A stretch of 64,000 nucleotides of DNA from Streptomyces rubradiris (lineage in GTDB: Bacteria; Actinomycetota; Actinomycetes; Streptomycetales; Streptomycetaceae), in NCBI RefSeq assembly GCF_016860525.1, contig NZ_BNEA01000001.1, forward strand, positions 1,753,501 through 1,817,500, read 5' to 3'. The position numbers were made by a program, and so were the translations under genes. Numbering within the stretch: position 1 is the stretch's first letter; each line of letters starts with the position of its first letter. A model generated the notes under the pieces. The model saw only the letters and a list, made by a program, of their open reading frames with translations. It had not been told where the DNA came from and searched no databases. This document shows, in pieces, positions 1 through 64,000 of this stretch.

Positions 1-1
1 C

Positions 2-1027
2 TTCGCCGTCACCGGGGGCTTCCAGTACGACACCCGGGTGGAGGCCGGCCGGGGTCCGCGCGCCATCGCGAACTTCCTGGAGGACAAGCAGGGCTTCTGC
101 GTCCACTTCTCCTTCGCGATGGCGGCGATGGCCCGCACGCTCGGCATCCCGGCCCGCGTCGCGGTGGGCTTCGCGCCGGGCACCCCGCAGGCCGACGGCA
201 CGGTGGCGGTGAGCCAGCGGGACGCGCACGCCTGGCCCGAGCTGTACTTCGAGGGCGTGGGCTGGACCCGTTTCGAGCCCACCCCGACCCGGGGCACCAC
301 GCCGTCGTACACCCTGTCGGACACCCCCGGCAGCTCGCTGCCGGACGAGACGCAGCCGTCCCGGCGCGCGTCCTCGGCACCCTCGGCGGCGGCCTCGCCG
401 AGCGAGAGCTGCGCCGAGGGGCCGGGCCGGCCGCAGTCCTGCGACAGCCCGTCCGCGGCGGCGGTCCCGCACCACGGCCCCGATGACACGGACTGGTGGG
501 TGTGGCCGCTGATCGTGACGGGCGCGCTGCTGGTCCTGGCGGTGCCGCTGGCGCCCCTGCTGTGGCGGCGGCGGACACGCGCGCTGCGGCTGGGCGGGCA
601 CGACCGGACCCCGCGGGGCGTGGCGGCGCACACCCTGGCCGCCTGGCAGGAGCTGACGGACAGCGCCTGGGATTACGGCGTCCCCCCGGACGAGTCGCTG
701 ACCCCGCGCAAGGCCGCCGACCGGATCGTGCTGCTGGGGCGGCTGGACGCGGCGGCCGGGGCCGCGGTGCACCGGGTGGCGGACGCGGTGGAGCAGGTGC
801 TGTACGCGCCCCGGCCGCACCCGGCGGCGGGAACGGCGCGGGACGTGCGCGAGGCGATCGAGGGCCTGCGGGCCGTGGGGAGCGCCGGGACCCGGCTGCG
901 GGCGCTGTTCCTGCCCCGCTCGTCGGTCCGGGCGTGGTGGGCGGTGTCGGCCCGCTGGTCGGCGCTGCGGGCCCGGGTCGCGGCGGCCCGGCCGGCCCTG
1001 CGCCGCCCGTCCCGCCAGAACGGCTGA
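2..1027 (+). CDS. Transglutaminase-like membrane protein (TgpA type), 5' end cut off
   Basis: The reading frame is open from base 2, so the gene starts before the window; the GTG at 38 is internal. The visible part begins inside a transglutaminase-like domain: the probable catalytic Cys is in GFCVHF (about nt 98) and the His in RDAHAW, followed by WTRFEPTP, which is typical of this family. A Ser/Ala/Pro-rich linker leads to one membrane segment (about nt 500-570, WWVWPLIVTGALL), then a cytoplasmic DUF4129-like helical tail with the LTPRKAADR pattern. TgpA proteins normally have several N-terminal membrane helices, which would lie upstream. The cellular substrate is unknown. A 15-bp hairpin follows the stop. 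Confidence 0.85.
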   Translation, partial: FAVTGGFQYDTRVEAGRGPRAIANFLEDKQGFCVHFSFAMAAMARTLGIPARVAVGFAPGTPQADGTVAVSQRDAHAWPELYFEGVGWTRFEPTPTRGTTPSYTLSDTPGSSLPDETQPSRRASSAPSAAASPSESCAEGPGRPQSCDSPSAAAVPHHGPDDTDWWVWPLIVTGALLVLAVPLAPLLWRRRTRALRLGGHDRTPRGVAAHTLAAWQELTDSAWDYGVPPDESLTPRKAADRIVLLGRLDAAAGAAVHRVADAVEQVLYAPRPHPAAGTARDVREAIEGLRAVGSAGTRLRALFLPRSSVRAWWAVSARWSALRARVAAARPALRRPSRQNG

Positions 1028-1060
1028 GCGGCTGCGGGCACGGCTCACCACAGGCACGGC

Positions 1061-1094
1061 TGAGGGGCGGCCACCTTGCGGTGGCCGCCCCTCA
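1061..1094. terminator. Bidirectional terminator hairpin
   Basis: A perfect 15-bp inverted repeat (1061-1075 and 1080-1094, loop TTGC) lies between the convergent transglutaminase gene and the DUF3040 gene. There is no long T tract, as is usual in Streptomyces. It would stop transcription from both sides. Confidence 0.8.
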
Positions 1095-1108
1095 CGTGTG
1101 TCCCGGGG

Positions 1109-1492
1109 TCAGCGGCCCTGTTCGTCCCGGCGGCGCTGCCAGCGCTCCTCGATCCGGTCCATCATGGAGCGTTTGGGCCGCGCCTGCCGACGGGCCACGC
1201 CTGGTGGCTGCTCGCCCGGTTTGGGGGCCTTGCGCCAGCCGGTGACGGCCAGCACGGCACAGCCCAGCATGACGAGGAAACCCACCACGCTGACCCAGAT
1301 GAGCTGCATGACCATTCCGGTCATGAGGAGCGCGATACCGATGAGGAAGCCCGCGACCGCCTGGTAGACCCGTCGGCGGGTGTACGTCCGCAGCCCGTTT
1401 CCCTCAAGCGCCGACGCGAACTTGGGATCTTCGGCGTACAGCGCTCGCTCCATCTGCTCGAGCATGCGCTGCTCGTGCTCCGAGAGCGGCAC
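1109..1492 (-). CDS. DUF3040 family small membrane protein
   Basis: A 127-residue protein with the N-terminal signature of DUF3040 proteins (MPLSEHEQRMLEQMERAL, then YAEDPKFA). Two hydrophobic helices follow (about residues 45-63 and 66-84), and the C-terminus is basic (KAPKPGEQPPG, RRQARPKRS). DUF3040 proteins are common in actinobacteria near cell-division and cell-wall genes, but no function is established. Its start is supported by the conserved MPLSEHE beginning. Confidence 0.85.
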   Translation of the reverse strand: MPLSEHEQRMLEQMERALYAEDPKFASALEGNGLRTYTRRRVYQAVAGFLIGIALLMTGMVMQLIWVSVVGFLVMLGCAVLAVTGWRKAPKPGEQPPGVARRQARPKRSMMDRIEERWQRRRDEQGR

Positions 1493-1795
1493 GGAGTCCT
1501 CCTCATCGTGCAGTCGCCGGGGCGACCCGGGGGGTCCCTTCAGGATAGGCAGGGAATCGCCCCCGTGAAACCCGCCCCTCTACGCCAATTGGCCAACCGG
1601 ATTCCGTCATGGCCGTCCGGCTCGCTGAGGCTTCCATTCCCCGGCGGCCGTCTCGTCATGCCGAGCGGTGTACCTCGATCATACGGCGCAAACCGCTCGT
1701 TCGGGGGGCCTGTGGCGTACTCCATCCGCGGCCGAGACGCTGATCAGCGCCTGTTCCCGATAGTGCACTCTGGGCACACCGCGCCCCCGTGGCGC
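1493..1795. other. Gene-free stretch between DUF3040 gene and methyltransferase
   Basis: About 300 bases that must hold the promoter and leader of the DUF3040 gene (minus strand). A CCAATTGG-centred palindrome is visible near 1585-1596. A 61-codon minus-strand frame at 1540-1725 has no recognisable domain or convincing ribosome site, and I do not call it. No terminator was recognised downstream of the methyltransferase. Confidence 0.5.
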
Positions 1796-2566
1796 TCAGC
1801 TCCCGGCGGCACCGGTGGTCTCACCGAGCACGTGGAGCTGGGTGGCGACGGAGTGGAAGGCGGGCAGTTCGGCCGCCGCGGCCTCCAGCCTCAGCAGCGC
1901 GTCCACGGCACCGGGCTCGGTGTCCACCAGGACGCCGGGCACCAGGTCGGCGAAGACCCGCACGCCGTGCACCGCGCCGACCCGCAGGCCGGCGCCCTCG
2001 ACCAGCGCGGTGAGCTGCTCGGCGGTGAACCGGTGAGGCACCGGGTCGCCGCTGCCCCAGCGGCCGTCGGGGTCCTGGAGCGCCTGGTGGGCCTCGGTGA
2101 AGTGGCCGGCGAGAGCGCGGGCGAGCACGGCGCCGCCGAGGCCGGCGGCGAGCAGGCTGAGGACGCCGTCGGGGCGCAGCGCGGCGACCGCGTTGCGCAC
2201 GCCCTCGGCCGGGTCGTCCACGTACTCCAGGACGCCGTGGCACAGGACGGCGTCGTAGCCGCCGGGCTCGACCACGTCGAACAGGCCGTGCGCGTCGCCC
2301 TGCACGCCCCGCACCCGGTCGGCGACGCCGGCCTCGGCGGCGCGGCGCTCCAGGGCGAACAGGGCGTTGGGGCTGGGGTCGACCACGGTGACGCGGTGGC
2401 CGAGGCGGGCGACGGGCACGGCGAAGTTCCCGCTGCCGCCCCCGGTGTCGAGGACGTCCAGCGAGTCCCGGCCCGTGGCCTTGACCCGGCGGTCGAGAGC
2501 GTCTTGCAGGACGTCCCAGACCACGGCGGTACGCAGGGAGGCGCGGGGGCGCGACGGGTCCGACAC
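1796..2566 (-). CDS. Class I SAM-dependent methyltransferase
   Basis: The protein carries the Rossmann-fold motifs of class I methyltransferases: motif I VLDTGGGSGNFAVPVA, the acidic end of strand 2 (VTVVDPSPNAL), motif II (GDAHGLFD) and a post-motif stretch, YDAVLCHGVLEYV. GTG at 2566 is preferred as start because GAGGAG lies ten bases upstream; a longer frame opens at 2641 but its extra residues (MTCCGAGGNRVEA) look like noise. The substrate is not predictable; the SmtA/UbiE-like fold suits a small molecule, with no partner gene to name one. The frame ends just before the gene-free stretch at 1493-1795. Confidence 0.8.
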   Translation of the reverse strand: MSDPSRPRASLRTAVVWDVLQDALDRRVKATGRDSLDVLDTGGGSGNFAVPVARLGHRVTVVDPSPNALFALERRAAEAGVADRVRGVQGDAHGLFDVVEPGGYDAVLCHGVLEYVDDPAEGVRNAVAALRPDGVLSLLAAGLGGAVLARALAGHFTEAHQALQDPDGRWGSGDPVPHRFTAEQLTALVEGAGLRVGAVHGVRVFADLVPGVLVDTEPGAVDALLRLEAAAAELPAFHSVATQLHVLGETTGAAGS

Positions 2567-2696
2567 GGCAGTTGACTCCTCGGCGGGCTGAAGGACTTCA
2601 GGCGCCTCCACCCTATTGCCTCCGGCGCCGCAGCAGGTCACCCGCGTCGGCGTCCGCCCCGTGCGTCGCCCCGGGCCCGCCTCGGTGCGCGTCGCG

Positions 2697-2774
2697 GCCG
2701 ACGGGCGGACCGGTGTCCCCCAGCCGACGGGCGGACCGGTGTCCCGCAGCCGACGGGCGGGCCGGTGTCTCGTG
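2697..2774. repeat. Tandem repeat, 26-bp unit, three copies
   Basis: Three consecutive copies of a 26-bp unit begin at 2697, 2723 and 2749 (core GACGGGCGGACCGGTGTC), the last one degenerate. They lie in the non-coding gap between the methyltransferase start and the HEPN gene stop. No coding function is evident. Confidence 0.8.
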
Positions 2775-2844
2775 GCGGACGGGCGGCTACGGGTCGCCCG
2801 GCGGGCGGGCTGCGGTGTCTCCCGGCCGCGGTCGCCGACGGGCG

Positions 2845-2939
2845 GGGCCGGTCCCGTAGGGGCGGGCCGGTGCCGTAGGAGAGGGCCGGTGCCGTAGGAG
2901 CGGGCCGGTCCCGTAGGAGCGGGCCGGTGCCGTAGGAGC
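2845..2939. repeat. Tandem repeat, 19-bp unit, five copies
   Basis: Five head-to-tail copies of a 19-bp unit (consensus GGGCCGGTGCCGTAGGAGC) begin at 2845, 2864, 2883, 2902 and 2921, with one or two changes each. The array ends nine bases from the stop codon of the HEPN gene, so it lies directly in the 3' region of that transcript. There are no spacers, so it is not a CRISPR array. Confidence 0.85.
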
Positions 2940-2947
2940 GGGTGTGG

Positions 2948-3535
2948 TCAGCCCGCGTCCGGGAGCGGGCCGTGCGGGTGCGGGGCGCCGGGTGCCGGGC
3001 CGTCCGGCGCCTGGGGCGCGTCGGTGTCCCGGCGGGGCTGGGGCAGGACCGGCTGGAGGGCGAGCATCCGCTCCACGATGCGCAGGAACATCGCCACGTC
3101 GCGTATCAGGTCGTCGGCGTCCCGGCGGCCGGCCGCGCCCCGGATGCCCGCCTCGGCGCGGGCGCGGCGGGCGGCGCCGGAGGCGAACAGCGCGCTCCAC
3201 TCGGTCAGCTCCGGGGCGATCTCCGGCAGCACCTCCCAGGCGCTGCGGATGCGGGCCCGGCGGCGCGCGGAGGTCTCGGGCCGGCCGCGGGCGGCGAGCA
3301 CGGCGGCGGCGGTGCGCAGGGCGGCGAGGTGGGCCGTGGCGTAGCGCTCGTTCGGGGTCTGCAGGAGCGTGGCCTCCTCCAGTCCGGCGCGGGCCTTGGC
3401 GAGCAGGTCGAGCGCGGCGGGCGGGGCCGTGGCCCGGCGGAGCACGGGGTGCACGTCGCTCGCGGGGCCGGTCAGTGAGGGGGCAGGGCCGGTGGCGCGG
3501 CGCCGGCGGGCGGCGGCTGCGGACGAGTGGGCCAT
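2948..3535 (-). CDS. SAV_6107-family HEPN domain protein
   Basis: A 195-residue protein resembling the SAV_6107 family of actinobacterial HEPN-domain proteins: an all-helical core (LDLLAKARAGLEEATLLQTPNERYATAH and AALRTAAAVLAARGRP) and a Pro/Ala-rich tail. I do not see a clear R-x4-6-H ribonuclease motif in the core, so RNA cleavage cannot be assumed. The ATG at 3535 has AGGAGG six bases upstream. It is divergent from the TetR gene at 3689. Function unknown; in Mycobacterium the family sits in a similar neighbourhood. Confidence 0.75.
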   Translation of the reverse strand: MAHSSAAAARRRRATGPAPSLTGPASDVHPVLRRATAPPAALDLLAKARAGLEEATLLQTPNERYATAHLAALRTAAAVLAARGRPETSARRRARIRSAWEVLPEIAPELTEWSALFASGAARRARAEAGIRGAAGRRDADDLIRDVAMFLRIVERMLALQPVLPQPRRDTDAPQAPDGPAPGAPHPHGPLPDAG

Positions 3536-3688
3536 GACGAACCTCCTGTCGTCTGGGTGACGGCACGCGTGCCGTATGTGCCCATCGTGAGGTATGCCAC
3601 TGACAATCCGTTCTGAGCTGGGCTTTCGCCGCGGCCGAGAGGACGGGCGCGGCCATCGGGACCGAGGCCACCTGTGAGAATCGGGGCC

Positions 3689-4318
3689 ATGGAAAGCACC
3701 AGCGCCAGGGCCGGCGGAAGCACGCGCCGCGAGGCCACCCGGCAGAAGCTCTACGAGGCTGCCGTCACGCTCATCGCCGAGCAGGGCTTCTCCGCGACCA
3801 CCGTGGACGAGATCGCCGAGCGGGCCGGGGTCGCCAAGGGGACGGTCTACTACAACTTCGCGAGCAAGTCCGTCCTCTTCGAGGAGTTGCTGCGGCACGG
3901 TGTCGGCCTGCTCACCGCGTCCCTGAAGGAGGCGGCCGAGGGCACGGCACGCGCCGGGCGCGGCAAGGTGGACGCGCTGGACGCGATGATCCGCGCGGGC
4001 CTGGTCTTCATCGACCGCTACCCGGCCTTCACCCAGCTGTACGTCGCCGAGCTGTGGCGCACCAACCGGGCCTGGCAGTCCACCTTGATGGTGGTGCGGC
4101 AGGAGGCCGTGGCGGTGGTGGAGGGCGTGCTGCGCGAGGGTGTGGCGGCCGGCGAGTTCAGCGACGAGATCGACGTGCAGCTGACGGCGGCGGCGCTGGT
4201 CGGCATGGTGCTGGTGGCCGCGCTCGACTGGAAGTCCTTCCAGCCGGAGCGCTCCCTGGACGACGTCCACGCGGCCCTGTCCCGGCTGCTCCAGGGCCGG
4301 GTCAGCGGCCGGATCTGA
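3689..4318 (+). CDS. TetR/AcrR family transcriptional regulator
   Basis: A 209-residue repressor-type protein. The N-terminal helix-turn-helix spans about residues 15-60, with TRQKLYEAAVTLIAEQGF, TTVDEIAERAGVAKGTVYYNF and the lysine of ASKSVLFEELL, all typical of TetR. The C-terminal helical domain would bind an unknown ligand. ATG at 3689 is preferred; a GTG at 3674 would add five residues. It is divergent from the HEPN gene, with a short shared promoter region, so that gene is a plausible target. No clear palindrome was found between them. Confidence 0.9.
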   Translation: MESTSARAGGSTRREATRQKLYEAAVTLIAEQGFSATTVDEIAERAGVAKGTVYYNFASKSVLFEELLRHGVGLLTASLKEAAEGTARAGRGKVDALDAMIRAGLVFIDRYPAFTQLYVAELWRTNRAWQSTLMVVRQEAVAVVEGVLREGVAAGEFSDEIDVQLTAAALVGMVLVAALDWKSFQPERSLDDVHAALSRLLQGRVSGRI

Positions 4319-4372
4319 GGCGGCGGGGCCGGGACGGCCGGACCTGAGGCGGCGGGTCCGGGACGGCCGGAT
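4315..4372. repeat. Direct repeat, 29-bp unit, two copies
   Basis: Two adjacent copies of a 29-bp unit begin at 4315 and 4344 with one or two differences. The first copy includes the stop codon of the TetR gene, so the 3' end of the gene has been locally duplicated. Confidence 0.75.
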
Positions 4373-4440
4373 CTCCGGCGGCCGGAACCGAGGCGGCCGG
4401 GTCGGCGGGAACCGGGCTCTGCCGCGTGTCGGCAGCGGGA

Positions 4441-4477
4441 GCAGGCGCCGGACCGATCGTTCCGGTCCGGCGCCTGC
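4441..4477. terminator. Terminator hairpin after TetR gene
   Basis: A perfect 15-bp inverted repeat (4441-4455 and 4463-4477) around a 7-base loop, ATCGTTC, lies downstream of the TetR gene. There is no U tract. It should form a very stable RNA hairpin. Confidence 0.75.
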
Positions 4478-4731
4478 CCGTTTCCCCCGTGATCCCCCGT
4501 ACTTCCTCCCGTACTCCCCCGTACGGGTTCCCCCTGTGCGGACCCCCGTGGCGGTCGTCCCCCGAGGCCCCCCGTCTCGCTTCCGCCGACGGGTCGGCGG
4601 AAGGAGCGGCCGGTGACCGGTTGCCGTTCCGCCGCCCCGTGTCGGCGGTGCGGGCCGGTCCCCCTGCCGTGGCTCCACTCTCCCGTCCCGGCGGCCGGTG
4701 CCCCATCCGCGCGGATACTCATCCGGCGGTC

Positions 4732-4747
4732 TGAGTACTTGTACTCA
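4732..4747. promoter_or_regulatory. Probable MacR operator (TGAGTAC-N2-GTACTCA)
   Basis: The sequence reads TGAGTACTTGTACTCA, extended by flanking bases into a 10+10 bp perfect palindrome with a TT centre. From memory, MacR of the Streptomyces MacRS two-component system recognises exactly TGAGTACnnGTACTCA ahead of membrane-protein genes. Here it lies about 55 bases ahead of the DUF4126 membrane-protein gene, and macRS are at 24.4-26.3 kb of this window. Confidence 0.75.
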
Positions 4748-4802
4748 GACCTCCGCGCGCGTGCCCAGGCCGCCCGCCCGCGGGCTGGCTACGATCGCCT
4801 CC

Positions 4803-5405
4803 GTGTCCGTGCTTCCCCTGGTCTTCACCAGCGGCTGGGCCAGTGGTGTCAACGCCTACGCGGTGGTGCTGCTGCTCGGCCTGTTCGGCGTGACCGGGGT
4901 CGGCGACGACCTGCCGGGGGTTTTTCAGCGCCCGGAGGTGCTGATCGTCGCGGGTGTGCTGTTCCTGTGCGAGACGGTCGCCGACAAGATCCCGTACGTG
5001 GACTCGCTGTGGGACTCCGCGCACACGGTGGTCCGTCCGCTCGCCGGCGCCTGGGTGGGCGCGCTGCTCGCCGGGCAGAGCGGCTCGCTGCCGGACGTGG
5101 CGGCCGGGCTGCTGGGCGGTTCCACGGCGCTGGCCAGCCATGCCGTCAAGGCCGGGACGCGGATGGCGGTCAACACCTCGCCCGAGCCGTTCAGCAACAT
5201 CGTGCTGAGCGTGGCCGAGGACCTCGGGGTCGGAGGCGTGGTCGCGTTCGCGATGTTCCATCCCGTGGCGGCGGCGGTCGTCGCGGGTGTCCTGCTGGCC
5301 GGCGGGCTGCTGGCGCTCGTGTTCCTCTTCTCGCGCATCCGGCGCTTCCTGCGCCGCCGGGCCCGGCGGCGCGAGGCGCGGCGACTCATCTCACGGCCCC
5401 GCTGA
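4803..5405 (+). CDS. DUF4126 family membrane protein
   Basis: A 200-residue integral membrane protein. It has DUF4126 features: the SGWASGVNAYAVVLLLG opening helix, KIPYVDSLWDSAHTVVRPLAGA, and a central glycine-rich helix pair with HAVKAGTRMAVNTSPEPFSN. The C-terminal helix ends in a cluster of arginines facing the cytoplasm. GTG at 4803 is preferred because the family begins close to this hydrophobic segment; the longer upstream frame would run through the operator palindrome. It is probably controlled by MacRS. Molecular function unknown. Confidence 0.8.
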   Translation: MSVLPLVFTSGWASGVNAYAVVLLLGLFGVTGVGDDLPGVFQRPEVLIVAGVLFLCETVADKIPYVDSLWDSAHTVVRPLAGAWVGALLAGQSGSLPDVAAGLLGGSTALASHAVKAGTRMAVNTSPEPFSNIVLSVAEDLGVGGVVAFAMFHPVAAAVVAGVLLAGGLLALVFLFSRIRRFLRRRARRREARRLISRPR

Positions 5406-5463
5406 CCTGCGCCGGGGCCGCCCGGCGGCCGGATTGTCGGTGGCGGTCGATAAAGTCGCGGAC

Positions 5464-6975
5464 ATGGCACGGATTGCGGTGATCGGCGCCGGGATGGGCG
5501 CGATGGCGGCTGCCGCCCGGCTGGCCGTCGCGGGCCACCGGGTGGTGGTGTACGAGCGTACGGAGACGTACGGCGGCGCGGTGCGCCGGTTCGAGCGGGA
5601 CGGCTTCGGCTTCGACACGGGCCCGGGACTACTCACGCTGCCCGCGGTGTACCGCGATCTGTTCGTCAAGACCGGCAAGGCACCGCTGGAGGACCGCGTC
5701 GAGCTGGTCCAGGTCGACCCGTCGTCGCGGCACGTCTTCGCGGACGGCAGCCGGGTGTCGCTGCCCAACGCCACGCGCGCGGGGGTCGTGGCGGCCCTGG
5801 ACGAGGCGCTGGGCGCGGGCGCGGGCGAGCGCTGGGGTGACTTCCTGGTGCGGGCCCGCGAGGCATGGGACCGTACCCGCCGGCCGCTGCTGGAAGAGCC
5901 GCTGTGGCCGAACTGGCGGGTGCTGGCCGACAAGGAGCCGTATCCGGCGGTGCCGCACAAGCGGCTGCTGCGCACGCGCCGGGCCGCGACGCTGGCCGAG
6001 GTCGGCGCCTGGGAGCTGCGGGACGAGCGCCTGGCGGCCCTGCTGGCCGGCCACGCGCTCGCCCATGGCCTGGACCCCCGGACCGCCCCGGCGAGCGCGG
6101 CGGTGCTGCCGTACATGGAGCACGCCTTCGGCACCTGGTATGTGCGCGGGGGCATCCGGGAGTTGGCGCGCGCGGTGTACGAGCGGTGCCTGGAGCGGCG
6201 GGTGGAGTTCGTCTTCGGCGCCGAGGTCACCCGGATCGTGGAGAAGGACGGCCGGGCGGCGGGGGTGGAGCCGGCCGGGGGCCCGGTCGTGGCGGCGGAC
6301 CACGTCGTGGCGGACGTCCACCCGGCCCGGCTGCGGGCGCTGACGGAACGTCCGCTGGACGGCGAGGAGGACGTGCGGGCCGACCCGGGGGCCGCGGCGG
6401 CCGCCCGGTTCACCGTGCTGCTCGCCCTGCGCGGCGCCCGGGAGCCCGGTGCCGCGCACCGCACGGTCGTGCATCCGGCGGACCCGGAGCGGGAGTGGGA
6501 CTTCCTGGCCTCGCCGGGCGGTGATGTGCCGCCCATGCCGACGGTGACCGTGCTGCGCCCCGACGACCCCGCGCTCCGGCCCGACGACGGGCACGAGTCG
6601 GCGGTGCTGTCCGCCGTGGTGCCCGCGGGGGCCGCCTGGGACGACGAGCGCACGGTCGCCCGGTACACGGACCTGCTCCTTCAGGCCGCCGGGCGGGCGA
6701 TACCGGCGCTGCGCGACCGGCTGCTGTGGCACGAGGTGCGGGCACCGGGCGCCGCCGAGGAGGAGACGGGCGCCCGCGCGGGGACCGTGCCCGCGCCCTC
6801 GCTCGCGGCCGGCCGGGGCCGCTTCCTGCACCCGGCGAACAGCACGCGGCTGCCCGGGCTGTACCGGGTCGGCGGCTGGTCCCACCCGGGCGGCGGCCTG
6901 CCGCACGCCGGGATGTCGGGCGCGCTGGTGGCCGGGCTGATCGTGGAGGGCCCGGAGTTCCGCGGCTCGCAGTGA
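5464..6975 (+). CDS. Phytoene desaturase-like FAD/NAD(P)-binding oxidoreductase
   Basis: A 503-residue flavoprotein of the phytoene desaturase/CrtI-like amine oxidase superfamily. The N-terminal dinucleotide-binding motif is IAVIGAGMGAMAAAARLAVAGHRV, followed by YERTETYGGAVR and FDTGPGLLTLP, as in CrtI proteins. The C-terminal FAD motif is LYRVGGWSHPGGGLPHAGMSGALVAGLI. No carotenoid genes are nearby, and this family also includes isoprenoid and lipid saturases, so the substrate is unknown. ATG at 5464 was chosen because it directly precedes the Rossmann fold. The gene starts 58 bases after the DUF4126 gene and may be cotranscribed. Confidence 0.85.
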   Translation: MARIAVIGAGMGAMAAAARLAVAGHRVVVYERTETYGGAVRRFERDGFGFDTGPGLLTLPAVYRDLFVKTGKAPLEDRVELVQVDPSSRHVFADGSRVSLPNATRAGVVAALDEALGAGAGERWGDFLVRAREAWDRTRRPLLEEPLWPNWRVLADKEPYPAVPHKRLLRTRRAATLAEVGAWELRDERLAALLAGHALAHGLDPRTAPASAAVLPYMEHAFGTWYVRGGIRELARAVYERCLERRVEFVFGAEVTRIVEKDGRAAGVEPAGGPVVAADHVVADVHPARLRALTERPLDGEEDVRADPGAAAAARFTVLLALRGAREPGAAHRTVVHPADPEREWDFLASPGGDVPPMPTVTVLRPDDPALRPDDGHESAVLSAVVPAGAAWDDERTVARYTDLLLQAAGRAIPALRDRLLWHEVRAPGAAEEETGARAGTVPAPSLAAGRGRFLHPANSTRLPGLYRVGGWSHPGGGLPHAGMSGALVAGLIVEGPEFRGSQ

Positions 6976-6991
6976 GCGCGGGCCGGGCGGC

Positions 6992-7939
6992 TCAGAAGCG
7001 GTACTGCTCGTCGTAGCCGGCCCCGCCCGGCTGCCGCGGGTAGGGCTGCTCCGGCGGGAGTTCGCCGCCGTGGCCGTCGTCGGTGCGCTGCTGCGGCACC
7101 CACACCCCGCCCGGCGGGGTCTCGGGGTACCCGGCGGGGGCGTACGGGTCCTGGGGGTGGCCCGGCTGCTGCCCGTACTGCCCGGCGGGGTCATGGTCGT
7201 AGGCGGCGTAGGGCCGGCTGCCGATGTAGGGGTCCGAGTAGTTGGCGTATCCCTGCCGGCCGTCGGCGGTGTCGTAGCCGTAGTCCTGGGCGCCGTAGCC
7301 GGTGTAGCCGTAGGCGGGGGCCTGCGGGTCGGGGGCCGGGTGGCCGGGGGTGCCGTAGCCGCCGTAGCCGCCGGTGTCCCCGGGGGCGGGCTGGGGGGCG
7401 TGGACGGCGGTGGTCTCGGCGGCGGCCGGTTCGGCCGGGCGGGGCGCGGCGGGCGTGAAGACGTCGTCGTGGTCGTCGTCGAAGTCGCCGGACGCCTGGG
7501 CGGGGCCGTAGGTCACCTGGTCGGGGGTGTAGCCCTCCAGGTCGGGGACGTACGGCTCCTGGGCGGCCCCCGGGAACGCGGGGGCGGCCTCCGGGACGGC
7601 GGGCGCGGTGTCCCGCGCGGCCGGGTCCTTCCGGCCCGCGCGCCCCCGGCGCCGCTTGCTGCCGCCACCACCGGCCTGCGGGCCGGGACGGCGGACCGCC
7701 CAGCCGGAGGCGAAGCCCCGGCGGAACGACAGCGTGACGTAGGTCTGACCGACCGCGAAGGCGATCGCGCCCAGCGCGATGACGATCACGGAGGGCAACA
7801 GCACGCCGATCACGACGCCGAGGAATCCGGTGAAGGCCAGCAGCCGCCAGCGCAGCCGCGCCTTGTATTGCAGCAGCACCTCGCCCAGCAGCCACAGCGC
7901 GACGCCGCCGAACGCGATGTAGAGGACCGCCCAGCCCAT
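6992..7939 (-). CDS. Membrane protein with Gly/Tyr/Pro-rich cytoplasmic tail
   Basis: A 315-residue protein with two or three N-terminal hydrophobic helices (MGWAVLYIAFGGVALWLLGEVLL, then LLAFTGFLGVVIGVLLPSVIVIALGAIAFAV), a basic stretch (KRRRGRAGRK) and about 200 residues of low-complexity sequence rich in Gly, Tyr, Pro and Asp (YGGYG, YGYTGYGAQDYGY). The tail is probably disordered. Homologues exist widely in Streptomyces but I know no function. It is convergent with the oxidoreductase gene. Confidence 0.8.
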   Translation of the reverse strand: MGWAVLYIAFGGVALWLLGEVLLQYKARLRWRLLAFTGFLGVVIGVLLPSVIVIALGAIAFAVGQTYVTLSFRRGFASGWAVRRPGPQAGGGGSKRRRGRAGRKDPAARDTAPAVPEAAPAFPGAAQEPYVPDLEGYTPDQVTYGPAQASGDFDDDHDDVFTPAAPRPAEPAAAETTAVHAPQPAPGDTGGYGGYGTPGHPAPDPQAPAYGYTGYGAQDYGYDTADGRQGYANYSDPYIGSRPYAAYDHDPAGQYGQQPGHPQDPYAPAGYPETPPGGVWVPQQRTDDGHGGELPPEQPYPRQPGGAGYDEQYRF

Positions 7940-8011
7940 GTACGCCCCTCTCCCAATGACCGCTACTGCCAGTGACCGCTACGCAGTGTGGCCTATCGCG
8001 GTGCGGCCGGT

Positions 8012-8944
<933 letters not shown>

Positions 8945-9061
8945 TTAGCCAGGGGCGGACGGTCCCCCAACCACACCTCGGAAATATGCCCGAATTGTCG
9001 GACCGCTGTCCATCCCTTGGACAGTTTCCGGACCCGGCGGGGCCGGACAGCCGCGTCGTGG

Positions 9062-9709
9062 CTAGACCTGCCGCAGCCGCTTGGCGAACTCCGCCGCCGC
9101 CGCGCCGGGGTCGTCCGCCTCGGTGACGGCGCGCACCACGACCACCCGGCGGGCCCCCGCGTCCAGCACCTGGTCGAGGTTGCCCAGGTCGATGCCGCCG
9201 ATGGCGAACCAGGGGCGGTCGGTGCCGAGGCCCGCGGTGTGCCGGACCAGGCCGAGGCCGGGGGCGTGGCGGCCGGGCTTGGTGGGGGTGGGCCAGCAGG
9301 GGCCGGTGCAGAAGTAGTCCACGCCCTCTTGGACGGCCGCGGCGGCGGCCTCCTCCTCGGCGTGCGTGGAGCGGCCGATCAGCACCTCGTCGCCGAGGAT
9401 CGCGCGGGCGGCGGGCACCGGCAGGTCGCCCTGGCCGAGGTGCAGCACGCCCGCGCGGGCGGCGTGGGCGACGTCGGCCCGGTCGTTGACCGCGAGCAGC
9501 TTGCCGTGCCGGGCGCAGGCGTCGGCGAAGACCTCCAGGTGCTCCAGTTCCTCGGCGGCCTCCATGCCCTTGTCGCGCAGCTGCACGATGTCGACGCCGC
9601 CGGCCAGCACGGCGTCCAGGAACTCGGGCAGGTCGCCCTGGCGCTTGCGGGCGTCCGTGCAGAGGTACAGGCGGGCGTCGGCGAGCGCGGCGCGGGCGGT
9701 GTCGGACAT
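9062..9709 (-). CDS. thiE: Thiamine-phosphate synthase
   Basis: A 215-residue TIM-barrel enzyme that joins HMP diphosphate and thiazole phosphate to form thiamine phosphate. Motifs: [81 protein letters not shown] and [13 protein letters not shown] at 9709 is preferred, preceded by a purine-rich GGGGGAC; the longer upstream frame runs through repeats. It lies away from the thiOSG operon and has no obvious riboswitch of its own. Confidence 0.95.
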
Positions 9710-9780
9710 GCGTGGGTCCCCCCGTGGTCGGTGTCCCTGGTGGTTTCCGGCGGTGGTGTCCGGGCGCGGGTCCCGGCGGC

Positions 9781-9809
9781 GGGTGTGCGGGCGGCCGGCC
9801 CGCACACCC
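9781..9809. terminator. Terminator hairpin downstream of the Rv2175c-like gene
   Basis: A perfect 12-bp stem (9781-9792 with 9798-9809) and 5-base loop lies between the Rv2175c-like gene and thiE on the minus strand. Confidence 0.6.
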
Positions 9810-9810
9810 T

Positions 9811-9880
9811 CTCGTACCGCGACTCGGCCCGTACAGCGAGCCTCGTACCGCGACTCGGCCCGTACAGCGAGCCTCGTACC
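9811..9880. repeat. Tandem direct repeat, 31-bp unit, about 2.3 copies
   Basis: Two identical adjacent 31-bp copies (9811-9841 and 9842-9872; core CGACTCGGCCCGTACAGCGA) are followed by an 8-base third start. It directly precedes the stop of the Rv2175c-like gene and is non-coding. Exact identity suggests recent slippage. Confidence 0.9.
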
Positions 9881-9888
9881 GGGTCGGC

Positions 9889-10254
9889 TCAGACGGCGAG
9901 CGCCTGGGCGCGGCGCTTCACCTCCGTGCCGCGATTCTCGCTCAGGGCCTGCGCGGGGGTGCCGGGCAGGCTGGGGTCGGGGGTGAAGAGCCACTCGATC
10001 ATCTCTTCGACCGTGAAGCCGTCGTCCCGCAGCAGCGTCAGGGTCCCGGACAGGCCCTTGACCACCTTGTCCCCGTCGATGAAGGCGGCGGGCACGTGCA
10101 GCGCCCTGTTCTCACCCCGGCGTACGGCGATGAGCTGGCCCTCCTTGACCAGCTGCCTCACGCGCGTCACCTCGACGCCGAGCATCTCGGCGATGTCGGG
10201 AAGGGTGAGCCACTCGGGGACGAGAGCATCGATCTTTGCGTCAATCTCGGTCAC
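9889..10254 (-). CDS. Rv2175c family DNA-binding protein
   Basis: A 121-residue protein matching the Rv2175c family: a winged helix-turn-helix ([34 protein letters not shown]) and a C-terminal Rv2175c domain ([26 protein letters not shown]). In M. tuberculosis Rv2175c is a DNA-binding substrate of the kinase PknL, encoded next to it; here a PASTA kinase lies 4.2 kb away, beyond the thi genes. GTG at 10254 is chosen because translation upstream of it has no family similarity. DNA target unknown. Confidence 0.88.
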
Positions 10255-10364
10255 AGCACCCAGGGTAGGCGCTCCGCGGGTTCCGCCGCGATGTGTCGTC
10301 GGCCGTCCGCGGGTGCGTTGTGGCTGGTCGGGCGCCGGAGACGGGTGCCCCCGAGGCGGCGTGG

Positions 10365-11597
10365 TCAGTCGGCCGTGGCGTTCTTCAGCGGCCGGGCCGG
10401 GTCCGCCAGGGCCTCGGCGTCCATGGTCCGGCCCGCCTCGATCAGGCGGCGGCCCTGGGCCAGGTCGCGGGGGCGGCCGACGGCCAGCAGGGCCACCAGG
10501 CGGTCCTCGCACAGCCAGCACACCGTCCAGGACGGGCCCGCCGGGTCGCCGCGCCAGACCATGCGGTCGCCCGCCGCGTGGTGCCCGGCGTACTGCACGA
10601 ACCGGCCGAACTGCTCCGACCAGAAGTAGGGCACCGGGTCGTAGACCGCCGGTGTCTCGCCGAGGATGTCCGCGGCGACCGTGCGCGGGCCCTGGAGGGC
10701 GTTGTCCCAGTGGTGGACGAGGAGCCGTTCGCCGTAGCGGGCCGAGGGGAAGGACGCGCAGTCGCCGACGGCGTACACGTCCGGTACCGAGGTGCGCAGC
10801 CGGTCGTCGGCGAGGACCTCGCCGTGCGCGCCCAGCTCGACGCCGGAGCCGGCCAGCCAGGCGGTGGCGGGGCGGGCGCCGATGCCGACGACGACGGCGC
10901 CCGCGGGCAGCCGGGTGCCGTCGGCGAGCAGCACCGCTCCGGGCTCGACGCGGTCCACGCGCGCGTGGGTGCGCAGGGTGACGCCCGCGTCGGCGTACCA
11001 GGCGGCCATCGGGGCGGCGACCTCGGCGGGCAGGGCGCCGGCCAGCGGCTGGCCGGCGGCCTCCACTACGGTGACCGCGCAGCCGGCCTCGCGGGCGGCG
11101 GTGGCGAACTCGGCGCCGATCCAGCCGGCGCCCACCACCACGATGTCGTGCTGCCGGGCGAGGACGGGGCGCAGCCGCGCGGCGTCGTCCAGGGTGCGCA
11201 GCAGGTGCGTGCCGGGCACGCCCTCGGCGCCGGGCAGGGTGACCGGTTCGGCGCCGGTGGCCAGGACGAGGACGTCGTAGGGCACCACGCCGTGCTCGGT
11301 GTCCAGCTCGCGCGCGCCGGGTCTGAGGCCGTGCACCTCGCAGCCGAGCCGCAGTTCGACGCCGAGGGACTCGAAGTCCACGTCGAAGGCGGAGCCCTCG
11401 GCGGTGCCCAGCAGCACCGCCTTCGACAGCGGCGGCCGGTCGTACGGCTGGTGCGGTTCGGCGCCGATGACGGTCACCGGGCCCTTGAAGCCCTGTTCCC
11501 GCAGGGCGACCGCGGTCTGCACCCCGGCCATGCCCGCGCCGACGACGACCACGCGCCGTCGCTGTGCCGTGCCTTCGTGCGGTGTCTGCTCGCTCAC
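10365..11597 (-). CDS. NAD(P)/FAD-dependent oxidoreductase (ferredoxin reductase type)
   Basis: A 410-residue pyridine-nucleotide-disulfide oxidoreductase. Two dinucleotide-binding motifs are visible: VVVVGAGMAGVQTAVALREQGF near residue 16 and DIVVVGAGWIGAEFATAAREAG near residue 150. The FAD-contact motif VYAVGDCASFPS precedes a C-terminal reductase domain (PYFWSEQFGRFVQYAG), as in ferredoxin/rubredoxin reductases. There are no redox-active CxxC cysteines. It could feed electrons to a P450 or a dioxygenase, but no ferredoxin gene is adjacent. GTG at 11597 is preferred over the longer frame. Confidence 0.88.
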   Translation of the reverse strand: MSEQTPHEGTAQRRRVVVVGAGMAGVQTAVALREQGFKGPVTVIGAEPHQPYDRPPLSKAVLLGTAEGSAFDVDFESLGVELRLGCEVHGLRPGARELDTEHGVVPYDVLVLATGAEPVTLPGAEGVPGTHLLRTLDDAARLRPVLARQHDIVVVGAGWIGAEFATAAREAGCAVTVVEAAGQPLAGALPAEVAAPMAAWYADAGVTLRTHARVDRVEPGAVLLADGTRLPAGAVVVGIGARPATAWLAGSGVELGAHGEVLADDRLRTSVPDVYAVGDCASFPSARYGERLLVHHWDNALQGPRTVAADILGETPAVYDPVPYFWSEQFGRFVQYAGHHAAGDRMVWRGDPAGPSWTVCWLCEDRLVALLAVGRPRDLAQGRRLIEAGRTMDAEALADPARPLKNATAD

Positions 11598-11629
11598 GCG
11601 ATCACCATAGACACATGACGGAACGTCAG

Positions 11630-11980
11630 TCAGCGGGCGTGCTCGGTGACCTGCTCCACAACGCTGGTGCCGGAGCCCGGCGCGGACTCCCACTCCCAGG
11701 TCTCCGCCAGCCGCAGCCGCCCGTCCGCCAGCTCCTCGACCGTGGACACGCAGTGCCCGGAGGCGGTCGTCCCGTCGGTCCTCAGCTGCACGTACCGGAA
11801 GTCCAGCCGGTCCCCCTCGCGGGTGCCGACCAGATGGCCGCGTACCACGTCACCGCCCGCGTACTCGGCCCAGACCGCGCCGCCTTGCTCGTGGTAGGCG
11901 AACCGGGTGCGGGTGCCCACCTGCCCCGGGGCCTGGTCCGACACGGGGGCGAAGAAGAGTCCGTCGAGCGAACGGGCCAT
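11630..11980 (-). CDS. Small beta-rich hypothetical protein
   Basis: A 116-residue soluble protein with many short beta strands (TRTRFAYHEQGGAVWAEYAGG, VRGHLVGTREGDRLDFRYVQL). I recognise it as a conserved actinobacterial hypothetical (sometimes annotated after N-acetylglutamate synthase without evidence). AAGGGAG lies upstream of its ATG at 11980. It is divergent from the TPP-riboswitch operon and ends 32 bases before the flavoprotein gene on the same strand. Function unknown. Confidence 0.7.
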   Translation of the reverse strand: MARSLDGLFFAPVSDQAPGQVGTRTRFAYHEQGGAVWAEYAGGDVVRGHLVGTREGDRLDFRYVQLRTDGTTASGHCVSTVEELADGRLRLAETWEWESAPGSGTSVVEQVTEHAR

Positions 11981-12038
11981 GGACCGGGGCTCCCTTACGG
12001 GTGAGGCGGGCGGCGGGCTAGGGTGGCCACCGTACAAG

Positions 12039-12129
12039 CACTCGCGGGAGCCCGGACGACCGGGCTGAGAGGGAGGCTCGCGGCCTCCGACCGTACGAAC
12101 CTGATCCGGGTCATGCCGGCGAAGGGAGG
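12039..12129 (+). ncRNA. TPP riboswitch (THI element)
   Basis: The leader contains the conserved thi-box parts in order: CCGGGCTGAGAGGGAGG, then CGAACCTGATCCGGGTCATG, then CCGGCGAAGGGAGG, which fold into the TPP aptamer. It ends about 12 bases before the thiO start, so it probably acts by hiding the ribosome site when thiamine diphosphate is bound. It controls thiO-thiS-thiG. Confidence 0.95.
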
Positions 12130-12141
12130 GGCTCACCGCCC

Positions 12142-13311
12142 ATGTCCTCACGTACGTCCGACGTCCTCGTCATCGGGGGCGGAATCATCGGCCTGGTCAC
12201 GGCCTGGCGCGCGGCGCAGCGCGGGCTCGCCACGGCCGTCGTGGACCCCGCGCCCGGGGGCGGGGCCGCGCAGGTGGCGGCCGGGATGCTGGCCGCGGTC
12301 ACCGAGCTGCACTACGGCGAGGAGACGCTGCTCGGCCTGAACCTGACGTCCGCGCGCCGCTATCCGGCGTTCGCGGCCGAGCTGACCGAGCTGACCGGTC
12401 ACGACCTCGGCTACCGCCGCTGCGGCACCCTCGCCGTCGCGCTGGACTCCGACGACCGCGCCCACCTGCGCGAACTGCACGCCCTCCAGCAGCGCCACGG
12501 CCTGGAGTCGCAGTGGCTGTCCGGGCGGGAGTGCCGGCGCCTGGAGCCGATGCTGGCGCCGGGGGTGCGCGGCGGGCTGCGGGTCGACGGTGACCACCAG
12601 ATCGATCCGCGCCGGCTGGCGGCGGCCCTGGTCGTGGCCTGCGAGCGGTCCGGTGTGGTGTTCCACCGCGTCCGGGCCGGGCGCCTGGACGTGGCCGGGG
12701 ACCGGGCCGTCGGTGTCACCACGGCCGACGGCACCGAGCTGCGCGCGGAGCGGGTGGTGCTCGCCGCGGGCAGCCTGAGCGGGCGCCTCGCGGGCGTGCC
12801 GCGGGAGGTGCTGCCTCCGGTGCGGCCGGTCAAGGGCCAGGTGCTGCGGCTGACCGTGCCGCCCCGGTACACGCCGTTCCTGAGCCGGACGGTACGGGCG
12901 GTGGTGCGCGGCGGCCCGCTGTACCTGGTGCCCCGGGAGAACGGGGAACTGGTCGTCGGCGCCACCAGCGAGGAGCAGGGCTGGGACACCACGGTCACCG
13001 CCGGGGGCGTGTACGAGCTGCTGCGCGACGCCCACGAGCTGGTGCCCGGCATCACCGAGCTGCCGCTCACCGAGACCCGGGCCGGGCTGCGCCCCGGCTC
13101 CCCCGACAACGCGCCGCTGCTCGGCCCGTCCGACCTGGCCGGGCTGCTGCTGGCGACCGGGCACTACCGCAACGGGGTGCTGCTGACGCCGGTCACCGGG
13201 GACGTGCTGGCGCACGCCCTGGTCACCGGTGAGCTTCCCGAAGAGGCACGTCCGTTCACTCCCCGGCGCTTCGGCGCCGCCCGCACGGAACAGCTGGAGC
13301 AGCCCGTATGA
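12142..13311 (+). CDS. thiO: Glycine oxidase ThiO
   Basis: A 389-residue DAO-family flavoenzyme that oxidises glycine to the imine used for the thiazole ring of thiamine. N-terminal FAD motif: VLVIGGGIIGLVTAWRAAQRG; substrate-domain pieces HYRNGVLLTPVTGDVLAHAL and GATSEEQGWDTTVT are typical. It is the first gene after the TPP riboswitch and overlaps thiS by four bases (ATGA), pointing to translational coupling. Confidence 0.93.
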   Translation: MSSRTSDVLVIGGGIIGLVTAWRAAQRGLATAVVDPAPGGGAAQVAAGMLAAVTELHYGEETLLGLNLTSARRYPAFAAELTELTGHDLGYRRCGTLAVALDSDDRAHLRELHALQQRHGLESQWLSGRECRRLEPMLAPGVRGGLRVDGDHQIDPRRLAAALVVACERSGVVFHRVRAGRLDVAGDRAVGVTTADGTELRAERVVLAAGSLSGRLAGVPREVLPPVRPVKGQVLRLTVPPRYTPFLSRTVRAVVRGGPLYLVPRENGELVVGATSEEQGWDTTVTAGGVYELLRDAHELVPGITELPLTETRAGLRPGSPDNAPLLGPSDLAGLLLATGHYRNGVLLTPVTGDVLAHALVTGELPEEARPFTPRRFGAARTEQLEQPV

Positions 13312-13520
13312 GCCTCCCCGTCACCATCTCCGTCAACGGCGAGCCCCGCCGTGTCGCCCCGGGCACCGCGCTGGACGCGCTGGTGCGGACCCTCACGGCG
13401 GCGCCGCGCGGGGTGGCCGCCGCCGTCAACGAGACCGTCGTCCCGCGCGCGCAGTGGGCGACGACCGCGCTCGCCGAGGGCGACCGCGTAGAAGTCCTCA
13501 CCGCCGTACAGGGAGGCTGA
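13308..13520 (+). CDS. thiS: Sulfur carrier protein ThiS
   Basis: A 70-residue ubiquitin-fold carrier ending in the required Gly-Gly (VQGG), whose C-terminus becomes a thiocarboxylate sulfur donor for thiazole synthesis. The beta-grasp pattern ISVNGEPRRVAPGTALDALV and AVNETVVPRAQW fits. It overlaps thiO by ATGA and is followed by thiG three bases later. Confidence 0.95.
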   Translation: MSLPVTISVNGEPRRVAPGTALDALVRTLTAAPRGVAAAVNETVVPRAQWATTALAEGDRVEVLTAVQGG

Positions 13521-14318
<798 letters not shown>

Positions 14319-14431
14319 GTCCCGGTGGGCCCGGCTTTCCCCGTGTGTCGCGTCACAGGTCGGCTTCAGTACCGGTGCGGTACCCGGCGGACGGGCGGGC
14401 CCGCCGGGCGGGTCCTCGTAGACTCGCCTGC

Positions 14432-16372
14432 GTGGATACGACCCTTCAGGACCCCCTCGTCGGCCGGGTGCTCGACGGCCGGTACCGCGTCGACGCGCGG
14501 ATCGCGGCGGGCGGGATGGCCACGGTCTACCGGGCCATGGACACCCGTCTGGACCGTGTGCTCGCGCTGAAGGTGATGCACCCGGCGCTCGCCGCCGACG
14601 GGGCCTTCGTCGAGCGGTTCATCCGGGAGGCCAAGTCGGTCGCCCGACTCGACCACCCCAACGTGGTGCAGGTCTTCGACCAGGGCACCGACGGGTCGTA
14701 CGTCTACCTGGCGATGGAGTACATCGCCGGCTGCACCCTGCGGGACGTGCTGCGCGAGCGCGGCGCCGTGCAGCCGCGGGCCGCGCTGGACGTCCTGGAG
14801 CCGGTGCTGGCCGCGCTGGGCGCCGCGCACCGGGCCGGGTTCGTGCACCGGGACATGAAGCCCGAGAACGTGCTGATCGGCGACGACGGCCGGGTCAAGG
14901 TGGCCGACTTCGGGCTGGTGCGCTCGGTGGACACGGTGACCAGCACGACGGGCGCCGTGCTCGGCACCGTCTCCTACCTCGCGCCCGAGCAGATCGAGAA
15001 CGGCACCACGGACCCGCGCGTCGACGTGTACGCGTGCGGGGTGGTGCTGTACGAGATGCTGACGGGCGCCAAGCCGTACTCCGGGGAATCCCCCGCCCAG
15101 GTGCTCTACCAGCACCTGCACGCCGACGTGCCGCCGCCCTCGGCGCTGGTGCCGGGGCTGCCGGGGGCGCTGGACGAGCTGGTGGCGTCGGCCACCGCGC
15201 GCGCCCGCGAGGACCGGCCCGAGGACGCGGTGGCGCTGCTCGCCCAGGCGCGCGGGGCCCGGCTGACGCTGACCGAGGAGCAGCTGGACGCGCTGCCGCC
15301 GCAGGCGCTGACCGCGGAGCACGACAACGCCGAGGACCGTACGAGCGTGATCCCGCGCGCGCTGACCGTGCCCCGGCCCCGGCCGGTCGGCGGGGACCTG
15401 CCCGAGGACCCCGGCGCGGACGGTGTCGACCGCACCGCCCGGCTGCAGACCCCGCCCGTGCCGCCCCGCCGGCGCCCGGCCCGGCCCCCGCGCTCGGTGC
15501 TGGCGCTGGTCGTGGCCGTGCTGGTGGTGCTCGGCGTGGGCGCCGGGGTCTGGTACATCAACTCCGGCCAGTTCACCAAGGTGCCGCCGCTGCTGGCGAA
15601 GACCGAGGCGCAGGCGCGGGACCGGCTGGAGTCGGCCGGGCTGGACGTCGGCCAGGTCAAGCGGGCCTACAGCGACACGGTCGAGCGGGGCACGGTGATC
15701 GGCTCCGAACCGGCGCCCGGCGCGCGGATACGGGACCACGGCAAGGTCACGCTGACCGTGTCGCTGGGCCCGGAGACGGTGAACGTGCCGAACGTGGAGG
15801 GGCAGACCCTGGCGAAGGCGCGGGCGCGGCTGAAGGCGGACGGTCTGGAGCCGGGCATGGTGACCCGCGAGTTCAGCGAGGACGTGCCGGCGGGCTCGGT
15901 GGTCCGTACGACGCCGGACGCGGGTACGAAGCGGCACGCGGGCTCGGCGATCGCGCTGACCGTCAGCAAGGGCAGCCCCGTCGACGTGCCGGACGTCACC
16001 GGCGAGGACCTGGACAGCGCCCGGGACGAGCTGACCGAGGCCGGGCTGAAGGTGAAGGTGTCCGCCGAGCGGATCCACTCCTCCGATTACGACAAGGGCA
16101 CCGTGGCCGCGCAGACCCCGGACGAGGGAAGCGAGGCCGCCGAGGGCGACACGGTGACGCTGACGCTGTCCGAGGGCCCGGAGATGGTGGAGGTCCCGGA
16201 CGTGGTCGGCGACAGCGTGGACGACGCCCGCGACGCCCTGGAGGAGGCGGGCTTCGAGGTGAAGGAGGACCGCGGGCTGCTCGGGCTGTTCGGTGACACC
16301 GTGAAGAAGCAGTCGGTGGAGGGCGGCGACGAGGCTCCCAAGGGCTCCACGATCAAGATCACCATCCGGTGA
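14432..16372 (+). CDS. Ser/Thr protein kinase with four PASTA repeats (PknL/PknB type)
   Basis: A 646-residue transmembrane kinase. The kinase domain (about residues 15-280) has the glycine loop RIAAGGMATVYRA, Lys in ALKVMHP, catalytic HRDMKPEN, DFG and YLAPEQ. A Pro-rich linker and one membrane helix (VLALVVAVLVVLGVGAGVWYI, about 355-375) precede four extracellular PASTA repeats (starts KVPPLL, NVPNVEG, DVPDVTG, EVPDVVG), which bind peptidoglycan fragments. By synteny with Rv2175c it is likely the PknL counterpart. GTG at 14432 was chosen because the kinase fold begins right after it. Confidence 0.93.
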   Translation: MDTTLQDPLVGRVLDGRYRVDARIAAGGMATVYRAMDTRLDRVLALKVMHPALAADGAFVERFIREAKSVARLDHPNVVQVFDQGTDGSYVYLAMEYIAGCTLRDVLRERGAVQPRAALDVLEPVLAALGAAHRAGFVHRDMKPENVLIGDDGRVKVADFGLVRSVDTVTSTTGAVLGTVSYLAPEQIENGTTDPRVDVYACGVVLYEMLTGAKPYSGESPAQVLYQHLHADVPPPSALVPGLPGALDELVASATARAREDRPEDAVALLAQARGARLTLTEEQLDALPPQALTAEHDNAEDRTSVIPRALTVPRPRPVGGDLPEDPGADGVDRTARLQTPPVPPRRRPARPPRSVLALVVAVLVVLGVGAGVWYINSGQFTKVPPLLAKTEAQARDRLESAGLDVGQVKRAYSDTVERGTVIGSEPAPGARIRDHGKVTLTVSLGPETVNVPNVEGQTLAKARARLKADGLEPGMVTREFSEDVPAGSVVRTTPDAGTKRHAGSAIALTVSKGSPVDVPDVTGEDLDSARDELTEAGLKVKVSAERIHSSDYDKGTVAAQTPDEGSEAAEGDTVTLTLSEGPEMVEVPDVVGDSVDDARDALEEAGFEVKEDRGLLGLFGDTVKKQSVEGGDEAPKGSTIKITIR

Positions 16373-16415
16373 CCGGACTCGCCACGCCGATCACCATCCG
16401 GTGACCGGGCTCGCC
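16357..16415. repeat. 27-bp direct repeat across the kinase stop codon
   Basis: Copies at 16357-16383 and 16389-16415 differ at one base; the first contains the last codons and TGA stop of the kinase gene. Further degenerate copies seem to follow to about 16470. It looks like slippage duplication of the 3' end. Confidence 0.75.
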
Positions 16416-16520
16416 GTCGATCACCGTCCGACGGCCGGTCACACCGCGGCTCACGTCCGGTGACCGGTCTCACCGCCGGGCCCGGTCCGGGTGCGGGGGC
16501 GGACATGACACCCTGAACGG

Positions 16521-17399
16521 GTGAGTCCCGTTCAGTCCTCCCTCCCCCGCAACCCCGTCGGCAGCCATGTCCCGGTGGCCGGCGGTCTGCACTCCGTCGG
16601 GCTGTCCTACGCCCGCGACCTGAAGGCGGAGACCGTGCAGGTCTTCGTCGCCAACCCGCGCGGCTGGGCCACGCCCGCCGGGAACCCCCGGCAGGACGAG
16701 GCGTTCCGCGCGGCCTGCGCCGAGGAGTCGATCCCGGCGTACGTGCACGCCCCGTATCTGATCAACTTCGGCTCGCACACCGAGGCGACCGTGGAGCGGT
16801 CGGTGGAGTCGCTGCGGCACTCGCTGCGGCGCGGGCGGGAGATCGGCGCGCTCGGTGTGGTGGTGCACACCGGGAGCGCGACCGGCGGCCGGACCCGGGA
16901 GGTGGCGCTGAAGCAGGTGCGCGAGCACCTGCTGCCGCTGCTGGACGAGCTGACCCACGACGACGACCCGTTCCTGCTGCTGGAGTCGACGGCCGGGCAG
17001 GGCGCCTCGCTGTGCTCGCGCACCTGGGACCTCGGCCCGTACTTCGAGGCGCTGGACGCCCACCCGAAGCTGGGCGTGTGCCTGGACACCTGCCATGTGT
17101 TCGCCGCCGGGCACGACCTGACCGGGCCGAGCGGCATGCACCAGACGCTGGACCTGCTGGTGGAGACCGTAGGCGCGGGCCGGCTGAAGCTGATCCACGC
17201 CAACGACTCCAAGGACGTGGTGGGCGCGCACAAGGACCGGCACGCGAACATCGGCGCCGGCCACATCGGCGAGGACCCGTTCCGGGCCCTCATGACCCAC
17301 CCCGCGACCGAGGGCGTGCCGCTGGTGATCGAGACGCCCGGCGGCAAGGAGGGGCACGCGGCGGACGTGGAGCGGCTGAAGAAACTCCGCGACAGCTGA
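16521..17399 (+). CDS. nfo: Deoxyribonuclease IV (endonuclease IV)
   Basis: A 292-residue AP-endonuclease of the Nfo TIM-barrel family, acting in base excision repair on abasic sites. The zinc ligands appear in the expected order: YVHAPYLIN, VVHTGS, LLLEST, CLDTCHVFAAG, KLIHANDSK, DRHANIGAGHIG and VIETPGG. The GTG at 16521 gives the usual N-terminus (PVGSHVPVAGGL). Length is normal for the family. Confidence 0.93.
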   Translation: MSPVQSSLPRNPVGSHVPVAGGLHSVGLSYARDLKAETVQVFVANPRGWATPAGNPRQDEAFRAACAEESIPAYVHAPYLINFGSHTEATVERSVESLRHSLRRGREIGALGVVVHTGSATGGRTREVALKQVREHLLPLLDELTHDDDPFLLLESTAGQGASLCSRTWDLGPYFEALDAHPKLGVCLDTCHVFAAGHDLTGPSGMHQTLDLLVETVGAGRLKLIHANDSKDVVGAHKDRHANIGAGHIGEDPFRALMTHPATEGVPLVIETPGGKEGHAADVERLKKLRDS

Positions 17400-17405
17400 C
17401 CGGGA

Positions 17406-17422
17406 ATACCCCCGAGGGGTAT
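17406..17422. promoter_or_regulatory. CsoR-type copper operator candidate
   Basis: ATACCCC-CGA-GGGGTAT, a perfect 7+7 bp palindrome, matches the TACCCC...GGGGTA operators bound by the copper sensor CsoR in actinobacteria (from memory). It lies about 50 bases ahead of the His-rich DUF4396 gene, where a repressor would cover the promoter. Confidence 0.7.
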
Positions 17423-17424
17423 AC

Positions 17425-17447
17425 GGTTCCCGCTCGGTGCGGGAACC
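17425..17447. promoter_or_regulatory. Inverted repeat in the DUF4396 leader
   Basis: GGTTCCCGC-TCGGT-GCGGGAACC is a perfect 9-bp inverted repeat three bases after the CsoR-like site and 23 bases before the preferred start. It may be a leader RNA hairpin or a second operator. Confidence 0.5.
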
Positions 17448-17469
17448 ACCACCTGACATGGGGGCAGTC

Positions 17470-18003
17470 ATGCGGCACGAAGCACACGCGGAACACGGAC
17501 ACCACCACGCCCACCAGCACACGGACCAGGGGCAGCACGGACACCAGGGGCACCACCACACCCCCGCCGCCACCTGGTCCATGGCCGCCCGGGCCACGCT
17601 GCACTGCCTGACCGGCTGCGCCGTCGGCGAGGTGCTGGGCATGATCCTCGGCACGGCGCTCGGCTGGGGCAACCTGCCGACCATGCTGCTCGCGATCGCG
17701 CTGGCCTTCTTCTTCGGCTACTCGCTCACCCTGCGCGGGGTGCTGCGGGCCGGCGTCGACTTCCGTACGGCCTTCCGGGTGGCGCTGGCGGCGGACACCC
17801 TGTCCATCGCGGTGATGGAGCTGATCGACAACGGCGTGATCCTGATCTGGCCGTCGGCGATGGACGCCATGCTGGGCGACGCGCTGTTCTGGGTCTCGCT
17901 CGCCGTGTCGCTGGCGGTCGCCTTCCTGGTGACCACCCCGGTCAACAAGTGGACGATCGGCCGGGGCAAGGGGCACGCGGTGGTGCACCAGTACCACCAC
18001 TGA
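17470..18003 (+). CDS. DUF4396 membrane protein with His-rich N-terminus
   Basis: A 177-residue protein. Its first 32 residues contain about 12 histidines (EHGHHHAHQH, GHQGHHH), a likely metal-binding tail. Four or so hydrophobic helices follow, with TLHCLTGCAVGEVLGMILG, DTLSIAVMELIDNGVILIW and LVTTPVNKWTIGRGKG, as in DUF4396 proteins; the pair of Cys/Gly-rich membrane helices could also bind metal. ATG at 17470 is preferred (GGGGG seven bases upstream); ATG 17458 and GTG 17437 are in frame. The CsoR-like operator suggests copper induction, so a copper-handling role is inferred. Confidence 0.8.
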   Translation: MRHEAHAEHGHHHAHQHTDQGQHGHQGHHHTPAATWSMAARATLHCLTGCAVGEVLGMILGTALGWGNLPTMLLAIALAFFFGYSLTLRGVLRAGVDFRTAFRVALAADTLSIAVMELIDNGVILIWPSAMDAMLGDALFWVSLAVSLAVAFLVTTPVNKWTIGRGKGHAVVHQYHH

Positions 18004-18022
18004 GCACCGCGACGCCGGGAGT

Positions 18023-18655
18023 TCAGAGCTCGGGGCCGTCCCCGGGCTCCTCCTGGTAGGAGTAGCGCTGTTCCTTCCAGGGGTCGCCGATGTTGTGGTA
18101 GCCGCGCTCCTCCCAGAAGCCGCGGCGGTCGGCGGTCATGTACTCCACGCCCCGGACCCACTTCGGGCCCTTCCACGCGTACAGGTGGGGCACGATCAGG
18201 CGGACCGGGAAGCCGTGCTCGGCGGTGAGCAGCTCGCCGCCCTTGTGGGTGGCGAAGATGGTCCGCTCGGAGCGGAAGTCCGACAGCCGCAGATTCGAGC
18301 TGAAGCCGTACTCCGCCCAGACCATCACATGGGTGACGTCCGGCGCCGGCGGCGCGAGGTCCAGGACGGCGCTCGCCGGGACGCCGCCCCACTCCGCGCC
18401 GAGCATGCTGTACTTCGTCACGCAGTGCAGGTCGGCCACCACCGTGGTGTACGGCAGGGCCGTGAACTCCTCGTGCGTCCAGGTGTGCTTGCCGCCGTCG
18501 GCGGTGGCGCCGAAGACCCGGAACTCCCAGCGCTCGGGCCGGAACTTCGGCACGGGTCCGTAGTGCGTGACCGGCCAGCCCCGCTGGAGCCGCTGACCCG
18601 GCGGAAGCTCGGACCCCGCCGCCGCCCCAGACTCGCGCTCCACCGGATGACCCAT
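18023..18655 (-). CDS. Sulfite oxidase-like molybdopterin-dependent protein
   Basis: A 210-residue protein with the oxidoreductase molybdopterin-binding fold: WTHEEFTALPYTTVVADLHCVTKYS carries the molybdenum-ligand Cys, followed by WGGVPASAVLDLA, LLTAEHGFPVRLIVPHLYAWKGPKWV and WEERGYHNIGDPW. It lacks a signal peptide and the C-terminal dimerisation domain of full sulfite oxidases; stand-alone versions like this resemble the MsrP (YedY) catalytic domain. Substrate unknown. It is divergent from bfr. Confidence 0.85.
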   Translation of the reverse strand: MGHPVERESGAAAGSELPPGQRLQRGWPVTHYGPVPKFRPERWEFRVFGATADGGKHTWTHEEFTALPYTTVVADLHCVTKYSMLGAEWGGVPASAVLDLAPPAPDVTHVMVWAEYGFSSNLRLSDFRSERTIFATHKGGELLTAEHGFPVRLIVPHLYAWKGPKWVRGVEYMTADRRGFWEERGYHNIGDPWKEQRYSYQEEPGDGPEL

Positions 18656-18738
18656 GTATCCATCCTGACAGACCCCGGACAGTGCCCCTGACCACCCACC
18701 CCCGAATGGGACAATTGCCTACAACTCAGTTCTTACTT

Positions 18739-18756
18739 ACTAAGTACGCACTTACT
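18739..18756. promoter_or_regulatory. Imperfect palindrome between sulfite-oxidase-like gene and bfr
   Basis: ACTAAGTACGCACTTACT is centred between two divergent genes, with perfect TAAGT-N4-ACTTA arms, and upstream it is part of repeated TTACT direct repeats (from 18733). It is AT-rich compared with its surroundings and is a candidate operator for bfr. It does not match the actinobacterial iron box. Confidence 0.45.
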
Positions 18757-18825
18757 GGACGATCTTCTCCGCCGGTGCAATCATGCGGCGCTATCGGGCC
18801 GGTCCACCTGGAAGGAGTCCACCCC

Positions 18826-19344
18826 ATGCAAGGCGACCCCGAGGTCATCGAACTGCTGAACGAACAGCTGACCGCCGAGCTGACCGCGATCAACCAGTAC
18901 TTCCTGCACGCCAAGCTCCAGGACCACAAGGGATGGACCAAGCTCGCGCGGTACACCCGGGCGGAGTCGTTCGACGAGATGCGGCACGCCGAGATCCTCA
19001 CCGACCGCATCCTGCTCCTGGACGGCCTGCCCAACTACCAGCGGCTGTTCCATGTGCGGGTCGGGCAGACGGTGACCGAGATGTTCCAGGCGGACCGGCA
19101 GGTCGAGGTCGAGGCCATCGACCGGCTGCGCCGGGGCGTGCAGCTGATGCGGGAGAAGGACGACATCACGTCGGCCAACGTCTTCGAGGCGATCCTGGCC
19201 GACGAGGAACACCACATCGACTACCTGGACACCCAGCTGGAGCTGGTGGACAAGCTGGGCGAGGCGCTCTACCTGTCGACCGTGGTCGAGCAGAGCCAGC
19301 CGGACTCCTCCGGTCCGGGCACGGGCGGCTTCTCCACCCACTGA
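18826..19344 (+). CDS. bfr: Bacterioferritin
   Basis: A 172-residue iron-storage ferritin that forms a 24-subunit shell and oxidises Fe(II). Ferroxidase ligands are visible in NEQLTAELTAINQYFLHAK, RAESFDEMRHAEI and ILADEEHHIDYLD; the Met in FDEMRHAE is the heme-binding position between subunits. GAAGGAG lies ahead of the ATG at 18826. It is convergent with bfd, encoding the ferredoxin that releases its iron. Confidence 0.95.
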   Translation: MQGDPEVIELLNEQLTAELTAINQYFLHAKLQDHKGWTKLARYTRAESFDEMRHAEILTDRILLLDGLPNYQRLFHVRVGQTVTEMFQADRQVEVEAIDRLRRGVQLMREKDDITSANVFEAILADEEHHIDYLDTQLELVDKLGEALYLSTVVEQSQPDSSGPGTGGFSTH

Positions 19345-19376
19345 GCCACCGCGCGGGCAGCCCCGGACGCGAACGG

Positions 19377-19601
19377 CTAGGCCGCGTCGTCCAGCCGTAC
19401 CAGGGCCGGGGCCCGCTGGTCGATCAGTTCCCGGCGCGGGCAGGCGCCGCGGCCGAGCAGGGCCTGGATGCGCCGGACACAGCCGCCGCAGTCGGTGCCC
19501 GCCTTGCAGGCGGAGGCGATCTGGCGCGGGGTGCAGGCGCCGTTCTCCGCGTGCTGCTTCACCTGGTCCTCGGTGATGCCGAAGCAACTGCAGACGTACA
19601 C
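19377..19601 (-). CDS. bfd: Bacterioferritin-associated ferredoxin
   Basis: A 74-residue [2Fe-2S] protein with the Bfd cysteine pattern: MYVCSCFGITEDQV gives C-x-C, and CKAGTDCGGC gives the C-x2-C pair. It delivers electrons to bacterioferritin to mobilise stored iron. An iron box lies upstream, so it should be made when iron is scarce, which fits an iron-release role. Confidence 0.93.
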   Translation of the reverse strand: MYVCSCFGITEDQVKQHAENGACTPRQIASACKAGTDCGGCVRRIQALLGRGACPRRELIDQRAPALVRLDDAA

Positions 19602-19652
19602 GCGGGTTCACCTCCCCGAGGGGTTCGCTGGTCCATGCACTCCCCGTTCCGG

Positions 19653-19671
19653 TGAGGCAAACCTAACCTTA
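19653..19671 (-). promoter_or_regulatory. Iron box (DmdR1/IdeR type) upstream of bfd
   Basis: The minus-strand sequence is TAAGGTTAGGTTTGCCTCA, which agrees at about 13 of 19 positions with the actinobacterial iron box TTAGGTTAGGCTAACCTAA (consensus from memory), ahead of bfd by about 50 bases. Confidence 0.7.
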
Positions 19672-19698
19672 CCCACGCGCTGGCACCCGGGAAAGCGG

Positions 19699-19732
19699 CT
19701 GGGGCGCGGATCGGGTGTGATCCGCGCCCCAG
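19699..19732 (-). terminator. Terminator hairpin after DAHP synthase gene
   Basis: A perfect 14-bp stem (19699-19712 with 19719-19732), loop GGGTGT, lies 20 bases past the stop of the DAHP synthase gene and before bfd's promoter. Confidence 0.75.
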
Positions 19733-19752
19733 GGTGGCTCATCGGCCGCCGG

Positions 19753-21099
19753 TCACTGGTCCCGGTACATCTCGGCCACGAGGAACGCCAGGTCCAGCGA
19801 CTGGCTGCGGTTCAGCCGGGGGTCGCAGGCCGTCTCGTAGCGCTGGTGCAGGTCGTCCACGAAGATCTCGTCGCCGCCGCCCACGCACTCGGTGACGTCG
19901 TCGCCGGTCAGCTCCACGTGGATGCCACCCGGGTGGGTGCCGAGCTCCTTGTGGACCTCGAAGAAGCCCTTGACCTCGTCGAGCACGTCGTCGAAGCGGC
20001 GGGTCTTGTGCCCGGAGGCCGCCTCGAAGGTGTTGCCGTGCATCGGGTCGGTCACCCAGGCCACCGTCGCCCCGGACGCCGTGACCTTCTCGACCAGGTC
20101 GGGGAGCTTGTCGCGGATCTTGTCGGCGCCCATCCGGACGATGAAGGTCAGCCGGCCCGGCTCCCGCTCGGGGTCGAGGCGCTCGATGTACTGCAGCGCG
20201 TCCTCGGCCGTGGTGGTCGGGCCGAGCTTGATGCCGATCGGGTTGCGGATCCGCGAGGCGAACTCGATGTGCGCGTGGTCCAGCTGCCGGGTGCGCTCAC
20301 CGATCCACACCATGTGCGCGGAGACGTCGTACAGCTGCCCGGTGCGCGAGTCGACCCGGGTGAGGGCGGTCTCGTAGTCCAGCAGCAGTGCCTCGTGCGA
20401 GGAGTAGAACTCGACGGTCTTGAACTCCTCCGGGTCCGCCCCGCAGGCGTGCATGAAGTTCAGCGCGTTGTCGATCTCGCGCGCGAGCTGCTCGTAGCGC
20501 TGGCCGGACGGCGAGGTGCGCACGAAGTCCTGGTTCCAGGCATGCACCTGGCGCAGGTCGGCGTAGCCGCCGGTGGTGAAGGCGCGCACCAGGTTCAGCG
20601 TGGACGCCGACGCGTGGTACATGCGCTTGAGCCGCTCCGGGTCCGGGATGCGGCTGGCCTCGGTGAAGTCGAAGCCGTTGACGGAGTCGCCCCGGTACAC
20701 CGGCAGCGTCACGCCGTCGCGGGTCTCGGTCGGCTTGGAGCGCGGCTTGGAGTACTGCCCCGCGATGCGGCCGACCTTCACCACGGGCACGGAGGCCGCG
20801 TAGGTCAGGACGGCGCCCATCTGGAGCAGCGTCTTCAGCTTGTTGCGGATCTGGTCGGCGGACACGCCGTCGAAGGCCTCCGCGCAGTCGCCGCCCTGGA
20901 GGAGGAACGCCTCTCCCTTGGCGACGGCCGCCATCCGGGCGCGCAGCTGGTCGCACTCGCCCGCGAAGACGAGCGGCGGGAAGCTCTCCAGTTCGGTGAT
21001 CACCTTACGGACAGCTTCCTGGTCCGGATACTCCGGCTGCTGTGCCGCCGGGAGGTCTCGCCAGGTGTTCATGTCGACGATGGAGGCGTTTGCGTTCAC
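19753..21099 (-). CDS. aroG: Class II 3-deoxy-7-phosphoheptulonate synthase
   Basis: A 448-residue class II (plant-type) DAHP synthase, which makes the first shikimate-pathway intermediate from PEP and erythrose-4-phosphate. Landmarks: FAGECDQLRARMA, FLLQGGDCAEAF, GRIAGQYSKPRSKP, NFMHACGADPEEF, YSSHEALLLDYE, WIGERTRQLDHAHIEF and GIKLGPTTTAEDA, VTDPMHGNTF and GGIHVELTGDDVTEC. It is divergent from trpL-trpEG, so a supply enzyme and its tryptophan user share one control region. M. tuberculosis aroG is in the same syntenic place. Confidence 0.95.
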   Translation of the reverse strand: MNANASIVDMNTWRDLPAAQQPEYPDQEAVRKVITELESFPPLVFAGECDQLRARMAAVAKGEAFLLQGGDCAEAFDGVSADQIRNKLKTLLQMGAVLTYAASVPVVKVGRIAGQYSKPRSKPTETRDGVTLPVYRGDSVNGFDFTEASRIPDPERLKRMYHASASTLNLVRAFTTGGYADLRQVHAWNQDFVRTSPSGQRYEQLAREIDNALNFMHACGADPEEFKTVEFYSSHEALLLDYETALTRVDSRTGQLYDVSAHMVWIGERTRQLDHAHIEFASRIRNPIGIKLGPTTTAEDALQYIERLDPEREPGRLTFIVRMGADKIRDKLPDLVEKVTASGATVAWVTDPMHGNTFEAASGHKTRRFDDVLDEVKGFFEVHKELGTHPGGIHVELTGDDVTECVGGGDEIFVDDLHQRYETACDPRLNRSQSLDLAFLVAEMYRDQ

Positions 21100-21276
21100 G
21101 CACCCAGACTAAGGGCTGCGTGCGCGGTGTCGGTCCCGCGCCCAAACTCTGGGACGCCGGATCCCGTGGACCCGGCGCCCGGCCCCCGCGGAGGCGGGGA
21201 GGTGCGAGCCGCACGTGGCTCACCGAGCGCGCGCCCCGGTGGACACGGGCCCCGCGAGAGCCCTATGGTCTCCGGC

Positions 21277-21333
21277 ATGTTCGCGCTTTCGACCCAGAAC
21301 TGGTGGTGGACCGCTCATCCGGCGGCCCACTGA
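21277..21333 (+). CDS. trpL: trp leader peptide (attenuation)
   Basis: An 18-residue reading frame, MFALSTQNWWWTAHPAAH, with three consecutive Trp codons, the hallmark of trp attenuation. Ribosome stalling at these codons when charged Trp-tRNA is scarce would prevent formation of the terminator at 21354-21380 and allow transcription into trpEG. Similar Trp-rich leaders are known upstream of Streptomyces trpE. Confidence 0.92.
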   Translation: MFALSTQNWWWTAHPAAH

Positions 21334-21353
21334 TCGCGCGTACGACGACTTCG

Positions 21354-21380
21354 CGAAGGCCGCCCGAGGGGCGGCCTTCG
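21354..21380 (+). terminator. trp attenuator hairpin
   Basis: A perfect 12-bp stem (21354-21365 with 21369-21380) with loop GAG lies 20 bases after the leader-peptide stop and 47 before the trpEG start, the position expected for the attenuator terminator. The U tract is weak (GCGTTTCC). Confidence 0.8.
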
Positions 21381-21427
21381 GCGTTTCCGGGGCCGTTCCT
21401 CACCGACACCGACGGAACGAGGAACCC

Positions 21428-23284
21428 ATGGACCTGGCACGGCTCGCGCACGACGACCGCCCCTTCGCCCTGCTCCGCCGCCGCACCCCGGGCCGCGACG
21501 AGCAGCTGGTGGAGGTGCTGATCGGCCCGGTGACCCGGCGGGAGAAGCTGGCCGGCCTGCCCGACGAGGGGCTCGCCCTGGTGCCGTTCCGGCAACTGGG
21601 CGAGCGCGGCTTCGACGTCCGCGACGACGGCACCCCGCTGCTGGTGCTCACCCCCGAGGAGTCCTGCGAACTCCCGCTGGCCGAAGCGCTGGACCAACTG
21701 CCCGCGCACGAGGTGCGGGTCGAGGACGGCGGCTTCGACGTGGCCGACGACGAGTACGGCGAGATCGTCGGCCGGGTGCTGCGCGAGGAGATCGGCCGGG
21801 GCGAGGGCGCGAACTTCGTGATCCGGCGCACGTACGAGGGCCGCGTCCCCGGCTTCGGCCGCGCGGACGCGCTCGCGCTGTTCCGGCGGCTGCTGGTGGC
21901 CGAGCGGGGCGCGTACTGGACGTTCGTGGTGCACACCGGGGAGCGGACGCTGGTGGGCGCGAGCCCCGAGGTGCACGTGCGGATGAACGGCGGCACGGTC
22001 GTCATGAACCCGATCAGCGGCACGTACCGCTATCCGGCCGGGGGGCCCACCCCCAAGGACCTGCTGACGTTCCTCTCCGACGCCAAGGAGACCGAGGAGC
22101 TGTCGATGGTCGTCGACGAGGAGCTGAAGATGATGTGCACCGTCGGCGACATGGGCGGCGTCGTCGTCGGCCCCCGGCTCAAGGAGATGGCGCACCTCGC
22201 GCACACCGAGTACGAGCTGCGCGGGAAGTCCTCGCTGGACGCGCGGGAGGTGCTGCGGGAGACCATGTTCGCGGCGACGGTGACCGGGTCGCCGGTACAG
22301 AACGCCTGCCGGGTCATCAAGCGGTACGAGCCCACCGGGCGCGGGTACTACGCGGGGGCGCTGGCCCTGCTCGGGCGGGACGCCGGGGGCGCGCAGACCC
22401 TCGACTCGCCCATCCTGATCCGCACCGCCGACATCGGCGCCGACGGCCGGCTGCGGGTACCGGTCGGGGCGACGCTGGTACGCGGCTCCGACCCGGCCGG
22501 CGAGGTCGCCGAGACCCACGCCAAGGCGGCGGGCGTGCTGGCCGCCCTCGGGGTGCGGCCCGCCCGGCCGCGGGCGGAGCGGGAGCGGCCCCGGCTGGCC
22601 GACGACCCCCGGGTGCGGGCCGCGCTGGACGGCCGGCGGGCCGGGCTCGCGCCGTTCTGGCTGCGGATGCAGGAGCGGTCCGCGGACCTGGCGGGCCACG
22701 CCCTGGTGGTGGACGGCGAGGACACCTTCACCGCGATGCTGGCGCACGTCCTGCGCTCGGGCGGGCTTGAGGTGACCGTCCGGCGCTACGACGAGCCCGG
22801 GCTGCGCGCGGCGGTGCTCGGCCACGACGGGCCGGTCGTCCTCGGGCCCGGCCCCGGCGACCCGCGCGACCTCGCCGACCCCAAGATGCGGATCCTGCGC
22901 GAGCTGGCCGCCGAGCTGACCGGGACGCACCCGCACGGGGTGCTCGGCGTCTGCCTCGGGCACGAGCTGATCGCGGCCGGGCTGGGCCTGGACATCGTCC
23001 GCAAGCGGGTGCCGTACCAGGGGGCGCAGACCGTGATCGACCTGTTCGGGCGGAGCGAGACCGTCGGCTTCTACAACAGCTTCGTCGCCCGCTGCGACGA
23101 GCAGACGGCCCGCGAACTGGCCGCGCACGGCGTGGAGGTGAGCCGCTCGCCCGACGACGAGCTGCACGCCCTGCGCGGCCCCGGCTTCGCCGGCGTCCAG
23201 TTCCACCCGGAGTCGGTACTGACGCTGAACGGGGCGGCGATCGTGCGGGAACTGGTGGCCGGGCTGCGCCGCACCACCGTGTAG
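21428..23284 (+). CDS. trpE: Anthranilate synthase, fused TrpE-TrpG
   Basis: A 618-residue single-chain enzyme that converts chorismate and glutamine to anthranilate. The N-terminal TrpE part (about 1-420) has MNPISGTYRYP, ELSMVVDEELKMM, SSLDAREVLRETMFAATVTGSP and GRGYYAGALALL. The C-terminal glutaminase part (about 440-618) has VVLGPGPGDP, the nucleophile in LGVCLGHE and FHPES. Regulated by trpL attenuation. Such fusions occur also in phenazine (PhzE) pathways, but there is no phz gene here and the trp leader supports a tryptophan role. Confidence 0.93.
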   Translation: MDLARLAHDDRPFALLRRRTPGRDEQLVEVLIGPVTRREKLAGLPDEGLALVPFRQLGERGFDVRDDGTPLLVLTPEESCELPLAEALDQLPAHEVRVEDGGFDVADDEYGEIVGRVLREEIGRGEGANFVIRRTYEGRVPGFGRADALALFRRLLVAERGAYWTFVVHTGERTLVGASPEVHVRMNGGTVVMNPISGTYRYPAGGPTPKDLLTFLSDAKETEELSMVVDEELKMMCTVGDMGGVVVGPRLKEMAHLAHTEYELRGKSSLDAREVLRETMFAATVTGSPVQNACRVIKRYEPTGRGYYAGALALLGRDAGGAQTLDSPILIRTADIGADGRLRVPVGATLVRGSDPAGEVAETHAKAAGVLAALGVRPARPRAERERPRLADDPRVRAALDGRRAGLAPFWLRMQERSADLAGHALVVDGEDTFTAMLAHVLRSGGLEVTVRRYDEPGLRAAVLGHDGPVVLGPGPGDPRDLADPKMRILRELAAELTGTHPHGVLGVCLGHELIAAGLGLDIVRKRVPYQGAQTVIDLFGRSETVGFYNSFVARCDEQTARELAAHGVEVSRSPDDELHALRGPGFAGVQFHPESVLTLNGAAIVRELVAGLRRTTV

Positions 23285-23299
23285 CCGTCCCCCCGGGGG

Positions 23300-24328
23300 T
23301 CAGCCGAAGAAGACCCCGGCCTCCTGGTAGAGCCGGGGGTCGACGGTCTTCAGCCGGGCCGTGGCCTCGGTGAGGGGGACGCGGACGATGTCGGTGCCGC
23401 GCAGGGCGACCATCCGGCCGAAGTCCCCCTCGTGCACGCAGTCGACGGCGTGCAGGCCGAAGCGGGTGGCGAGCCAGCGGTCGAAGGCGCTGGGGGTGCC
23501 GCCGCGCTGGACGTGCCCGAGGACCGTGGTGCGCGCCTCCTTGCCGGTGCGCTTCTCGATCTGCTTGGCCAGCCACTCCCCCACCCCGGACAGCCGGACG
23601 TGCCCGAAGGAGTCCCGCGAGTCGTCCTTGAGCACCATCTCGCCGTCCTTCGGCATGGCGCCCTCGGCGACGACCACGATCGGCGCGTAGGCGGACCGGA
23701 ACCGGGAGGTCACCCACTCGCAGACCTGGTCGACGTCGAAGCGCTGCTCGGGGATGAGGATGACGTTGGCGCCGCCGGCCAGTCCGGAGTGCAGGGCGAT
23801 CCAGCCGGCGTGCCGGCCCATCACCTCCACCACCAGCACCCGCATGTGGGACTCCGCGGTGGTGTGCAGCCGGTCGATGGCCTCGGTGGCGATGTTGACG
23901 GCGGTGTCGAAGCCGAAGGTGTAGTCGGTGGCGGACAGGTCGTTGTCGATGGTCTTCGGCACACCGACGCAGGGCATGCCGTACTCGTCGGACAGCCGTG
24001 CCGCGACCCCCAGGGTGTCCTCGCCACCGATCGCGATGAGCGCCTGGATCTCCTGCTTGGCCAGGTTGTCCTTGATCCGGCGGATGCCGTCGGACACCTT
24101 GAGCGGATTGGTCCGGGAGGAGCCGAGGATGGTGCCGCCGCGGGGCAGGATGCCGCGCACGGCGGGGATGTCGAGACGGACGGTGTCGTTCTCCAGGGGA
24201 CCGCGCCAGCCGTCCCGGAAGCCGACGAAGTCATGGCCGTACTCCTGCACGCCCTTGCGGACGACGCCCCGGATGACGGCGTTGAGCCCGGGGCAGTCGC
24301 CGCCTCCGGTCAGTACTCCGACCCGCAT
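23300..24328 (-). CDS. pfkA: 6-phosphofructokinase
   Basis: A 342-residue PFK of glycolysis. Motifs: VGVLTGGGDCPGLNAVIRG, RGGTILGSSRTNP, IAIGGEDTLG, VPKTIDNDL, MGRHAGWIAL and VLGHVQRGGTPSAFDR. The pattern GGED plus PKTIDND (Asp at the 104-like and Lys at the 124-like position of E. coli PFK) is the one linked with pyrophosphate use, yet from memory the close S. coelicolor enzyme is ATP-dependent, so donor specificity needs assay. Convergent with trpEG, 15 bases apart. Confidence 0.93.
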   Translation of the reverse strand: MRVGVLTGGGDCPGLNAVIRGVVRKGVQEYGHDFVGFRDGWRGPLENDTVRLDIPAVRGILPRGGTILGSSRTNPLKVSDGIRRIKDNLAKQEIQALIAIGGEDTLGVAARLSDEYGMPCVGVPKTIDNDLSATDYTFGFDTAVNIATEAIDRLHTTAESHMRVLVVEVMGRHAGWIALHSGLAGGANVILIPEQRFDVDQVCEWVTSRFRSAYAPIVVVAEGAMPKDGEMVLKDDSRDSFGHVRLSGVGEWLAKQIEKRTGKEARTTVLGHVQRGGTPSAFDRWLATRFGLHAVDCVHEGDFGRMVALRGTDIVRVPLTEATARLKTVDPRLYQEAGVFFG

Positions 24329-24448
24329 GGAAATGTCCCTTCGCCGCGGTTACCTGACGTTTGGTCACGCTAATGGTGATTCAGGTCACACCGGGATAGG
24401 CGAGAAGGGTGATTCGGGGGCGGACGGCGGATGCGCCCTGTGCGCGCC

Positions 24449-25126
24449 CTACTCCTCGTCGAGTCCGCGCTCTATGGCGTACCGGACCAGCTCCACCCGG
24501 TTGTGCAGCTGGAGCTTGCCGAGGGTGTTCTGGACGTGGTTCTGCACGGTGCGGTGGGAGATGACGAGGCGTTCGGCGATCTGCTTGTAGCTCAGCCCCT
24601 TCGCCACCAGCCGCAGCACCTCCGTCTCCCGGTCGGTCAGCCGGGGGGCGCCCGGCTCGTCGGCGTCCGCGGCGGGCGCGGGTTCGGCGGCCAGCCGCCG
24701 GTACTCGCCGAGGACCAGCCCGGCCAGGCCCGGGGTGAACACCGGGTCGCCGACGGCGGTGCGGCGCACCGCGTCCAGCAGTTCCTCGGTGGAGGCCGAC
24801 TTCAGCAGATAGCCGGTCGCACCGGACTTCACGGCCTCCAGCACGTCCGCGTGCTCGCCGCTCGCCGACAGCACCAGGACCCGCAACGCCGGGTTGTGAC
24901 CCACCAGTTCCTTGCACACCTGGACACCGGGCTTGGCCGGCAGGTTCAGGTCCAGCACCAGCACGTCGGGGGCGGCGGCCTTGGCGCGGCGGACCGCCTG
25001 CTCGCCGTCGCCGGCGGTGGCGACCACCTCGAACCCGGACTCGGCCAGGTCCCGGGCGACCGCGTCCCGCCACATGGGGTGGTCGTCGACCACCATGACC
25101 TTGATCGGGTCCTGCCGCTCAGTCAT
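24449..25126 (-). CDS. macR: Response regulator MacR (NarL/FixJ type)
   Basis: A 225-residue regulator. The receiver domain has the acidic pair in VMVVDDHPMW, the phospho-acceptor Asp in VLVLDLNLPAKPG and Lys in YLLKSAS. The LuxR-type helix-turn-helix (RLTDRETEVLRLVAKGLSYKQIAERLVISHRTVQNHVQNTLGKLQ) follows a Pro/Ala linker. ATG at 25126 overlaps the kinase stop (TGATG). From position next to pfkA and plsC and the MacS-type kinase, it is MacR, which controls membrane-protein genes and morphogenesis in Streptomyces (recalled). A matching operator is at 4732-4747. Confidence 0.85.
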   Translation of the reverse strand: MTERQDPIKVMVVDDHPMWRDAVARDLAESGFEVVATAGDGEQAVRRAKAAAPDVLVLDLNLPAKPGVQVCKELVGHNPALRVLVLSASGEHADVLEAVKSGATGYLLKSASTEELLDAVRRTAVGDPVFTPGLAGLVLGEYRRLAAEPAPAADADEPGAPRLTDRETEVLRLVAKGLSYKQIAERLVISHRTVQNHVQNTLGKLQLHNRVELVRYAIERGLDEE

Positions 25127-26349
25127 CACCGTTCCGCCTTCTTCCCCCGCGCCCGCACGGCGCCCTTGGGTACCTTCAGTTCGACCTCCGTGCCCTGCCC
25201 GGGCACGGAGAGGATCTCGGCACCGCCGCCGAGGTCGCGCAGTCTGCCCCGGATCGACAGGGCCACCCCGAGCCGGCCCTCGCCCTCGGCCTGCGCGAGC
25301 CGGCCCTCGGGGATGCCGGGGCCGTCGTCCCGGACGGTGACGACGATCTCGTCCGGCTCGTCCTCCACCAGGATCCAGGCCCGCGCCCCCTCCCCGGCGT
25401 GCGCCCGTACGTTGTCCAGCGCGGCCCCGACCGCGGCGGCCACCTCACGGGCCGCGTCCGGCGACAGCGGCACCGGGGCGCCGGGCTCGGCCAGGCTCAC
25501 CCGGGCGCCCGCGTACGGCGCGAGCAGGGCGCGCAGATCGAGCGGACCGTCGTCGTCCGGTTCCTCCACCGCGCGGACCACGGCACCCTCCGCCAGGTCC
25601 TCCGAGACCCGGGAGACGGGGACCAGGCCGCCCGAGACCAGCGTGCGCAGGGCCACCTCCTGCTCCCCGGCCAGCCGGCCCAGCTCGGCCGCCTCGCCGC
25701 CCAGGGCCGCGCCCCGGCGCTTCACCATCGCCAGCACCTGGAGCACGCTGTCGTGGATGTCCCGGGCCAGCCGCTCCCGCTCCCGGGTCGCTGCCTCGAT
25801 CTCCAGCGCGCGGGCGAGGGTGCGCTCGGAGGCGCGGGCCACCTCCACGACGTAGCCGATGGCGATGGAGGCCACCCAGACCAGGATCACGTTGTGCACG
25901 GTGTCCCGGGCGGGGTGGCCGCGCTCGATCAGGTTGGCCGCGGCCACGGCCGTGGAGGCGATGGCCGCCCAGCGCCAGCCGCCCTTGACGGCGAAGGCCA
26001 GCACCGCGCCGGCGGTCCAGATCGACGGCAGGGTGGGGCCGCCGCTCGCGATCCGCTGGTGATTGTCGGCGAGGGGGGTGAGCAGGATGCCGGCGAGGGC
26101 GATGGCCAGGTCGGCGGCCAGGAAGCGCCGGGTGCAGCTCGCCGCGCCGGACACCTTGGGCAGGGTGGCCAGGGTCCACACGGCCAGGACGGCGTAGTAG
26201 GCGACGGCGACCCAGGGCCGGGTGAACCGGTCGTAGGCGGTGGCGCACAGGCCGATGGCGTACAGCATGGTCAGGACGCGGTAGCCGGCGAGCGCGCGCC
26301 ACAGCGGCAGCTCGACCGACATCCGCATGACGCGTTCGCGCTTGGGCAT
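25126..26349 (-). CDS. macS: Sensor histidine kinase MacS
   Basis: A 407-residue sensor kinase with an N-terminal membrane region (about six hydrophobic segments, residues 20-175, the DUF5931-like sensor), a HisKA_3 dimerisation helix with phosphorylatable His in ERERLARDIHDSVLQVLAMVKRR, and a GHKL ATPase domain (VGAALDNVRAHA, VRDDGPGIP, GRLGVALSIRGR). Its stop overlaps the macR start. Signal sensed is unknown. Upstream is a 27-base gap to the acyltransferase gene stop. Confidence 0.85.
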   Translation of the reverse strand: MPKRERVMRMSVELPLWRALAGYRVLTMLYAIGLCATAYDRFTRPWVAVAYYAVLAVWTLATLPKVSGAASCTRRFLAADLAIALAGILLTPLADNHQRIASGGPTLPSIWTAGAVLAFAVKGGWRWAAIASTAVAAANLIERGHPARDTVHNVILVWVASIAIGYVVEVARASERTLARALEIEAATRERERLARDIHDSVLQVLAMVKRRGAALGGEAAELGRLAGEQEVALRTLVSGGLVPVSRVSEDLAEGAVVRAVEEPDDDGPLDLRALLAPYAGARVSLAEPGAPVPLSPDAAREVAAAVGAALDNVRAHAGEGARAWILVEDEPDEIVVTVRDDGPGIPEGRLAQAEGEGRLGVALSIRGRLRDLGGGAEILSVPGQGTEVELKVPKGAVRARGKKAER

Positions 26350-26376
26350 GCCCCCGGTTCCCCCCGACTCCCCCGG

Positions 26377-27123
26377 CTACTGCCCGGCCTGCTTCTTCCC
26401 CGCCTTCTCCGCTTCCTTCGCCGCCTTCGCCGCCTTGGCGGCCTCGGCTATCTGCCGTTTGGCGGCGGTGGCGTACATGTCGACGTACTCCTGGCCGGAC
26501 AGCTTCATGATCTCGTACATGACCTCGTCGGTCAGCGCGCGCAGCACGAACCGGTCGTGCTCCATGCCCTGGTAGCGGCTGAAGTCCAGGGGCTCGCCGA
26601 TCCGGATGCCGGGCCGCATCAGCTTCGGCACCACCTGGCCGGGCGGCTGGATCTTCTCCGTGTCGATCATGGCGACCGGGATGACGGGCGCGCCGGTGGC
26701 GAGCGCCACCCGGGCCAGGCCGCCGGGCTTGCCCCGGTACAGCCGGCCGTCGGGCGAGCGGGTGCCCTCCGGGTAGATGCCGAACAGCTCGCCGCGCTCC
26801 AGCACCTCGATGCCGCTGCGCACGGCCGCCTCACCGGCGCCGCGCGCCCCGGAGCGGTCCACCGGGAGCTGGCCGACGCCCTTGAAGAAGGCCGCGGTGA
26901 GCCGGCCCTTGACGCCCGGGGTGGTGAAGTACTCGGCCTTGGCGATGAACGTGACCTTGCGGTCCAGCACGGCCGGCAGGAAGAAGGAGTCCGAGAAGGA
27001 CAGATGGTTGCTGGCCAGGATGGCCGGGCCGGTGGCCGGGATGTTCTCCAGGCCCTCCACCCAGGGCCTGAAGGCGACCTTCAGCGGCCCGCCGATGGCG
27101 ACCTTCATCGTGCCGTACAACAC
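26377..27123 (-). CDS. 1-acyl-sn-glycerol-3-phosphate acyltransferase family protein
   Basis: A 248-residue PlsC-family acyltransferase for phospholipid synthesis. Catalytic motif I is ASNHLSFSD (HX4D), motif III is GIYPEGTRSPDG and motif IV is VIPVAMI. The C-terminus is an Ala/Lys/Glu-rich coiled tail (AAKAAKAAKEAEKAGKKQ). GTG at 27123 is preferred as it has AGGAGG seven bases upstream; ATG 27108 is an in-frame alternative. It corresponds to M. tuberculosis Rv2182c in the same syntenic block. Confidence 0.9.
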   Translation of the reverse strand: MLYGTMKVAIGGPLKVAFRPWVEGLENIPATGPAILASNHLSFSDSFFLPAVLDRKVTFIAKAEYFTTPGVKGRLTAAFFKGVGQLPVDRSGARGAGEAAVRSGIEVLERGELFGIYPEGTRSPDGRLYRGKPGGLARVALATGAPVIPVAMIDTEKIQPPGQVVPKLMRPGIRIGEPLDFSRYQGMEHDRFVLRALTDEVMYEIMKLSGQEYVDMYATAAKRQIAEAAKAAKAAKEAEKAGKKQAGQ

Positions 27124-27225
27124 CCGTGTGCCTCCTGTTTCCGTCGGCAAGACCTTAACCCCAAGGACCGGCAATGAACCCGACGACCCTGGTCGGTGTC
27201 GGTGCGGTCGCGTACGGTGAAGCAC

Positions 27226-28005
27226 ATGCCAGTTCTCCCCGGAGCAGAGCCGTACCGCCACGAGGGCGGCGAGGTGGGTGTCCTCCTCTGCCATGGCTTC
27301 ACCGGCTCACCCCAGTCGCTGCGCCCCTGGGCGGAGCACCACGCGGCCCACGGGCTGACCGTGTCCCTGCCGCTGCTGCCCGGTCACGGCACCCGCTGGA
27401 CGGACCTGCAGCTCACCACCTGGCAGGACTGGTACGCGGAGGTGGACCGCGAACTGCGCGCGCTCACCGACCGCTGCTCCCGGGTGTTCGTGGCGGGCCT
27501 GTCGATGGGCGGGGCGCTGGCCCTGCGGCTCGCGGCCCGGCACGGCGGCCGGGTGGCGGGCGCGGTGGTGGTCAACCCGGCGAACAAGGTGCACGGCCTG
27601 TCGGCGTACGCCCTGCCGGTGGCCCGGCACCTGGTCCGCTCGACGAAGGGCGTCGCCGGCGACATCGCCAAGCCGGGCGCGGCGGAGCTGGGCTACGACC
27701 GGGTGCCGCTGCACGCGGCGCACTCGCTGCGGCGTTTCCTGCGCCGGGTGGACGGCGAGCTGCCCCAGGTCACCCAGCCGTTGCTGCTGCTGCGCAGCGC
27801 CGAGGACCACATCGTCCCGGCGGCCGACCCGGCGCGGGTGCTGAGCCGGGTGTCGTCCCGGGACGTCACGGAGATCGTGCTGGAACACAGCTACCACGTG
27901 GCGACGTTGGACGTGGACGCGGACCGGATCTTCGAGGAGAGCCTCGCTTTCATCGGCCGGCTCGCGCCCAGTGTCGGCAAGGAAGGGACGGCCGCAGTTG
28001 GCTGA
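27226..28005 (+). CDS. Alpha/beta hydrolase (carboxylesterase-like)
   Basis: A 259-residue serine hydrolase. Oxyanion and nucleophile motifs are LLCHGFTGSPQSL and VAGLSMGGALALRLA (GLSMG); the acid is in RSAEDHIVPAAD and the His in LEHSYHVATLD. This resembles monoacylglycerol lipase/carboxylesterase Est30 proteins. It lies head-to-head with the acyltransferase and just overlaps the following membrane-protein gene, so a lipid-turnover role is plausible but not shown. Confidence 0.88.
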   Translation: MPVLPGAEPYRHEGGEVGVLLCHGFTGSPQSLRPWAEHHAAHGLTVSLPLLPGHGTRWTDLQLTTWQDWYAEVDRELRALTDRCSRVFVAGLSMGGALALRLAARHGGRVAGAVVVNPANKVHGLSAYALPVARHLVRSTKGVAGDIAKPGAAELGYDRVPLHAAHSLRRFLRRVDGELPQVTQPLLLLRSAEDHIVPAADPARVLSRVSSRDVTEIVLEHSYHVATLDVDADRIFEESLAFIGRLAPSVGKEGTAAVG

Positions 28006-28645
28006 GCACGACTCCGACCGTGAAGGCCGTGAAGGCCGCGAGGACCGGGACGGACGCGACAGCCGGGACGAAGGCACCGGCCGCGAGTCCCACGACGGCC
28101 CGCAGGCCCGCGAGCCGCACCGGCAGGAGGGGCGCTTCGACGAGGACGCCGCCTGGCGGGCCATCGTGGCCGGGTACGGCGAGGAGCCGCCCGACCCGCC
28201 GGGCGCCCGGCCGTTCAAGGCCGTGGAGGACCTGGCGCTGCTGGAGAAGAACGCCGCGCCGGACACCGGCAAGGACGCCGGGGGCGAGGAGCCGCCCCCG
28301 CGTCCGCTGGGCGGCTCGGTGTCCTTCGCGCCCGGGGTCGGCCCGCGCGACTTCAGACCGGCCGAGCCCTCCGACGACGACTTCGACGAGGACGACGAGG
28401 GCCACTTCGTACCGCCGGAGCCGCCGCCGCTGCCGACCGCGGACACCACCGCCCGGTTCGCCTGGCTGGGTGTGGTCGGCGGGCCCGTCCTGCTGCTGCT
28501 GGCGGTGCTGCTGCGCTGGGACATGACCTGGTGGCTGGCGACCCTCGGGATCGGCGGCTTCCTCGGCGGCTTCGTGACGCTGGTGGCCCGGATGCGGACC
28601 GACGACGAGGAGGACGACGACCCCGGGCGCGGGGCGGTCGTCTGA
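27998..28645 (+). CDS. Conserved membrane protein with charged N-terminal region (Rv2183c-like position)
   Basis: A 215-residue protein: about 150 residues of charged, disordered sequence (EGREGREDRDGRDSRDEG, DDDFDEDDEGHF) then two membrane helices (FAWLGVVGGPVLLLLAVLL and WWLATLGIGGFLGGFVTLVA) and an acidic tail. TTG at 27998 is preferred since GAAGGGA lies nine bases upstream and it overlaps the esterase stop; GTG 27971 is an alternative. Function unknown. Confidence 0.72.
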   Translation: MAEHDSDREGREGREDRDGRDSRDEGTGRESHDGPQAREPHRQEGRFDEDAAWRAIVAGYGEEPPDPPGARPFKAVEDLALLEKNAAPDTGKDAGGEEPPPRPLGGSVSFAPGVGPRDFRPAEPSDDDFDEDDEGHFVPPEPPPLPTADTTARFAWLGVVGGPVLLLLAVLLRWDMTWWLATLGIGGFLGGFVTLVARMRTDDEEDDDPGRGAVV

Positions 28646-28707
28646 GCCGGCCGGCCCGAGGCCGTGTGCCGCCGGGACGGCTGCGACGCCGGGACGGCCC
28701 GGAATTC

Positions 28708-29454
28708 CTATGCCGCCGGGACGCGCAGGGCGGCCAGCACCGGGAGGTGGTCCGAGGCCGCCCGCAGGTCCGCCTCGCGCACGCCCGGCTGGTCCAGCGG
28801 CACCCCGCAGCCGAGCACCTCGATGCCCTTGGTCGCGAAGATCGCGTCGATGCGCTGGTGCGGGTCGGCGGGGGTGGAGGTGAACTCGCCGCCCCAGGGC
28901 GCGGCCGTACGGCAGTCCGTCAGGCCGGCGGCCAGGCGGCGGAAGGCCGGGCCGTCGGGGCGTTCGTTGAGGTCGCCGCCCGCGACCGCGTGCTCCGTCC
29001 CGAGTCCGGCGAGCCGGTCGAGGAGCATCCCGCCCTGGTCGTAGCGCTCCTCCCGCTGGAGGGACAGGTGGCAGCTGAGCACGCCGAGGCGGGCGCCGCC
29101 GAAGCGGACCACCGCCGTGGCGAAGCCGCGCCGGTGCAGGCCCGGGGTGAGGGGCAGCAGGACGTCCTCGGTGCGCTCGACGGTGGCGCGCAGGCCGCAC
29201 AGGATCGCCGGGCCCGCCGCCGTGCCGCCTCCGGTGAGGATGACCTGGCCGGAGGCCGCCGCGAGCCGCGCCAGCTTCTTGCGCCAGCGGAAGAAGCGGG
29301 GGGCCTCCTGGAGCAGGACCAGGTCGGGGGCGCAGGCGGTGATCACTCGGGCGAGGGCCGCGGTGTCGTCGCGCATCGAGCGGATGTTGTAGCTCAGGAC
29401 GCGGATGGTGGCCGAACCGTCGGGCTCTGTTGCGGAGTCGGGGAGCAGCGCCAT
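28708..29454 (-). CDS. Endonuclease/exonuclease/phosphatase family protein
   Basis: A 248-residue EEP-superfamily hydrolase. Active-site pieces: RVLSYNIRSM, LVLLQEAP (metal-binding Glu), VLSCHLSLQ, VAGGDLNERP (GDLN/DxN) and the terminal RAASDHLPVLAAL (SDH). These are the divalent-metal phosphoesterase signatures of DNase I/sphingomyelinase-like enzymes. The substrate is not predictable. ATG at 29454 is used; the longer frame starts in the neighbouring gene. Confidence 0.88.
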   Translation of the reverse strand: MALLPDSATEPDGSATIRVLSYNIRSMRDDTAALARVITACAPDLVLLQEAPRFFRWRKKLARLAAASGQVILTGGGTAAGPAILCGLRATVERTEDVLLPLTPGLHRRGFATAVVRFGGARLGVLSCHLSLQREERYDQGGMLLDRLAGLGTEHAVAGGDLNERPDGPAFRRLAAGLTDCRTAAPWGGEFTSTPADPHQRIDAIFATKGIEVLGCGVPLDQPGVREADLRAASDHLPVLAALRVPAA

Positions 29455-29536
29455 GTGGATCAATGTACGCCCCGCGGCTCGGGGCACGAGGTCAGGGGCG
29501 ACCGCCGGTCGCGCCGTTCCCCGCGCCCCGCGGGTG

Positions 29537-30490
29537 CTACATGACCGGGTCGGGTTCCCGGGCCAGGTCCGCGGCGCCCACCATGCCCGCCTTGTTGCCG
29601 AGCTGGGCGGCGATCACGTCGGCCACCGGGCGCCAGTTGCCGCCCACCAGCCAGCGCTTGTACGACTTGCGGATCGGGTCGAGGACCAGGTCCCCCTCGT
29701 CGGAGAGGCCGCCGCCGACGATGAACGCGGACGGGTCGAAGAGGGAGGCCAGGTCGGCGAGGCCGGCGCCGGCCCAGCGGGCCAGCTCGCGGTAGGAGTC
29801 GACGGCCACCGGGTCGCCCTGGCGGGCGGCCATGGAGATGTGCTTGCCCTCGATGCCGTCCGGGGTGCCGTCGCCGAGCGCGAGGAGGACCTCGGCGCGC
29901 TCGGGGGTGGCGTTGGCGCGCTGCTTGGCGTAGCGGACCAGGGCGCGGCCGGAGGCGTACTGCTCCCAGCAGCCCTGCGAGCCGCAGCCGCACAGCAGGC
30001 CGTCCGGGACCATCCGGATGTGGCCGAATTCGGCCGCCACGCCGAAGTGCCCGCGGCGCAGCTTGTTGCCGATGATGATGCCGCCGCCGAGGCCGGTGCC
30101 GAGCGTGATGCAGATGACGTTGCGGTGGCCCTTGCCCGCGCCGAACTTGTACTCGCCCCAGGCGGCGGCGTTGGCGTCGTTCTCGACCACGACCGGGAGG
30201 CCCGTGCGGGCCTCGACCTTCTCCTTGAGCGGCTCGTTGCGCCAGTCGATGTTGGGCGCGAAGTACACCGTGGAGCGCTGGCGGTTGACGTAACCGGCAG
30301 CGCCGATGCCCACGCCGACGATCTCGTGCCCGGCCCGCGCACCCTCCACCGCCGAGGCGATGGCGTCCACGATGGCCTCGGGCGTGGTGGGGGTCGGCAC
30401 CTTGAAGGTCGAGAGGATGTTGCCTTCCTCGTCGACCACGCCGGCCGCGATCTTCGTGCCGCCGATGTCGACGCCGATGGTGAGTCCCAT
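29537..30490 (-). CDS. glkA: ROK-family glucokinase
   Basis: A 317-residue ATP-dependent glucokinase. Phosphate motif VDIGGTKIAAGVVD, sugar motif VENDANAAAWGEY, EFGHIRM and the zinc motif CGCGSQGCWE define the ROK family. In Streptomyces, GlkA also mediates glucose repression (established for S. coelicolor). ATG at 30490 gives the standard start. It lies next to the DUF5304 gene as in other Streptomyces. Confidence 0.95.
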   Translation of the reverse strand: MGLTIGVDIGGTKIAAGVVDEEGNILSTFKVPTPTTPEAIVDAIASAVEGARAGHEIVGVGIGAAGYVNRQRSTVYFAPNIDWRNEPLKEKVEARTGLPVVVENDANAAAWGEYKFGAGKGHRNVICITLGTGLGGGIIIGNKLRRGHFGVAAEFGHIRMVPDGLLCGCGSQGCWEQYASGRALVRYAKQRANATPERAEVLLALGDGTPDGIEGKHISMAARQGDPVAVDSYRELARWAGAGLADLASLFDPSAFIVGGGLSDEGDLVLDPIRKSYKRWLVGGNWRPVADVIAAQLGNKAGMVGAADLAREPDPVM

Positions 30491-30557
30491 GAATCCCTCA
30501 GTTTCGGTCGAGCCCCGCTACGGCCAACCGTACCCGAGGCCCCGCCGCGGCAGGGCG

Positions 30558-31037
30558 TCAGTCCAGGTCGATGCGCTCCCCCGGACCCGCGCCCGCGCCC
30601 CCCTCGCCCCGGTCCGGCCGGTCGCCCGCCGGGTCGGAGGTGCGCTCGGTCCAGCGCCGCTCCTGGCCCTGGACGGCGGAGCGGTAGGCGGCGAGCAGTT
30701 CGCCGCCGGCCGCGGCGAGATGGTCGAAGACGTCCGGGTTGCGCTCTATGACGGGTTCCACGGCGGCCTTGGCCTGCTGGACGGCCTGGCGCACCATCTG
30801 CTGGGCGGCCGGTCCGGCGAGGCCGCCGAGCAGCGGGGAGCGCAGGTCGGACAGCTTGTCGGCGACGGCGTCCACCAGCTTCTTCAGCTCCTCGGCGGCC
30901 GAGCCGGGCGGCGGTCCGTGCTCGGCGCGGCGGCGGGCCTGCTCGGCGGCGAGGTCCTCGGCGCAGGCCGTGGCCCAGGCGTCGGCGTCGGTCGCCCGCT
31001 CCGGCGGCGGCTCGTGTGCGGGGCTCTCTTCGCTCAT
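30558..31037 (-). CDS. DUF5304 family protein
   Basis: A 159-residue soluble protein with an acidic N-terminus (MSEESPAHEPPPERATD), a central helical domain (AEELKKLVDAVADKLSDL, MVRQAVQQAKAAVEPVIERNPDVFDHLAAAGGELLAAYRSAV) and a disordered tail. It resembles actinobacterial DUF5304. It lies between the ArsA-like ATPase and glkA on the same strand. Function unknown. Confidence 0.75.
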   Translation of the reverse strand: MSEESPAHEPPPERATDADAWATACAEDLAAEQARRRAEHGPPPGSAAEELKKLVDAVADKLSDLRSPLLGGLAGPAAQQMVRQAVQQAKAAVEPVIERNPDVFDHLAAAGGELLAAYRSAVQGQERRWTERTSDPAGDRPDRGEGGAGAGPGERIDLD

Positions 31038-31094
31038 GGCGGACTCCTGACTACGGTTCGCCCTTACGACGTTACCCGAACGGGCGTGCCCGGT

Positions 31095-32267
31095 TCACCG
31101 TCCGGCGACGGGCCACAGGTCCGGGTCCGGGGCGAACCGGACGCGCAGTTCGCCGTCGCGCAGTCCGGCTCCGGCGACGGTGCAGCGGCGCAGCGCGGAG
31201 GGCAGCGGAACGATCCGGCGGAAGGGGCCCGCGGTGATCACGAGTTCGTCGCCGCGCCGGACGAGGTCCAGTTCGTCCCGTATCGCCCCGGGCAGCGGGA
31301 GGTGCCAGACCAGCACGCCGTCCTCGGCGATCCGGTCGGTGACGGGCCACTCGACCGGGGCGGTCCCCGGATTGACGGCGGGCACGGCGAGCGCGGTGAG
31401 GTCGTCACCGCCCTGCGGGTCGCGGCCGAGGTGCGGGACGGGGTGGACGTCGTACGCCTCGCGCCACTCGCCGAGCGTCTTGCGCTGCTGGGCGGTCAGT
31501 GCGGAGAGCCAGGCGTCACCGGCGGTCTCCGGCAGGGTGCGGTTGGCGATCAGGGCCTCGGTGGCGAGGCCGCGCAGGGCGAGGCCCAGGGTGGCGGTGC
31601 GCAGGGCGTCGGCGCCGGCCGGGCCGGGCTCGGCGACCAGGCGTACGCCGGTCGCCCGGTCGGTGAGGACGGCCTCGACGGCGGCCAGTTCGACGTCCCA
31701 GCGGGCCGCCGTCTCGTAGAGCCACTCGGCGGGCATGGGGACGCCGGCCAGCCGGCCGAGGACCGGGCGCAGGGCACGGGCGGCCTGCCGCTCGGGCGGC
31801 AGCAGGCGGCGCAGATAGCGGCGCAGTTCCTCGGGCAGGGCGAGCAGGGCGAGGGCCCGCGGGAGCGGCGGGAGGTCCACGACGAGCAGGTCGTAGCGCT
31901 CGGAGAGGGCCGCGTGGCGCAGGGCGCGCAGGAAGGACAGTTCCTCGGCGCCGGGCAGCGGGGTGACCTCCTCGGCGTCCAGGCGGGCGGCGCCGAGCAG
32001 GTCGAGGACGTTCTCGGCGCGGGTCTGGAAGGCGGTGAGGTCCCGGCGGAAGCCTTCGGCGGCGTCCGGGCGCCAGACGGTCAGGTGCGGCGCGGCCTCG
32101 GCGGGGGCCGGTCCTGTCGGGGTGCCCAGGGCCGCGCCCGGGGTGTCGGTGCGGTCGGCGCTCAGCAGGAGGGTGCGGTGGCCCGCACGGGCGGAGGTGA
32201 GCGCGGTGGCCGCGGCGACGGTCGTCCGGCCACTGCCGCCCGGGCCCATGATCAGGAGGGTGCGCAT
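31095..32267 (-). CDS. ArsA-related P-loop ATPase
   Basis: A 390-residue ATPase of the ArsA/Get3 superfamily (position of Rv2184c). The N-terminal deviant Walker A is IMGPGGSGRTTVAAATAL, Walker-B-like YDLLVVDLPPLPRALALL follows. It lacks a clear arsenic-binding Cys set, so metal resistance is unlikely. The C-terminal part (ITAGPFRRIVPLPSALRRC) is a beta-rich HSP20-like domain found in this actinobacterial subfamily. ATG at 32267 precedes the P-loop directly. Probably cotranscribed with the SRPBCC gene upstream. Confidence 0.82.
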   Translation of the reverse strand: MRTLLIMGPGGSGRTTVAAATALTSARAGHRTLLLSADRTDTPGAALGTPTGPAPAEAAPHLTVWRPDAAEGFRRDLTAFQTRAENVLDLLGAARLDAEEVTPLPGAEELSFLRALRHAALSERYDLLVVDLPPLPRALALLALPEELRRYLRRLLPPERQAARALRPVLGRLAGVPMPAEWLYETAARWDVELAAVEAVLTDRATGVRLVAEPGPAGADALRTATLGLALRGLATEALIANRTLPETAGDAWLSALTAQQRKTLGEWREAYDVHPVPHLGRDPQGGDDLTALAVPAVNPGTAPVEWPVTDRIAEDGVLVWHLPLPGAIRDELDLVRRGDELVITAGPFRRIVPLPSALRRCTVAGAGLRDGELRVRFAPDPDLWPVAGR

Positions 32268-32369
32268 GAGGCTGAACCGTACCGTCGGGGGCGGGGGGAA
32301 GACCGGGGAGGCCCCGCTCCGGGGCGTCGGGGAGCCGCGCAAGGCTTCGGGGGCTGCTTCCCCAGGGAG

Positions 32370-32415
32370 CCTCGGGAAGTCACTTCCCCGGAAAACCTCG
32401 GGGAGTTACTTCCCC
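32370..32415 (-). terminator. Tandem hairpin repeats at the end of the SRPBCC gene
   Basis: Two 20-base near-copies (32370-32389 and 32396-32415) each contain a self-complementary GGGGAAGTNACTTCCC-type hairpin; one overlaps the TAA stop. On the minus strand the stop codon is followed by hairpin and TTTTCC, consistent with a terminator. Confidence 0.6.
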
Positions 32416-32849
32416 AGGGACTCGACCCGCTCCTTCAGGCCCGCCAGCGCCCGGTCGATGACGACCTTCTCCGCCTTGCGCTTGATCATGCCCAGCATGG
32501 GGATCTTGACGTCGACGGTGAGCTGGTAGGTGACCTCGGTGGCGTCCCGGCCGGCCGGCTTGAGCAGGTAGGAGCCGTCCAGGGAGCGCAGCATCTGGGA
32601 CTTGACCAGGGTCCAGGAGACCTCGTGGTCGCCGTGCCAGGTGTAGGCGAGGGTCTGGTCGTCCTTGATGGCGCCGGCGTCCATGACGAGGCGGACCCGT
32701 TCGGCCCGGCCGTGCTCGTCGCTGGAGAGGACCTCGGCCTCCTTCACCTCGCCGGTCCAGTCCGGGTAGCGCGCGAAGTCGGCGATCACCGCCATGACGT
32801 CGGCGGGGGCCGCCCCGATCGTGATGCTCGAACTGGTGTGTTCCGCCAT
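32406..32849 (-). CDS. SRPBCC family protein (Rv2185c-like)
   Basis: A 147-residue START/Bet v1-fold protein with the polyketide-cyclase/coenzyme-Q-binding Coq10 pattern: ITIGAAPADVMAVIADFARYPDW, TWHGDHEVSWTLVKSQML and a long C-terminal helix (AEKVVIDRALAGLKERVESL). It likely binds a hydrophobic ligand. It pairs with the downstream ArsA-like ATPase, as Rv2185c and Rv2184c do. Function is unknown. This is a primary-metabolism homologue, not part of the 53-kb cluster. Confidence 0.85.
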   Translation of the reverse strand: MAEHTSSSITIGAAPADVMAVIADFARYPDWTGEVKEAEVLSSDEHGRAERVRLVMDAGAIKDDQTLAYTWHGDHEVSWTLVKSQMLRSLDGSYLLKPAGRDATEVTYQLTVDVKIPMLGMIKRKAEKVVIDRALAGLKERVESLGK

Positions 32850-32973
32850 CGCCGTGGCTCCTCCGGATGCGCGCCGTGTGGGAGAGGTCGTGTGTGCGCC
32901 GGGCCGCGCACGTGTGTGCAGCGTGAAGGCTACCGCGCCGCCGACCTGCCGCCTTCACCCCACCTGCGGTGCC

Positions 32974-33771
32974 TCACCACTCCAGTGCCCAGGGGGTGCC
33001 GGTGCCCGCGAAGTGGCCGACGTTCACGCACTCGGTGGCGCCGATCCGCATCCGGCGCGCGAGCGGCTGGTGCACATGGCCGAAAAGGGCGTACCGGGGC
33101 CGGGTGCGGCGGATGGCGTCCAGCAGGGCCCGGCTGCCCCGCTCGAAGCGGCGGGCCACGGTGTCGTAGACGAGTTCGGGCACCTCGGGCGGGATGTGGG
33201 TGCACAGCACGTCGACCTCGCCGACGGCCTCGATCTTCGCCGCGTACTCCTCGTCGCCGATCTCGTACGGCGTGCGCATCGGGGTGCGCAGGCCGCCGCC
33301 GACGAAGCCGAAGGTCCACCCGCCGATCTCCACCCGCTGCCCGTCGAGGACCGTGGTGCCGGGCCGGGCGTACTCCTGCCAGAGCTGCGGCATGTCGACA
33401 TTGCCGTAGGTGGCGTACGTCGGGGCGGGGAACGCGGCGAACAGCTCTTCGTACTGCCGGCGCACCGCCTTCTCGATGGCGGCGGCCCGGTCGGTGCCGA
33501 TACCGCCCCACAGCCGGGCGCCGAACTCGCGGGCCTCGGCGAACCGGCGGGCGGTGCGCAGCTCGACGATGCGGTCCGCGTTCTCCTTGCCGAACAGGTC
33601 GGGGAAGATGCCGCGCGAGTGGTCGGCGTAGTCGAGGAAGAGGACGAGGTCGCCCAGGCAGATCAGGGCGTCGGCACCGTCGCCCGCCCGGGCCAGGTCG
33701 CGGGCGTTGCCGTGCACGTCGCTGACCACGTGGACCCGGGTCCGCCGGTTGCCGGTGCGTGTGGATGCCAT
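32974..33771 (-). CDS. Calcineurin-like metallophosphoesterase
   Basis: A 265-residue metallophosphatase. Metal-ligand motifs: VHVVSDVHGN (DxH), LICLGDLVLF (GDxx), TYGNVDMP (GNxD-like), VLCTHIPPE and YALFGHVHQPLA (GHxH). Conserved actinobacterial homologues occur near fadD. The substrate is unknown. The ATG at 33771 is used; the upstream in-frame TTG adds MIT only. Confidence 0.88.
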   Translation of the reverse strand: MASTRTGNRRTRVHVVSDVHGNARDLARAGDGADALICLGDLVLFLDYADHSRGIFPDLFGKENADRIVELRTARRFAEAREFGARLWGGIGTDRAAAIEKAVRRQYEELFAAFPAPTYATYGNVDMPQLWQEYARPGTTVLDGQRVEIGGWTFGFVGGGLRTPMRTPYEIGDEEYAAKIEAVGEVDVLCTHIPPEVPELVYDTVARRFERGSRALLDAIRRTRPRYALFGHVHQPLARRMRIGATECVNVGHFAGTGTPWALEW

Positions 33772-34066
33772 GGTGATCAAGCGTAGGCGTGTGGGGTGGA
33801 GGTGAACAGTGGCGGTCCGGCCTGCGGTTACTCGCCGGTCGGCGGAGCCGTGGACTACTGTGCGCGGAGGAGAGCCCGGGTGTGTGACGCACCGAACATC
33901 TCACCGGGACCCCCTGTCGTAGACGCCATACCGGCGGGTAACGTCCGGGCAGTCCAGTCGTGCTCGGATTTCAGCCACCGAAGACCCGAGCACCTGCCCG
34001 AGCCTTGGACCGCACCGTCGCATCGCACAACGTCGTGGCGTCGGCGCCCTATGAGGAGCAGCAGTC

Positions 34067-35863
34067 TTGCGCGAGTTCAGCCTTCCGGCTTTGTACGAGG
34101 TCCCTGCGGACGGAAATCTGACCGATATCGTCCGCAGAAACGCCGCGCAGCATCCCGACGTCGCCGTCATCGCCCGCAAGTCGCAGGGGGTCTGGCAGGA
34201 CGTGACGGCCCGGGAGTTCCTGGCCGAGGTGCGCACCGCGGCCAAGGGCCTGATCGCCGCCGGGGTGCAGCCGGGCGACCGGGTGGGCCTGATGTCCCGG
34301 ACCCGCTACGAGTGGACGCTGCTGGACTTCGCGATCTGGAGCGCGGGCGCCGTCACCGTGCCGGTGTACGAGACCAGTTCGCCGGAGCAGGTGCGCTGGA
34401 TCCTGTCCGACTCGGGCGCGACGGCCTGTGTGGTGGAGCTGGACCATCACGCGGCGGCCGTGGAGTCGGTGCGCGAGTCGCTGCCCGCGCTGAAGCACGT
34501 CTGGCAGATCGAGTCCGGGGCCGTGGCCGAGCTGGGCCGGCTCGGCCAGGGCGTGTCGGACGAGACGGTGGAGGAGCGCGGTTCGCTCGCCCGGGCCGAC
34601 GACCCGGCGACCATCGTGTACACCAGCGGCACCACCGGGCGCCCCAAGGGCTGTGTGCTCACCCACCGCAGCTTCTTCGCCGAGTGCGGGAACGTGGTGG
34701 AGCGGCTGCGTCCGCTGTTCCGCACCGGTGAGTGCTCCGTGCTGCTCTTCCTGCCGCTCGCCCATGTCTTCGGGCGGCTGGTGCAGGTGGCGCCGATGAT
34801 GGCGCCGATCAAGCTGGGCTGCGTCCCGGACATCAAGAACCTCACCGACGAACTCGCCGCGTTCCGGCCGACGCTGATCCTCGGTGTGCCCCGGGTCTTC
34901 GAGAAGGTCTACAACGGGGCGCGCGCCAAGGCGCAGGCCGAGGGCAAGGGGAAGATCTTCGACAAGGCGGCGGACACCGCGATCGCCTACAGCAGGGCGC
35001 TGGACACCCCGTCCGGCCCGTCGTTCGGGCTGCGGCTGAAGCACAAGCTCTTCGACAAGCTGGTCTACGGCAAGCTGCGCGCGGTCCTCGGCGGCCGGGG
35101 CGAGTACGCCATCTCCGGCGGTGCCCCGCTCGGCGAACGGCTCGGCCACTTCTTCCGGGGCATCGGCTTCACGGTGCTGGAGGGGTACGGCCTGACCGAG
35201 TCCTGCGCGGCGACCGCGTTCAACCCGTGGGACCGGCAGAAGATCGGCACGGTCGGGCAGCCGCTGCCCGGTTCGGTGGTGCGGATCGCGGACGACGGCG
35301 AGGTGCTGCTGCACGGCGAGCACCTGTTCAAGGAGTACTGGAACAATCCGGGCGCGACGGCGGAGGCACTGGCCGACGGCTGGTTCCACACCGGTGACAT
35401 CGGCACCCTGGACGAGGACGGCTACCTGCGCATCACCGGCCGGAAGAAGGAGATCATCGTCACGGCGGGCGGCAAGAACGTGGCCCCGGCGGTGATCGAG
35501 GACCGCATCCGGGCGCACGCGCTGGTCGCGGAGTGCATGGTGGTGGGCGACGGGCGGCCGTTCGTGGGCGCGCTGGTCACCATCGACGAGGAGTTCCTGG
35601 GCCGTTGGGCCGCCGAGCACGGCAAGCCGGCGAACTCCACGGCGGCGTCGCTGAAGGACGACCCGGACCTGCTCGCGGCGGTCCAGGCGGCGGTGGACGA
35701 CGGCAACGCGGCGGTGTCCAAGGCCGAGTCGGTGCGCAAGTTCCGTGTGCTGTCCGCCCAGTTCACGGAGGAGTCGGGGCATCTGACGCCGTCGCTGAAG
35801 CTGAAGCGGAGCGTGGTGGCGAAGGACTACGCGGACGAGATCGAGGCGATCTACGCCAAGTAG
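34067..35863 (+). CDS. fadD: Long-chain fatty acid-CoA ligase (FadD15-like)
   Basis: A 598-residue AMP-forming acyl-CoA synthetase. AMP motif TIVYTSGTTGRPKGCVLTHR, the LEGYGLTES segment and the hinge DGWFHTGDIGTLDEDGYLRITGRKKEIIVTAGGKNVAP define the family; the C-terminal catalytic Lys is in LTPSLKLKRSVV. The start is TTG at 34067: GAGGAG ends eight bases upstream and the preceding frame is closed. It corresponds to M. tuberculosis fadD15 in the same block. It supplies acyl-CoA for lipid synthesis or degradation. Confidence 0.92.
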   Translation: MREFSLPALYEVPADGNLTDIVRRNAAQHPDVAVIARKSQGVWQDVTAREFLAEVRTAAKGLIAAGVQPGDRVGLMSRTRYEWTLLDFAIWSAGAVTVPVYETSSPEQVRWILSDSGATACVVELDHHAAAVESVRESLPALKHVWQIESGAVAELGRLGQGVSDETVEERGSLARADDPATIVYTSGTTGRPKGCVLTHRSFFAECGNVVERLRPLFRTGECSVLLFLPLAHVFGRLVQVAPMMAPIKLGCVPDIKNLTDELAAFRPTLILGVPRVFEKVYNGARAKAQAEGKGKIFDKAADTAIAYSRALDTPSGPSFGLRLKHKLFDKLVYGKLRAVLGGRGEYAISGGAPLGERLGHFFRGIGFTVLEGYGLTESCAATAFNPWDRQKIGTVGQPLPGSVVRIADDGEVLLHGEHLFKEYWNNPGATAEALADGWFHTGDIGTLDEDGYLRITGRKKEIIVTAGGKNVAPAVIEDRIRAHALVAECMVVGDGRPFVGALVTIDEEFLGRWAAEHGKPANSTAASLKDDPDLLAAVQAAVDDGNAAVSKAESVRKFRVLSAQFTEESGHLTPSLKLKRSVVAKDYADEIEAIYAK

Positions 35864-35940
35864 CCGACGGCGCCGTCCGGGGTGCCGGGTGCGGTACGTC
35901 GGCGGCCTCCCGTGTTACGTGGTTGCTCGCGCCGTTCCTC

Positions 35941-35958
35941 GCGCCCCTTTCGGGGCGC
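35941..35958. terminator. Bidirectional terminator between fadD and pimB-like gene
   Basis: GCGCCCC-TTTC-GGGGCGC forms a perfect 7-bp hairpin between the two convergent genes. Confidence 0.65.
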
Positions 35959-35962
35959 TGCA

Positions 35963-37105
35963 CTACAGCAAAGCCTTCAGGTTCTCCGCCAGCAGGTCCC
36001 AGCGCCACTTCTCCTCCACCCAGCGGCGGCCCCGCTCGCCCATCCGCCGGCGCAGTCCGGCGTCCTGGAGGAGGGTCACGATGCGGTCGGCGGCCTCGGC
36101 GGGCTCGCCGCCCCTGACCACCCAGCCGGTCTCGCCGTCCAGGACCGCGTCGGGGGCGCCGCCCGAGTCGCCCGCGACGACGGGCAGGCCGGTCGCGGAG
36201 GCCTCCAGGTAGACGATGCCGAGGCCCTCCACGTCCAGGCCGCCGCGCCGGGTGCGGCAGGGCATGGCGAACACGTCGCCGGCGCCGTAGTGCGCGGGCA
36301 GTTCGGACCAGGGCACGGCGCCGGTGAAGCGCACCGAGCCGGCGACACCGGTCTCCCGGGCGAGGCGGCGCAGGTCGCGTTCGTAGGGGCCGCCGCCGAC
36401 GATCAGCAGGACGGCGTCCGGTTCGGCGGCCAGGATGCGGGGCATGGCCCGGATCAGGGTGTCCTGGCCCTTGCGCGGCACCAGCCGGGAGACGCAGACG
36501 ACGACCGGCCGGTCGGTGAGGCCGAGCCGCGCGCGGACCGCGTCGCCGCCGGAGCCGGGGTGGAAGGTCTTCTCGTCCACGCCCGGCGGCAGTTGCACCA
36601 TCCGCGCGGCCGCCTGCGGGGTCAGGGCGGTGGCGATCCGGGAGCGGGTGTACTCGCCGAGGTAGGTGAGCGTGTCCGTGGACTCCCCGATCCGGCGCAG
36701 CAGTTGCCGGGCGGCGGGCAGCTGGGCCCAGCCGGCCTCGTGCCCGTGGGTGGTGGCCACCAGCCGCCCGGCGCCGGCCCTGCGCAGTGCGGGCGCCATG
36801 AGCCCGAGGGGAGCCGCGGCGCCGAACCACACCGCGGTGCAGCCGTGCTCGCGCAGCAGCCCGGCCGCGCGCCGGGTGGCCGCGGGGGTGGGCAGCAGCA
36901 TGGTGGCGCGGTCGCGGACGACGGTGAAGGGCTGCTCGGCGTCGAAGGCCGCGGTGGCCTCGGCGCCCTCCCGGCCGCGCTTCCAGGTGGAGGCGTAGAC
37001 GACCAGCCGGCCGGGGTCCAGGCGGAGGGCCATGTTGTGCAGGAAGGCCTGGATGCCGCCCGGCCGGGGCGGGAAGTCGTTGGTGACGATCAGGGTCTTT
37101 CGCAT
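35963..37105 (-). CDS. pimB: GT4 glycosyltransferase (PimB-like mannosyltransferase)
   Basis: A 380-residue GT-B fold enzyme. N-terminal LIVTNDFPPRPGGIQAFLHNMA and ATTHGHEAGW, the ligand site VCVSRLVPRKGQDTLIRAMP, and the C-terminal EX7E-type donor motif (EGLGIVYLEASATGLPVVAG). Sequence and position match PimB', which adds the second mannose to phosphatidylinositol in mycobacteria (recalled). In Streptomyces it should act on phosphatidyl-inositol mannosides at the cytoplasmic face. It is divergent from a GT87 mannosyltransferase gene. Confidence 0.85.
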   Translation of the reverse strand: MRKTLIVTNDFPPRPGGIQAFLHNMALRLDPGRLVVYASTWKRGREGAEATAAFDAEQPFTVVRDRATMLLPTPAATRRAAGLLREHGCTAVWFGAAAPLGLMAPALRRAGAGRLVATTHGHEAGWAQLPAARQLLRRIGESTDTLTYLGEYTRSRIATALTPQAAARMVQLPPGVDEKTFHPGSGGDAVRARLGLTDRPVVVCVSRLVPRKGQDTLIRAMPRILAAEPDAVLLIVGGGPYERDLRRLARETGVAGSVRFTGAVPWSELPAHYGAGDVFAMPCRTRRGGLDVEGLGIVYLEASATGLPVVAGDSGGAPDAVLDGETGWVVRGGEPAEAADRIVTLLQDAGLRRRMGERGRRWVEEKWRWDLLAENLKALL

Positions 37106-37185
37106 CGCCGCCGACCCTACCGAACGGGCCGTACCCGGCCGGGCGCGGCCGGGTCCGTGGCACGCGCACAGGATCGGGGGACATC

Positions 37186-38469
37186 ATGGTCGCTCGCAAC
37201 GGATTCGAGCGGATTCGAACGGCAGGGGATCACGTGGACACCAAGGGCGCCGGACGGTCCCCGCTGTGGCTGCTCGCGGCCTGGGCGGTGACCCGCGCGG
37301 CGCTGCTGCTGTTCGTGTTCCGGGTCCACGTCTTCCCGGGCCCGGACGTCACCACGGACGTGTCGGTGATCTACCGCGGCTGGTACGAGGTGCTGCGCCA
37401 GGGAACGTTTCCGCTGGACGACGTCACCTGGCAGTACCCGCCCGCCGCGGCCCTCGCGATCCTCTCCCCCGCCGTCCTGCCCTTCCTGTCGTACGCGCAC
37501 GCCTTCTTCGTCCTGGCGTGCCTGTCCGACGCCGTGGTGCTGGCGCTGCTGGCGTACGCGGGCGGGCGGCCCGGCCGGTCCCCGCGCGGGGCCTGGGTGT
37601 GGGTGGCGGGCGTGCCGCTGCTCGGGCCGACGGTGTACGCCCGCTACGACCTGATGGTGACCGCCGTCGCCGTGGCGGCGCTGCTGGCCGGGGCCCGGCA
37701 CCCGCGGGTACTGGGGGCGCTGGCCGCGGTCGGGGCGCTGGTGAAGGTGTGGCCGGCGCTGCTGCTGGCCGGTGCCGTCCGGCGGCGGGCGTGGGTGTCG
37801 GCGACGGTGACCGGGGCGGGCGTCGCGCTGCTGTTCGCGGTGTCCGTGCCGGGCGCGTTCGCGTTCCTGACCTTCCAGCGGGACAGGGGCACCGAGGTGG
37901 AGTCGCTGGGCGCCCTGGTCTTCCACGTGGCCCGGCACTTCGGCTGGCGCGGCGAGGTGCTGCTGAACTACGGCTCGATCGAGTTCCTGGGCCCGTGGGT
38001 GAACGTGGTGAGCACGGCCGCGCTGGCGCTGACCGGGGCCGCGTTCGGCTGGCTGCTGCTGTGGCGGCTGCGGGCGAGGGAGCTGACGGGCGCCGTCCTC
38101 GCCGACGCGGCCCTGACGGCGGTGCTGCTGTTCACGGTGACCAGCCGGGTGATCAGCCCGCAGTACCTGGTGTGGCTGGTCGGCCTGGCCGCCGTGTGCC
38201 TGACGCACCGGGCGAGCCGCATGGGCGGGCCCGCACTGATGATCACGGGGGCGTCCTTCCTGACGGTCCTGGAGTTCCCGCTCGGCTTCTCGCACGTGGT
38301 GCTGAGCGACGGCTACGGCATCACGCTGCTGGTGCTGCGCAACGGCCTGCTGGTCGCGGCCACCCTCACCGCGGCCCGCCGCCTGTGGCGCGCGACGGTC
38401 CCGCCCCGCCCGGCCACCCCGCCACCCCCTCACCCCACCCGCACCACCCGGGCCCCGCTCTCCTCCTGA
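37186..38469 (+). CDS. GT87 family polyprenol-dependent mannosyltransferase
   Basis: A 427-residue integral membrane protein with about ten hydrophobic helices and the GT87/DUF2029 elements: DVTTDVSVIYRGWYEVL with the catalytic-type Asp in the first loop, WQYPPAAALAILSPA, YDLMVTAVAVAALLAG and RVISPQYLVWL. Rv2181 in the M. tuberculosis block is an alpha-1,2 mannosyltransferase of lipomannan and likely its counterpart. ATG at 37186 has GGGGGA upstream; GTG 37234 is an alternative. Its Pro-rich end overlaps the convergent MATE gene by 40 bases. Confidence 0.87.
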   Translation: MVARNGFERIRTAGDHVDTKGAGRSPLWLLAAWAVTRAALLLFVFRVHVFPGPDVTTDVSVIYRGWYEVLRQGTFPLDDVTWQYPPAAALAILSPAVLPFLSYAHAFFVLACLSDAVVLALLAYAGGRPGRSPRGAWVWVAGVPLLGPTVYARYDLMVTAVAVAALLAGARHPRVLGALAAVGALVKVWPALLLAGAVRRRAWVSATVTGAGVALLFAVSVPGAFAFLTFQRDRGTEVESLGALVFHVARHFGWRGEVLLNYGSIEFLGPWVNVVSTAALALTGAAFGWLLLWRLRARELTGAVLADAALTAVLLFTVTSRVISPQYLVWLVGLAAVCLTHRASRMGGPALMITGASFLTVLEFPLGFSHVVLSDGYGITLLVLRNGLLVAATLTAARRLWRATVPPRPATPPPPHPTRTTRAPLSS

Positions 38470-39752
38470 CCCCGGCCCAGCCTCGCCGGCACCACGAGGC
38501 CCGCGCACTGCACGGCCATCGCCAGCGCCATCGCCAGACAGATCCCGGGCAGGCCGGCCCCGCGGAGCGCGGAGGCCAGAGCGAGCTGGACGGCGGTGCC
38601 GAGCAGGGTGACCCACATGAGCGCGGATGCCGCCCCGCTGCCCTCGAAGACCCCGCCGAGCGCGATGAAGCAGGCCATCAGCAGCAGGTACGGGCCCGTG
38701 CAGCGCAGGAACAGCACGCTCTGGCCGGCCACTTCGGGACCGGCTCCGAAAGCGGCCGTGATCCACGGGGCCGTGACCGCGAACAGGACGGCGGCGAGCA
38801 GGCCGAGCGCGCCGGACAGCAGCACCGCCTGGCGCCCTATGTCCCGGCGCGCGTCCAGGCCGGCGCCCCGGGTGTGCGCGGTGTGGATGGCCGCGGCCTG
38901 GCGTACGGCGTAGAAGGCCATCGTGGCGAGGTAGAGGACCTTGTAGGCGATCGAGTAGGCGGCCACCGCCGTCACCCCGAGCCGGGCCACGATCGCCACC
39001 AGCACGAGGGCCCCGCCCTGCCGCACGGTGAAGTCGGCGGCCATGGGCAGCCCGGTGGTGAGGGTGCGGCGCAAGGCGGCCCGGGTGCCCTCGGCGGGCC
39101 GGGCCCCGTCTCCGGAGCGCGGCAGCGCGGCGCGGCGCAGCGCACGCAGCCCGGCCGCCAGGGCCACCGCACGGCACAGCACGGTGGAGGCGGCGGCGCC
39201 CCGGACGCCGTAGAGGTGGATCAGCACCGGGTCGCAGAACAGGATCAGCCCGTTGGCCAGCAGGGCGAGCCGCATGGGGGTGCGGGTGTCGCCGGTGCCC
39301 TTGAGGATGCCGTCGACGAGCTGCTGGGCGAAGAAGACGGCCATGCCGGGCAGGGAGATCGCGAAGTAGGCGGCGGCCAGGCGCGTGGCCGTACCCTCGG
39401 CGCCGCCCAGTACCAGGGCGGCCAGCGGCTCGCGCAGCAGGAAGCCGCCCACCGCGACCACGGGCGTGATCAGGGCGCACAGGACCCGGCCGGCACGGAT
39501 CGCGGAGCGCAGCGCGGCCGGGTCCCGGGCCCCGCGCGCGTGTGCCACCAGCACGGTCGTCCCCGAGGCGAAGACGAGGGCCACGCCGAGCAGCACGTTC
39601 TCGGTGTTGGTGGCGACGGCCACAGCGGCGACGGCGGGGCCGCCGAGCCGGGAGACCCAGACGGTGTTGATGATCCCGGAGGCGACGGAGGCGAGCAGGG
39701 AGAGGTAGACGGGGGCGGCGAGGGTGACGAGCTGCTTGCCGTGGGCGTTCAT
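38430..39752 (-). CDS. MATE family efflux transporter
   Basis: A 440-residue MATE exporter with about twelve hydrophobic helices, which should exchange H+ or Na+ for cationic drugs. MATE signatures are VYLSLLASVASGIINTVWVSRLGGPAVAAVAVATN and the repeated central helices with FFAQQLVDGILKGTGDTRTPM. It is transcribed away from the PadR regulator, with operator-like palindromes between, so PadR probably represses it. Its end overlaps the GT87 gene in antisense orientation. Confidence 0.9.
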   Translation of the reverse strand: MNAHGKQLVTLAAPVYLSLLASVASGIINTVWVSRLGGPAVAAVAVATNTENVLLGVALVFASGTTVLVAHARGARDPAALRSAIRAGRVLCALITPVVAVGGFLLREPLAALVLGGAEGTATRLAAAYFAISLPGMAVFFAQQLVDGILKGTGDTRTPMRLALLANGLILFCDPVLIHLYGVRGAAASTVLCRAVALAAGLRALRRAALPRSGDGARPAEGTRAALRRTLTTGLPMAADFTVRQGGALVLVAIVARLGVTAVAAYSIAYKVLYLATMAFYAVRQAAAIHTAHTRGAGLDARRDIGRQAVLLSGALGLLAAVLFAVTAPWITAAFGAGPEVAGQSVLFLRCTGPYLLLMACFIALGGVFEGSGAASALMWVTLLGTAVQLALASALRGAGLPGICLAMALAMAVQCAGLVVPARLGRGQEESGARVVRVG

Positions 39753-39770
39753 ACGCCGACTCCTCAGGTT

Positions 39771-39805
39771 CCTCGAATCGAGCTACCACGATTCGAGGTA
39801 GCTCG
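39771..39805. promoter_or_regulatory. Nested palindromes between MATE and PadR genes
   Basis: CCTCGAATCG (39771-39780) pairs with CGATTCGAGG (39789-39798), and CGAGCTACC (39779-39787) pairs with GGTAGCTCG (39797-39805). A further AGGTAGC half-copy (39811-39817) follows. This fits a PadR operator overlapping both divergent promoters. Confidence 0.7.
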
Positions 39806-39865
39806 ATAAGAGGTAGCATGGGGGCGGGTTCCACGCAACGAGCGGGCCGCGAGGAGGAAGCGCAC

Positions 39866-40393
39866 GTGCTGGAGTTGTCGATCCTGGGGTTCCTCGCCGA
39901 GGAACCACTGCACGGCTACGAGCTGAAGGAGCGCATCAAGGCCCTCAGCGGGCACGTCCGCCCGGTCAGCGACGGCGCGCTGTACCCGGCCATCAACCGG
40001 CTGGTCGCCGCCGGTCTGCTCGACCAGCACAGCGAGGAGGGCGCGAGCGCCGCCCCGCGCCGGGTGCTGTCGCTGACCGCGAAGGGCCGCGCGGAGCTGC
40101 TGGAGCGGCTGCGCAACCCCAAGCAGGCGGAGATCACCGACCAGGTCCGCTTCAACACGGTCCTCACCTTCCTGCGCCACCTGGACGACCCCGCCGCGCA
40201 GGCCGCCGTCCTGCGCCGCCGGCTGGACTTCCTCGACACCCCGGCGAGCTTCTTCTACCGGGACGGCGAGCCGGTGCGCGCCGAGGAGGCCGGGGACCTG
40301 TTCCGGGAGGGTGTGCTGCGGGTCGCCCGGGCCACCGGGCAGGCCGAACGGGCCTGGCTGCGGGAGGCGATCGGCGTGCTCGGCGGGGCGTAG
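39866..40393 (+). CDS. PadR family transcriptional regulator
   Basis: A 175-residue repressor. The N-terminal winged helix (LELSILGFLAEEPLHGYELKERIKAL, VSDGALYPAINRLVAAGLL, RRVLSLTAKGRAELLERL) is typical of PadR, with a C-terminal Vir-type helical domain for dimerisation (FNTVLTFLRHLDD). GTG at 39866 is preferred as GAGGAGG lies eight bases upstream. It should repress the divergent MATE exporter gene and itself. The inducer is unknown. Confidence 0.9.
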   Translation: MLELSILGFLAEEPLHGYELKERIKALSGHVRPVSDGALYPAINRLVAAGLLDQHSEEGASAAPRRVLSLTAKGRAELLERLRNPKQAEITDQVRFNTVLTFLRHLDDPAAQAAVLRRRLDFLDTPASFFYRDGEPVRAEEAGDLFREGVLRVARATGQAERAWLREAIGVLGGA

Positions 40394-40399
40394 GCCCGC

Positions 40400-41584
40400 T
40401 CAGCGCAACTGGGCCGTGACGTACGTCCGCCAGCGGGCGGTGAACGCCTGCGGGGTGGTGCCCAGGACCTCGCGCAGGGCCTTTTCGATCGCGCCGGGGC
40501 GTTCGGCGTGGGCGCCGACCGCGCGGTAGAAGGCGCCGAGCCGGGCCGCGCCCCACTGCTCGGCGATCATCCGGCAGGCCAGCCAGCCGCTCTCGTAGGC
40601 CCGCGCCAGCTGCACGGGGTCGCTGGTGAAGCCGAAGTCCTTGTCGGCGGGCAGGGCCCGGGGCACCTCGCCCTCCCGGACCGCGCGGGCCAGTTCGGGG
40701 GCGGCCTCGGCCGGGGTGCGGCCGGTGCCCAGGTAGCCGATCCAGTCGGCGTAGCCCTCGGACAGCCACAGCGGGGTGGCGGCGGTGGTGTCCGCCCGGG
40801 TGGCCACATGGGTCGTCTCATGGGTGAGGACGATCTGCTTGCCGGCGTCGCCGAGCATCGCGTACGCCTCCGGGTTGACCACCACCCGGTCCGCGGGCGC
40901 CCGCCCCGAGCCGCCCGCCTCGCCCGTGGTGACCGCCGCGATGCCCTTGTAGTCGGCGGCCGGCGCGCCGAGGAGGGCCGCCATGCCCGCCAGCGACTCG
41001 GGGACGAGGACGACCACCCGGCGGCTCCAGCGCGTACCCCACACCCCGGAGACGGCCGGGACCGCCCGGTCGGCCAGCCGCGCGAACCCGGAGAGGCCGG
41101 CCGGGCCGCCGGTGCCGAGCACCAGGCTGTGCGCGCCCCGGACGGCGCTCACCGTGCCCTGGTCCCACAGCTGCTGCCCGGCCTCCCGGGCGGGCCGGTC
41201 GGTGGCCACGTACCAGTGGCCGTCGGCGGTGCGGCCCAGGGTGAGGGTGCGGCGGGCGTCTACCGGGGCCTTGTCGTAGCCGGCGACGCGGTAGCTCAAC
41301 TCGGCGTCGGCGGTGGCCCCGGAGGGGGTGCGGCGCACGGCGGTGACCCGGTAGGCGAAGGAGGCCAGCGGCAGGGCGCGCAGCCGGGCGTACTGGGCGC
41401 GGGTGCCGGTCTCGGCGTACGCCTGCTCGTCGCGGCCGAGCAGCGCGGCCGAGCGCCGGTCCAGCATCCGCTGCACCTCGGTGCGCACCGGATCGGCCGC
41501 CGGCCGCCCCTCGCACCCGGTGAGCGGCAGCAACAGCGCGAGCCCTACGGCTCCGATCCTCCACGCCCGCCCGCGACCAGCCAC
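40400..41584 (-). CDS. Lipoprotein metallopeptidase (peptidase MA-like)
   Basis: A 394-residue lipoprotein: signal peptide WRIGAVGLALLLPLTGC with lipobox LTGC, a beta-rich mid-region, then an HExxH zinc site in QIVLTHETTHVATRAD and the third ligand region PLWLSEGYADWIGYL. This gluzincin pattern resembles the peptidase-MA family. It would act outside the membrane. Substrate unknown. Confidence 0.85.
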   Translation of the reverse strand: MAGRGRAWRIGAVGLALLLPLTGCEGRPAADPVRTEVQRMLDRRSAALLGRDEQAYAETGTRAQYARLRALPLASFAYRVTAVRRTPSGATADAELSYRVAGYDKAPVDARRTLTLGRTADGHWYVATDRPAREAGQQLWDQGTVSAVRGAHSLVLGTGGPAGLSGFARLADRAVPAVSGVWGTRWSRRVVVLVPESLAGMAALLGAPAADYKGIAAVTTGEAGGSGRAPADRVVVNPEAYAMLGDAGKQIVLTHETTHVATRADTTAATPLWLSEGYADWIGYLGTGRTPAEAAPELARAVREGEVPRALPADKDFGFTSDPVQLARAYESGWLACRMIAEQWGAARLGAFYRAVGAHAERPGAIEKALREVLGTTPQAFTARWRTYVTAQLR

Positions 41585-41611
41585 TTCCCGATGGTACGGC
41601 GCGCGGCCCGG

Positions 41612-42619
41612 TCAGGGCCGGGTGACCGAGGAGACCGGCATTATGCCGACCGGGTCGTACCGCACCGGGGCACCGGGATAGGGCGCGTGGATGACCTGGC
41701 CGTGGCCCGCGTACAGCGCCACATGGCTGGCGTCGGAGCGGTAGACGACCAGGTCGCCGGGGCGGGCCTGGGAGAGCGGGACCCGCCGGCCGGCGAACCG
41801 CTGCTCCTGCGAGGTGCGCGGCAGCCGGATGCCGGCGTGCGCGTACGCCCACTGCGTCAGCCCCGAACAGTCGAAGCCCGCCGGGCCGTTGGCGCCCCAC
41901 ACATAGGGGCGGCCGAGGGCGGCGCGGGCGGCGGCCAGGGCGGCTGCGGCCCGGCCGTCGGGTGCGTCGGCGGCGGCCGGACCGGGCAGGTCCGGGCGGC
42001 TGCCGCGGGAGGCCCGGTCCAGGGCGGCGCGTTCACCCGCGGACATGGCGTCGATCAGCTGCCGGGCCCGGGCGAGCTTGCGCTCCACGGCTCGCTTGTG
42101 GGCGGCCACGGCCCGGCGGCCGCGCTCCAGTTCGGCGAGGGCGTCATCGGCCTCCGCGCGCTCCTGGGCGAGTTCGCGCAGCGCGGACCGCAACTCCCCC
42201 AGCCGGCCGGCCTGGCGGGCGCCGAGGCGGTCGAGCAGGGCCGCCTTGTCCAGGTAGTCCTCGGGTCCGGCGGAGAAGAACAGGGCCACGGCCGGGTCGA
42301 GGCCGCCGGACCGGTACTGCGCGCCGGCCAGCGAACCGAGCTGTTCCCGCAGGTCGTTGACGCGCTGCTGCTGCCGGGCCAGGCGGTCCTGGGTGAGGCG
42401 CAGCCGCCGGCGCAGTTCACCGGTGCGCTCGGCGGCCTCGTCGTAGTCCTGGGTGGCCTTCTCGGCCTGCGCGTACAGCCGGTCCAGTTCGGCACGGCCG
42501 CCGGTGTCCGGCGCCGCGTGCGCCGGTGCGGCGCCGAGTGCCGCCGCGGCCGACAGCACGCACAGGGCGGCGGCGCCCCGGTCGAATCCGGACGGTGCAA
42601 GGCGGCGATGGGACCCCAC
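41612..42619 (-). CDS. NlpC/P60 peptidoglycan hydrolase (RipA-like), paralogue 1
   Basis: A 335-residue secreted protein. Signal peptide (AALCVLSAAAALGAAPAHA, about residues 16-34), then a long coiled-coil (ELDRLYAQAEKATQDYDEAAERTGELRRRL), an Ala/Asp linker and the NlpC/P60 domain. The catalytic Cys is in FDCSGLTQWAY, and His in HVALYAGHGQVIHAPY. It should cut peptidoglycan peptides at cell division. It lies beside a closely related gene, suggesting tandem duplication. Confidence 0.92.
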   Translation of the reverse strand: MGSHRRLAPSGFDRGAAALCVLSAAAALGAAPAHAAPDTGGRAELDRLYAQAEKATQDYDEAAERTGELRRRLRLTQDRLARQQQRVNDLREQLGSLAGAQYRSGGLDPAVALFFSAGPEDYLDKAALLDRLGARQAGRLGELRSALRELAQERAEADDALAELERGRRAVAAHKRAVERKLARARQLIDAMSAGERAALDRASRGSRPDLPGPAAADAPDGRAAAALAAARAALGRPYVWGANGPAGFDCSGLTQWAYAHAGIRLPRTSQEQRFAGRRVPLSQARPGDLVVYRSDASHVALYAGHGQVIHAPYPGAPVRYDPVGIMPVSSVTRP

Positions 42620-42756
42620 GGCAGTCCTTCTGCTGGCGGACGTCTGATCCGTTGCCCCGGCGCCGGGGACGGGGAGGCCCCGGCGCCGGGAAACGCGGCA
42701 GACAGTAGCCGCGCGCGGGGGCCCGGACCAAAGACCTCGGCGTCAACACATGCTGA

Positions 42757-42790
42757 CGCCCCGCCGCTGACGCAGGTCACCGGCGGGGCG
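42757..42790 (-). terminator. Terminator hairpin between two NlpC/P60 genes
   Basis: A perfect 10-bp stem (42757-42766 with 42781-42790) and 14-base loop lies in the 237-base gap, downstream of paralogue 2. On the plus strand it sits beside GC-palindromes at about 42655-42690, of unknown role. Confidence 0.5.
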
Positions 42791-42856
42791 TGGGGTCAAT
42801 TCCGGTCCCGGCGATTCGCCCGTTCGGGCGCTACCGGGTCCGCGTGTCGCGGGGTG

Positions 42857-43927
42857 TCAGACGCGCACGCCCCACATGAACGGACCACCGATGGTGTTCA
42901 TGGACTCGTACCGGACGACCGTGCCGGTGCGCGGGGCGTGCAGGACCTGGCCGTTGCCCGCGTACAGGCCGACGTGGTGCAGGTCGTTGAAGAAGAAGAC
43001 GAGGTCGCCCACCTTCAGGTCGCTGACCGAGGTGATCCGCGTGCCGATCTGGGACTGCGCCTCGGAGGTGCGCGGGATGGAGACGCCGGCTTGGGCGTAG
43101 GCCCAGGAGGTCAGGCCCGAGCAGTCGAAGGAGGAGGGGCCGGTGGCGCCGTAGACGTACGGCGAGCCGAGCCTGGTCTGGGCGGCGGAGAAGGCTCCCT
43201 GGGCCCGGCCGGAGCCGGGCAGGGACCCGCCGAGGTCGGGACGCTCGCCGGTGCCGGTGGAGCGGCTGGCGCGCTCCTGGCTCTCCTGGGCGCGCTTCTG
43301 CTCCTGTTCGGCGAGCTGCTGCTTCTCCTTGGCGGTCAGGGTGTTCAGCAGCCGCTGCGCCTCGCCGAGCTTGGCCTGGACTTCCTTCTTCTTGTTGCCC
43401 AGTTCGGTGCGGGTGGCGGAGAGGTCCTTGAGCTTCTCGGTGGCCTCGGCCCGCTCCTGGGCGAGTTCGCGCTGCTTGTCCTGGATCTTCTTCAGCGCGT
43501 CGACCTGCTGGCTGCTCAACTGGTCGAGCGTGGACGCCTTGTCGAGGTAGTCGTCCGGGTTCGAGGACAGGAACAGCTGGACCGAGGCGTCGATGCCGCC
43601 GGAGCGGTACTGGGCGGTGGCCAGCGAACCCAGGCCGTCGCGCAGCTTGTTGAGCTCCTCCTGGCCGCGGGCGACGTTGTCCTGGATGGTGGAGATTTCC
43701 TTCTGCAGCTTCTGCTGCTTCTCCTTGGCGCCGTTGTACTTCTCGGTCGCCTGCTCGGCCTGCTCGTAGAGCTTGTCGACCTTCGCCTTCACCTCGTCCT
43801 TGCTCAGCTTCTCGCTGGGAGCGGCGTTGGCGGCGTTCGCGCTGAGCGCGACGGCAGCGGCGGCTGCGGTGGTCAGCACGGTCACGCGGGTGCGACTCGG
43901 CTGCTTGGGTCGACGATGGGACGCCAC
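42857..43927 (-). CDS. NlpC/P60 peptidoglycan hydrolase (RipA-like), paralogue 2
   Basis: A 356-residue secreted hydrolase. Signal peptide RVTVLTTAAAAAVALSANAANA, a long coiled-coil (about residues 40-230, KAKVDKLYEQAEQATEKYNG onward), then the NlpC/P60 domain with Cys in SSFDCSGLTSWAY and His in HHVGLYAGNGQVLHAPR. It resembles its neighbour over the full length, but its coil is longer. I saw no ydaO-type c-di-AMP riboswitch in the 222 bases upstream. Confidence 0.92.
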   Translation of the reverse strand: MASHRRPKQPSRTRVTVLTTAAAAAVALSANAANAAPSEKLSKDEVKAKVDKLYEQAEQATEKYNGAKEKQQKLQKEISTIQDNVARGQEELNKLRDGLGSLATAQYRSGGIDASVQLFLSSNPDDYLDKASTLDQLSSQQVDALKKIQDKQRELAQERAEATEKLKDLSATRTELGNKKKEVQAKLGEAQRLLNTLTAKEKQQLAEQEQKRAQESQERASRSTGTGERPDLGGSLPGSGRAQGAFSAAQTRLGSPYVYGATGPSSFDCSGLTSWAYAQAGVSIPRTSEAQSQIGTRITSVSDLKVGDLVFFFNDLHHVGLYAGNGQVLHAPRTGTVVRYESMNTIGGPFMWGVRV

Positions 43928-44149
43928 GGAGGGAGAACTCCTTCTTGAGAGTGATCACCCGTTCGGAGGTTCGAGCCAGACCCTAGTGACCTAGTTGTGA
44001 TCAGTTCAAATCCTCACGGCAAAAAAACCCGTCACGCCATGCATTCTTTGCACACAACTCACGTGCAGTGAGACACGACTGACCCTGCGTCGCGTGTCGA
44101 GGCGGCCAATTCGGGCGTTATCGGCGCCTGCTGGGCCTTCGTGGCACCT

Positions 44150-45493
44150 TCAGGACAACCGCTTCAGAAGCACCGCGGAAGCCACCGGCCGGGCACCCGC
44201 CTTGGCAACCCCGTCGGCCACCTCCCGGTCGGTGGAGGCGACGATGACGGGGCGTCCCGGCGGCTCGGCGCGCACCAGTTGCCGGATCAGCTCGTCGGCG
44301 GTCACGCCCGGCTTCGAGAACAGAACCCGCACCCCGCGCGGCGGCGCGAGCAGGACCGGCGCGGCCAGTTCGGCACCGTCGAAGACACAGGTGACCTCGG
44401 CCCCCGTCTGCGCGGCGAGCGCCGAGAGCTGGCCCAGCAGCCTGAGCCGCTGCTTCTCCAGCGGCATCTGCGGATAGCCGGTCTTGGTCACGTTGTAGCC
44501 GTCGACGACCAGGTGCGCCTGCGGCAGCGCCAGCAACTGGTCGAGAATGGCCGGGTCGTTCTCCGACAGGGCGCGCGCCGCGATGTCCTTCGGGGTCATC
44601 CGGCCCGGCTCCACCGCGTCGACCGTCTCGGCCGGGCGCACCGACACCGGCGGCAGGGCGAGTTCGCGCCTGAGTCCCTGGGTCGCGTCCAGCAGGGTGT
44701 CCAGCAGCAGCCGTACCCGCATGTCCTCCACGCTGCGGCCCTCCCGGGCCGCCCGGCGGGTGGCCTCCAGCGCCGCCTCGGCCTCGCCGAGGCGGGCCTT
44801 GAGCCGCCGGGACTCGCTCTCCGCGGCCGACACCCGCGCGTGCGCCTCGGCACGTACGGCGTCGATCTCGCCGTGCGCCTTGCGCAGCGCGGCCTCGCCC
44901 CGCTTGACGTCGCTGAGCGCGGCGCGCAGCTTGCGGTGCAGCGACTCCGCTTCCTTCCGCGCCGACTCCAGCTCCGTACGCAGCCGTTCGGTCTCGGTCC
45001 GGGTGTGCTCGCGGGCCTGCGCCAGCTCCGCGCGCAGCCGCTCCAGCTCGGCCCGGCTCTCCTCGCCGGCCCGCTCGGCGTCCGCGCGCTGGGCCTCCTC
45101 GCCGGCCGCGGTGACCAGCTTCACCCAGCCCGCCGGGCGCAGCACGTAGGCCGCGGCCGCCACGTCGAGCGGGTCGGCGGCCGGGGGCGGGGAGCCGGCG
45201 TCGAGGGCCCCGGCGAGTTCCGGCTGCGCCTCCCGGAACCGCTCGCCGATCCGCTGCCGGAACAGCGCGTCCGTCTCCAGCGCCGCCGCCATCGCGTTCC
45301 CGGCGAACTTCGCCCGGCGGTTCGGGGCGAACCTGGCGTACTGCCTGAGCTGGGCGGGCAGTTCCGACAGGGTCAGCCCGCCGAAGCCGTCCGACACGAT
45401 CTGTACGACCCGCCGGCGCACGCCGTCGGGCAGCGGACGGTCAAGCACCTCAGCGGTGCCGTCGCCCGGCCCCCCGCCTGCGGTCTCCACCAT
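44150..45493 (-). CDS. NYN domain protein with coiled coil (predicted RNA-binding)
   Basis: A 447-residue protein with an N-terminal helical domain (RRRVVQIVSDGFGGLTLSELPAQLRQYARFAPNRRAKFAG), a long coiled coil (about residues 140-255, with ERLRAELAQAREH repeats), and a C-terminal NYN/YacP-like PIN nuclease domain (LVVDGYNVTKTGYP, VTCVFDGAE, IVASTDREVADG). Acidic residues expected for a metal site are present. RNA targets are unknown. It follows a 47-base gap from the zinc-ribbon gene. Confidence 0.87.
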   Translation of the reverse strand: MVETAGGGPGDGTAEVLDRPLPDGVRRRVVQIVSDGFGGLTLSELPAQLRQYARFAPNRRAKFAGNAMAAALETDALFRQRIGERFREAQPELAGALDAGSPPPAADPLDVAAAAYVLRPAGWVKLVTAAGEEAQRADAERAGEESRAELERLRAELAQAREHTRTETERLRTELESARKEAESLHRKLRAALSDVKRGEAALRKAHGEIDAVRAEAHARVSAAESESRRLKARLGEAEAALEATRRAAREGRSVEDMRVRLLLDTLLDATQGLRRELALPPVSVRPAETVDAVEPGRMTPKDIAARALSENDPAILDQLLALPQAHLVVDGYNVTKTGYPQMPLEKQRLRLLGQLSALAAQTGAEVTCVFDGAELAAPVLLAPPRGVRVLFSKPGVTADELIRQLVRAEPPGRPVIVASTDREVADGVAKAGARPVASAVLLKRLS

Positions 45494-45540
45494 CCGTCAC
45501 ACACCCCAATACGAAAATGTCTCTCCGGGGGCCGCTCCGC

Positions 45541-45780
45541 TCAGGAGCCGGCGCCCGGCCTGTCCACGAGTTCCACCTGGTCCACCGCGTTGCACCAGCG
45601 GCAGCGCACCGACTCGATGGTCTCACTGACCACCTCGCGCTCCTCCACCGTCGGCTCACCGGCCAGGTCCAGGTGCGTGAACTCGACGACCTTCGACGAG
45701 CGGGTCACGTCGAAACGGGTGAGGTTGCCGCAGAGGGTGCAGCGCCACCGGGTCGTGGCAGTCGGCAGGGGAACCGTCAT
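45541..45780 (-). CDS. Small zinc-ribbon protein
   Basis: A 79-residue protein with two zinc-binding pairs, CTLCGN near residue 14 and CRWCN near residue 60. This fits a zinc ribbon. The beta strands between carry TRFDVTRSSKVVEFTHLDLAG. Conserved small proteins of this kind occur in actinobacteria; I know no function. It probably shares a transcript with the NYN gene. Confidence 0.75.
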   Translation of the reverse strand: MTVPLPTATTRWRCTLCGNLTRFDVTRSSKVVEFTHLDLAGEPTVEEREVVSETIESVRCRWCNAVDQVELVDRPGAGS

Positions 45781-45933
45781 CGCGCTGGTCCGCTTCCTTC
45801 TCGTGTCGGTCCGCGCCGCTCCCCGACGCGTGTGGCTCGTAACCCTACGGCCTGGCGGGCGCCCGCCGCCTGTCCCTTCCGTGCGGCGAGGCGGTCTGTC
45901 AGCTTGCGTCCCGTTACGTCATGCTCTGTAGTC

Positions 45934-46716
45934 ATGATCAGCTCCAGGAGCACGGCGGCCGGCAGGACCCTCAGAGCGGTCCGGGACACCCCGGCGCCGG
46001 TGACATACGGCCTCATCGCCCTGTGCTGTGTGCTCTTCGCCCTCGGCCCGGCCTCCGGGCTGGTCCCGGGGTACGGCACCGGGGACGCGCTGCTCGCCGC
46101 GCAGCGGGCGTACTTCCGGCGCTGGGGGGTGGTCCCGGCCGAGCTGTTCGACGGGCCGGCCGGGGCCGCGCTCACCCCGGCCACCGCGCTGTTCGTGCAC
46201 GGCAGCTGGGTGCACCTGCTCGGCAACATGCTCTTCCTCTTCGTCTTCGGAGCGATGACCGAGGAACGGATGGGCCGGGTGGAGTTCGCCCTCTTCTACG
46301 TCGGCTGCGGCTGCGGCGCCCTGCTCGGCTACGCGGTGGCCAACGCCGCCTCCGGAGAGTCGCTGGTCGGCGCCTCCGGTGCGGTCTCGGCGGTCCTCGG
46401 AGCCTTCCTGTACCTGTTCCCCCGTGCGCGGGTGACCAGTCTGCTGCCGTTCCTGTTCTTCCTGCCGCTGCGCTTCCCGGCCTGGGTCGTGCTGCCCTGC
46501 TGGGCGGCCCTGCAGTGGCTGGCGGCCGAGCGCGCGCCCGACGGGCCCGGGGTGGCCTACCTCGCCCACCTGGTGGGTTTCGGCCTGGGCTTCGGCTACG
46601 CGTGGGTGCGCTACGGCAGGAGGAAGGGCGCGAAGGGCACAGCGGCGGGTGACGGGCGGGCGACTAGAGTGAAGGACGCACCGGCTCCGGTCACCGAGGG
46701 AGAGAGACAACCGTGA
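45934..46716 (+). CDS. Rhomboid-family intramembrane serine protease
   Basis: A 260-residue membrane protease. It has the rhomboid landmarks: HGSWVHLLGNMLFLFVFGAMTEERMGR (loop 1 and helix 2), the catalytic Ser in LVGASGAVSAVLGAFL (GASG) and the catalytic His in LAHLVGFGLGFGYAW. Six membrane helices are visible, with a basic C-terminal tail. It cleaves membrane protein substrates that cannot be named from sequence. The last codons overlap the next gene by four bases (GTGA), so translation is likely coupled. Confidence 0.92.
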   Translation: MISSRSTAAGRTLRAVRDTPAPVTYGLIALCCVLFALGPASGLVPGYGTGDALLAAQRAYFRRWGVVPAELFDGPAGAALTPATALFVHGSWVHLLGNMLFLFVFGAMTEERMGRVEFALFYVGCGCGALLGYAVANAASGESLVGASGAVSAVLGAFLYLFPRARVTSLLPFLFFLPLRFPAWVVLPCWAALQWLAAERAPDGPGVAYLAHLVGFGLGFGYAWVRYGRRKGAKGTAAGDGRATRVKDAPAPVTEGERQP

Positions 46717-46994
46717 TCACCGCGATCGTCCTGATCAAGACCAGCGTGGACCGGATCCCCGAGATCGCCGAACGGATCGCCGCGCTGGAGAACGTGAGCG
46801 AGGTCTTCTCGGTCACCGGCACCTACGACCTGATCGCCATGGTCCGGGTCGCCCGGCACGAGGACCTCGCCGAGGTCATCCCCGGCCGCATCAGCAAGAT
46901 CCCCGGCGTGCAGGGCACGGACACGCACGTCGCGTTCCGCACCTACTCCCAGCACGACCTGGAAGCCGCGTTCGCGATCGGCCTGGACAGCTAG
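46713..46994 (+). CDS. Stand-alone Lrp/AsnC ligand-binding (RAM) domain protein
   Basis: A 93-residue protein that is only the alpha/beta RAM domain of Lrp/AsnC regulators: ITAIVLIKTSVDRIPEIAERIAALENVSEVFSVTGTYDLIAMVRV, then GVQGTDTHVAFRTYSQHDLEAAF. It lacks a DNA-binding domain, so it may bind amino acids and modulate another regulator. It is cotranscribed with the rhomboid gene. Confidence 0.88.
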   Translation: MITAIVLIKTSVDRIPEIAERIAALENVSEVFSVTGTYDLIAMVRVARHEDLAEVIPGRISKIPGVQGTDTHVAFRTYSQHDLEAAFAIGLDS

Positions 46995-46998
46995 ACCG

Positions 46999-47030
46999 GC
47001 GCCGCACCGCCGCACCGCCGCACCGCCACC
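46999..47030. repeat. GC-rich triplet-like direct repeat
   Basis: A short (GCCGCACC)n run following the AsnC-type gene. It has no coding meaning that I can see and probably reflects slippage. Confidence 0.4.
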
Positions 47031-47179
47031 GCCGGTGCCGCCGCGGCAGGCCGCGGGCCCGGGAGCCGTCGGCGGCCCGGCCCGCGAACAGGGTGGTGCC
47101 CACGAGGGCGACGGCCCGCGTGTCCGTGCCCGCGGGCATCCGCCGCGTCCTACGCGCCCGCCCGGCCGCCGGGCGCCGC

Positions 47180-48541
47180 TCACACCGCCGGTACGCAGCG
47201 GCCCTCCTCCGTGCGGTACTGCCACTTCGCGCCGTCCCGGACCAGTTCCCTGACGGCGTTCACGAAGCGGTCCACGTGCTCGTCGGGGGTGCCCGCGCCG
47301 AAGCTGACGCGGATGGCGTTGAGGGACTTCTCGCCGGGGGCCGCCTCGGGGGCGCCGCACTCGCCCTGGGTCTGCGGGTCGCTGCCGAGCAGGGTGCGCA
47401 CCAGCGGGTGGGCGCAGAAGAGGCCGTCGCGGACGCCGATGCCGTACTCGGCGGAGAGCGCGGCGGCGAAGTGGGAGCTGTTCCAGCCGTCGACGACGAA
47501 GGAGAGGACGCCGACGCGCGGGGCGTCGTCGCCGAACAGGGACAGCACGCGCACCTCGGGCACCTCGGCCAGGCCCGCGCGGACCTTGGCGATCAGGTGC
47601 TGTTCACGGGCGACCAGGGTGTCCCAGCCGGCCTCGGTGAGGGCCTTGCAGGCGGCGGCGATGGCGTAGGCGCCGATGACGTTCGGGGAGCCGGCCTCGT
47701 GGCGGGCCGCGGTCTCGTGCCACTCGACGGCCACCCCGCCGTCCTCGCGCCGGGTCACCCGGCGGCTGGCGCCGCCGCCCGCGAGGTAGGGCTCGGCCGC
47801 CTGGAGCCAGTCGGCGCGGCCGGCCAGCACACCGGAGCCGAAGGGGGCGTACAGCTTGTGGCCGGAGAAGGCGATCCAGTCGACGTCGAGGTCGGTGACG
47901 GACACCGGGTGGTGCGGAGCGAGCTGGGCGGCGTCCAGGACGATCCGGGCGCCGTGGGCGTGCGCGGCGGCGGCCAGTTCGCGCACCGGCCACAGCTCGC
48001 CGGTGACGTTGGAGGCGCCGGTGACACAGACCAGGGCGGGGCCGTACGGGTCGCGGTCGGCCAGGGCCCGCTCCAGGATCTCGACGGCCTGGCCGGGGGT
48101 GCGCGGGGCGTCGAGGTAGGTGACGTGCGCGTGCTGCCAGGGCAGCAGGGAGGCGTGGTGCTCGGTCTCGAACACGAAGACCTGGCAGCCGGCCGGGATC
48201 GCCCGGGCCAGCAGGTTCAGGGAGTCGGTGGTCGAGCGGGTGAAGACGACCTGGTCGCCGGCCCGGCAGCCGAGGAACTCCGCGACCGTCCTGCGGGCGT
48301 TCTCGAACAGGTCGGTGGAGAGCTGGGAGAGGTAGCCGGCCCCGCGGTGGACGCTGCCGTAGTACGGGGCGTAGGCGGCGACGTCGTCCCAGACGCGCTG
48401 GAGGGCGGGGGCGCTGGCCGCGTAGTCGAGGGCCGCGTAGGTGACCTCCCCGCCGGTGACCAGCGGGACGGTGACATCCCGCCCCAGAACGGGCAGAGGG
48501 GTGCAAAGCGACTGGTCGGCGGCAGCGGTGGAGACGGACAT
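47180..48541 (-). CDS. Class V aminotransferase (cysteine desulfurase-like), SAM-IV controlled
   Basis: A 453-residue PLP enzyme with an N-terminal SufS/isopenicillin-epimerase fold: ALDYAASAPALQRVWDDV, VVFTRSTTDSLNLLARAI, VFVFETEHHASLLPW, IVLDAAQLAPHHPV and the PLP lysine in WIAFSGHKLYAPFGSGVLAG. The C-terminal part has RVSFGAGTPDEHVDRFVNAV. Cysteine desulfuration or a cystathionine-type lyase role is likely given the SAM-IV riboswitch in its leader. Symbol not assigned because family members differ. GGGAG lies ahead of the ATG at 48541. Confidence 0.88.
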   Translation of the reverse strand: MSVSTAAADQSLCTPLPVLGRDVTVPLVTGGEVTYAALDYAASAPALQRVWDDVAAYAPYYGSVHRGAGYLSQLSTDLFENARRTVAEFLGCRAGDQVVFTRSTTDSLNLLARAIPAGCQVFVFETEHHASLLPWQHAHVTYLDAPRTPGQAVEILERALADRDPYGPALVCVTGASNVTGELWPVRELAAAAHAHGARIVLDAAQLAPHHPVSVTDLDVDWIAFSGHKLYAPFGSGVLAGRADWLQAAEPYLAGGGASRRVTRREDGGVAVEWHETAARHEAGSPNVIGAYAIAAACKALTEAGWDTLVAREQHLIAKVRAGLAEVPEVRVLSLFGDDAPRVGVLSFVVDGWNSSHFAAALSAEYGIGVRDGLFCAHPLVRTLLGSDPQTQGECGAPEAAPGEKSLNAIRVSFGAGTPDEHVDRFVNAVRELVRDGAKWQYRTEEGRCVPAV

Positions 48542-48626
48542 GGCGGACTCCCGTGACGGAATACGAGGAAAGCTGAAGGAAAGCGAGAGAAAAGGGAAAG
48601 GGTGTGCGGAGGCGGGGCTCTGCGGC

Positions 48627-48647
48627 CCTAACGCATTCGCTTGCTCA
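48627..48647 (-). CDS. Six-codon upstream ORF in the SAM-IV leader
   Basis: The minus strand reads GAGGAG, six bases, then GTG AGC AAG CGA ATG CGT TAG, giving MSKRMR. It has a better ribosome site than many genes here and lies between the riboswitch and the aminotransferase, so it may be a regulatory leader peptide. It could also be chance. Confidence 0.4.
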
Positions 48648-48668
48648 CGGAAGACTCCTCGACGACCA

Positions 48669-48693
48669 GGATCCCTGGTGGCACGAGGGATCC
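48669..48693 (-). terminator. Hairpin after the SAM-IV aptamer
   Basis: GGATCCCT pairs with AGGGATCC around a 9-base loop (48677-48685) immediately after the aptamer's 3' part on the minus strand, partly overlapping it. It could be part of the expression platform or the RBS-sequestering stem for the upstream ORF. Confidence 0.5.
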
Positions 48694-48806
48694 GCGCTTG
48701 CCGTGGACCTTGCTGTCCACGGCCTGGTCTTCACCCGGGGCACCCCGCCACGGACGGAGGGTTGCCGGACAGTCGGCCGGGGCCTCATGACTGTCACTCA
48801 TGACCT
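48686..48806 (-). ncRNA. SAM-IV riboswitch
   Basis: On the minus strand the leader reads GGTCATGAGTGACAGTC, then CCGGCAACCCTCC, GGCGGGGTGCCCCGGGTGAA and GACC, the conserved core of the actinobacterial SAM-IV class. The ACAGTC/GACTGT stem and the closing GGTC/GACC helix are present, and the CCGTGGAC...GTCCACGG hairpin (48702-48723) follows. It should lower expression of the aminotransferase when S-adenosylmethionine is plentiful. Confidence 0.88.
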
Positions 48807-48886
48807 GGTAGAGGAACGTACGTGAAGTGATCGCCGTCCCGCAACCCGGTGTCCGGATCGCGGGACGGCCCGCCCTGCCGGGCCGG

Positions 48887-49951
<1,065 letters not shown>

Positions 49952-50006
49952 CAGCCGCTCCTTGTCCAAGATGCCTGCTCGTCGTACACCACCCTATCCA
50001 GCCGCA

Positions 50007-50057
50007 GGCGCGCCGAGGGGCCCCGTCCGGGTCGCGGACGGGGCCCCTCGGCGCGCC
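50007..50057. terminator. Strong terminator between qcrB and trpD
   Basis: A perfect 23-bp inverted repeat (50007-50029 with 50035-50057, loop GGTCG) starts 17 bases past the qcrB stop on the minus strand. It isolates the qcrAB copy from trpD. Confidence 0.85.
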
Positions 50058-50073
50058 GGGGACCGGCCGGGGA

Positions 50074-51729
50074 TCAGTGGTGGCCGTGGCCGCTCGCGAT
50101 CTCCTTGTACTCGTCGACGGTCGGCTTGGGGATCTGGCTGTCCTCGCCGTAGTAGGCGTGGGACAGCTTCACGCGCAGCTTCTCCGAGGCCGGGACCTTG
50201 CGCTCGACGCCGTTCTCGTCGACCGTCGGGCCGATCTCGGCCGGCGTGTACTGCTTGTGCGAGGTGAGGGTGTGCAGCTGCTCCTGGCTGAGCGGCTCGT
50301 GCACCTCGATGTACTCGCCGTGCGGGAGCCGCTTGACGATGCCGGTCTCGCGGCCGTGCAGCACCTTGTCGCGGTCCCGGCGCTGCAGGCCCAGGCAGAT
50401 CCGCTTGGTGACGATGAAGGCGATGACCGGGCCGACGAAGTAGGCGATCCGGACGAACCAGGTGACGGCGTTGATCGACAGGTGGAAGTGGGTGGCGACG
50501 ATGTCGTTGCCGCCGCCGATCAGCATCACGAAGTACACGGTCAGCCAGGCGACGCCGAACGCGGTGCGGGTGGCGGCGTTGCGCGGGCGGTCCAGGATGT
50601 GGTGCTCGCGCTTGTCGCCGGTGATCCAGGACTCGATGAACGGGTAGACCGCGATGGCCACGAGGATCAGGCCGAACACGAGCAGCGGGATGAACACGCC
50701 CAGGACGAGGGTGTGCCCCAAGAAGTCGATCTCCCAGCCCGGCATGGCGCGGATGAGGCCCTCGGCCATGCCCATGTACCAGTCGGGCTGGGCGCCGGTG
50801 GAGACGTGGTCGGGGCGGTAAGGGCCCATGGCCCAGATCGGGTTGATCTGGGCGACGGCGGACAGGGCCGCGAGGACGCCGAAGACCAGGAAGAAGAAGC
50901 CTCCGGCCTTGGCCATGTAGACCGGCAGCAGCGGCATGCCGACGACGTTCTTCTCGGTCTTGCCGGGACCCGCGAACTGGGTGTGCTTGTGGTAGAAGAC
51001 CAGGATCAGATGGGCCACCACGAGACCCAGCATGATGCCCGGCAGCAGCAGGATGTGGATGGTGTAGAACCGGGCCACGAAGTCCTGGCCGGGGAACTCG
51101 CCGCCGAAGAGGAAGAACGACAGGTACGTGCCGACGATCGGCACGGACAGGATCGCGCCCTCCATGAAGCGGACACCGGTGCCGGAGAGCAGGTCGTCCG
51201 GGAGCGAGTAGCCGGTGAAGCCGGTGAACATGCCGAGGACGAACAGCAGGAAGCCGAACAGCCAGTTCAGCTCGCGCGGCTTGCGGAACGCGCCGGAGAA
51301 GAACACGCGCATCATGTGCACGAACATCCCGGCGATGAACACGACCGCGCCCCAGTGGTGGATCTGCCGCATGAGCAGGCCGCCGCGCACGTCGAAGGAG
51401 ATGTGCAGAGTCGAGCGGAACGCCTCGGACATCAGCTGTCCCTGGAGCGGGACGTAGCCGCCGTGGTACTCCACCTCGTTCATCGACGGGTGGAAGAACA
51501 GCGTCAGGTAGACACCCGTCAGGATGATGATCAGAAACGAGTAGAGGCAGATCTCGCCCAGCATGAACGACCAGTGGTCGGGGAAGATCTTGCGCATGTT
51601 GGCCTTGGCCAGGGCGTACAGCCCCAGCCGTCCGTCGGCCCAGTCGGCGAGGCGCTCGCCGGCCGGCGCCTTCCCGCGGGGGCGGCCGGCCGCGCCGGGT
51701 CGAGGGGTTTCGTTCGGTGCAGTACTCAT
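50074..51729 (-). CDS. qcrB: Cytochrome bc1 cytochrome b subunit, copy 1 (QcrB)
   Basis: A 551-residue cytochrome b of the menaquinol-cytochrome c reductase in the inner membrane. Heme-b histidines lie in SFDVRGGLLMRQIHHWGA and VVAHLILVFYHKHTQFAG; the quinol site has LSVPIVGTYLS and PDWY. Starts at ATG 51729, overlapping the qcrA stop (ATGA). A second qcrB copy is at 62463-64000, differing at about 64 of 507 residues; those just after PDWY are concentrated there (MGMAEGLIRAMPGW versus MGFSEGFVRVMPGW in copy 2). A strong terminator follows. Likely a resistance copy. Confidence 0.93.
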   Translation of the reverse strand: MSTAPNETPRPGAAGRPRGKAPAGERLADWADGRLGLYALAKANMRKIFPDHWSFMLGEICLYSFLIIILTGVYLTLFFHPSMNEVEYHGGYVPLQGQLMSEAFRSTLHISFDVRGGLLMRQIHHWGAVVFIAGMFVHMMRVFFSGAFRKPRELNWLFGFLLFVLGMFTGFTGYSLPDDLLSGTGVRFMEGAILSVPIVGTYLSFFLFGGEFPGQDFVARFYTIHILLLPGIMLGLVVAHLILVFYHKHTQFAGPGKTEKNVVGMPLLPVYMAKAGGFFFLVFGVLAALSAVAQINPIWAMGPYRPDHVSTGAQPDWYMGMAEGLIRAMPGWEIDFLGHTLVLGVFIPLLVFGLILVAIAVYPFIESWITGDKREHHILDRPRNAATRTAFGVAWLTVYFVMLIGGGNDIVATHFHLSINAVTWFVRIAYFVGPVIAFIVTKRICLGLQRRDRDKVLHGRETGIVKRLPHGEYIEVHEPLSQEQLHTLTSHKQYTPAEIGPTVDENGVERKVPASEKLRVKLSHAYYGEDSQIPKPTVDEYKEIASGHGHH

Positions 51730-52793
51730 CCGCGCTCCCAGAAAGCAGGACCGACGGGCTCCTCGAAGTCGCCGAGCGCCTGGAGGTAACCCTCGCTGTC
51801 CACGCCGATGCGCAGCTGCGGCAGGGCGTGGCCGGCGGGGCCGAAGATCACTCGGGCGCCGTCGGTGAGGTCGAAGGTGGACTGGTGGCAGGGGCACAGC
51901 ACGTGGTGCGTCTGCTGTTCGTACAGCGAGATCGGGCAGCCCACGTGGGTGCAGATCTTCGAGTAGGCGACGATGCCCTGGTGCGACCAGTCGAGTTCGC
52001 GCTTGTCCTTGATGTCGTCGGGCTGGAGCCGGACGATCATCAGGGCGGCCTTGGCGATCTCGTTCTGGAAGTCCTCGTCGTGTTCCGCCAGGCCGTCGGG
52101 CATGGCGAAGGTCAGCGAGCCGACGGCCACGTCCTCCGGGCGCAGCGGCTGGTTGGTGTTCATGTTGACCAGGCGCTTGCCCTTGGCCCACAGGGTGTGG
52201 CGCAGCTTGGTGCCGGGTGCCGGTCCGAGGCCGCCGAGCAGCATCAGGCCGGTCAGCGGCACCAGCGCCATGGCGCCGAGCAGGGTGTTGCGGATCAGCT
52301 TGCGGCGGCCGAAGCCGGACTCCGCGGCACCCTGGCGGAAGTCCGCGTGGACCTTGGCCCGCACCTCGGGTGACGCCTCGATCGGGTGCCGGTCGTCGGC
52401 GATCTCCACGTCCGACATCAGGGTGCGCGCCCAGTGGACCGCGCCCGCGCCGATGCAGAACAGCGCCACGCCCAGCGTCAGGCCCAGCGCGAAGTTCATC
52501 GCGCTCAGGTGGCCGAGAGGGAAGACGAAGACCGACTTGTCGTTCGGGATCAGCAGGTACGAGACGATGAAGCCGATGGTGGCCAGCATCGACACCGTGA
52601 ACAGCAGTGCCACCGCGCGCTCGGACCGCTTGGCGGCCCGCTCGTCGATGTCCTGGATCCGGTGCTCGTGCGGCGGCACTCCGGGGTCCGCGAACGGGTT
52701 CTCCTCGTCCGCCACGGAGACGGCACCGTGCACACCGTCGCCGGCGGACTGCTCGGCACGCGGGCGCCCTTCCGGCATGTCCCGGTTTCCCAT
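51726..52793 (-). CDS. qcrA: Cytochrome bc1 Rieske iron-sulfur subunit (QcrA)
   Basis: A 355-residue Rieske protein with an N-terminal soluble tail, three membrane helices (about residues 60-80, 95-120 and 170-190) and a C-terminal [2Fe-2S] domain: CTHVGC and CPCHQS supply the Cys and His ligands, with GPAGHALPQL after them. ATG at 52793. It overlaps qcrB by four bases but, unlike in other actinobacteria (ctaE-qcrC-qcrA-qcrB), no qcrC lies upstream; a 578-base promoter region and the divergent biosynthetic operon do. It therefore looks like a moved or duplicated qcrAB pair. Confidence 0.93.
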   Translation of the reverse strand: MGNRDMPEGRPRAEQSAGDGVHGAVSVADEENPFADPGVPPHEHRIQDIDERAAKRSERAVALLFTVSMLATIGFIVSYLLIPNDKSVFVFPLGHLSAMNFALGLTLGVALFCIGAGAVHWARTLMSDVEIADDRHPIEASPEVRAKVHADFRQGAAESGFGRRKLIRNTLLGAMALVPLTGLMLLGGLGPAPGTKLRHTLWAKGKRLVNMNTNQPLRPEDVAVGSLTFAMPDGLAEHDEDFQNEIAKAALMIVRLQPDDIKDKRELDWSHQGIVAYSKICTHVGCPISLYEQQTHHVLCPCHQSTFDLTDGARVIFGPAGHALPQLRIGVDSEGYLQALGDFEEPVGPAFWERG

Positions 52794-53371
52794 AGTGCTC
52801 CAGACCGCCGTGATTTGGTGTATTCACACCGTACTACGCAGATTGTCCGGATAGCCGGGCCATTACTCCGGCCGGGGGTGTTTCGAACACAAGGGCCGGA
52901 ACCGCCTGTCGGCCCCTCCGCCGGAAGGGCCGCGCACGCCCGGCCGGAAGGGCCCGCGCACCGCCGGACGGCCGGGCTCCGACACCACCCGACCCCGGCG
53001 CCGTCCGGCACCGCGTAATCCGGCCAACGGTGAATCGCCGTTAGAAAGCTCACGTTTGGCGGTCCAATGCGGTAAATCAGCCGCGCAGCGGAACCCGACG
53101 GATCATCAACTCGCTGCGGTATGACGGGATTCGGTCAAACACCCAACCGAACGTTATCATCTGGTTACTTCGCCGGTATCGATCCGTTATCGCCGTGATC
53201 ATAAGGTGATTTTCGTTCTCACCGCGCTAGGGAATTCCCCTCCGTCGCCGGCGCACACGACGGGGGAAGCGGGGCCGGCCAACGATCTCCTTCATTGTTC
53301 TCACGGGGCCCCGACGTATGTCCGAACGGCATTTTCCGCGGGCAGCATCAGTACAAAGACGGGGATAATTC
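52794..53371. other. Long divergent control region between qcrA and the biosynthetic operon
   Basis: 578 bases without a gene. The right half (about 53040-53220) is clearly more AT-rich than the rest of the window (ATCATAAGGTGATTTTCG, GTTATCATCTGGTTACTTCG), as expected of promoters for the operon. The left half has short GC repeats (GGAAGGGCC, at about 52922 and 52947). I see no remnant of qcrC. A GGGGATAATTC lies just ahead of the GTG start of the first biosynthetic gene. Confidence 0.55.
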
Positions 53372-54367
53372 GTGTCACAAACTCGCATTGTCGACGTGGT
53401 TAATTTCATGCCGGAGCGGGTGGTCAGGAACAGCGAGTTGCCGAGCGAGGGCGGCGAGCTCGGCGACCACGCCTTCTTCGCGGGCGTGCACGAGCGGCGC
53501 TTCGCCTGGCCCGACTACACGTCGGCCCAGCTGGGCGCGAAGGCACTCGAGAAGCTCCTGGAGCGCAACGGCGTACCGGCGGCCGACGTCGATCTCATCA
53601 TCTGCGCCTCCCAGCTGAACGACGCCTTCTCGCCCGGCACGGGCACGGCCATCCAGTACGCGGTCGGCGCCACCAAGGCCGCCGTGCTCCAGGTGGACAA
53701 CGGCTGCTGCTCCTGGATCTCCTCCATCAACACGGCCCGGGCCTTCATCGACTCCGGCCAGTACCGCACGGTCGCGGTGGTCACGGTCACCAACTTCGTC
53801 TCCCGCCTCGAGGAGTTCCAGAAGGCGCCCGAGTCCCGGGTGCTCGGTGACGGCGCGTCCGCCACCCTCGTCACGGCCGGCGACGAGCCGACCATCCTCT
53901 CCATCCACGAGCAGGCGTTCGGGGAGAACTGGGGAGCGCTCAAGGTAGAGCCGGACACCGTCGAGGGCATGGAGATCCCCTACTGGTCGGCCGGCTCCGG
54001 CGCGCTGACCGTGAAGTTCGACCAGTCCATGCTGGCGCGTCTGTACACCGTCACCATGGAACAGCTTCCCCAGGCGGTCGACATCGCGCTGGAGAAGGCC
54101 GGTGTGCAGAACGAGGACGTCGCTTTCCTGATCACCCACCAGCCGAACGAGAAATACGTCGCCGAGTGGCGCAAGCGTTGCGGATTCGACGATTCCCGGG
54201 CACACGACACGCTCGGCACCTACGGCAACATGTTCCAGGGCACTCTTCCGGTGACGTTCGCCGACGCCCTCGACAAAAAGATGATCTCGCCCGGCGATCT
54301 CATCGCGTTCGCGACCTTCTCGCACGGCGGAGAACTCGTCGGTTCCATGGTCTGGCGCTGGAACTGA
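53372..54367 (+). CDS. KAS III-like ketosynthase, first biosynthetic gene
   Basis: A 331-residue 3-oxoacyl-ACP-synthase III-family protein. The triad is visible: Cys in QVDNGCCSWISS, His in LITHQPNEKY and Asn in LGTYGNMFQG. The chain starts at GTG 53372 with GGGGA upstream. It is not a housekeeping FabH: it shares little with the FabH pattern VCTGF/PHQAN seen in the second KAS III of the cluster. In neocarazostatin/carquinostatin-type clusters a KAS III-like enzyme couples an acyl chain with the indole unit (recalled); that is the proposed role. Confidence 0.87.
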   Translation: MSQTRIVDVVNFMPERVVRNSELPSEGGELGDHAFFAGVHERRFAWPDYTSAQLGAKALEKLLERNGVPAADVDLIICASQLNDAFSPGTGTAIQYAVGATKAAVLQVDNGCCSWISSINTARAFIDSGQYRTVAVVTVTNFVSRLEEFQKAPESRVLGDGASATLVTAGDEPTILSIHEQAFGENWGALKVEPDTVEGMEIPYWSAGSGALTVKFDQSMLARLYTVTMEQLPQAVDIALEKAGVQNEDVAFLITHQPNEKYVAEWRKRCGFDDSRAHDTLGTYGNMFQGTLPVTFADALDKKMISPGDLIAFATFSHGGELVGSMVWRWN

Positions 54368-54444
54368 CTTTCCGGGGCAACCCCGCCTGCCCGCTCCCTT
54401 TCACTTCATTTCTTTCGTTCTTTTACCACTGCATGAGGAGAAGT

Positions 54445-55125
54445 ATGTCCCAGCGCGTTCCCGACGAGTCGGGTCTGGCCCAGAACTACGTCCTGGACCG
54501 GTCCGACCTGGAGGGCCTGGACCTGGTGTGGAACGAGAACACCGGTATGGACGACATGATGAAGCTCATGGAGAGCCGGACGAAGGAGACGTACGACCAC
54601 GGCGAGATCTTCGGTCAGTACTGCTCCCTCGCCGAGCACATCAACGTCCCCTACGACATCGTCTTCGAGTACGCGGCCAACGCCCGCTCCCTGGAGGAGT
54701 GGACGTACAGCATCCGCAACATGAAGCACCTCGGCGGCGGGCTGTACCGCGCGGACGAGATGATCCAGCCGAACACGGACATCTACATCCGCGCCGACGC
54801 GCAGAAGGGCCCCGAGCACGGTCTCGTGGTCTACCCGTGCGCCTGGGACCAGGGCCACGAGCTGTGGATGCGCTACTACATGACGATCATCGACTCGTCG
54901 AAGGTCCTCGACAAGCCGGGCACCGTGGTGCTGTGGACCAACTGCAAGCACCCGTACTACGACCGTACGACGGAGAACGTCCCGGACTACATCGCCGAGG
55001 GCCGGGCGCGCACCGACCGCGTCTGGGTCGGTGACATCTGGCCCGTCTTCCACGCCGGCCACAGCATCGAGATGGGCAACCTGAAGCGCATCCTGGAGCA
55101 CCGCTTCGGCGCCGGCAAGGCCTGA
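54445..55125 (+). CDS. SRPBCC cyclase/aromatase-like protein
   Basis: A 226-residue protein with an SRPBCC/polyketide-cyclase-type fold (EHINVPYDIVFEYAANARSLEEWTYSIRNMKHLGGGLYRADEMI, then PCAWDQGHELWMRYYMTIIDSSKVL). Starts at ATG 54445 with GAGGAG five bases upstream. Proteins of this sort, placed beside the ThDP enzyme, catalyse ring closure of the carbazole skeleton in related pathways (recalled as CqsB2). Its sequence differs clearly from the SRPBCC protein at 32406. Family match is moderate. Confidence 0.8.
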   Translation: MSQRVPDESGLAQNYVLDRSDLEGLDLVWNENTGMDDMMKLMESRTKETYDHGEIFGQYCSLAEHINVPYDIVFEYAANARSLEEWTYSIRNMKHLGGGLYRADEMIQPNTDIYIRADAQKGPEHGLVVYPCAWDQGHELWMRYYMTIIDSSKVLDKPGTVVLWTNCKHPYYDRTTENVPDYIAEGRARTDRVWVGDIWPVFHAGHSIEMGNLKRILEHRFGAGKA

Positions 55126-55197
55126 AGCCCGCCGTGGGGCGGCCGCGGCCGCCCCGCACCGCACCACGACGAAGCACACGCCACACATGGGGGATCA

Positions 55198-56976
55198 ATG
55201 CGGCTGGCCGATGCCTTGGTCACGGTACTGCGCGACCTGGACACCAGATACGTGTTCGGCGTCAGCGGCGCGAACATCGAGCACGTCCACGACGCGATCG
55301 ACAGGCTCGGTCAGGGCCGTCTGACGTCCGTACTGGCCAAGCGGGAGGACGGGGCGGCGAACATGGCGGACGCCCGCGCCCGGGTGCACCGCACACTGGG
55401 GGTGTGCTGTTCGACCTCCGGCGGCGGGATGATGAACCTCGTCGCCGGGCTGGCCGAGTCCCACGCGGAGTCGGTGCCGGTCCTCGCGCTGGTCGGGCAG
55501 CCGCCGGCCGCCCTGGACGGCCGGGGCTCCTTCCAGGACTCCTCCGGGATCGGCCGGACCGTGGACGGTCCGGCCCTGCTGCGGGCCATCACCAAGAAGA
55601 CCGTCCGGGTCACCGGTGCCGAGGGCTTCTGGGACCTGCTGCGCGACGCCGTCTCCACCTGCCTGAGCGGCCGCAAGGGCCCGGTGGCCCTGCTGCTGCC
55701 CCGGGACGTGTACGAGCTGGAGGTCGGTGACGTCCCGGCCGACTGGCCGACCCACCTCGGCGGCTTCATCGAGCCCGAACCGCTGCCCGAGCCGCAGGTG
55801 TCCGCCCTCTTCGACCGGCTGCGCGAGGCCAGTGCCCCGGTGCTGCTGCTCGGGCACGGCAACCGCCGCTCCTGCGACCCGGAGGCGGTGCGCGTCTTCG
55901 CCGAGCGGACCCGCATCCCCGTGGTGACCACCATGGGCGCGCGCGGCGAGTTCCCCAACGACAGCGACCTGTACCTGGGCGTCGTCGGCGAGGGCGGCCA
56001 CCCCTCGGCCGCCGAGTACGTGGCCAAGTCGGACTTCGTGGTCCTGGTGGGCACCGGACTGGCCATGATGACCCGGCGGGCGCTGGGCGACTGGGACCCG
56101 GCACGGGCCGGCGCGGTCAACATCGACCTCGGCGAGATCGAACGCTCGGGCCTGGCGGACACCACGGTCCGCGGGGACATCGGCGAGGTGTTCCGGCTCA
56201 TGGAACGGCTGCGCGCAAAGCGCCCGTTCACGGCCCCGCCGGTCACCGGCTACGAGCTGACCCGCTTCGTGGCCCGGCCCGCCGTACCCGTCCCGGGGCG
56301 CACCGGCGAGCGGGACGGGGACGCGCTGCTGCAGAGCGAGGCCGTCCGGCTGCTCCAGGAACACCTGCCGCGGGGCGGCCACCTGCTCTACGACGCCGGG
56401 AACTGCGCCGTCGCCGCCATGCACTACGGGTCCGTGCCGGCCGGCTCCTCCTCCACCATCGCGCTGGGCATGGGCGGCATGGGCTACAGCGTCGGGGCGG
56501 CCGTCGGCGCCCAGCTCGGCTCGCCTGAGGGCACCCGGACCGTGGTGTTCTGCGGTGACGGGGCGTTCCTGATGAGCGGTCTGGAGGCGCACACCGCCGT
56601 GGAGCTGGGCCTGCCCATCCTGTACGTCGTCTTCAACAACGGCATGCACGGCATGTGCGCCACGCGCCAGCAGCGGTTCTTCGACTCCCGGATCACCGCC
56701 GTGGACTACACGCCGGTCGACGTGCGCACGGTGGCGCGGGGCCTGGGCTCCCCCGACCGGCTGTGGGTCGGCAGCGCCGGCACCGCCGCCGAGCTGGCCG
56801 GGCGACTGGCGGAGTACCGGCGCCACGCGCACCTGCCCGGGGTCCTCGAACTGAGGCTCACCGTGGAGGAGGAGCCGCCCTTCGCCTCCTTCCTGCCCGC
56901 CGACGCCCCCACCGTGCCGGTGCCCGGGCCACGACAGGCCGCCGTCTCCTACGAGATGACCGGCAGCGCTCTCTGA
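55198..56976 (+). CDS. ThDP-dependent acyloin/decarboxylase-type enzyme
   Basis: A 592-residue thiamine-diphosphate enzyme of the acetolactate synthase/indolepyruvate decarboxylase group. N-terminal PYR domain: VFGVSGANIEHV, the catalytic-type Glu in LAKREDGAANMA, and GVCCSTSGGGMMNLVAGLAES. The C-terminal PP domain has GDGAFLMSGLEAHTA and VFNNGMHGM, the ThDP/Mg motif. Proposed role: acyloin coupling of indole-3-pyruvate with pyruvate, as for NzsH in neocarazostatin synthesis (recalled). ATG at 55198 has GGGGGA upstream. It is 72 bases after the SRPBCC gene. Confidence 0.87.
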   Translation: MRLADALVTVLRDLDTRYVFGVSGANIEHVHDAIDRLGQGRLTSVLAKREDGAANMADARARVHRTLGVCCSTSGGGMMNLVAGLAESHAESVPVLALVGQPPAALDGRGSFQDSSGIGRTVDGPALLRAITKKTVRVTGAEGFWDLLRDAVSTCLSGRKGPVALLLPRDVYELEVGDVPADWPTHLGGFIEPEPLPEPQVSALFDRLREASAPVLLLGHGNRRSCDPEAVRVFAERTRIPVVTTMGARGEFPNDSDLYLGVVGEGGHPSAAEYVAKSDFVVLVGTGLAMMTRRALGDWDPARAGAVNIDLGEIERSGLADTTVRGDIGEVFRLMERLRAKRPFTAPPVTGYELTRFVARPAVPVPGRTGERDGDALLQSEAVRLLQEHLPRGGHLLYDAGNCAVAAMHYGSVPAGSSSTIALGMGGMGYSVGAAVGAQLGSPEGTRTVVFCGDGAFLMSGLEAHTAVELGLPILYVVFNNGMHGMCATRQQRFFDSRITAVDYTPVDVRTVARGLGSPDRLWVGSAGTAAELAGRLAEYRRHAHLPGVLELRLTVEEEPPFASFLPADAPTVPVPGPRQAAVSYEMTGSAL

Positions 56977-57086
56977 CGCGTCGCCCTCCGTACGCCTTCG
57001 TCCGCAGCTCCCCGTGAGGCACCCCGCCGCCGCATCCGGCCGGGCGGGGCCGCGGGGACGCGCGGACCCCATCGGAAAGAACTCAC

Positions 57087-58100
57087 ATGACAGTGCAAGA
57101 GCTGGACCTCGCAGGCATCACGGACTCCGGGCTGCGCGCCGACTACATCGCGAGCTCCCAGCTGTTCCGCAAGATCGGACGGGGGCGCTTCCTCGGCCGC
57201 TACATGATGCACCCGGCCAAGCGGCCCTACTTCGACACCTTCTTCTCCTTCGTCTGCTACATCGACGACCTGGCCGACGACATCAACCTCAGCGTCGACG
57301 TCCGGGCCCGCAGGCTGGACGAGTGGCAGCGCACCTACATGGCCGTCGCCAAGGGCGAGGACCTGCCCAGTGAGCACCCGCTGTCGCTGTCGGAGCGGAC
57401 GGACGCCGCCCTCGCCCGCGCCCTGGTCCACACCCTGCGCACCTGGGACCTGCCCTACCTGCGCGTGCCCGAGTTCGTCGACGGCCACCGCAAGGCCCTG
57501 ACGACGTACGAGTACGCCGACGAGGAGGAGCTGGACGACTTCCTGGAGACGGTCACGCTGCTGCCCGCGATCTGGATCAACCAGATCTTCGAGCCGCTGA
57601 GCGAGGACGCCGAGGAGCTGTGCCGGCACACCATCACGGCCTTCCAGCTGCTGGACTTCATCTGGGACCTGCGCGAGGACCTGGACCTGGGCCGGCTGTA
57701 CCTCCCGCTGGACCACCTCGCCCGCTTCGGCCTGACCCGGGCGGACCTGGACCGCCAGATCGGCAGCGGCTACATCAGCGACTCGCTGCGCGAGCTGATC
57801 CAGTACGAGATCGACATCGCCCGGGGGCACCTGGACGCCGGCCGCTCCTGGCCGCAGACGCTGCACCCGACGGCGCGGATCTTCATGGAGACCGACATCC
57901 AGACGCACGACTCCATGTTCCCGGAGATGATCAAGGACGACTACGCGTTCTTCAAGAACCCCCGGCGCGGCATCGACTTCGTCTCCGGCCGGATGATCCC
58001 GCGCACGGCCAAGGCCATCGCCCGCGCCCGCAAGGCCAACCAGCGGGCCACCCGCGCCGGTTACCGCATCCGGCCGCCGTACCGGGGCACCGGGGTATGA
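57087..58100 (+). CDS. Squalene/phytoene synthase-like prenyltransferase
   Basis: A 337-residue all-helical trans-isoprenyl synthase-like protein. The two Asp-rich motifs are YIDDLADDINLS and FIWDLREDLDLG, aligned with squalene/phytoene synthases. No carotenoid or hopanoid genes are adjacent, and the cluster context is carbazole. Squalene-synthase-like enzymes CqsB4/NzsG transfer dimethylallyl to carbazoles (recalled), so aromatic prenylation is the proposed function. Stop overlaps the next start (ATGA). Confidence 0.85.
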   Translation: MTVQELDLAGITDSGLRADYIASSQLFRKIGRGRFLGRYMMHPAKRPYFDTFFSFVCYIDDLADDINLSVDVRARRLDEWQRTYMAVAKGEDLPSEHPLSLSERTDAALARALVHTLRTWDLPYLRVPEFVDGHRKALTTYEYADEEELDDFLETVTLLPAIWINQIFEPLSEDAEELCRHTITAFQLLDFIWDLREDLDLGRLYLPLDHLARFGLTRADLDRQIGSGYISDSLRELIQYEIDIARGHLDAGRSWPQTLHPTARIFMETDIQTHDSMFPEMIKDDYAFFKNPRRGIDFVSGRMIPRTAKAIARARKANQRATRAGYRIRPPYRGTGV

Positions 58101-59107
58101 CCCGCGGGGCGATCCTGAGCGGCCTGGGCACCTGGCTCCCGCCGCAAGTGGTCACCAACGACATGCTCTCGTCGGAACTCGACACCTCCGACGAGTGGAT
58201 CCGGACCCGCACCGGCATCGGCCGGCGGCACATCGCGTCGCCGGGCATGAGCACCGGGCACCTCGCCACCGAGGCGGCGCGCCGGGCGCTGAAGTCGGCC
58301 GGCACCGACCGCGTCGACGTCGTCATCGTCGCCACGAGCACCCCGGACCGCCCCTGCCCCGCGACCGCCCCGGTGGTCGCCTCCGCACTCGGGCTGACCG
58401 GGACCGGCGCCTTCGACGTGGCTGCGGTGTGCACGGGCTTCGTGTACGCGCTGGCCACCGCGGCGGGGCTGATCACCGGTCAGGTCGCGGACAGCGCCCT
58501 GGTGATCGGGGCGGACACCTTCTCCACCATCCTCGACCCGCGGGACCGCACCACCCGGGTGATCTTCGGCGACGGCGCCGGCGCGGTCGTCCTGCGCGCC
58601 GGCGACCGGGCCGAGGAGGGCGCCCTGCGCGGCTTCGACCTGGGCAGCGACGGCACCGGCGTGGACCTCATCACGGTGCCCGGCGGAGGCTCCGAGCAGC
58701 GGCTGAGCGGGACCGAGGCGGCCCCGGGCGACCAGTATTTCCACATGGACGGCCCGCAGGTCTTCACCCGTGCCGTCCGGTACATGACCGGGTCCGTGCG
58801 CAAGGTCCTGGACGCCGCCGCGCTGGCCCCCGAGGATCTCGCCCACCTGGTCCCGCACCAGGCGAACGTCAGGATCCTCGACACCTGCGCCCGGGAACTC
58901 GGGCTGCCCGCCGAGCGCGTCGTGAAGAACATCGACCGGGTCGGCAACACCGTGGCCGCCTCCATCCCGCTCGCGCTCGCCGCGGGTGCGGCCGACGGGC
59001 GGCTGCGGGCGGGCGATCCGGTGGTCCTCACCGGCTTCGGCGGCGGCCTGACCTGGGGCTCGGCACTGCTCACCTGGCCCGGCGGCCTCACCGTGATCGA
59101 CGGCTGA
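58097..59107 (+). CDS. FabH-type 3-oxoacyl-ACP synthase III
   Basis: A 336-residue KAS III. Cys in AAVCTGF, His in PHQANVRI and Asn in VGNTVAAS make the full catalytic triad. DEWIRTRTGIGRRH is the classical FabH loop. Placed before the ACP gene, it probably starts the acyl chain on the ACP. Translation is coupled to the prenyltransferase by ATGA overlap. Confidence 0.9.
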   Translation: MTRGAILSGLGTWLPPQVVTNDMLSSELDTSDEWIRTRTGIGRRHIASPGMSTGHLATEAARRALKSAGTDRVDVVIVATSTPDRPCPATAPVVASALGLTGTGAFDVAAVCTGFVYALATAAGLITGQVADSALVIGADTFSTILDPRDRTTRVIFGDGAGAVVLRAGDRAEEGALRGFDLGSDGTGVDLITVPGGGSEQRLSGTEAAPGDQYFHMDGPQVFTRAVRYMTGSVRKVLDAAALAPEDLAHLVPHQANVRILDTCARELGLPAERVVKNIDRVGNTVAASIPLALAAGAADGRLRAGDPVVLTGFGGGLTWGSALLTWPGGLTVIDG

Positions 59108-59142
59108 CCACACCCTCCCCACAGACCACGGAGAAGAGAGTC

Positions 59143-59382
59143 ATGAACACCATCGACCAGAACCTGAGGGCGCTGCTCGACGAGCGGTTCCCCCAGTCCA
59201 CCGACCGCCTCTTCGAGGGCGCGTCGTTCAAAGACGCCGGCATGGACTCGATGGGGGTCGTCGAGTTCATCGTGGCCCTGGAGCGGCAGTTCGGCACCCC
59301 GACGCTGAACGGCAACGAACTCGGCGCCGACTCCACGCTCCAGGACGCGCGCGACCTGCTGACCTCGGTGGGCGTCGGCTGA
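59143..59382 (+). CDS. Acyl carrier protein
   Basis: A 79-residue ACP with phosphopantetheine Ser in AGMDSMGVVEFIVALE and helices flanking it. It is atypical of housekeeping ACPs in the sequence before the Ser (FKDAGMDSMG). It would hold the short acyl chain made by the adjacent KAS III. The stop is followed directly by the aminotransferase start (TGATG). Confidence 0.9.
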   Translation: MNTIDQNLRALLDERFPQSTDRLFEGASFKDAGMDSMGVVEFIVALERQFGTPTLNGNELGADSTLQDARDLLTSVGVG

Positions 59383-60359
59383 TGCCCCAGCCGCATCGGC
59401 TCACCCTCAACGAGCACCCGCTGCCGCCGCTCGACTCCGTCGCCGCCGAGATCGCCCGGCACGCCGCCGCGGTCAACCGGTACCCGGAGTTCTATCCCGA
59501 GCGGCTGCGCGGGATCGTCGCCGACTGGCTGGGGCTGCCCGGTGAGCAGGTCGTGCTCGGCGCGGGGTCCGTGGGCGTCGCGCTCCAGGCGCTCCAGGCC
59601 AGTGTGTCCGCCGGCGGGGGGCTGGCATACGGCTGGCGCAACTTCGACGCCTATCCCCTGCTCGCCGGCATGGTGGGGGCGCGCCGCGTCGAGGTGCCCC
59701 TGCTCCCGGGCGGGCATCAGGACCTCGACGCGCTGGCGAAGGCGGTCCAGGACGCGGACGCGGTCATCGTGTGCAACCCGCACAACCCGACCGGCCGGCT
59801 GGTCCCCGGCGACGAGCTGAAGGAGTTCGTCGCCCGGGTCCCGGAGCACGTCCTGGTGGTCCTGGACGAGGCGTACATCGAGTTCGTCGCCCCGTCCGGC
59901 CGTACGGACTCGCTGGGCTGGGTCCGGGAGTTCCCGAACCTGCTGGTGCTGCGCACCTTCTCCAAGGCATGGGGGCTGGCCAACATGCGCGTCGGGTACG
60001 GCGTGACGTCCCCCGAGTGGGCCGAGAGGATCGGCCGGTACCAGCTGCCGTACGCCCTGAGCACCCTGTCGGCGGTGGCGGTGGAGACGTCCCTGCGGGC
60101 CCAGCCGGAGCTGGAGGAGCGGATCGCCGTCATCGTCGGCGAGCGCGAGCGGCTGTCCGGCGGGCTCGCCCGCGGCGGCTGGAAGGTGCTGCCGAGCCAC
60201 ACCAACTTCCTGTGGCTGGACGAACCGGAGCGGACCGAGGACATCCGCCTGGCCCTGGCGGGCGAGGGCGTCCAGGCCCGCTGCTACGCCGGCGAGGGCG
60301 TCCGCGTCACCGTCGGCGACACCGAAGCCAACGACAGCGTGCTGCGCGCCCTGGCCTAG
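59382..60359 (+). CDS. HisC-like class I/II aminotransferase
   Basis: A 325-residue PLP enzyme similar to histidinol-phosphate/aromatic aminotransferases. PLP lysine lies in RTFSKAWGLANMRVGYG; other landmarks are VIVCNPHNPTGRL, VVLDEAYIEFV and VRVTVGDTEAND. It overlaps the ACP stop (TGATG), so it belongs to the biosynthetic operon rather than histidine synthesis. Proposed role: deamination of L-tryptophan to indole-3-pyruvate for the ThDP enzyme. Confidence 0.85.
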   Translation: MPQPHRLTLNEHPLPPLDSVAAEIARHAAAVNRYPEFYPERLRGIVADWLGLPGEQVVLGAGSVGVALQALQASVSAGGGLAYGWRNFDAYPLLAGMVGARRVEVPLLPGGHQDLDALAKAVQDADAVIVCNPHNPTGRLVPGDELKEFVARVPEHVLVVLDEAYIEFVAPSGRTDSLGWVREFPNLLVLRTFSKAWGLANMRVGYGVTSPEWAERIGRYQLPYALSTLSAVAVETSLRAQPELEERIAVIVGERERLSGGLARGGWKVLPSHTNFLWLDEPERTEDIRLALAGEGVQARCYAGEGVRVTVGDTEANDSVLRALA

Positions 60360-60366
60360 GCGCTCG

Positions 60367-60417
60367 CGCGAAAGAGCCGCTGCCCACGGTCTTCCCGTGG
60401 GCAGCGGCTCTTTCGCG
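60367..60417. terminator. Bidirectional terminator between biosynthetic operon and idi
   Basis: A perfect 23-bp inverted repeat (60367-60389 with 60395-60417, loop TCTTC) lies eight bases after the aminotransferase stop and 14 before the idi stop. It terminates both convergent units. Confidence 0.9.
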
Positions 60418-60430
60418 GGTCAGGGGGTGG

Positions 60431-61003
60431 TCACCAGCCGCCGCCCGGCGCGACGTGCCGTACGCCCGGCAGGGCCGCCTCCAGCACGGTGGGGAACCAC
60501 GCCGAGAAGCTGGTCTCGGCCCGCAGCGCGGCCAGCTCCCCGGGGGTCACGAAACGGTAGTCGTGGATCTCGGCGGGGTCCGGCTCCGGGATGTCCTTCA
60601 CCAGGCCGACGAAGAGGTGGTTGTACTCCTTCTCGACCAGGCCGGAGATCTCGTCCGGGTGCTCGTAGGTGACCGTGCCGGCCGGTTCCAGCGGGATGCC
60701 GTGCAGGCCCAGCTCCTCGCCGACACGGCGGGCCGCCGCCTCCTGCGCGGGCTCGTCCGGGTACGGGTGCCCGCAACAGGTGTTGGACCACACGCCCGGC
60801 GAGTGGTACTTCGTCAGCGCCCGCTGCTGGAGCAGCATGCGCCCCTCGGTGTCGAACAGGAACACCGAGAAGGCGCGGTGCAGACGGCCGGGCGCCTGGT
60901 GCGCCGAGAGCTTCTCGGCGACGCCGATCGTCCGGCCCTCCTCGTCGACGAGTTCGAGCAGGATCGGCTCCGTGGCGGCGCTGCCGGAGGTTTCCGTGGT
61001 CAT
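60431..61003 (-). CDS. idi: Isopentenyl-diphosphate delta-isomerase, type I
   Basis: A 190-residue Nudix-fold IPP isomerase that interconverts IPP and DMAPP. The catalytic Cys is in SNTCCGHPYPDEP, Glu in VTYEHPDEISGLVEKEYNHLF, with AHQAPGRLHRAFSVFLF near the N-terminus. It starts four bases from the P450 stop, forming a P450-idi pair. Its presence beside the prenyltransferase suggests an extra DMAPP supply for prenylation. Confidence 0.94.
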   Translation of the reverse strand: MTTETSGSAATEPILLELVDEEGRTIGVAEKLSAHQAPGRLHRAFSVFLFDTEGRMLLQQRALTKYHSPGVWSNTCCGHPYPDEPAQEAAARRVGEELGLHGIPLEPAGTVTYEHPDEISGLVEKEYNHLFVGLVKDIPEPDPAEIHDYRFVTPGELAALRAETSFSAWFPTVLEAALPGVRHVAPGGGW

Positions 61004-61007
61004 CGGA

Positions 61008-62261
61008 TCAGCCCACCCTCGGAGTCGTGGTGACGGGGAGCCGGGCCGGGCCGCGCAGCCACAGGCCGGGCTTCAGGGCGACCTCGTCGTCGTCCGGCTT
61101 GATCGAGGCGCAGCGCTTGGCGAGCCCGATCAGCGCCTCCTTGGCCATCAGGCGGGAGAGGTTGTCGCCGAGGCAGTAGTGGATACCGCGGCCGAACGAC
61201 AGGTGCCTGCGGCCGTGCTTGCCGAGGGCCAGGGTGTCGGGGTTCTCGAAGGCCCGCTCGTCCCGGTTGGCCGCGGCCAGCATCAGCAGCACCACGGCGC
61301 CGGGCTCCATGGTCCGGCCGTGCAGGGTGACCGGCTCGTTGACCACGCGCCAGGAGGCGTGCGTGGGCGGCTCCAGGCGCAGCACCTCGTCCAGCACGTC
61401 GTCGGCGAGGGAGGGGTCGGCGGCGAGCCGCTCCAGCACGTCCGGGTGCTCGGCCAGGATGACCGCGGCGTTGCCGATGAGGTTGGCGAAGGTGTCCAGG
61501 CCGGGCACGATGAGCAGCACGCACACCGCGGCGACCTGCTGGATCGTCAGGCCCTCGATGGTCTCGCCGGCCCGGGTCAGCTCGGTGATCAGGTCGGTGC
61601 CGTCGCCGCCCGCGCGCTCCTGGAGCACCTTGACGAAGTACTCGGTGCACTGCGCCACCGCGCGCTGGCAGGCGATCGCCACATCCTCCGACGGCGCGGC
61701 GCCCAGCTCCAGGATGTGCGCGATCTCCGTCGACCAGGCGGCGAGGAGCTTCTGGTCCTCGCGGTCGATGCCCATCATGTCACCGAGCACGCGCACGGGC
61801 AGTTGGGAGGCCAGCACCTCCATGACGTCGAACCGCTCGGGGAGGTCCGCCAGCAGGTCGTCCACGACCGCGGTGACGGACTTGATCAGCGCCTCCACCG
61901 CGGACGGGGTGAACGGCGCGGCGACGAGGTTGCGCAGCTTGGTGTGGTCCGGCGGGTCCAGCAGCCGGAAGAGGCCCGCGTCCCAGCCGTCGAGGCCGAG
62001 GCCGAGGAAGGGCGGCGGCTCCTCGTCGGGGCCGGTGCCGGCCACCTGGGCGAAGAACTGGGTGCCCCCGAGGTCCTTGCCGAGCCGGCGGTCACGCAGC
62101 AGGGCCTCGACGTCCTCGTAGCGGCTGACCACCCAGGAGTTGAGCGGGCCCGCGAGGAGGGGGTGTGCGTCCCGGAGCTTCGCGTAGACCGGGTAGGGGT
62201 TCCGGCGGAAGCCGGGGTCGGTCGGATCGAAGAAGAATTCCGGCTCGGCAGGTTCTGCCAT
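61008..62261 (-). CDS. Cytochrome P450
   Basis: A 417-residue soluble bacterial P450. The heme-Cys motif is FGRGIHYCLG, the ExxR is in DEVLRLEPP, and the I-helix is LLIVPGLDTFANLIGN, where the usual Ala/Gly before GxD/ET is Pro. ATG at 62261 is preferred (GGGGGAG six bases upstream). With no ferredoxin beside it, it depends on another redox partner. Expected to oxidise the carbazole, for instance to a hydroxyl or ortho-quinone, by analogy to NzsA (recalled). Confidence 0.92.
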   Translation of the reverse strand: MAEPAEPEFFFDPTDPGFRRNPYPVYAKLRDAHPLLAGPLNSWVVSRYEDVEALLRDRRLGKDLGGTQFFAQVAGTGPDEEPPPFLGLGLDGWDAGLFRLLDPPDHTKLRNLVAAPFTPSAVEALIKSVTAVVDDLLADLPERFDVMEVLASQLPVRVLGDMMGIDREDQKLLAAWSTEIAHILELGAAPSEDVAIACQRAVAQCTEYFVKVLQERAGGDGTDLITELTRAGETIEGLTIQQVAAVCVLLIVPGLDTFANLIGNAAVILAEHPDVLERLAADPSLADDVLDEVLRLEPPTHASWRVVNEPVTLHGRTMEPGAVVLLMLAAANRDERAFENPDTLALGKHGRRHLSFGRGIHYCLGDNLSRLMAKEALIGLAKRCASIKPDDDEVALKPGLWLRGPARLPVTTTPRVG

Positions 62262-62405
62262 CAGTGACTCCCCCATTATCACGCCGTGGGCGGCCCGCGC
62301 GGGCTTCTGGCCCCGGCTCAAGATCACGACAGTGTGATCATAGCCTCGATCTGGCGACAGCCGTATAACGGGTCGATAACCGCCGACACGTCCCGTACAC
62401 AAAAA

Positions 62406-62438
62406 GGCGGCCCCACGGACCGGGTCCGTGGGGCCGCC
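62406..62438 (-). terminator. Rho-independent-type terminator after qcrB copy 2
   Basis: A perfect 15-bp stem (62406-62420 with 62424-62438, loop CGG) is followed on the minus strand by TTTTTGTG, one of the few terminators here with a U tract. It lies 24 bases past the copy 2 stop. Confidence 0.85.
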
Positions 62439-62462
62439 TGCGTGGCGATCAGTGACGGCGGA

Positions 62463-64000
62463 TCAGTGGTGGCCGTGGCCGCTCGTGATCTCCTTGTACT
62501 CCTCCGCCCTCGGCTTCGGGATCTGGGCGTGCTCGCCGTAGTAGGCGTTGGACAGCTTCGCCCGCAGCTTCTGCGAGGCCGGGACCTTGCGCTCCACACC
62601 GTTCTCGTCGACCGTCGGGCCGATCTCGGCCGGCGCGTACTGCTCGTGCGCGGTGAGCGTGTGCAGCTGCTCCTGGCTGAGCGGCTCGTGCACCTCGATG
62701 AACTCACCGTGCGGCAGGCGCTTGATGATGCCGGTCTCGCGGCCGTGCAGCACCTTCTCGCGGTCCCGGCGCTGCAGGCCGAGACAGATCCGCTTGGTGA
62801 CGATGTACGCGATGACCGGGCCGGCGAACAGGAAGATCCGGACGAAGTACGTGACGGCGTTGACCGACAGGTGGAAGTGCGTCGCCCACAGGTCGTTGCC
62901 GCCACCCACCATGGCCATCGCGAAGAACGTCAGCCAGGCGACACCGAGAGCGGTGCGCGTCGGGGCGTTGCGCGGGCGGTCCAGGATGTGGTGCTCGCGC
63001 TTGTCACCGGTGATCCAGGACTCGATGAACGGGTAGACCGCGATCGAGACCAGCATCAGACCGAAGACGATCAGCGGGATGAGCACACCGAGGACCAGCG
63101 TGTGGCCCGCGACGTTGATCTCCCAGCCCGGCATCACACGCACGAAGCCCTCGGAGAAGCCCATGTACCAGTCGGGCTGGGCGCCGGTGGACACCTGGTC
63201 CGGACGGTAGGGGCCCATCGCCCAGATCGGGTTGATCTGCGCGACCGCGGCCAGCACCGCCAGGACACCGAAGACCAGGAAGAAGAAGCCTCCGGCCTTG
63301 GCCATGTAGACCGGCAGCAGCGGCATGCCGACGACGTTCTTCTCGGTCTTGCCGGGACCCGCGAACTGCGTGTGCTTGTGGTAGAAGACCAGGATCAGGT
63401 GGGCCACCATCAGGCCCAGCATGATGCCCGGCAGCAGCAGGATGTGGATCGAGTAGAACCGGGCCACGAAGTCGTGACCGGGGAACTCGCCGCCGAAGAG
63501 GAAGAACGACAGGTACGTGCCGACGATCGGCACGGACAGCACCAGACCCTCGGCGATGCGCACACCGGTGCCGGAGAGCAGGTCGTCCGGGAGCGAGTAA
63601 CCGGTGAAGCCGGTGAACATGCCGAGGACGAACAGCAGGAAGCCGAACAGCCAGTTGATCTCACGCGGCTTGCGGAACGCGCCGGTGAAGAACACGCGCA
63701 TCATGTGCACGAACATGCCGGCGAGGAAGACCACCGCGCCCCAGTGGTGGATCTGCCGGATGAGCAGACCACCGCGCACGTCGAAGGAGATGTGCAGGGT
63801 CGAGTTGAACGCCTCGGACATCAGCTGTCCCTGCATCGGGACATAAGAGCCGTGGTACTCCACCTCGTTCATCGACGGGTGGAAGAACAGCGTCAGATAC
63901 ACACCCGTCAGGATGATGATGATGAAGCTGTACATGCACACTTCGCCCAACATGAACGACCAGTGGTCGGGGAAGATCTTGCGCATGTTGGCCTTGGCCA
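62463..64000 (-). CDS. qcrB: Cytochrome bc1 cytochrome b subunit, copy 2 (QcrB), start beyond window
   Basis: The minus-strand frame runs from the stop at 62463 to the window edge, so the start lies outside; 512 residues are visible. Heme ligand regions (GGLLIRQIHHWGA, VAHLILVFYHKHTQFAG) and the quinol site (SVPIVGTYLS, PDWY) are intact. It is about 87% identical to copy 1. The residues recalled for the S. coelicolor QcrB (for example FNSTLHIS and MGFAEGLVRVMPGW) are closer to this copy, so it is probably the native one, with qcrA and qcrC expected just beyond the edge. Confidence 0.92.
   Translation of the reverse strand, partial: AKANMRKIFPDHWSFMLGEVCMYSFIIIILTGVYLTLFFHPSMNEVEYHGSYVPMQGQLMSEAFNSTLHISFDVRGGLLIRQIHHWGAVVFLAGMFVHMMRVFFTGAFRKPREINWLFGFLLFVLGMFTGFTGYSLPDDLLSGTGVRIAEGLVLSVPIVGTYLSFFLFGGEFPGHDFVARFYSIHILLLPGIMLGLMVAHLILVFYHKHTQFAGPGKTEKNVVGMPLLPVYMAKAGGFFFLVFGVLAVLAAVAQINPIWAMGPYRPDQVSTGAQPDWYMGFSEGFVRVMPGWEINVAGHTLVLGVLIPLIVFGLMLVSIAVYPFIESWITGDKREHHILDRPRNAPTRTALGVAWLTFFAMAMVGGGNDLWATHFHLSVNAVTYFVRIFLFAGPVIAYIVTKRICLGLQRRDREKVLHGRETGIIKRLPHGEFIEVHEPLSQEQLHTLTAHEQYAPAEIGPTVDENGVERKVPASQKLRAKLSNAYYGEHAQIPKPRAEEYKEITSGHGHH

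Follow-up and report, generated by a model that had tools for sequence, protein, structure and literature searches.

A prenylated-carbazole gene cluster of the carquinostatin/neocarazostatin type, with its full gene set, lies inside the cytochrome bc1 locus of Streptomyces rubradiris, bracketed by qcrA1-qcrB1 and qcrB2, and QcrB2 carries substitutions in the quinol-oxidation (Qo) pocket. Comparison of these sequences makes it probable that the carbazole product inhibits bc1 at Qo, with QcrB2 as the resistant target and copy 1 as a displaced older pair. Self-resistance of bc1 had been proposed in a preliminary description of this DNA and has become more likely, being now the best reading; its choice of copy 1 as the resistant copy is not supported, as the cd1 helix of QcrB1 is ordinary, QcrB1 groups with the QcrBs of two sister species (G111 and G020), and the Qo changes sit in copy 2.

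The carbazole cluster and the bc1 locus

The window (the whole 64,000-nucleotide stretch analysed) contains trpD (for anthranilate phosphoribosyltransferase, the gene that natively lies just downstream of qcrB; 48887..49969, minus strand; Pfam), native-type qcrB1 (50077..51729, minus) and qcrA1 (Rieske protein; 51726..52793, minus; Pfam), followed by a divergent intergenic region (52794..53371). The biosynthetic genes on the plus strand encode a CqsB1/NzsJ-like KAS III-type enzyme (53372..54367; Pfam, role from the available text of PMC7466098), a CqsB2/NzsI-like carbazole-forming cyclase (54445..55125; named by gene set and literature, with no Pfam match in the shorter stretch scanned), a CqsB3/NzsH-like thiamine-dependent enzyme (55198..56976; Pfam), a phytoene-synthase-like, NzsG-like carbazole prenyltransferase (57087..58100; Pfam), an NzsF-like KAS III (58097..59107; Pfam), an NzsE-like free-standing ACP (59143..59382; assigned by position and length alone, with related frames at the same position in loci L067-L069 and L071) and a class I/II aminotransferase (59382..60359; Pfam). 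On the minus strand follow a type 1 IPP isomerase of the NUDIX family (NzsC/CqsB8-like; 60431..61003; Pfam and literature) and an NzsA-like cytochrome P450 (61008..62261, start at 62261 or 62276; Pfam). The CqsB1, CqsB2 and CqsB3 homologues thus co-occur with the prenyltransferase, ACP, KAS III, isomerase and P450, the cqs/nzs assignment being made by gene set, and the genes point to a prenylated carbazole, probably of ortho-quinone type, as the product.

Beyond a strong, intrinsic-terminator-like hairpin (62405..62439, minus; -39.3 kcal/mol and z -6.28 by folding energy computation), which lies 3' of qcrB2 and separates the qcrCAB operon from the P450 gene, qcrB2 occupies 62463..64000 (minus) and runs on to 64100. 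Since it reaches C1:1817600, equal to window position 64100, its first 100 coding bases fall outside the window, where qcrA2, qcrC and ctaE follow. The order is therefore ctaE-qcrC-qcrA2-qcrB2, carbazole cluster, qcrA1-qcrB1-trpD, with the left pair abutting trpD. The bracketing by qcr genes in one orientation was recognized from the start; the supposed lone qcrB on the second side is in fact followed by qcrA2, so that a qcrA-qcrB pair stands on both sides. Both qcrB genes are full-length and in the same (minus) orientation, their products are 87% identical, both with an intact open frame and the PDWY motif, and both QcrA proteins retain the Rieske cysteine-histidine motifs. As had been described, the qcrA1 start (52793, minus) diverges from the first biosynthetic gene (53372, plus), and the intergenic region shows no similarity to qcrC, the gene preceding native qcrA, which leaves qcrA1B1 uncoupled from qcrC. 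The genome has a third cytochrome-b match (C1:117398-118954, 50% identity), which was not counted as a qcrB; the frame after it has a ferredoxin-like cysteine pattern when read by eye, and the match is taken for a dehydrogenase-linked relative, possibly of the formate dehydrogenase kind.

The comparison sample comprised the best-matching QcrB from 257 of 392 genus genomes; 131 genomes fell outside it, and S. morookaense and the three two-copy carriers were counted apart. The first draw favoured high-scoring relatives; a later search of 80 further genomes gave a match in 79. Rows removed before counting were repeat loci of one genome, paralogue loci L060-L066, the second loci of G262 and G376, and the QcrBs of ten genomes reached via named loci (G420 being the same place as G366). 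Locus context was available for 99 of the 257, and in 96 of these qcrC, qcrA, qcrB and trpD stood together. The usual Streptomyces order is qcrC-qcrA-qcrB-trpD, which places the carbazole cluster within the native bc1 locus, where qcrAB is duplicated. Eight of the most divergent others comprised seven in native context and one (G196) whose QcrB lacks these neighbours. Other homologue comparisons used the best 120 of 153 and the best 120 of 7925 matches, and a contig scan covered 80 of 89 loci.

Two QcrB matches at E<=1e-295 were found in five of the 392 genomes (373 had any match at that level): in the source genome, S. eurythermus (G181) and WELS2 (G102) the two copies bracket the cluster as here, and in G262 and G376 the second match is a 79% paralogue elsewhere in the genome. 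A near second qcrAB copy at the cluster thus occurs in 3 of the 392 sampled genomes, all cluster carriers, and the bracket is more than a chance arrangement. The accessory QcrB (~70-75%) of other Streptomyces was considered as a second pair common to many strains and dropped: no qcrA, qcrC or trpD was seen within the flanks examined at the seven loci L060-L066. A cyclase of at least 67% identity was present in six of the 392 genomes. The full set including prenyltransferase, P450 and isomerase was found in four (G000, the source genome, G181, G102 and S. morookaense, G219), and the remaining two (G366 and G069) have the core trio only near the cyclase. Extra qcrAB at other clusters of this type, a check suggested in the preliminary description, was found in S. 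eurythermus and WELS2, and S. achromogenes (L067) is consistent with it, since qcrA stands at both ends of its contig. In S. morookaense the native operon has a single qcrB, which the cluster adjoins; trpD lies within the cluster and no second qcrAB was found at the cluster locus.

Substitutions in the quinol-oxidation pocket of QcrB2

Helix cd1, which borders the Qp site (available text of PMC8523172), reads VRFMEGAILS in QcrB1; QcrB2 carries F188I, M189A, A192L and I193V in this part of the Qo pocket, and L325F just past PDWY (copy-1 numbering). The codons of the triad (I188, A189, L192; 63543..63557, minus) and of F325 (63144..63146, minus) were checked. In a ligand-site comparison with equivalence set by alignment, I188 and L192 were absent (0/257) from the other sampled Streptomyces QcrBs, in which residue 188 was F in 256 and L in one, and residue 192 was A in 243 and V in 14. 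Both residues occur in copy 2 of all four species read and in the S. morookaense QcrB. Counted by genome (4/4 carriers vs 0/257), the association gave a Fisher p of 5e-9, and counted as two lineages 3e-5, for residues chosen after inspection of these same sequences. L325F by itself is not a specific marker (F in 8/257) and was set aside, as were N312, L319, M321 and A337, each present in some of the 257. A192V in the core-trio genomes G069 and G366 was also dropped as support, because V192 occurs in 14/257 genomes, 12 of them without a cyclase match of at least 67%.

By sequence alignment only, residues 189, 192 and 193 correspond to Ala179 or Leu180, Ile183 and Thr184 of Mtb QcrB, which are contacts of menaquinone, Q203 or TB47 in the available text of PMC8616580. 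Substitutions within the quinol pocket would also fit a QcrB2 reshaped to oxidise the carbazole hydroquinone, the product being a private electron carrier rather than a poison, and an ortho-quinone or similar ring is known from some bacterial carbazoles (available text of PMC7466098). That reading is highly improbable, as the residues align with inhibitor contacts (PMC8616580, as above) and similar residues occur in other actinobacteria. The self-resistance reading would run as follows: i) a prenylated carbazole would inhibit bacterial cytochrome bcc at its Qo/Qp site, and target modification would protect the producer; ii) QcrB2, in the housekeeping qcrCAB operon beside the P450 gene, would through its remodelled cd1 and L325F keep oxidising menaquinol and bind the product less well; iii) qcrA1B1 would be the older pair, of native type, moved to the opposite side of the cluster and now less tightly constrained; and iv) the S. 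morookaense/MA37 type would gain like protection from one modified QcrB.

Searching the whole database with the cd1 stretch of S. morookaense QcrB (best 120 of 4312 matches listed) placed S. morookaense, NPDC002536, Streptomyces sp. MA37, NPDC046215 and NPDC000410 among the top six; I188 and L192 were present in 6/6, with residue 189 A in five and G in one. The triad 188I/189A/192L is thus shared by S. morookaense, MA37 (the strain of the neocarazostatin cluster in the available text of PMC7466098) and NPDC046215, and NPDC000410 has 188I/189G/192L; in NPDC046215 and NPDC000410 a CqsB2 homologue appears to come from the same genome as the QcrB. The pattern and the cluster do not coincide everywhere. 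In Streptomyces sp. 7-21 (G416), which has CqsB2 (83%) and prenyltransferase (55%) homologues, the sole QcrB nevertheless shows F188/A192; the cluster of this strain lies away from the qcr locus, with no P450 or isomerase found beside it. The core-trio genomes G418, G419 and G423-G425 have F188 and A192 in their qcr-locus QcrBs. Conversely, the QcrBs of ISL-99 and S. thioluteus have I188 and L192 without a carbazole cluster shown among the matches listed; I188/A189 with V, I or L192 occur in other actinobacteria, e.g., Actinocrinis and Yinghuangia; and 43 of the best 120 matches listed have A189 but neither I188 nor L192. The QcrB comparison was made without S. stramineus and Embleya NBC_00896 (CqsB2 84-85%).

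Descent of the two copies

On DNA, QcrB1 groups with the QcrB of G111/G020, in which no cyclase match was found in the 392-genome search; a sister relationship of copies 1 and 2 was rejected (p-AU 3.8e-4), and so was, with signature codons masked, a single clade of copy 2 and the S. morookaense QcrB (p-AU 2.3e-7). Codons near the triad also differ between copy 2 and S. morookaense qcrB. At the protein level, with S. thioluteus P0257 left out of the AU test for its very long branch, one clade was not rejected, whether it comprised every signature row (p-AU 0.32) or copy 2 with the S. morookaense type (p-AU 0.36). The masked protein tree put copy 1, copy 2 and G111/G020 into a single unresolved group. 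Transfer may have involved a very short piece of qcrB. A copy 2 derived whole from a distant donor was dropped, as the qcrC region and 5' qcrB are native-like. Measured against G111/G020, the copies are mosaic: copy 1 is nearer over 3' qcrB (57 vs 18 sites) but not over 5' qcrB (22 vs 20), the 3' excess being small or absent with five other natives as reference. Relative to the sister species, 39 derived sites are common to QcrA1 and QcrA2, so exchange between the QcrA copies is likely and a single clean insertion event is not claimed.

This mosaic, together with trpD inside the S. morookaense cluster, would suit a cluster that had simply recombined into qcrB-trpD, a core locus with a tryptophan gene, leaving the qcrAB duplicate as a scar and the QcrB2 changes as drift. 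We regard such hitch-hiking as unlikely: drift poorly explains I188/L192 (0/257) in two cluster-adjoining QcrBs that do not form one DNA clade, and purifying selection is stronger on copy 2, with dN/dS between species of 0.09-0.22 for QcrB2 and 0.26-0.43 for QcrB1. QcrB1 is therefore under weaker constraint, yet still under purifying selection. Such selection would not be required on a copy 1 that is just redundant and sensitive, and it counts against the self-resistance reading.

It is quite unlikely that the qcrA1-qcrB1 pair is itself the resistant copy, co-expressed with the cluster from the divergent intergenic region. Its position and orientation would suit that role, as would T145S and P386A in QcrB1 (in 3/3 species, at columns invariant in the 257) and a new QcrA1 N-terminus unlike that of native QcrA. 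Against it, the cd1 helix and PDWY region of QcrB1 are the same as in the cyclase-negative G020/G111; the shared private substitutions of QcrB1 (I37L, S91G, T145S, P386A and T545A) all align off the Qp/Qn residues named in the available text of PMC8616580; S. morookaense has no such pair at its locus; and constraint on QcrB1 is the weaker. The related argument that duplication of QcrA with QcrB bespeaks the Qo site carries little weight, since QcrA2 departs at four of the columns conserved in >=90% of 72 natives, three of them in common with QcrA1.

The DNA tests would favour an independent origin of the QcrB changes, and we lean towards the broader claim that carquinostatin, neocarazostatin and lavanduquinocin are natural bacterial bc1 Qo inhibitors and that the cd1 pattern (188I, 189 small, 192L) was reached at least twice. 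Such convergence would make the pattern usable in finding further bc1-directed natural products, first in ISL-99 and S. thioluteus.

Relation to known systems

Members of the carquinostatin/neocarazostatin/lavanduquinocin family are usually described as antioxidants. Their biosynthesis is largely worked out, and the nzs and cqs clusters have the same trio, prenyltransferase, KAS III, ACP, type 1 IPP isomerase and P450 as here. In the available text of the literature found, no bc1 target is assigned and no bc1 inhibition by these carbazoles is reported; one paper names, in its available part, H+-ATPase and malate dehydrogenase as possible carbazole targets. The words qcr, ubiquinol, flank and resistance have no occurrence in the main text of the carbazole review PMC7466098, which thus describes no bc1 link or self-resistance under such words. 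If true, our reading would name the target and the pocket of these carbazoles from genome comparison alone, and would provide a natural case of an actinobacterial QcrB made resistant by reshaping of helix cd1, which matters because drugs are aimed at QcrB.

Mycobacterial QcrB resistant to Q203 or TB47 (T313A, H195Y) is likewise changed in or near the Qp pocket (available text of PMC8616580 and PMC8523172); those mutants were selected against drug candidates, while the present sites belong to helix cd1 (188-193), and at residue 322, which corresponds to T313, 246/257 sampled QcrBs have A or S. Among makers of Qo inhibitors, strobilurin producers owe their protection to their own cytochrome b, the cluster itself lacking a resistance gene (available text of PMC6158276). 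The S. morookaense arrangement would work in this way. The strobilurin case is fungal and mitochondrial with an unlinked target, whereas here the changed gene touches the cluster and qcrAB is duplicated in one lineage. In target-duplication self-resistance, a general kind in biosynthetic clusters, a second copy of the target is found at the cluster. The carbazole locus shares that second copy, but the modified copy apparently stands in the housekeeping operon and the extra pair is of the old type; an extra gene copy at a cluster thus need not be the resistant one, the old copy having seemingly been moved aside and the housekeeping copy changed.

Position of the cluster within the qcr locus

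In the window (C1:1753501-1817500 of the S. rubradiris genome), the complete set of carquinostatin/neocarazostatin-type genes occupies 53372 to about 62261 (gene roles from the retrieved text of PMC7466098): i) on the plus strand, in order, the KAS III-like enzyme B1, the B2 cyclase, the B3 thiamine enzyme, a phytoene-synthase-like prenyltransferase, KAS III, ACP and aminotransferase; and ii) following these on the minus strand, IPP isomerase and then P450. Both flanks are on the minus strand: qcrA1, qcrB1 (together 50077-52793) and then trpD (48887-49969) on the left, and on the right qcrB2 (from 62463, with a strong hairpin 3' of it), extending beyond the window into qcrA2, qcrC and ctaE. 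qcrC, qcrA, qcrB and trpD were co-located in 96 of 99 flanked Streptomyces loci, and where all four were present and gene order was inspected it was qcrC-qcrA-qcrB-trpD. Thus the cluster interrupts the native locus and is flanked by a qcrAB pair at either end; both junctions (copy 1-trpD and qcrC-qcrA2) were similar to sister species. The trpD of cluster carriers grouped with that of G164, G302 and G243, while rpoB placed the carriers with the sister species G111 and G020, a mismatch pointing to recombination around the qcr-trpD locus.

The bracket recurs in S. eurythermus and strain WELS2, and S. achromogenes was compatible with it (its contig terminates in qcrA at both ends). S. morookaense has a single qcrAB at its locus, ordered ctaE-qcrC-qcrA-qcrB-P450-trpD-isomerase and then the remaining cluster; its trpD (L332:14815-15879) lies inside the carbazole cluster, with the P450 gene on one side and the IPP isomerase gene on the other. 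trpD belongs to the tryptophan pathway, and tryptophan is described as a building block of carbazole (PMC7466098, retrieved text).

Among 392 genus genomes, 37 had some cyclase match and six had one of at least 67% identity: S. rubradiris, S. eurythermus, WELS2 and S. morookaense with the full gene set, and G366 and G069 with the core trio (B1-B3). At E<=1e-295, a threshold at which 373 of the 392 had any QcrB match, two matches were found in five: the three bracketed carriers, and G262 and G376, whose second QcrB was a 79% paralogue located elsewhere. The bracket noted in the preliminary description is real and specific, a second close pair at the cluster occurring, among the 392, only in the three carriers; its proviso that such a pair might be common to many Streptomyces was thus not borne out.

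More distant homologues were also observed. An accessory QcrB (about 70-75% identity) is present in a number of Streptomyces (e.g. G007:C1:2592632, G013:C1:2405809, G376:C1:6849695; loci L060-L066, L324), in several genomes separated from the main qcr locus by 140-160 kb; the flanks of L060-L066 showed neither qcrA nor trpD. S. rubradiris also has a third QcrB-like cytochrome b (50%; C1:117398-118954), which is probably a dehydrogenase membrane subunit; the next frame has a ferredoxin-like cysteine pattern. In many loci of a second cyclase-homologue family (about 40-47% identity; L093-L146; 31 genomes), ThDP and KAS-like genes stand nearby, a set that looks like a related aromatic pathway. The cyclase/ThDP/KAS trio was seen as well in Nostoc, Scytonema, Syntrophus, Legionella and a Blastocatellia MAG (L079, L082-L092).

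Origin and substitutions of the two QcrB copies

In an rpoB tree of 28 genomes, G111 and G020 were sister to the S. rubradiris/S. eurythermus/WELS2 group (support 100/100); neither has a cyclase match, and in both trpD adjoins qcrB. QcrB1 was sister to their QcrB in DNA trees from two analyses. QcrB2 fell just outside this group in one DNA tree and had an unsettled placement in the other; a masked protein tree put both copies and the sister QcrBs in a single group without internal resolution. Sites common to the sisters favored copy 1 over copy 2 in the 3' part of qcrB (57 vs 18) but not in the 5' part (22 vs 20; Fisher p 0.013); when five other natives served as the reference, the balance tilted to copy 2 in the 5' part and was about even in the 3' part. 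This uneven sharing indicates partly mosaic copies. Between-species dN/dS was 0.26-0.43 for QcrB1 and 0.09-0.22 for QcrB2: both are maintained, copy 2 under stricter constraint.

QcrB2 carries F188I, M189A, A192L and I193V ahead of a conserved proline, and L325F following PDWY (copy-1 numbering); S. morookaense QcrB carries F188I, M189A, A192L and L325I. When the top QcrB match from each of 257 other genomes was read, residue 188 was F (256) or L (1), residue 189 was M (144), T (97), I (13), A (2) or V (1), and residue 192 was A (243) or V (14); I188 and L192 were in none of the 257 (95% upper bound for an unseen state, 1.2%). The signature was found in 4/4 full-cluster carriers vs 0/257 (p 5e-9 by genome, 3e-5 counted as two lineages), p values that are descriptive, the residues having been selected after the carriers were inspected.

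By sequence alignment to M. tuberculosis chain 7e1v, residue 189 corresponds to Ala179 or Leu180, 192 to Ile183 and 193 to Thr184, the counterpart of 188 being uncertain by one owing to a one-residue gap in this stretch. The retrieved text of PMC8616580 lists Leu180 and Ile183 among the menaquinone surroundings, and Ala179, Leu180 and Thr184 among the Q203/TB47 contacts; that of PMC8523172 describes helix cd1 as bordering the Qp pocket and yeast I147F as giving stigmatellin resistance.

Counter-cases exist. Streptomyces sp. 7-21 encodes a cyclase of 83% identity as well as a prenyltransferase, yet retains F188 and A192; its cluster, at which no P450 or isomerase was seen, is separate from its own intact qcr-trpD locus. 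F188 and A192 are likewise present in the QcrBs encoded at the qcr loci of core-trio carriers G418, G419 and G423-G425.

Recurrence of the signature

With the signature columns masked, the protein tree required four changes. Protein data were nevertheless compatible with a single clade (p-AU 0.32 when all signature rows were joined; 0.36 when copy 2 was joined to the S. morookaense type). DNA (25 rows) rejected a clade uniting copy 2 with S. morookaense (p-AU 2.3e-7), and the two differ in the codons of the triad and in neighboring ones. We lean towards convergence, transfer of a very short qcrB piece being conceivable too. Since the protein-level AU test was compatible with a single origin, the odds of self-resistance were slightly reduced.

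When S. morookaense QcrB residues 160-206 were searched against 5.8 billion proteins, the top of the best 120 of 4312 matches comprised S. morookaense, one further protein, NPDC002536, Streptomyces sp. MA37, NPDC046215 and NPDC000410. All six had I188 and L192; at residue 189, NPDC000410 had G and the other five A. MA37, compared here by QcrB protein alone, is the strain where the neocarazostatin cluster was found (PMC7466098, retrieved text). In NPDC046215 and NPDC000410 the signature QcrB is likely linked to the cyclase homologue, because the QcrB and cyclase records agree on the longest contig (91474 and 136936, respectively). The QcrBs of ISL-99 (P0248; S189) and S. thioluteus (P0257) also have I188 and L192, a carbazole cluster being established in neither, and are possible pointers to other bc1-directed products. 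With the copy 2 stretch as query, the best 120 matches included I-A-L in 15 (13 of copy 2 type) and F-A-A in 43; Actinocrinis, Yinghuangia and others had I-A-V or I-A-I. Thus the signature residues are workable in actinobacterial bcc, yet unusual in Streptomyces.

Proposed self-resistance at the Qo site

Self-resistance at the bc1 Qo site, with QcrB2 as the putative resistant copy, is the best-supported reading. The idea of the preliminary description is retained to that extent; its choice of the qcrA1-qcrB1 pair is not supported, QcrB1 being sister on DNA to the QcrB of species with no cyclase match and the signature changes lying in QcrB2. The product would then inhibit bc1 and QcrB2 would confer tolerance.

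Among the open-access papers listed, there was no bacterial case of QcrB/bc1 self-resistance tied to biosynthetic clusters, and among those on these carbazoles no bc1 inhibition (one survey covering 25 of 65 matches); by term counts, cytochrome and qcr were absent from the retrieved text of the S. tubbatahanensis carbazole paper. According to the retrieved text of PMC8024497, carbazomycin B perturbs Xanthomonas respiratory metabolism, which its authors attribute to malate dehydrogenase, and carbazoles are also described as H+-ATPase inhibitors. A resistant cytochrome b is described in strobilurin producers (PMC6158276, retrieved text).
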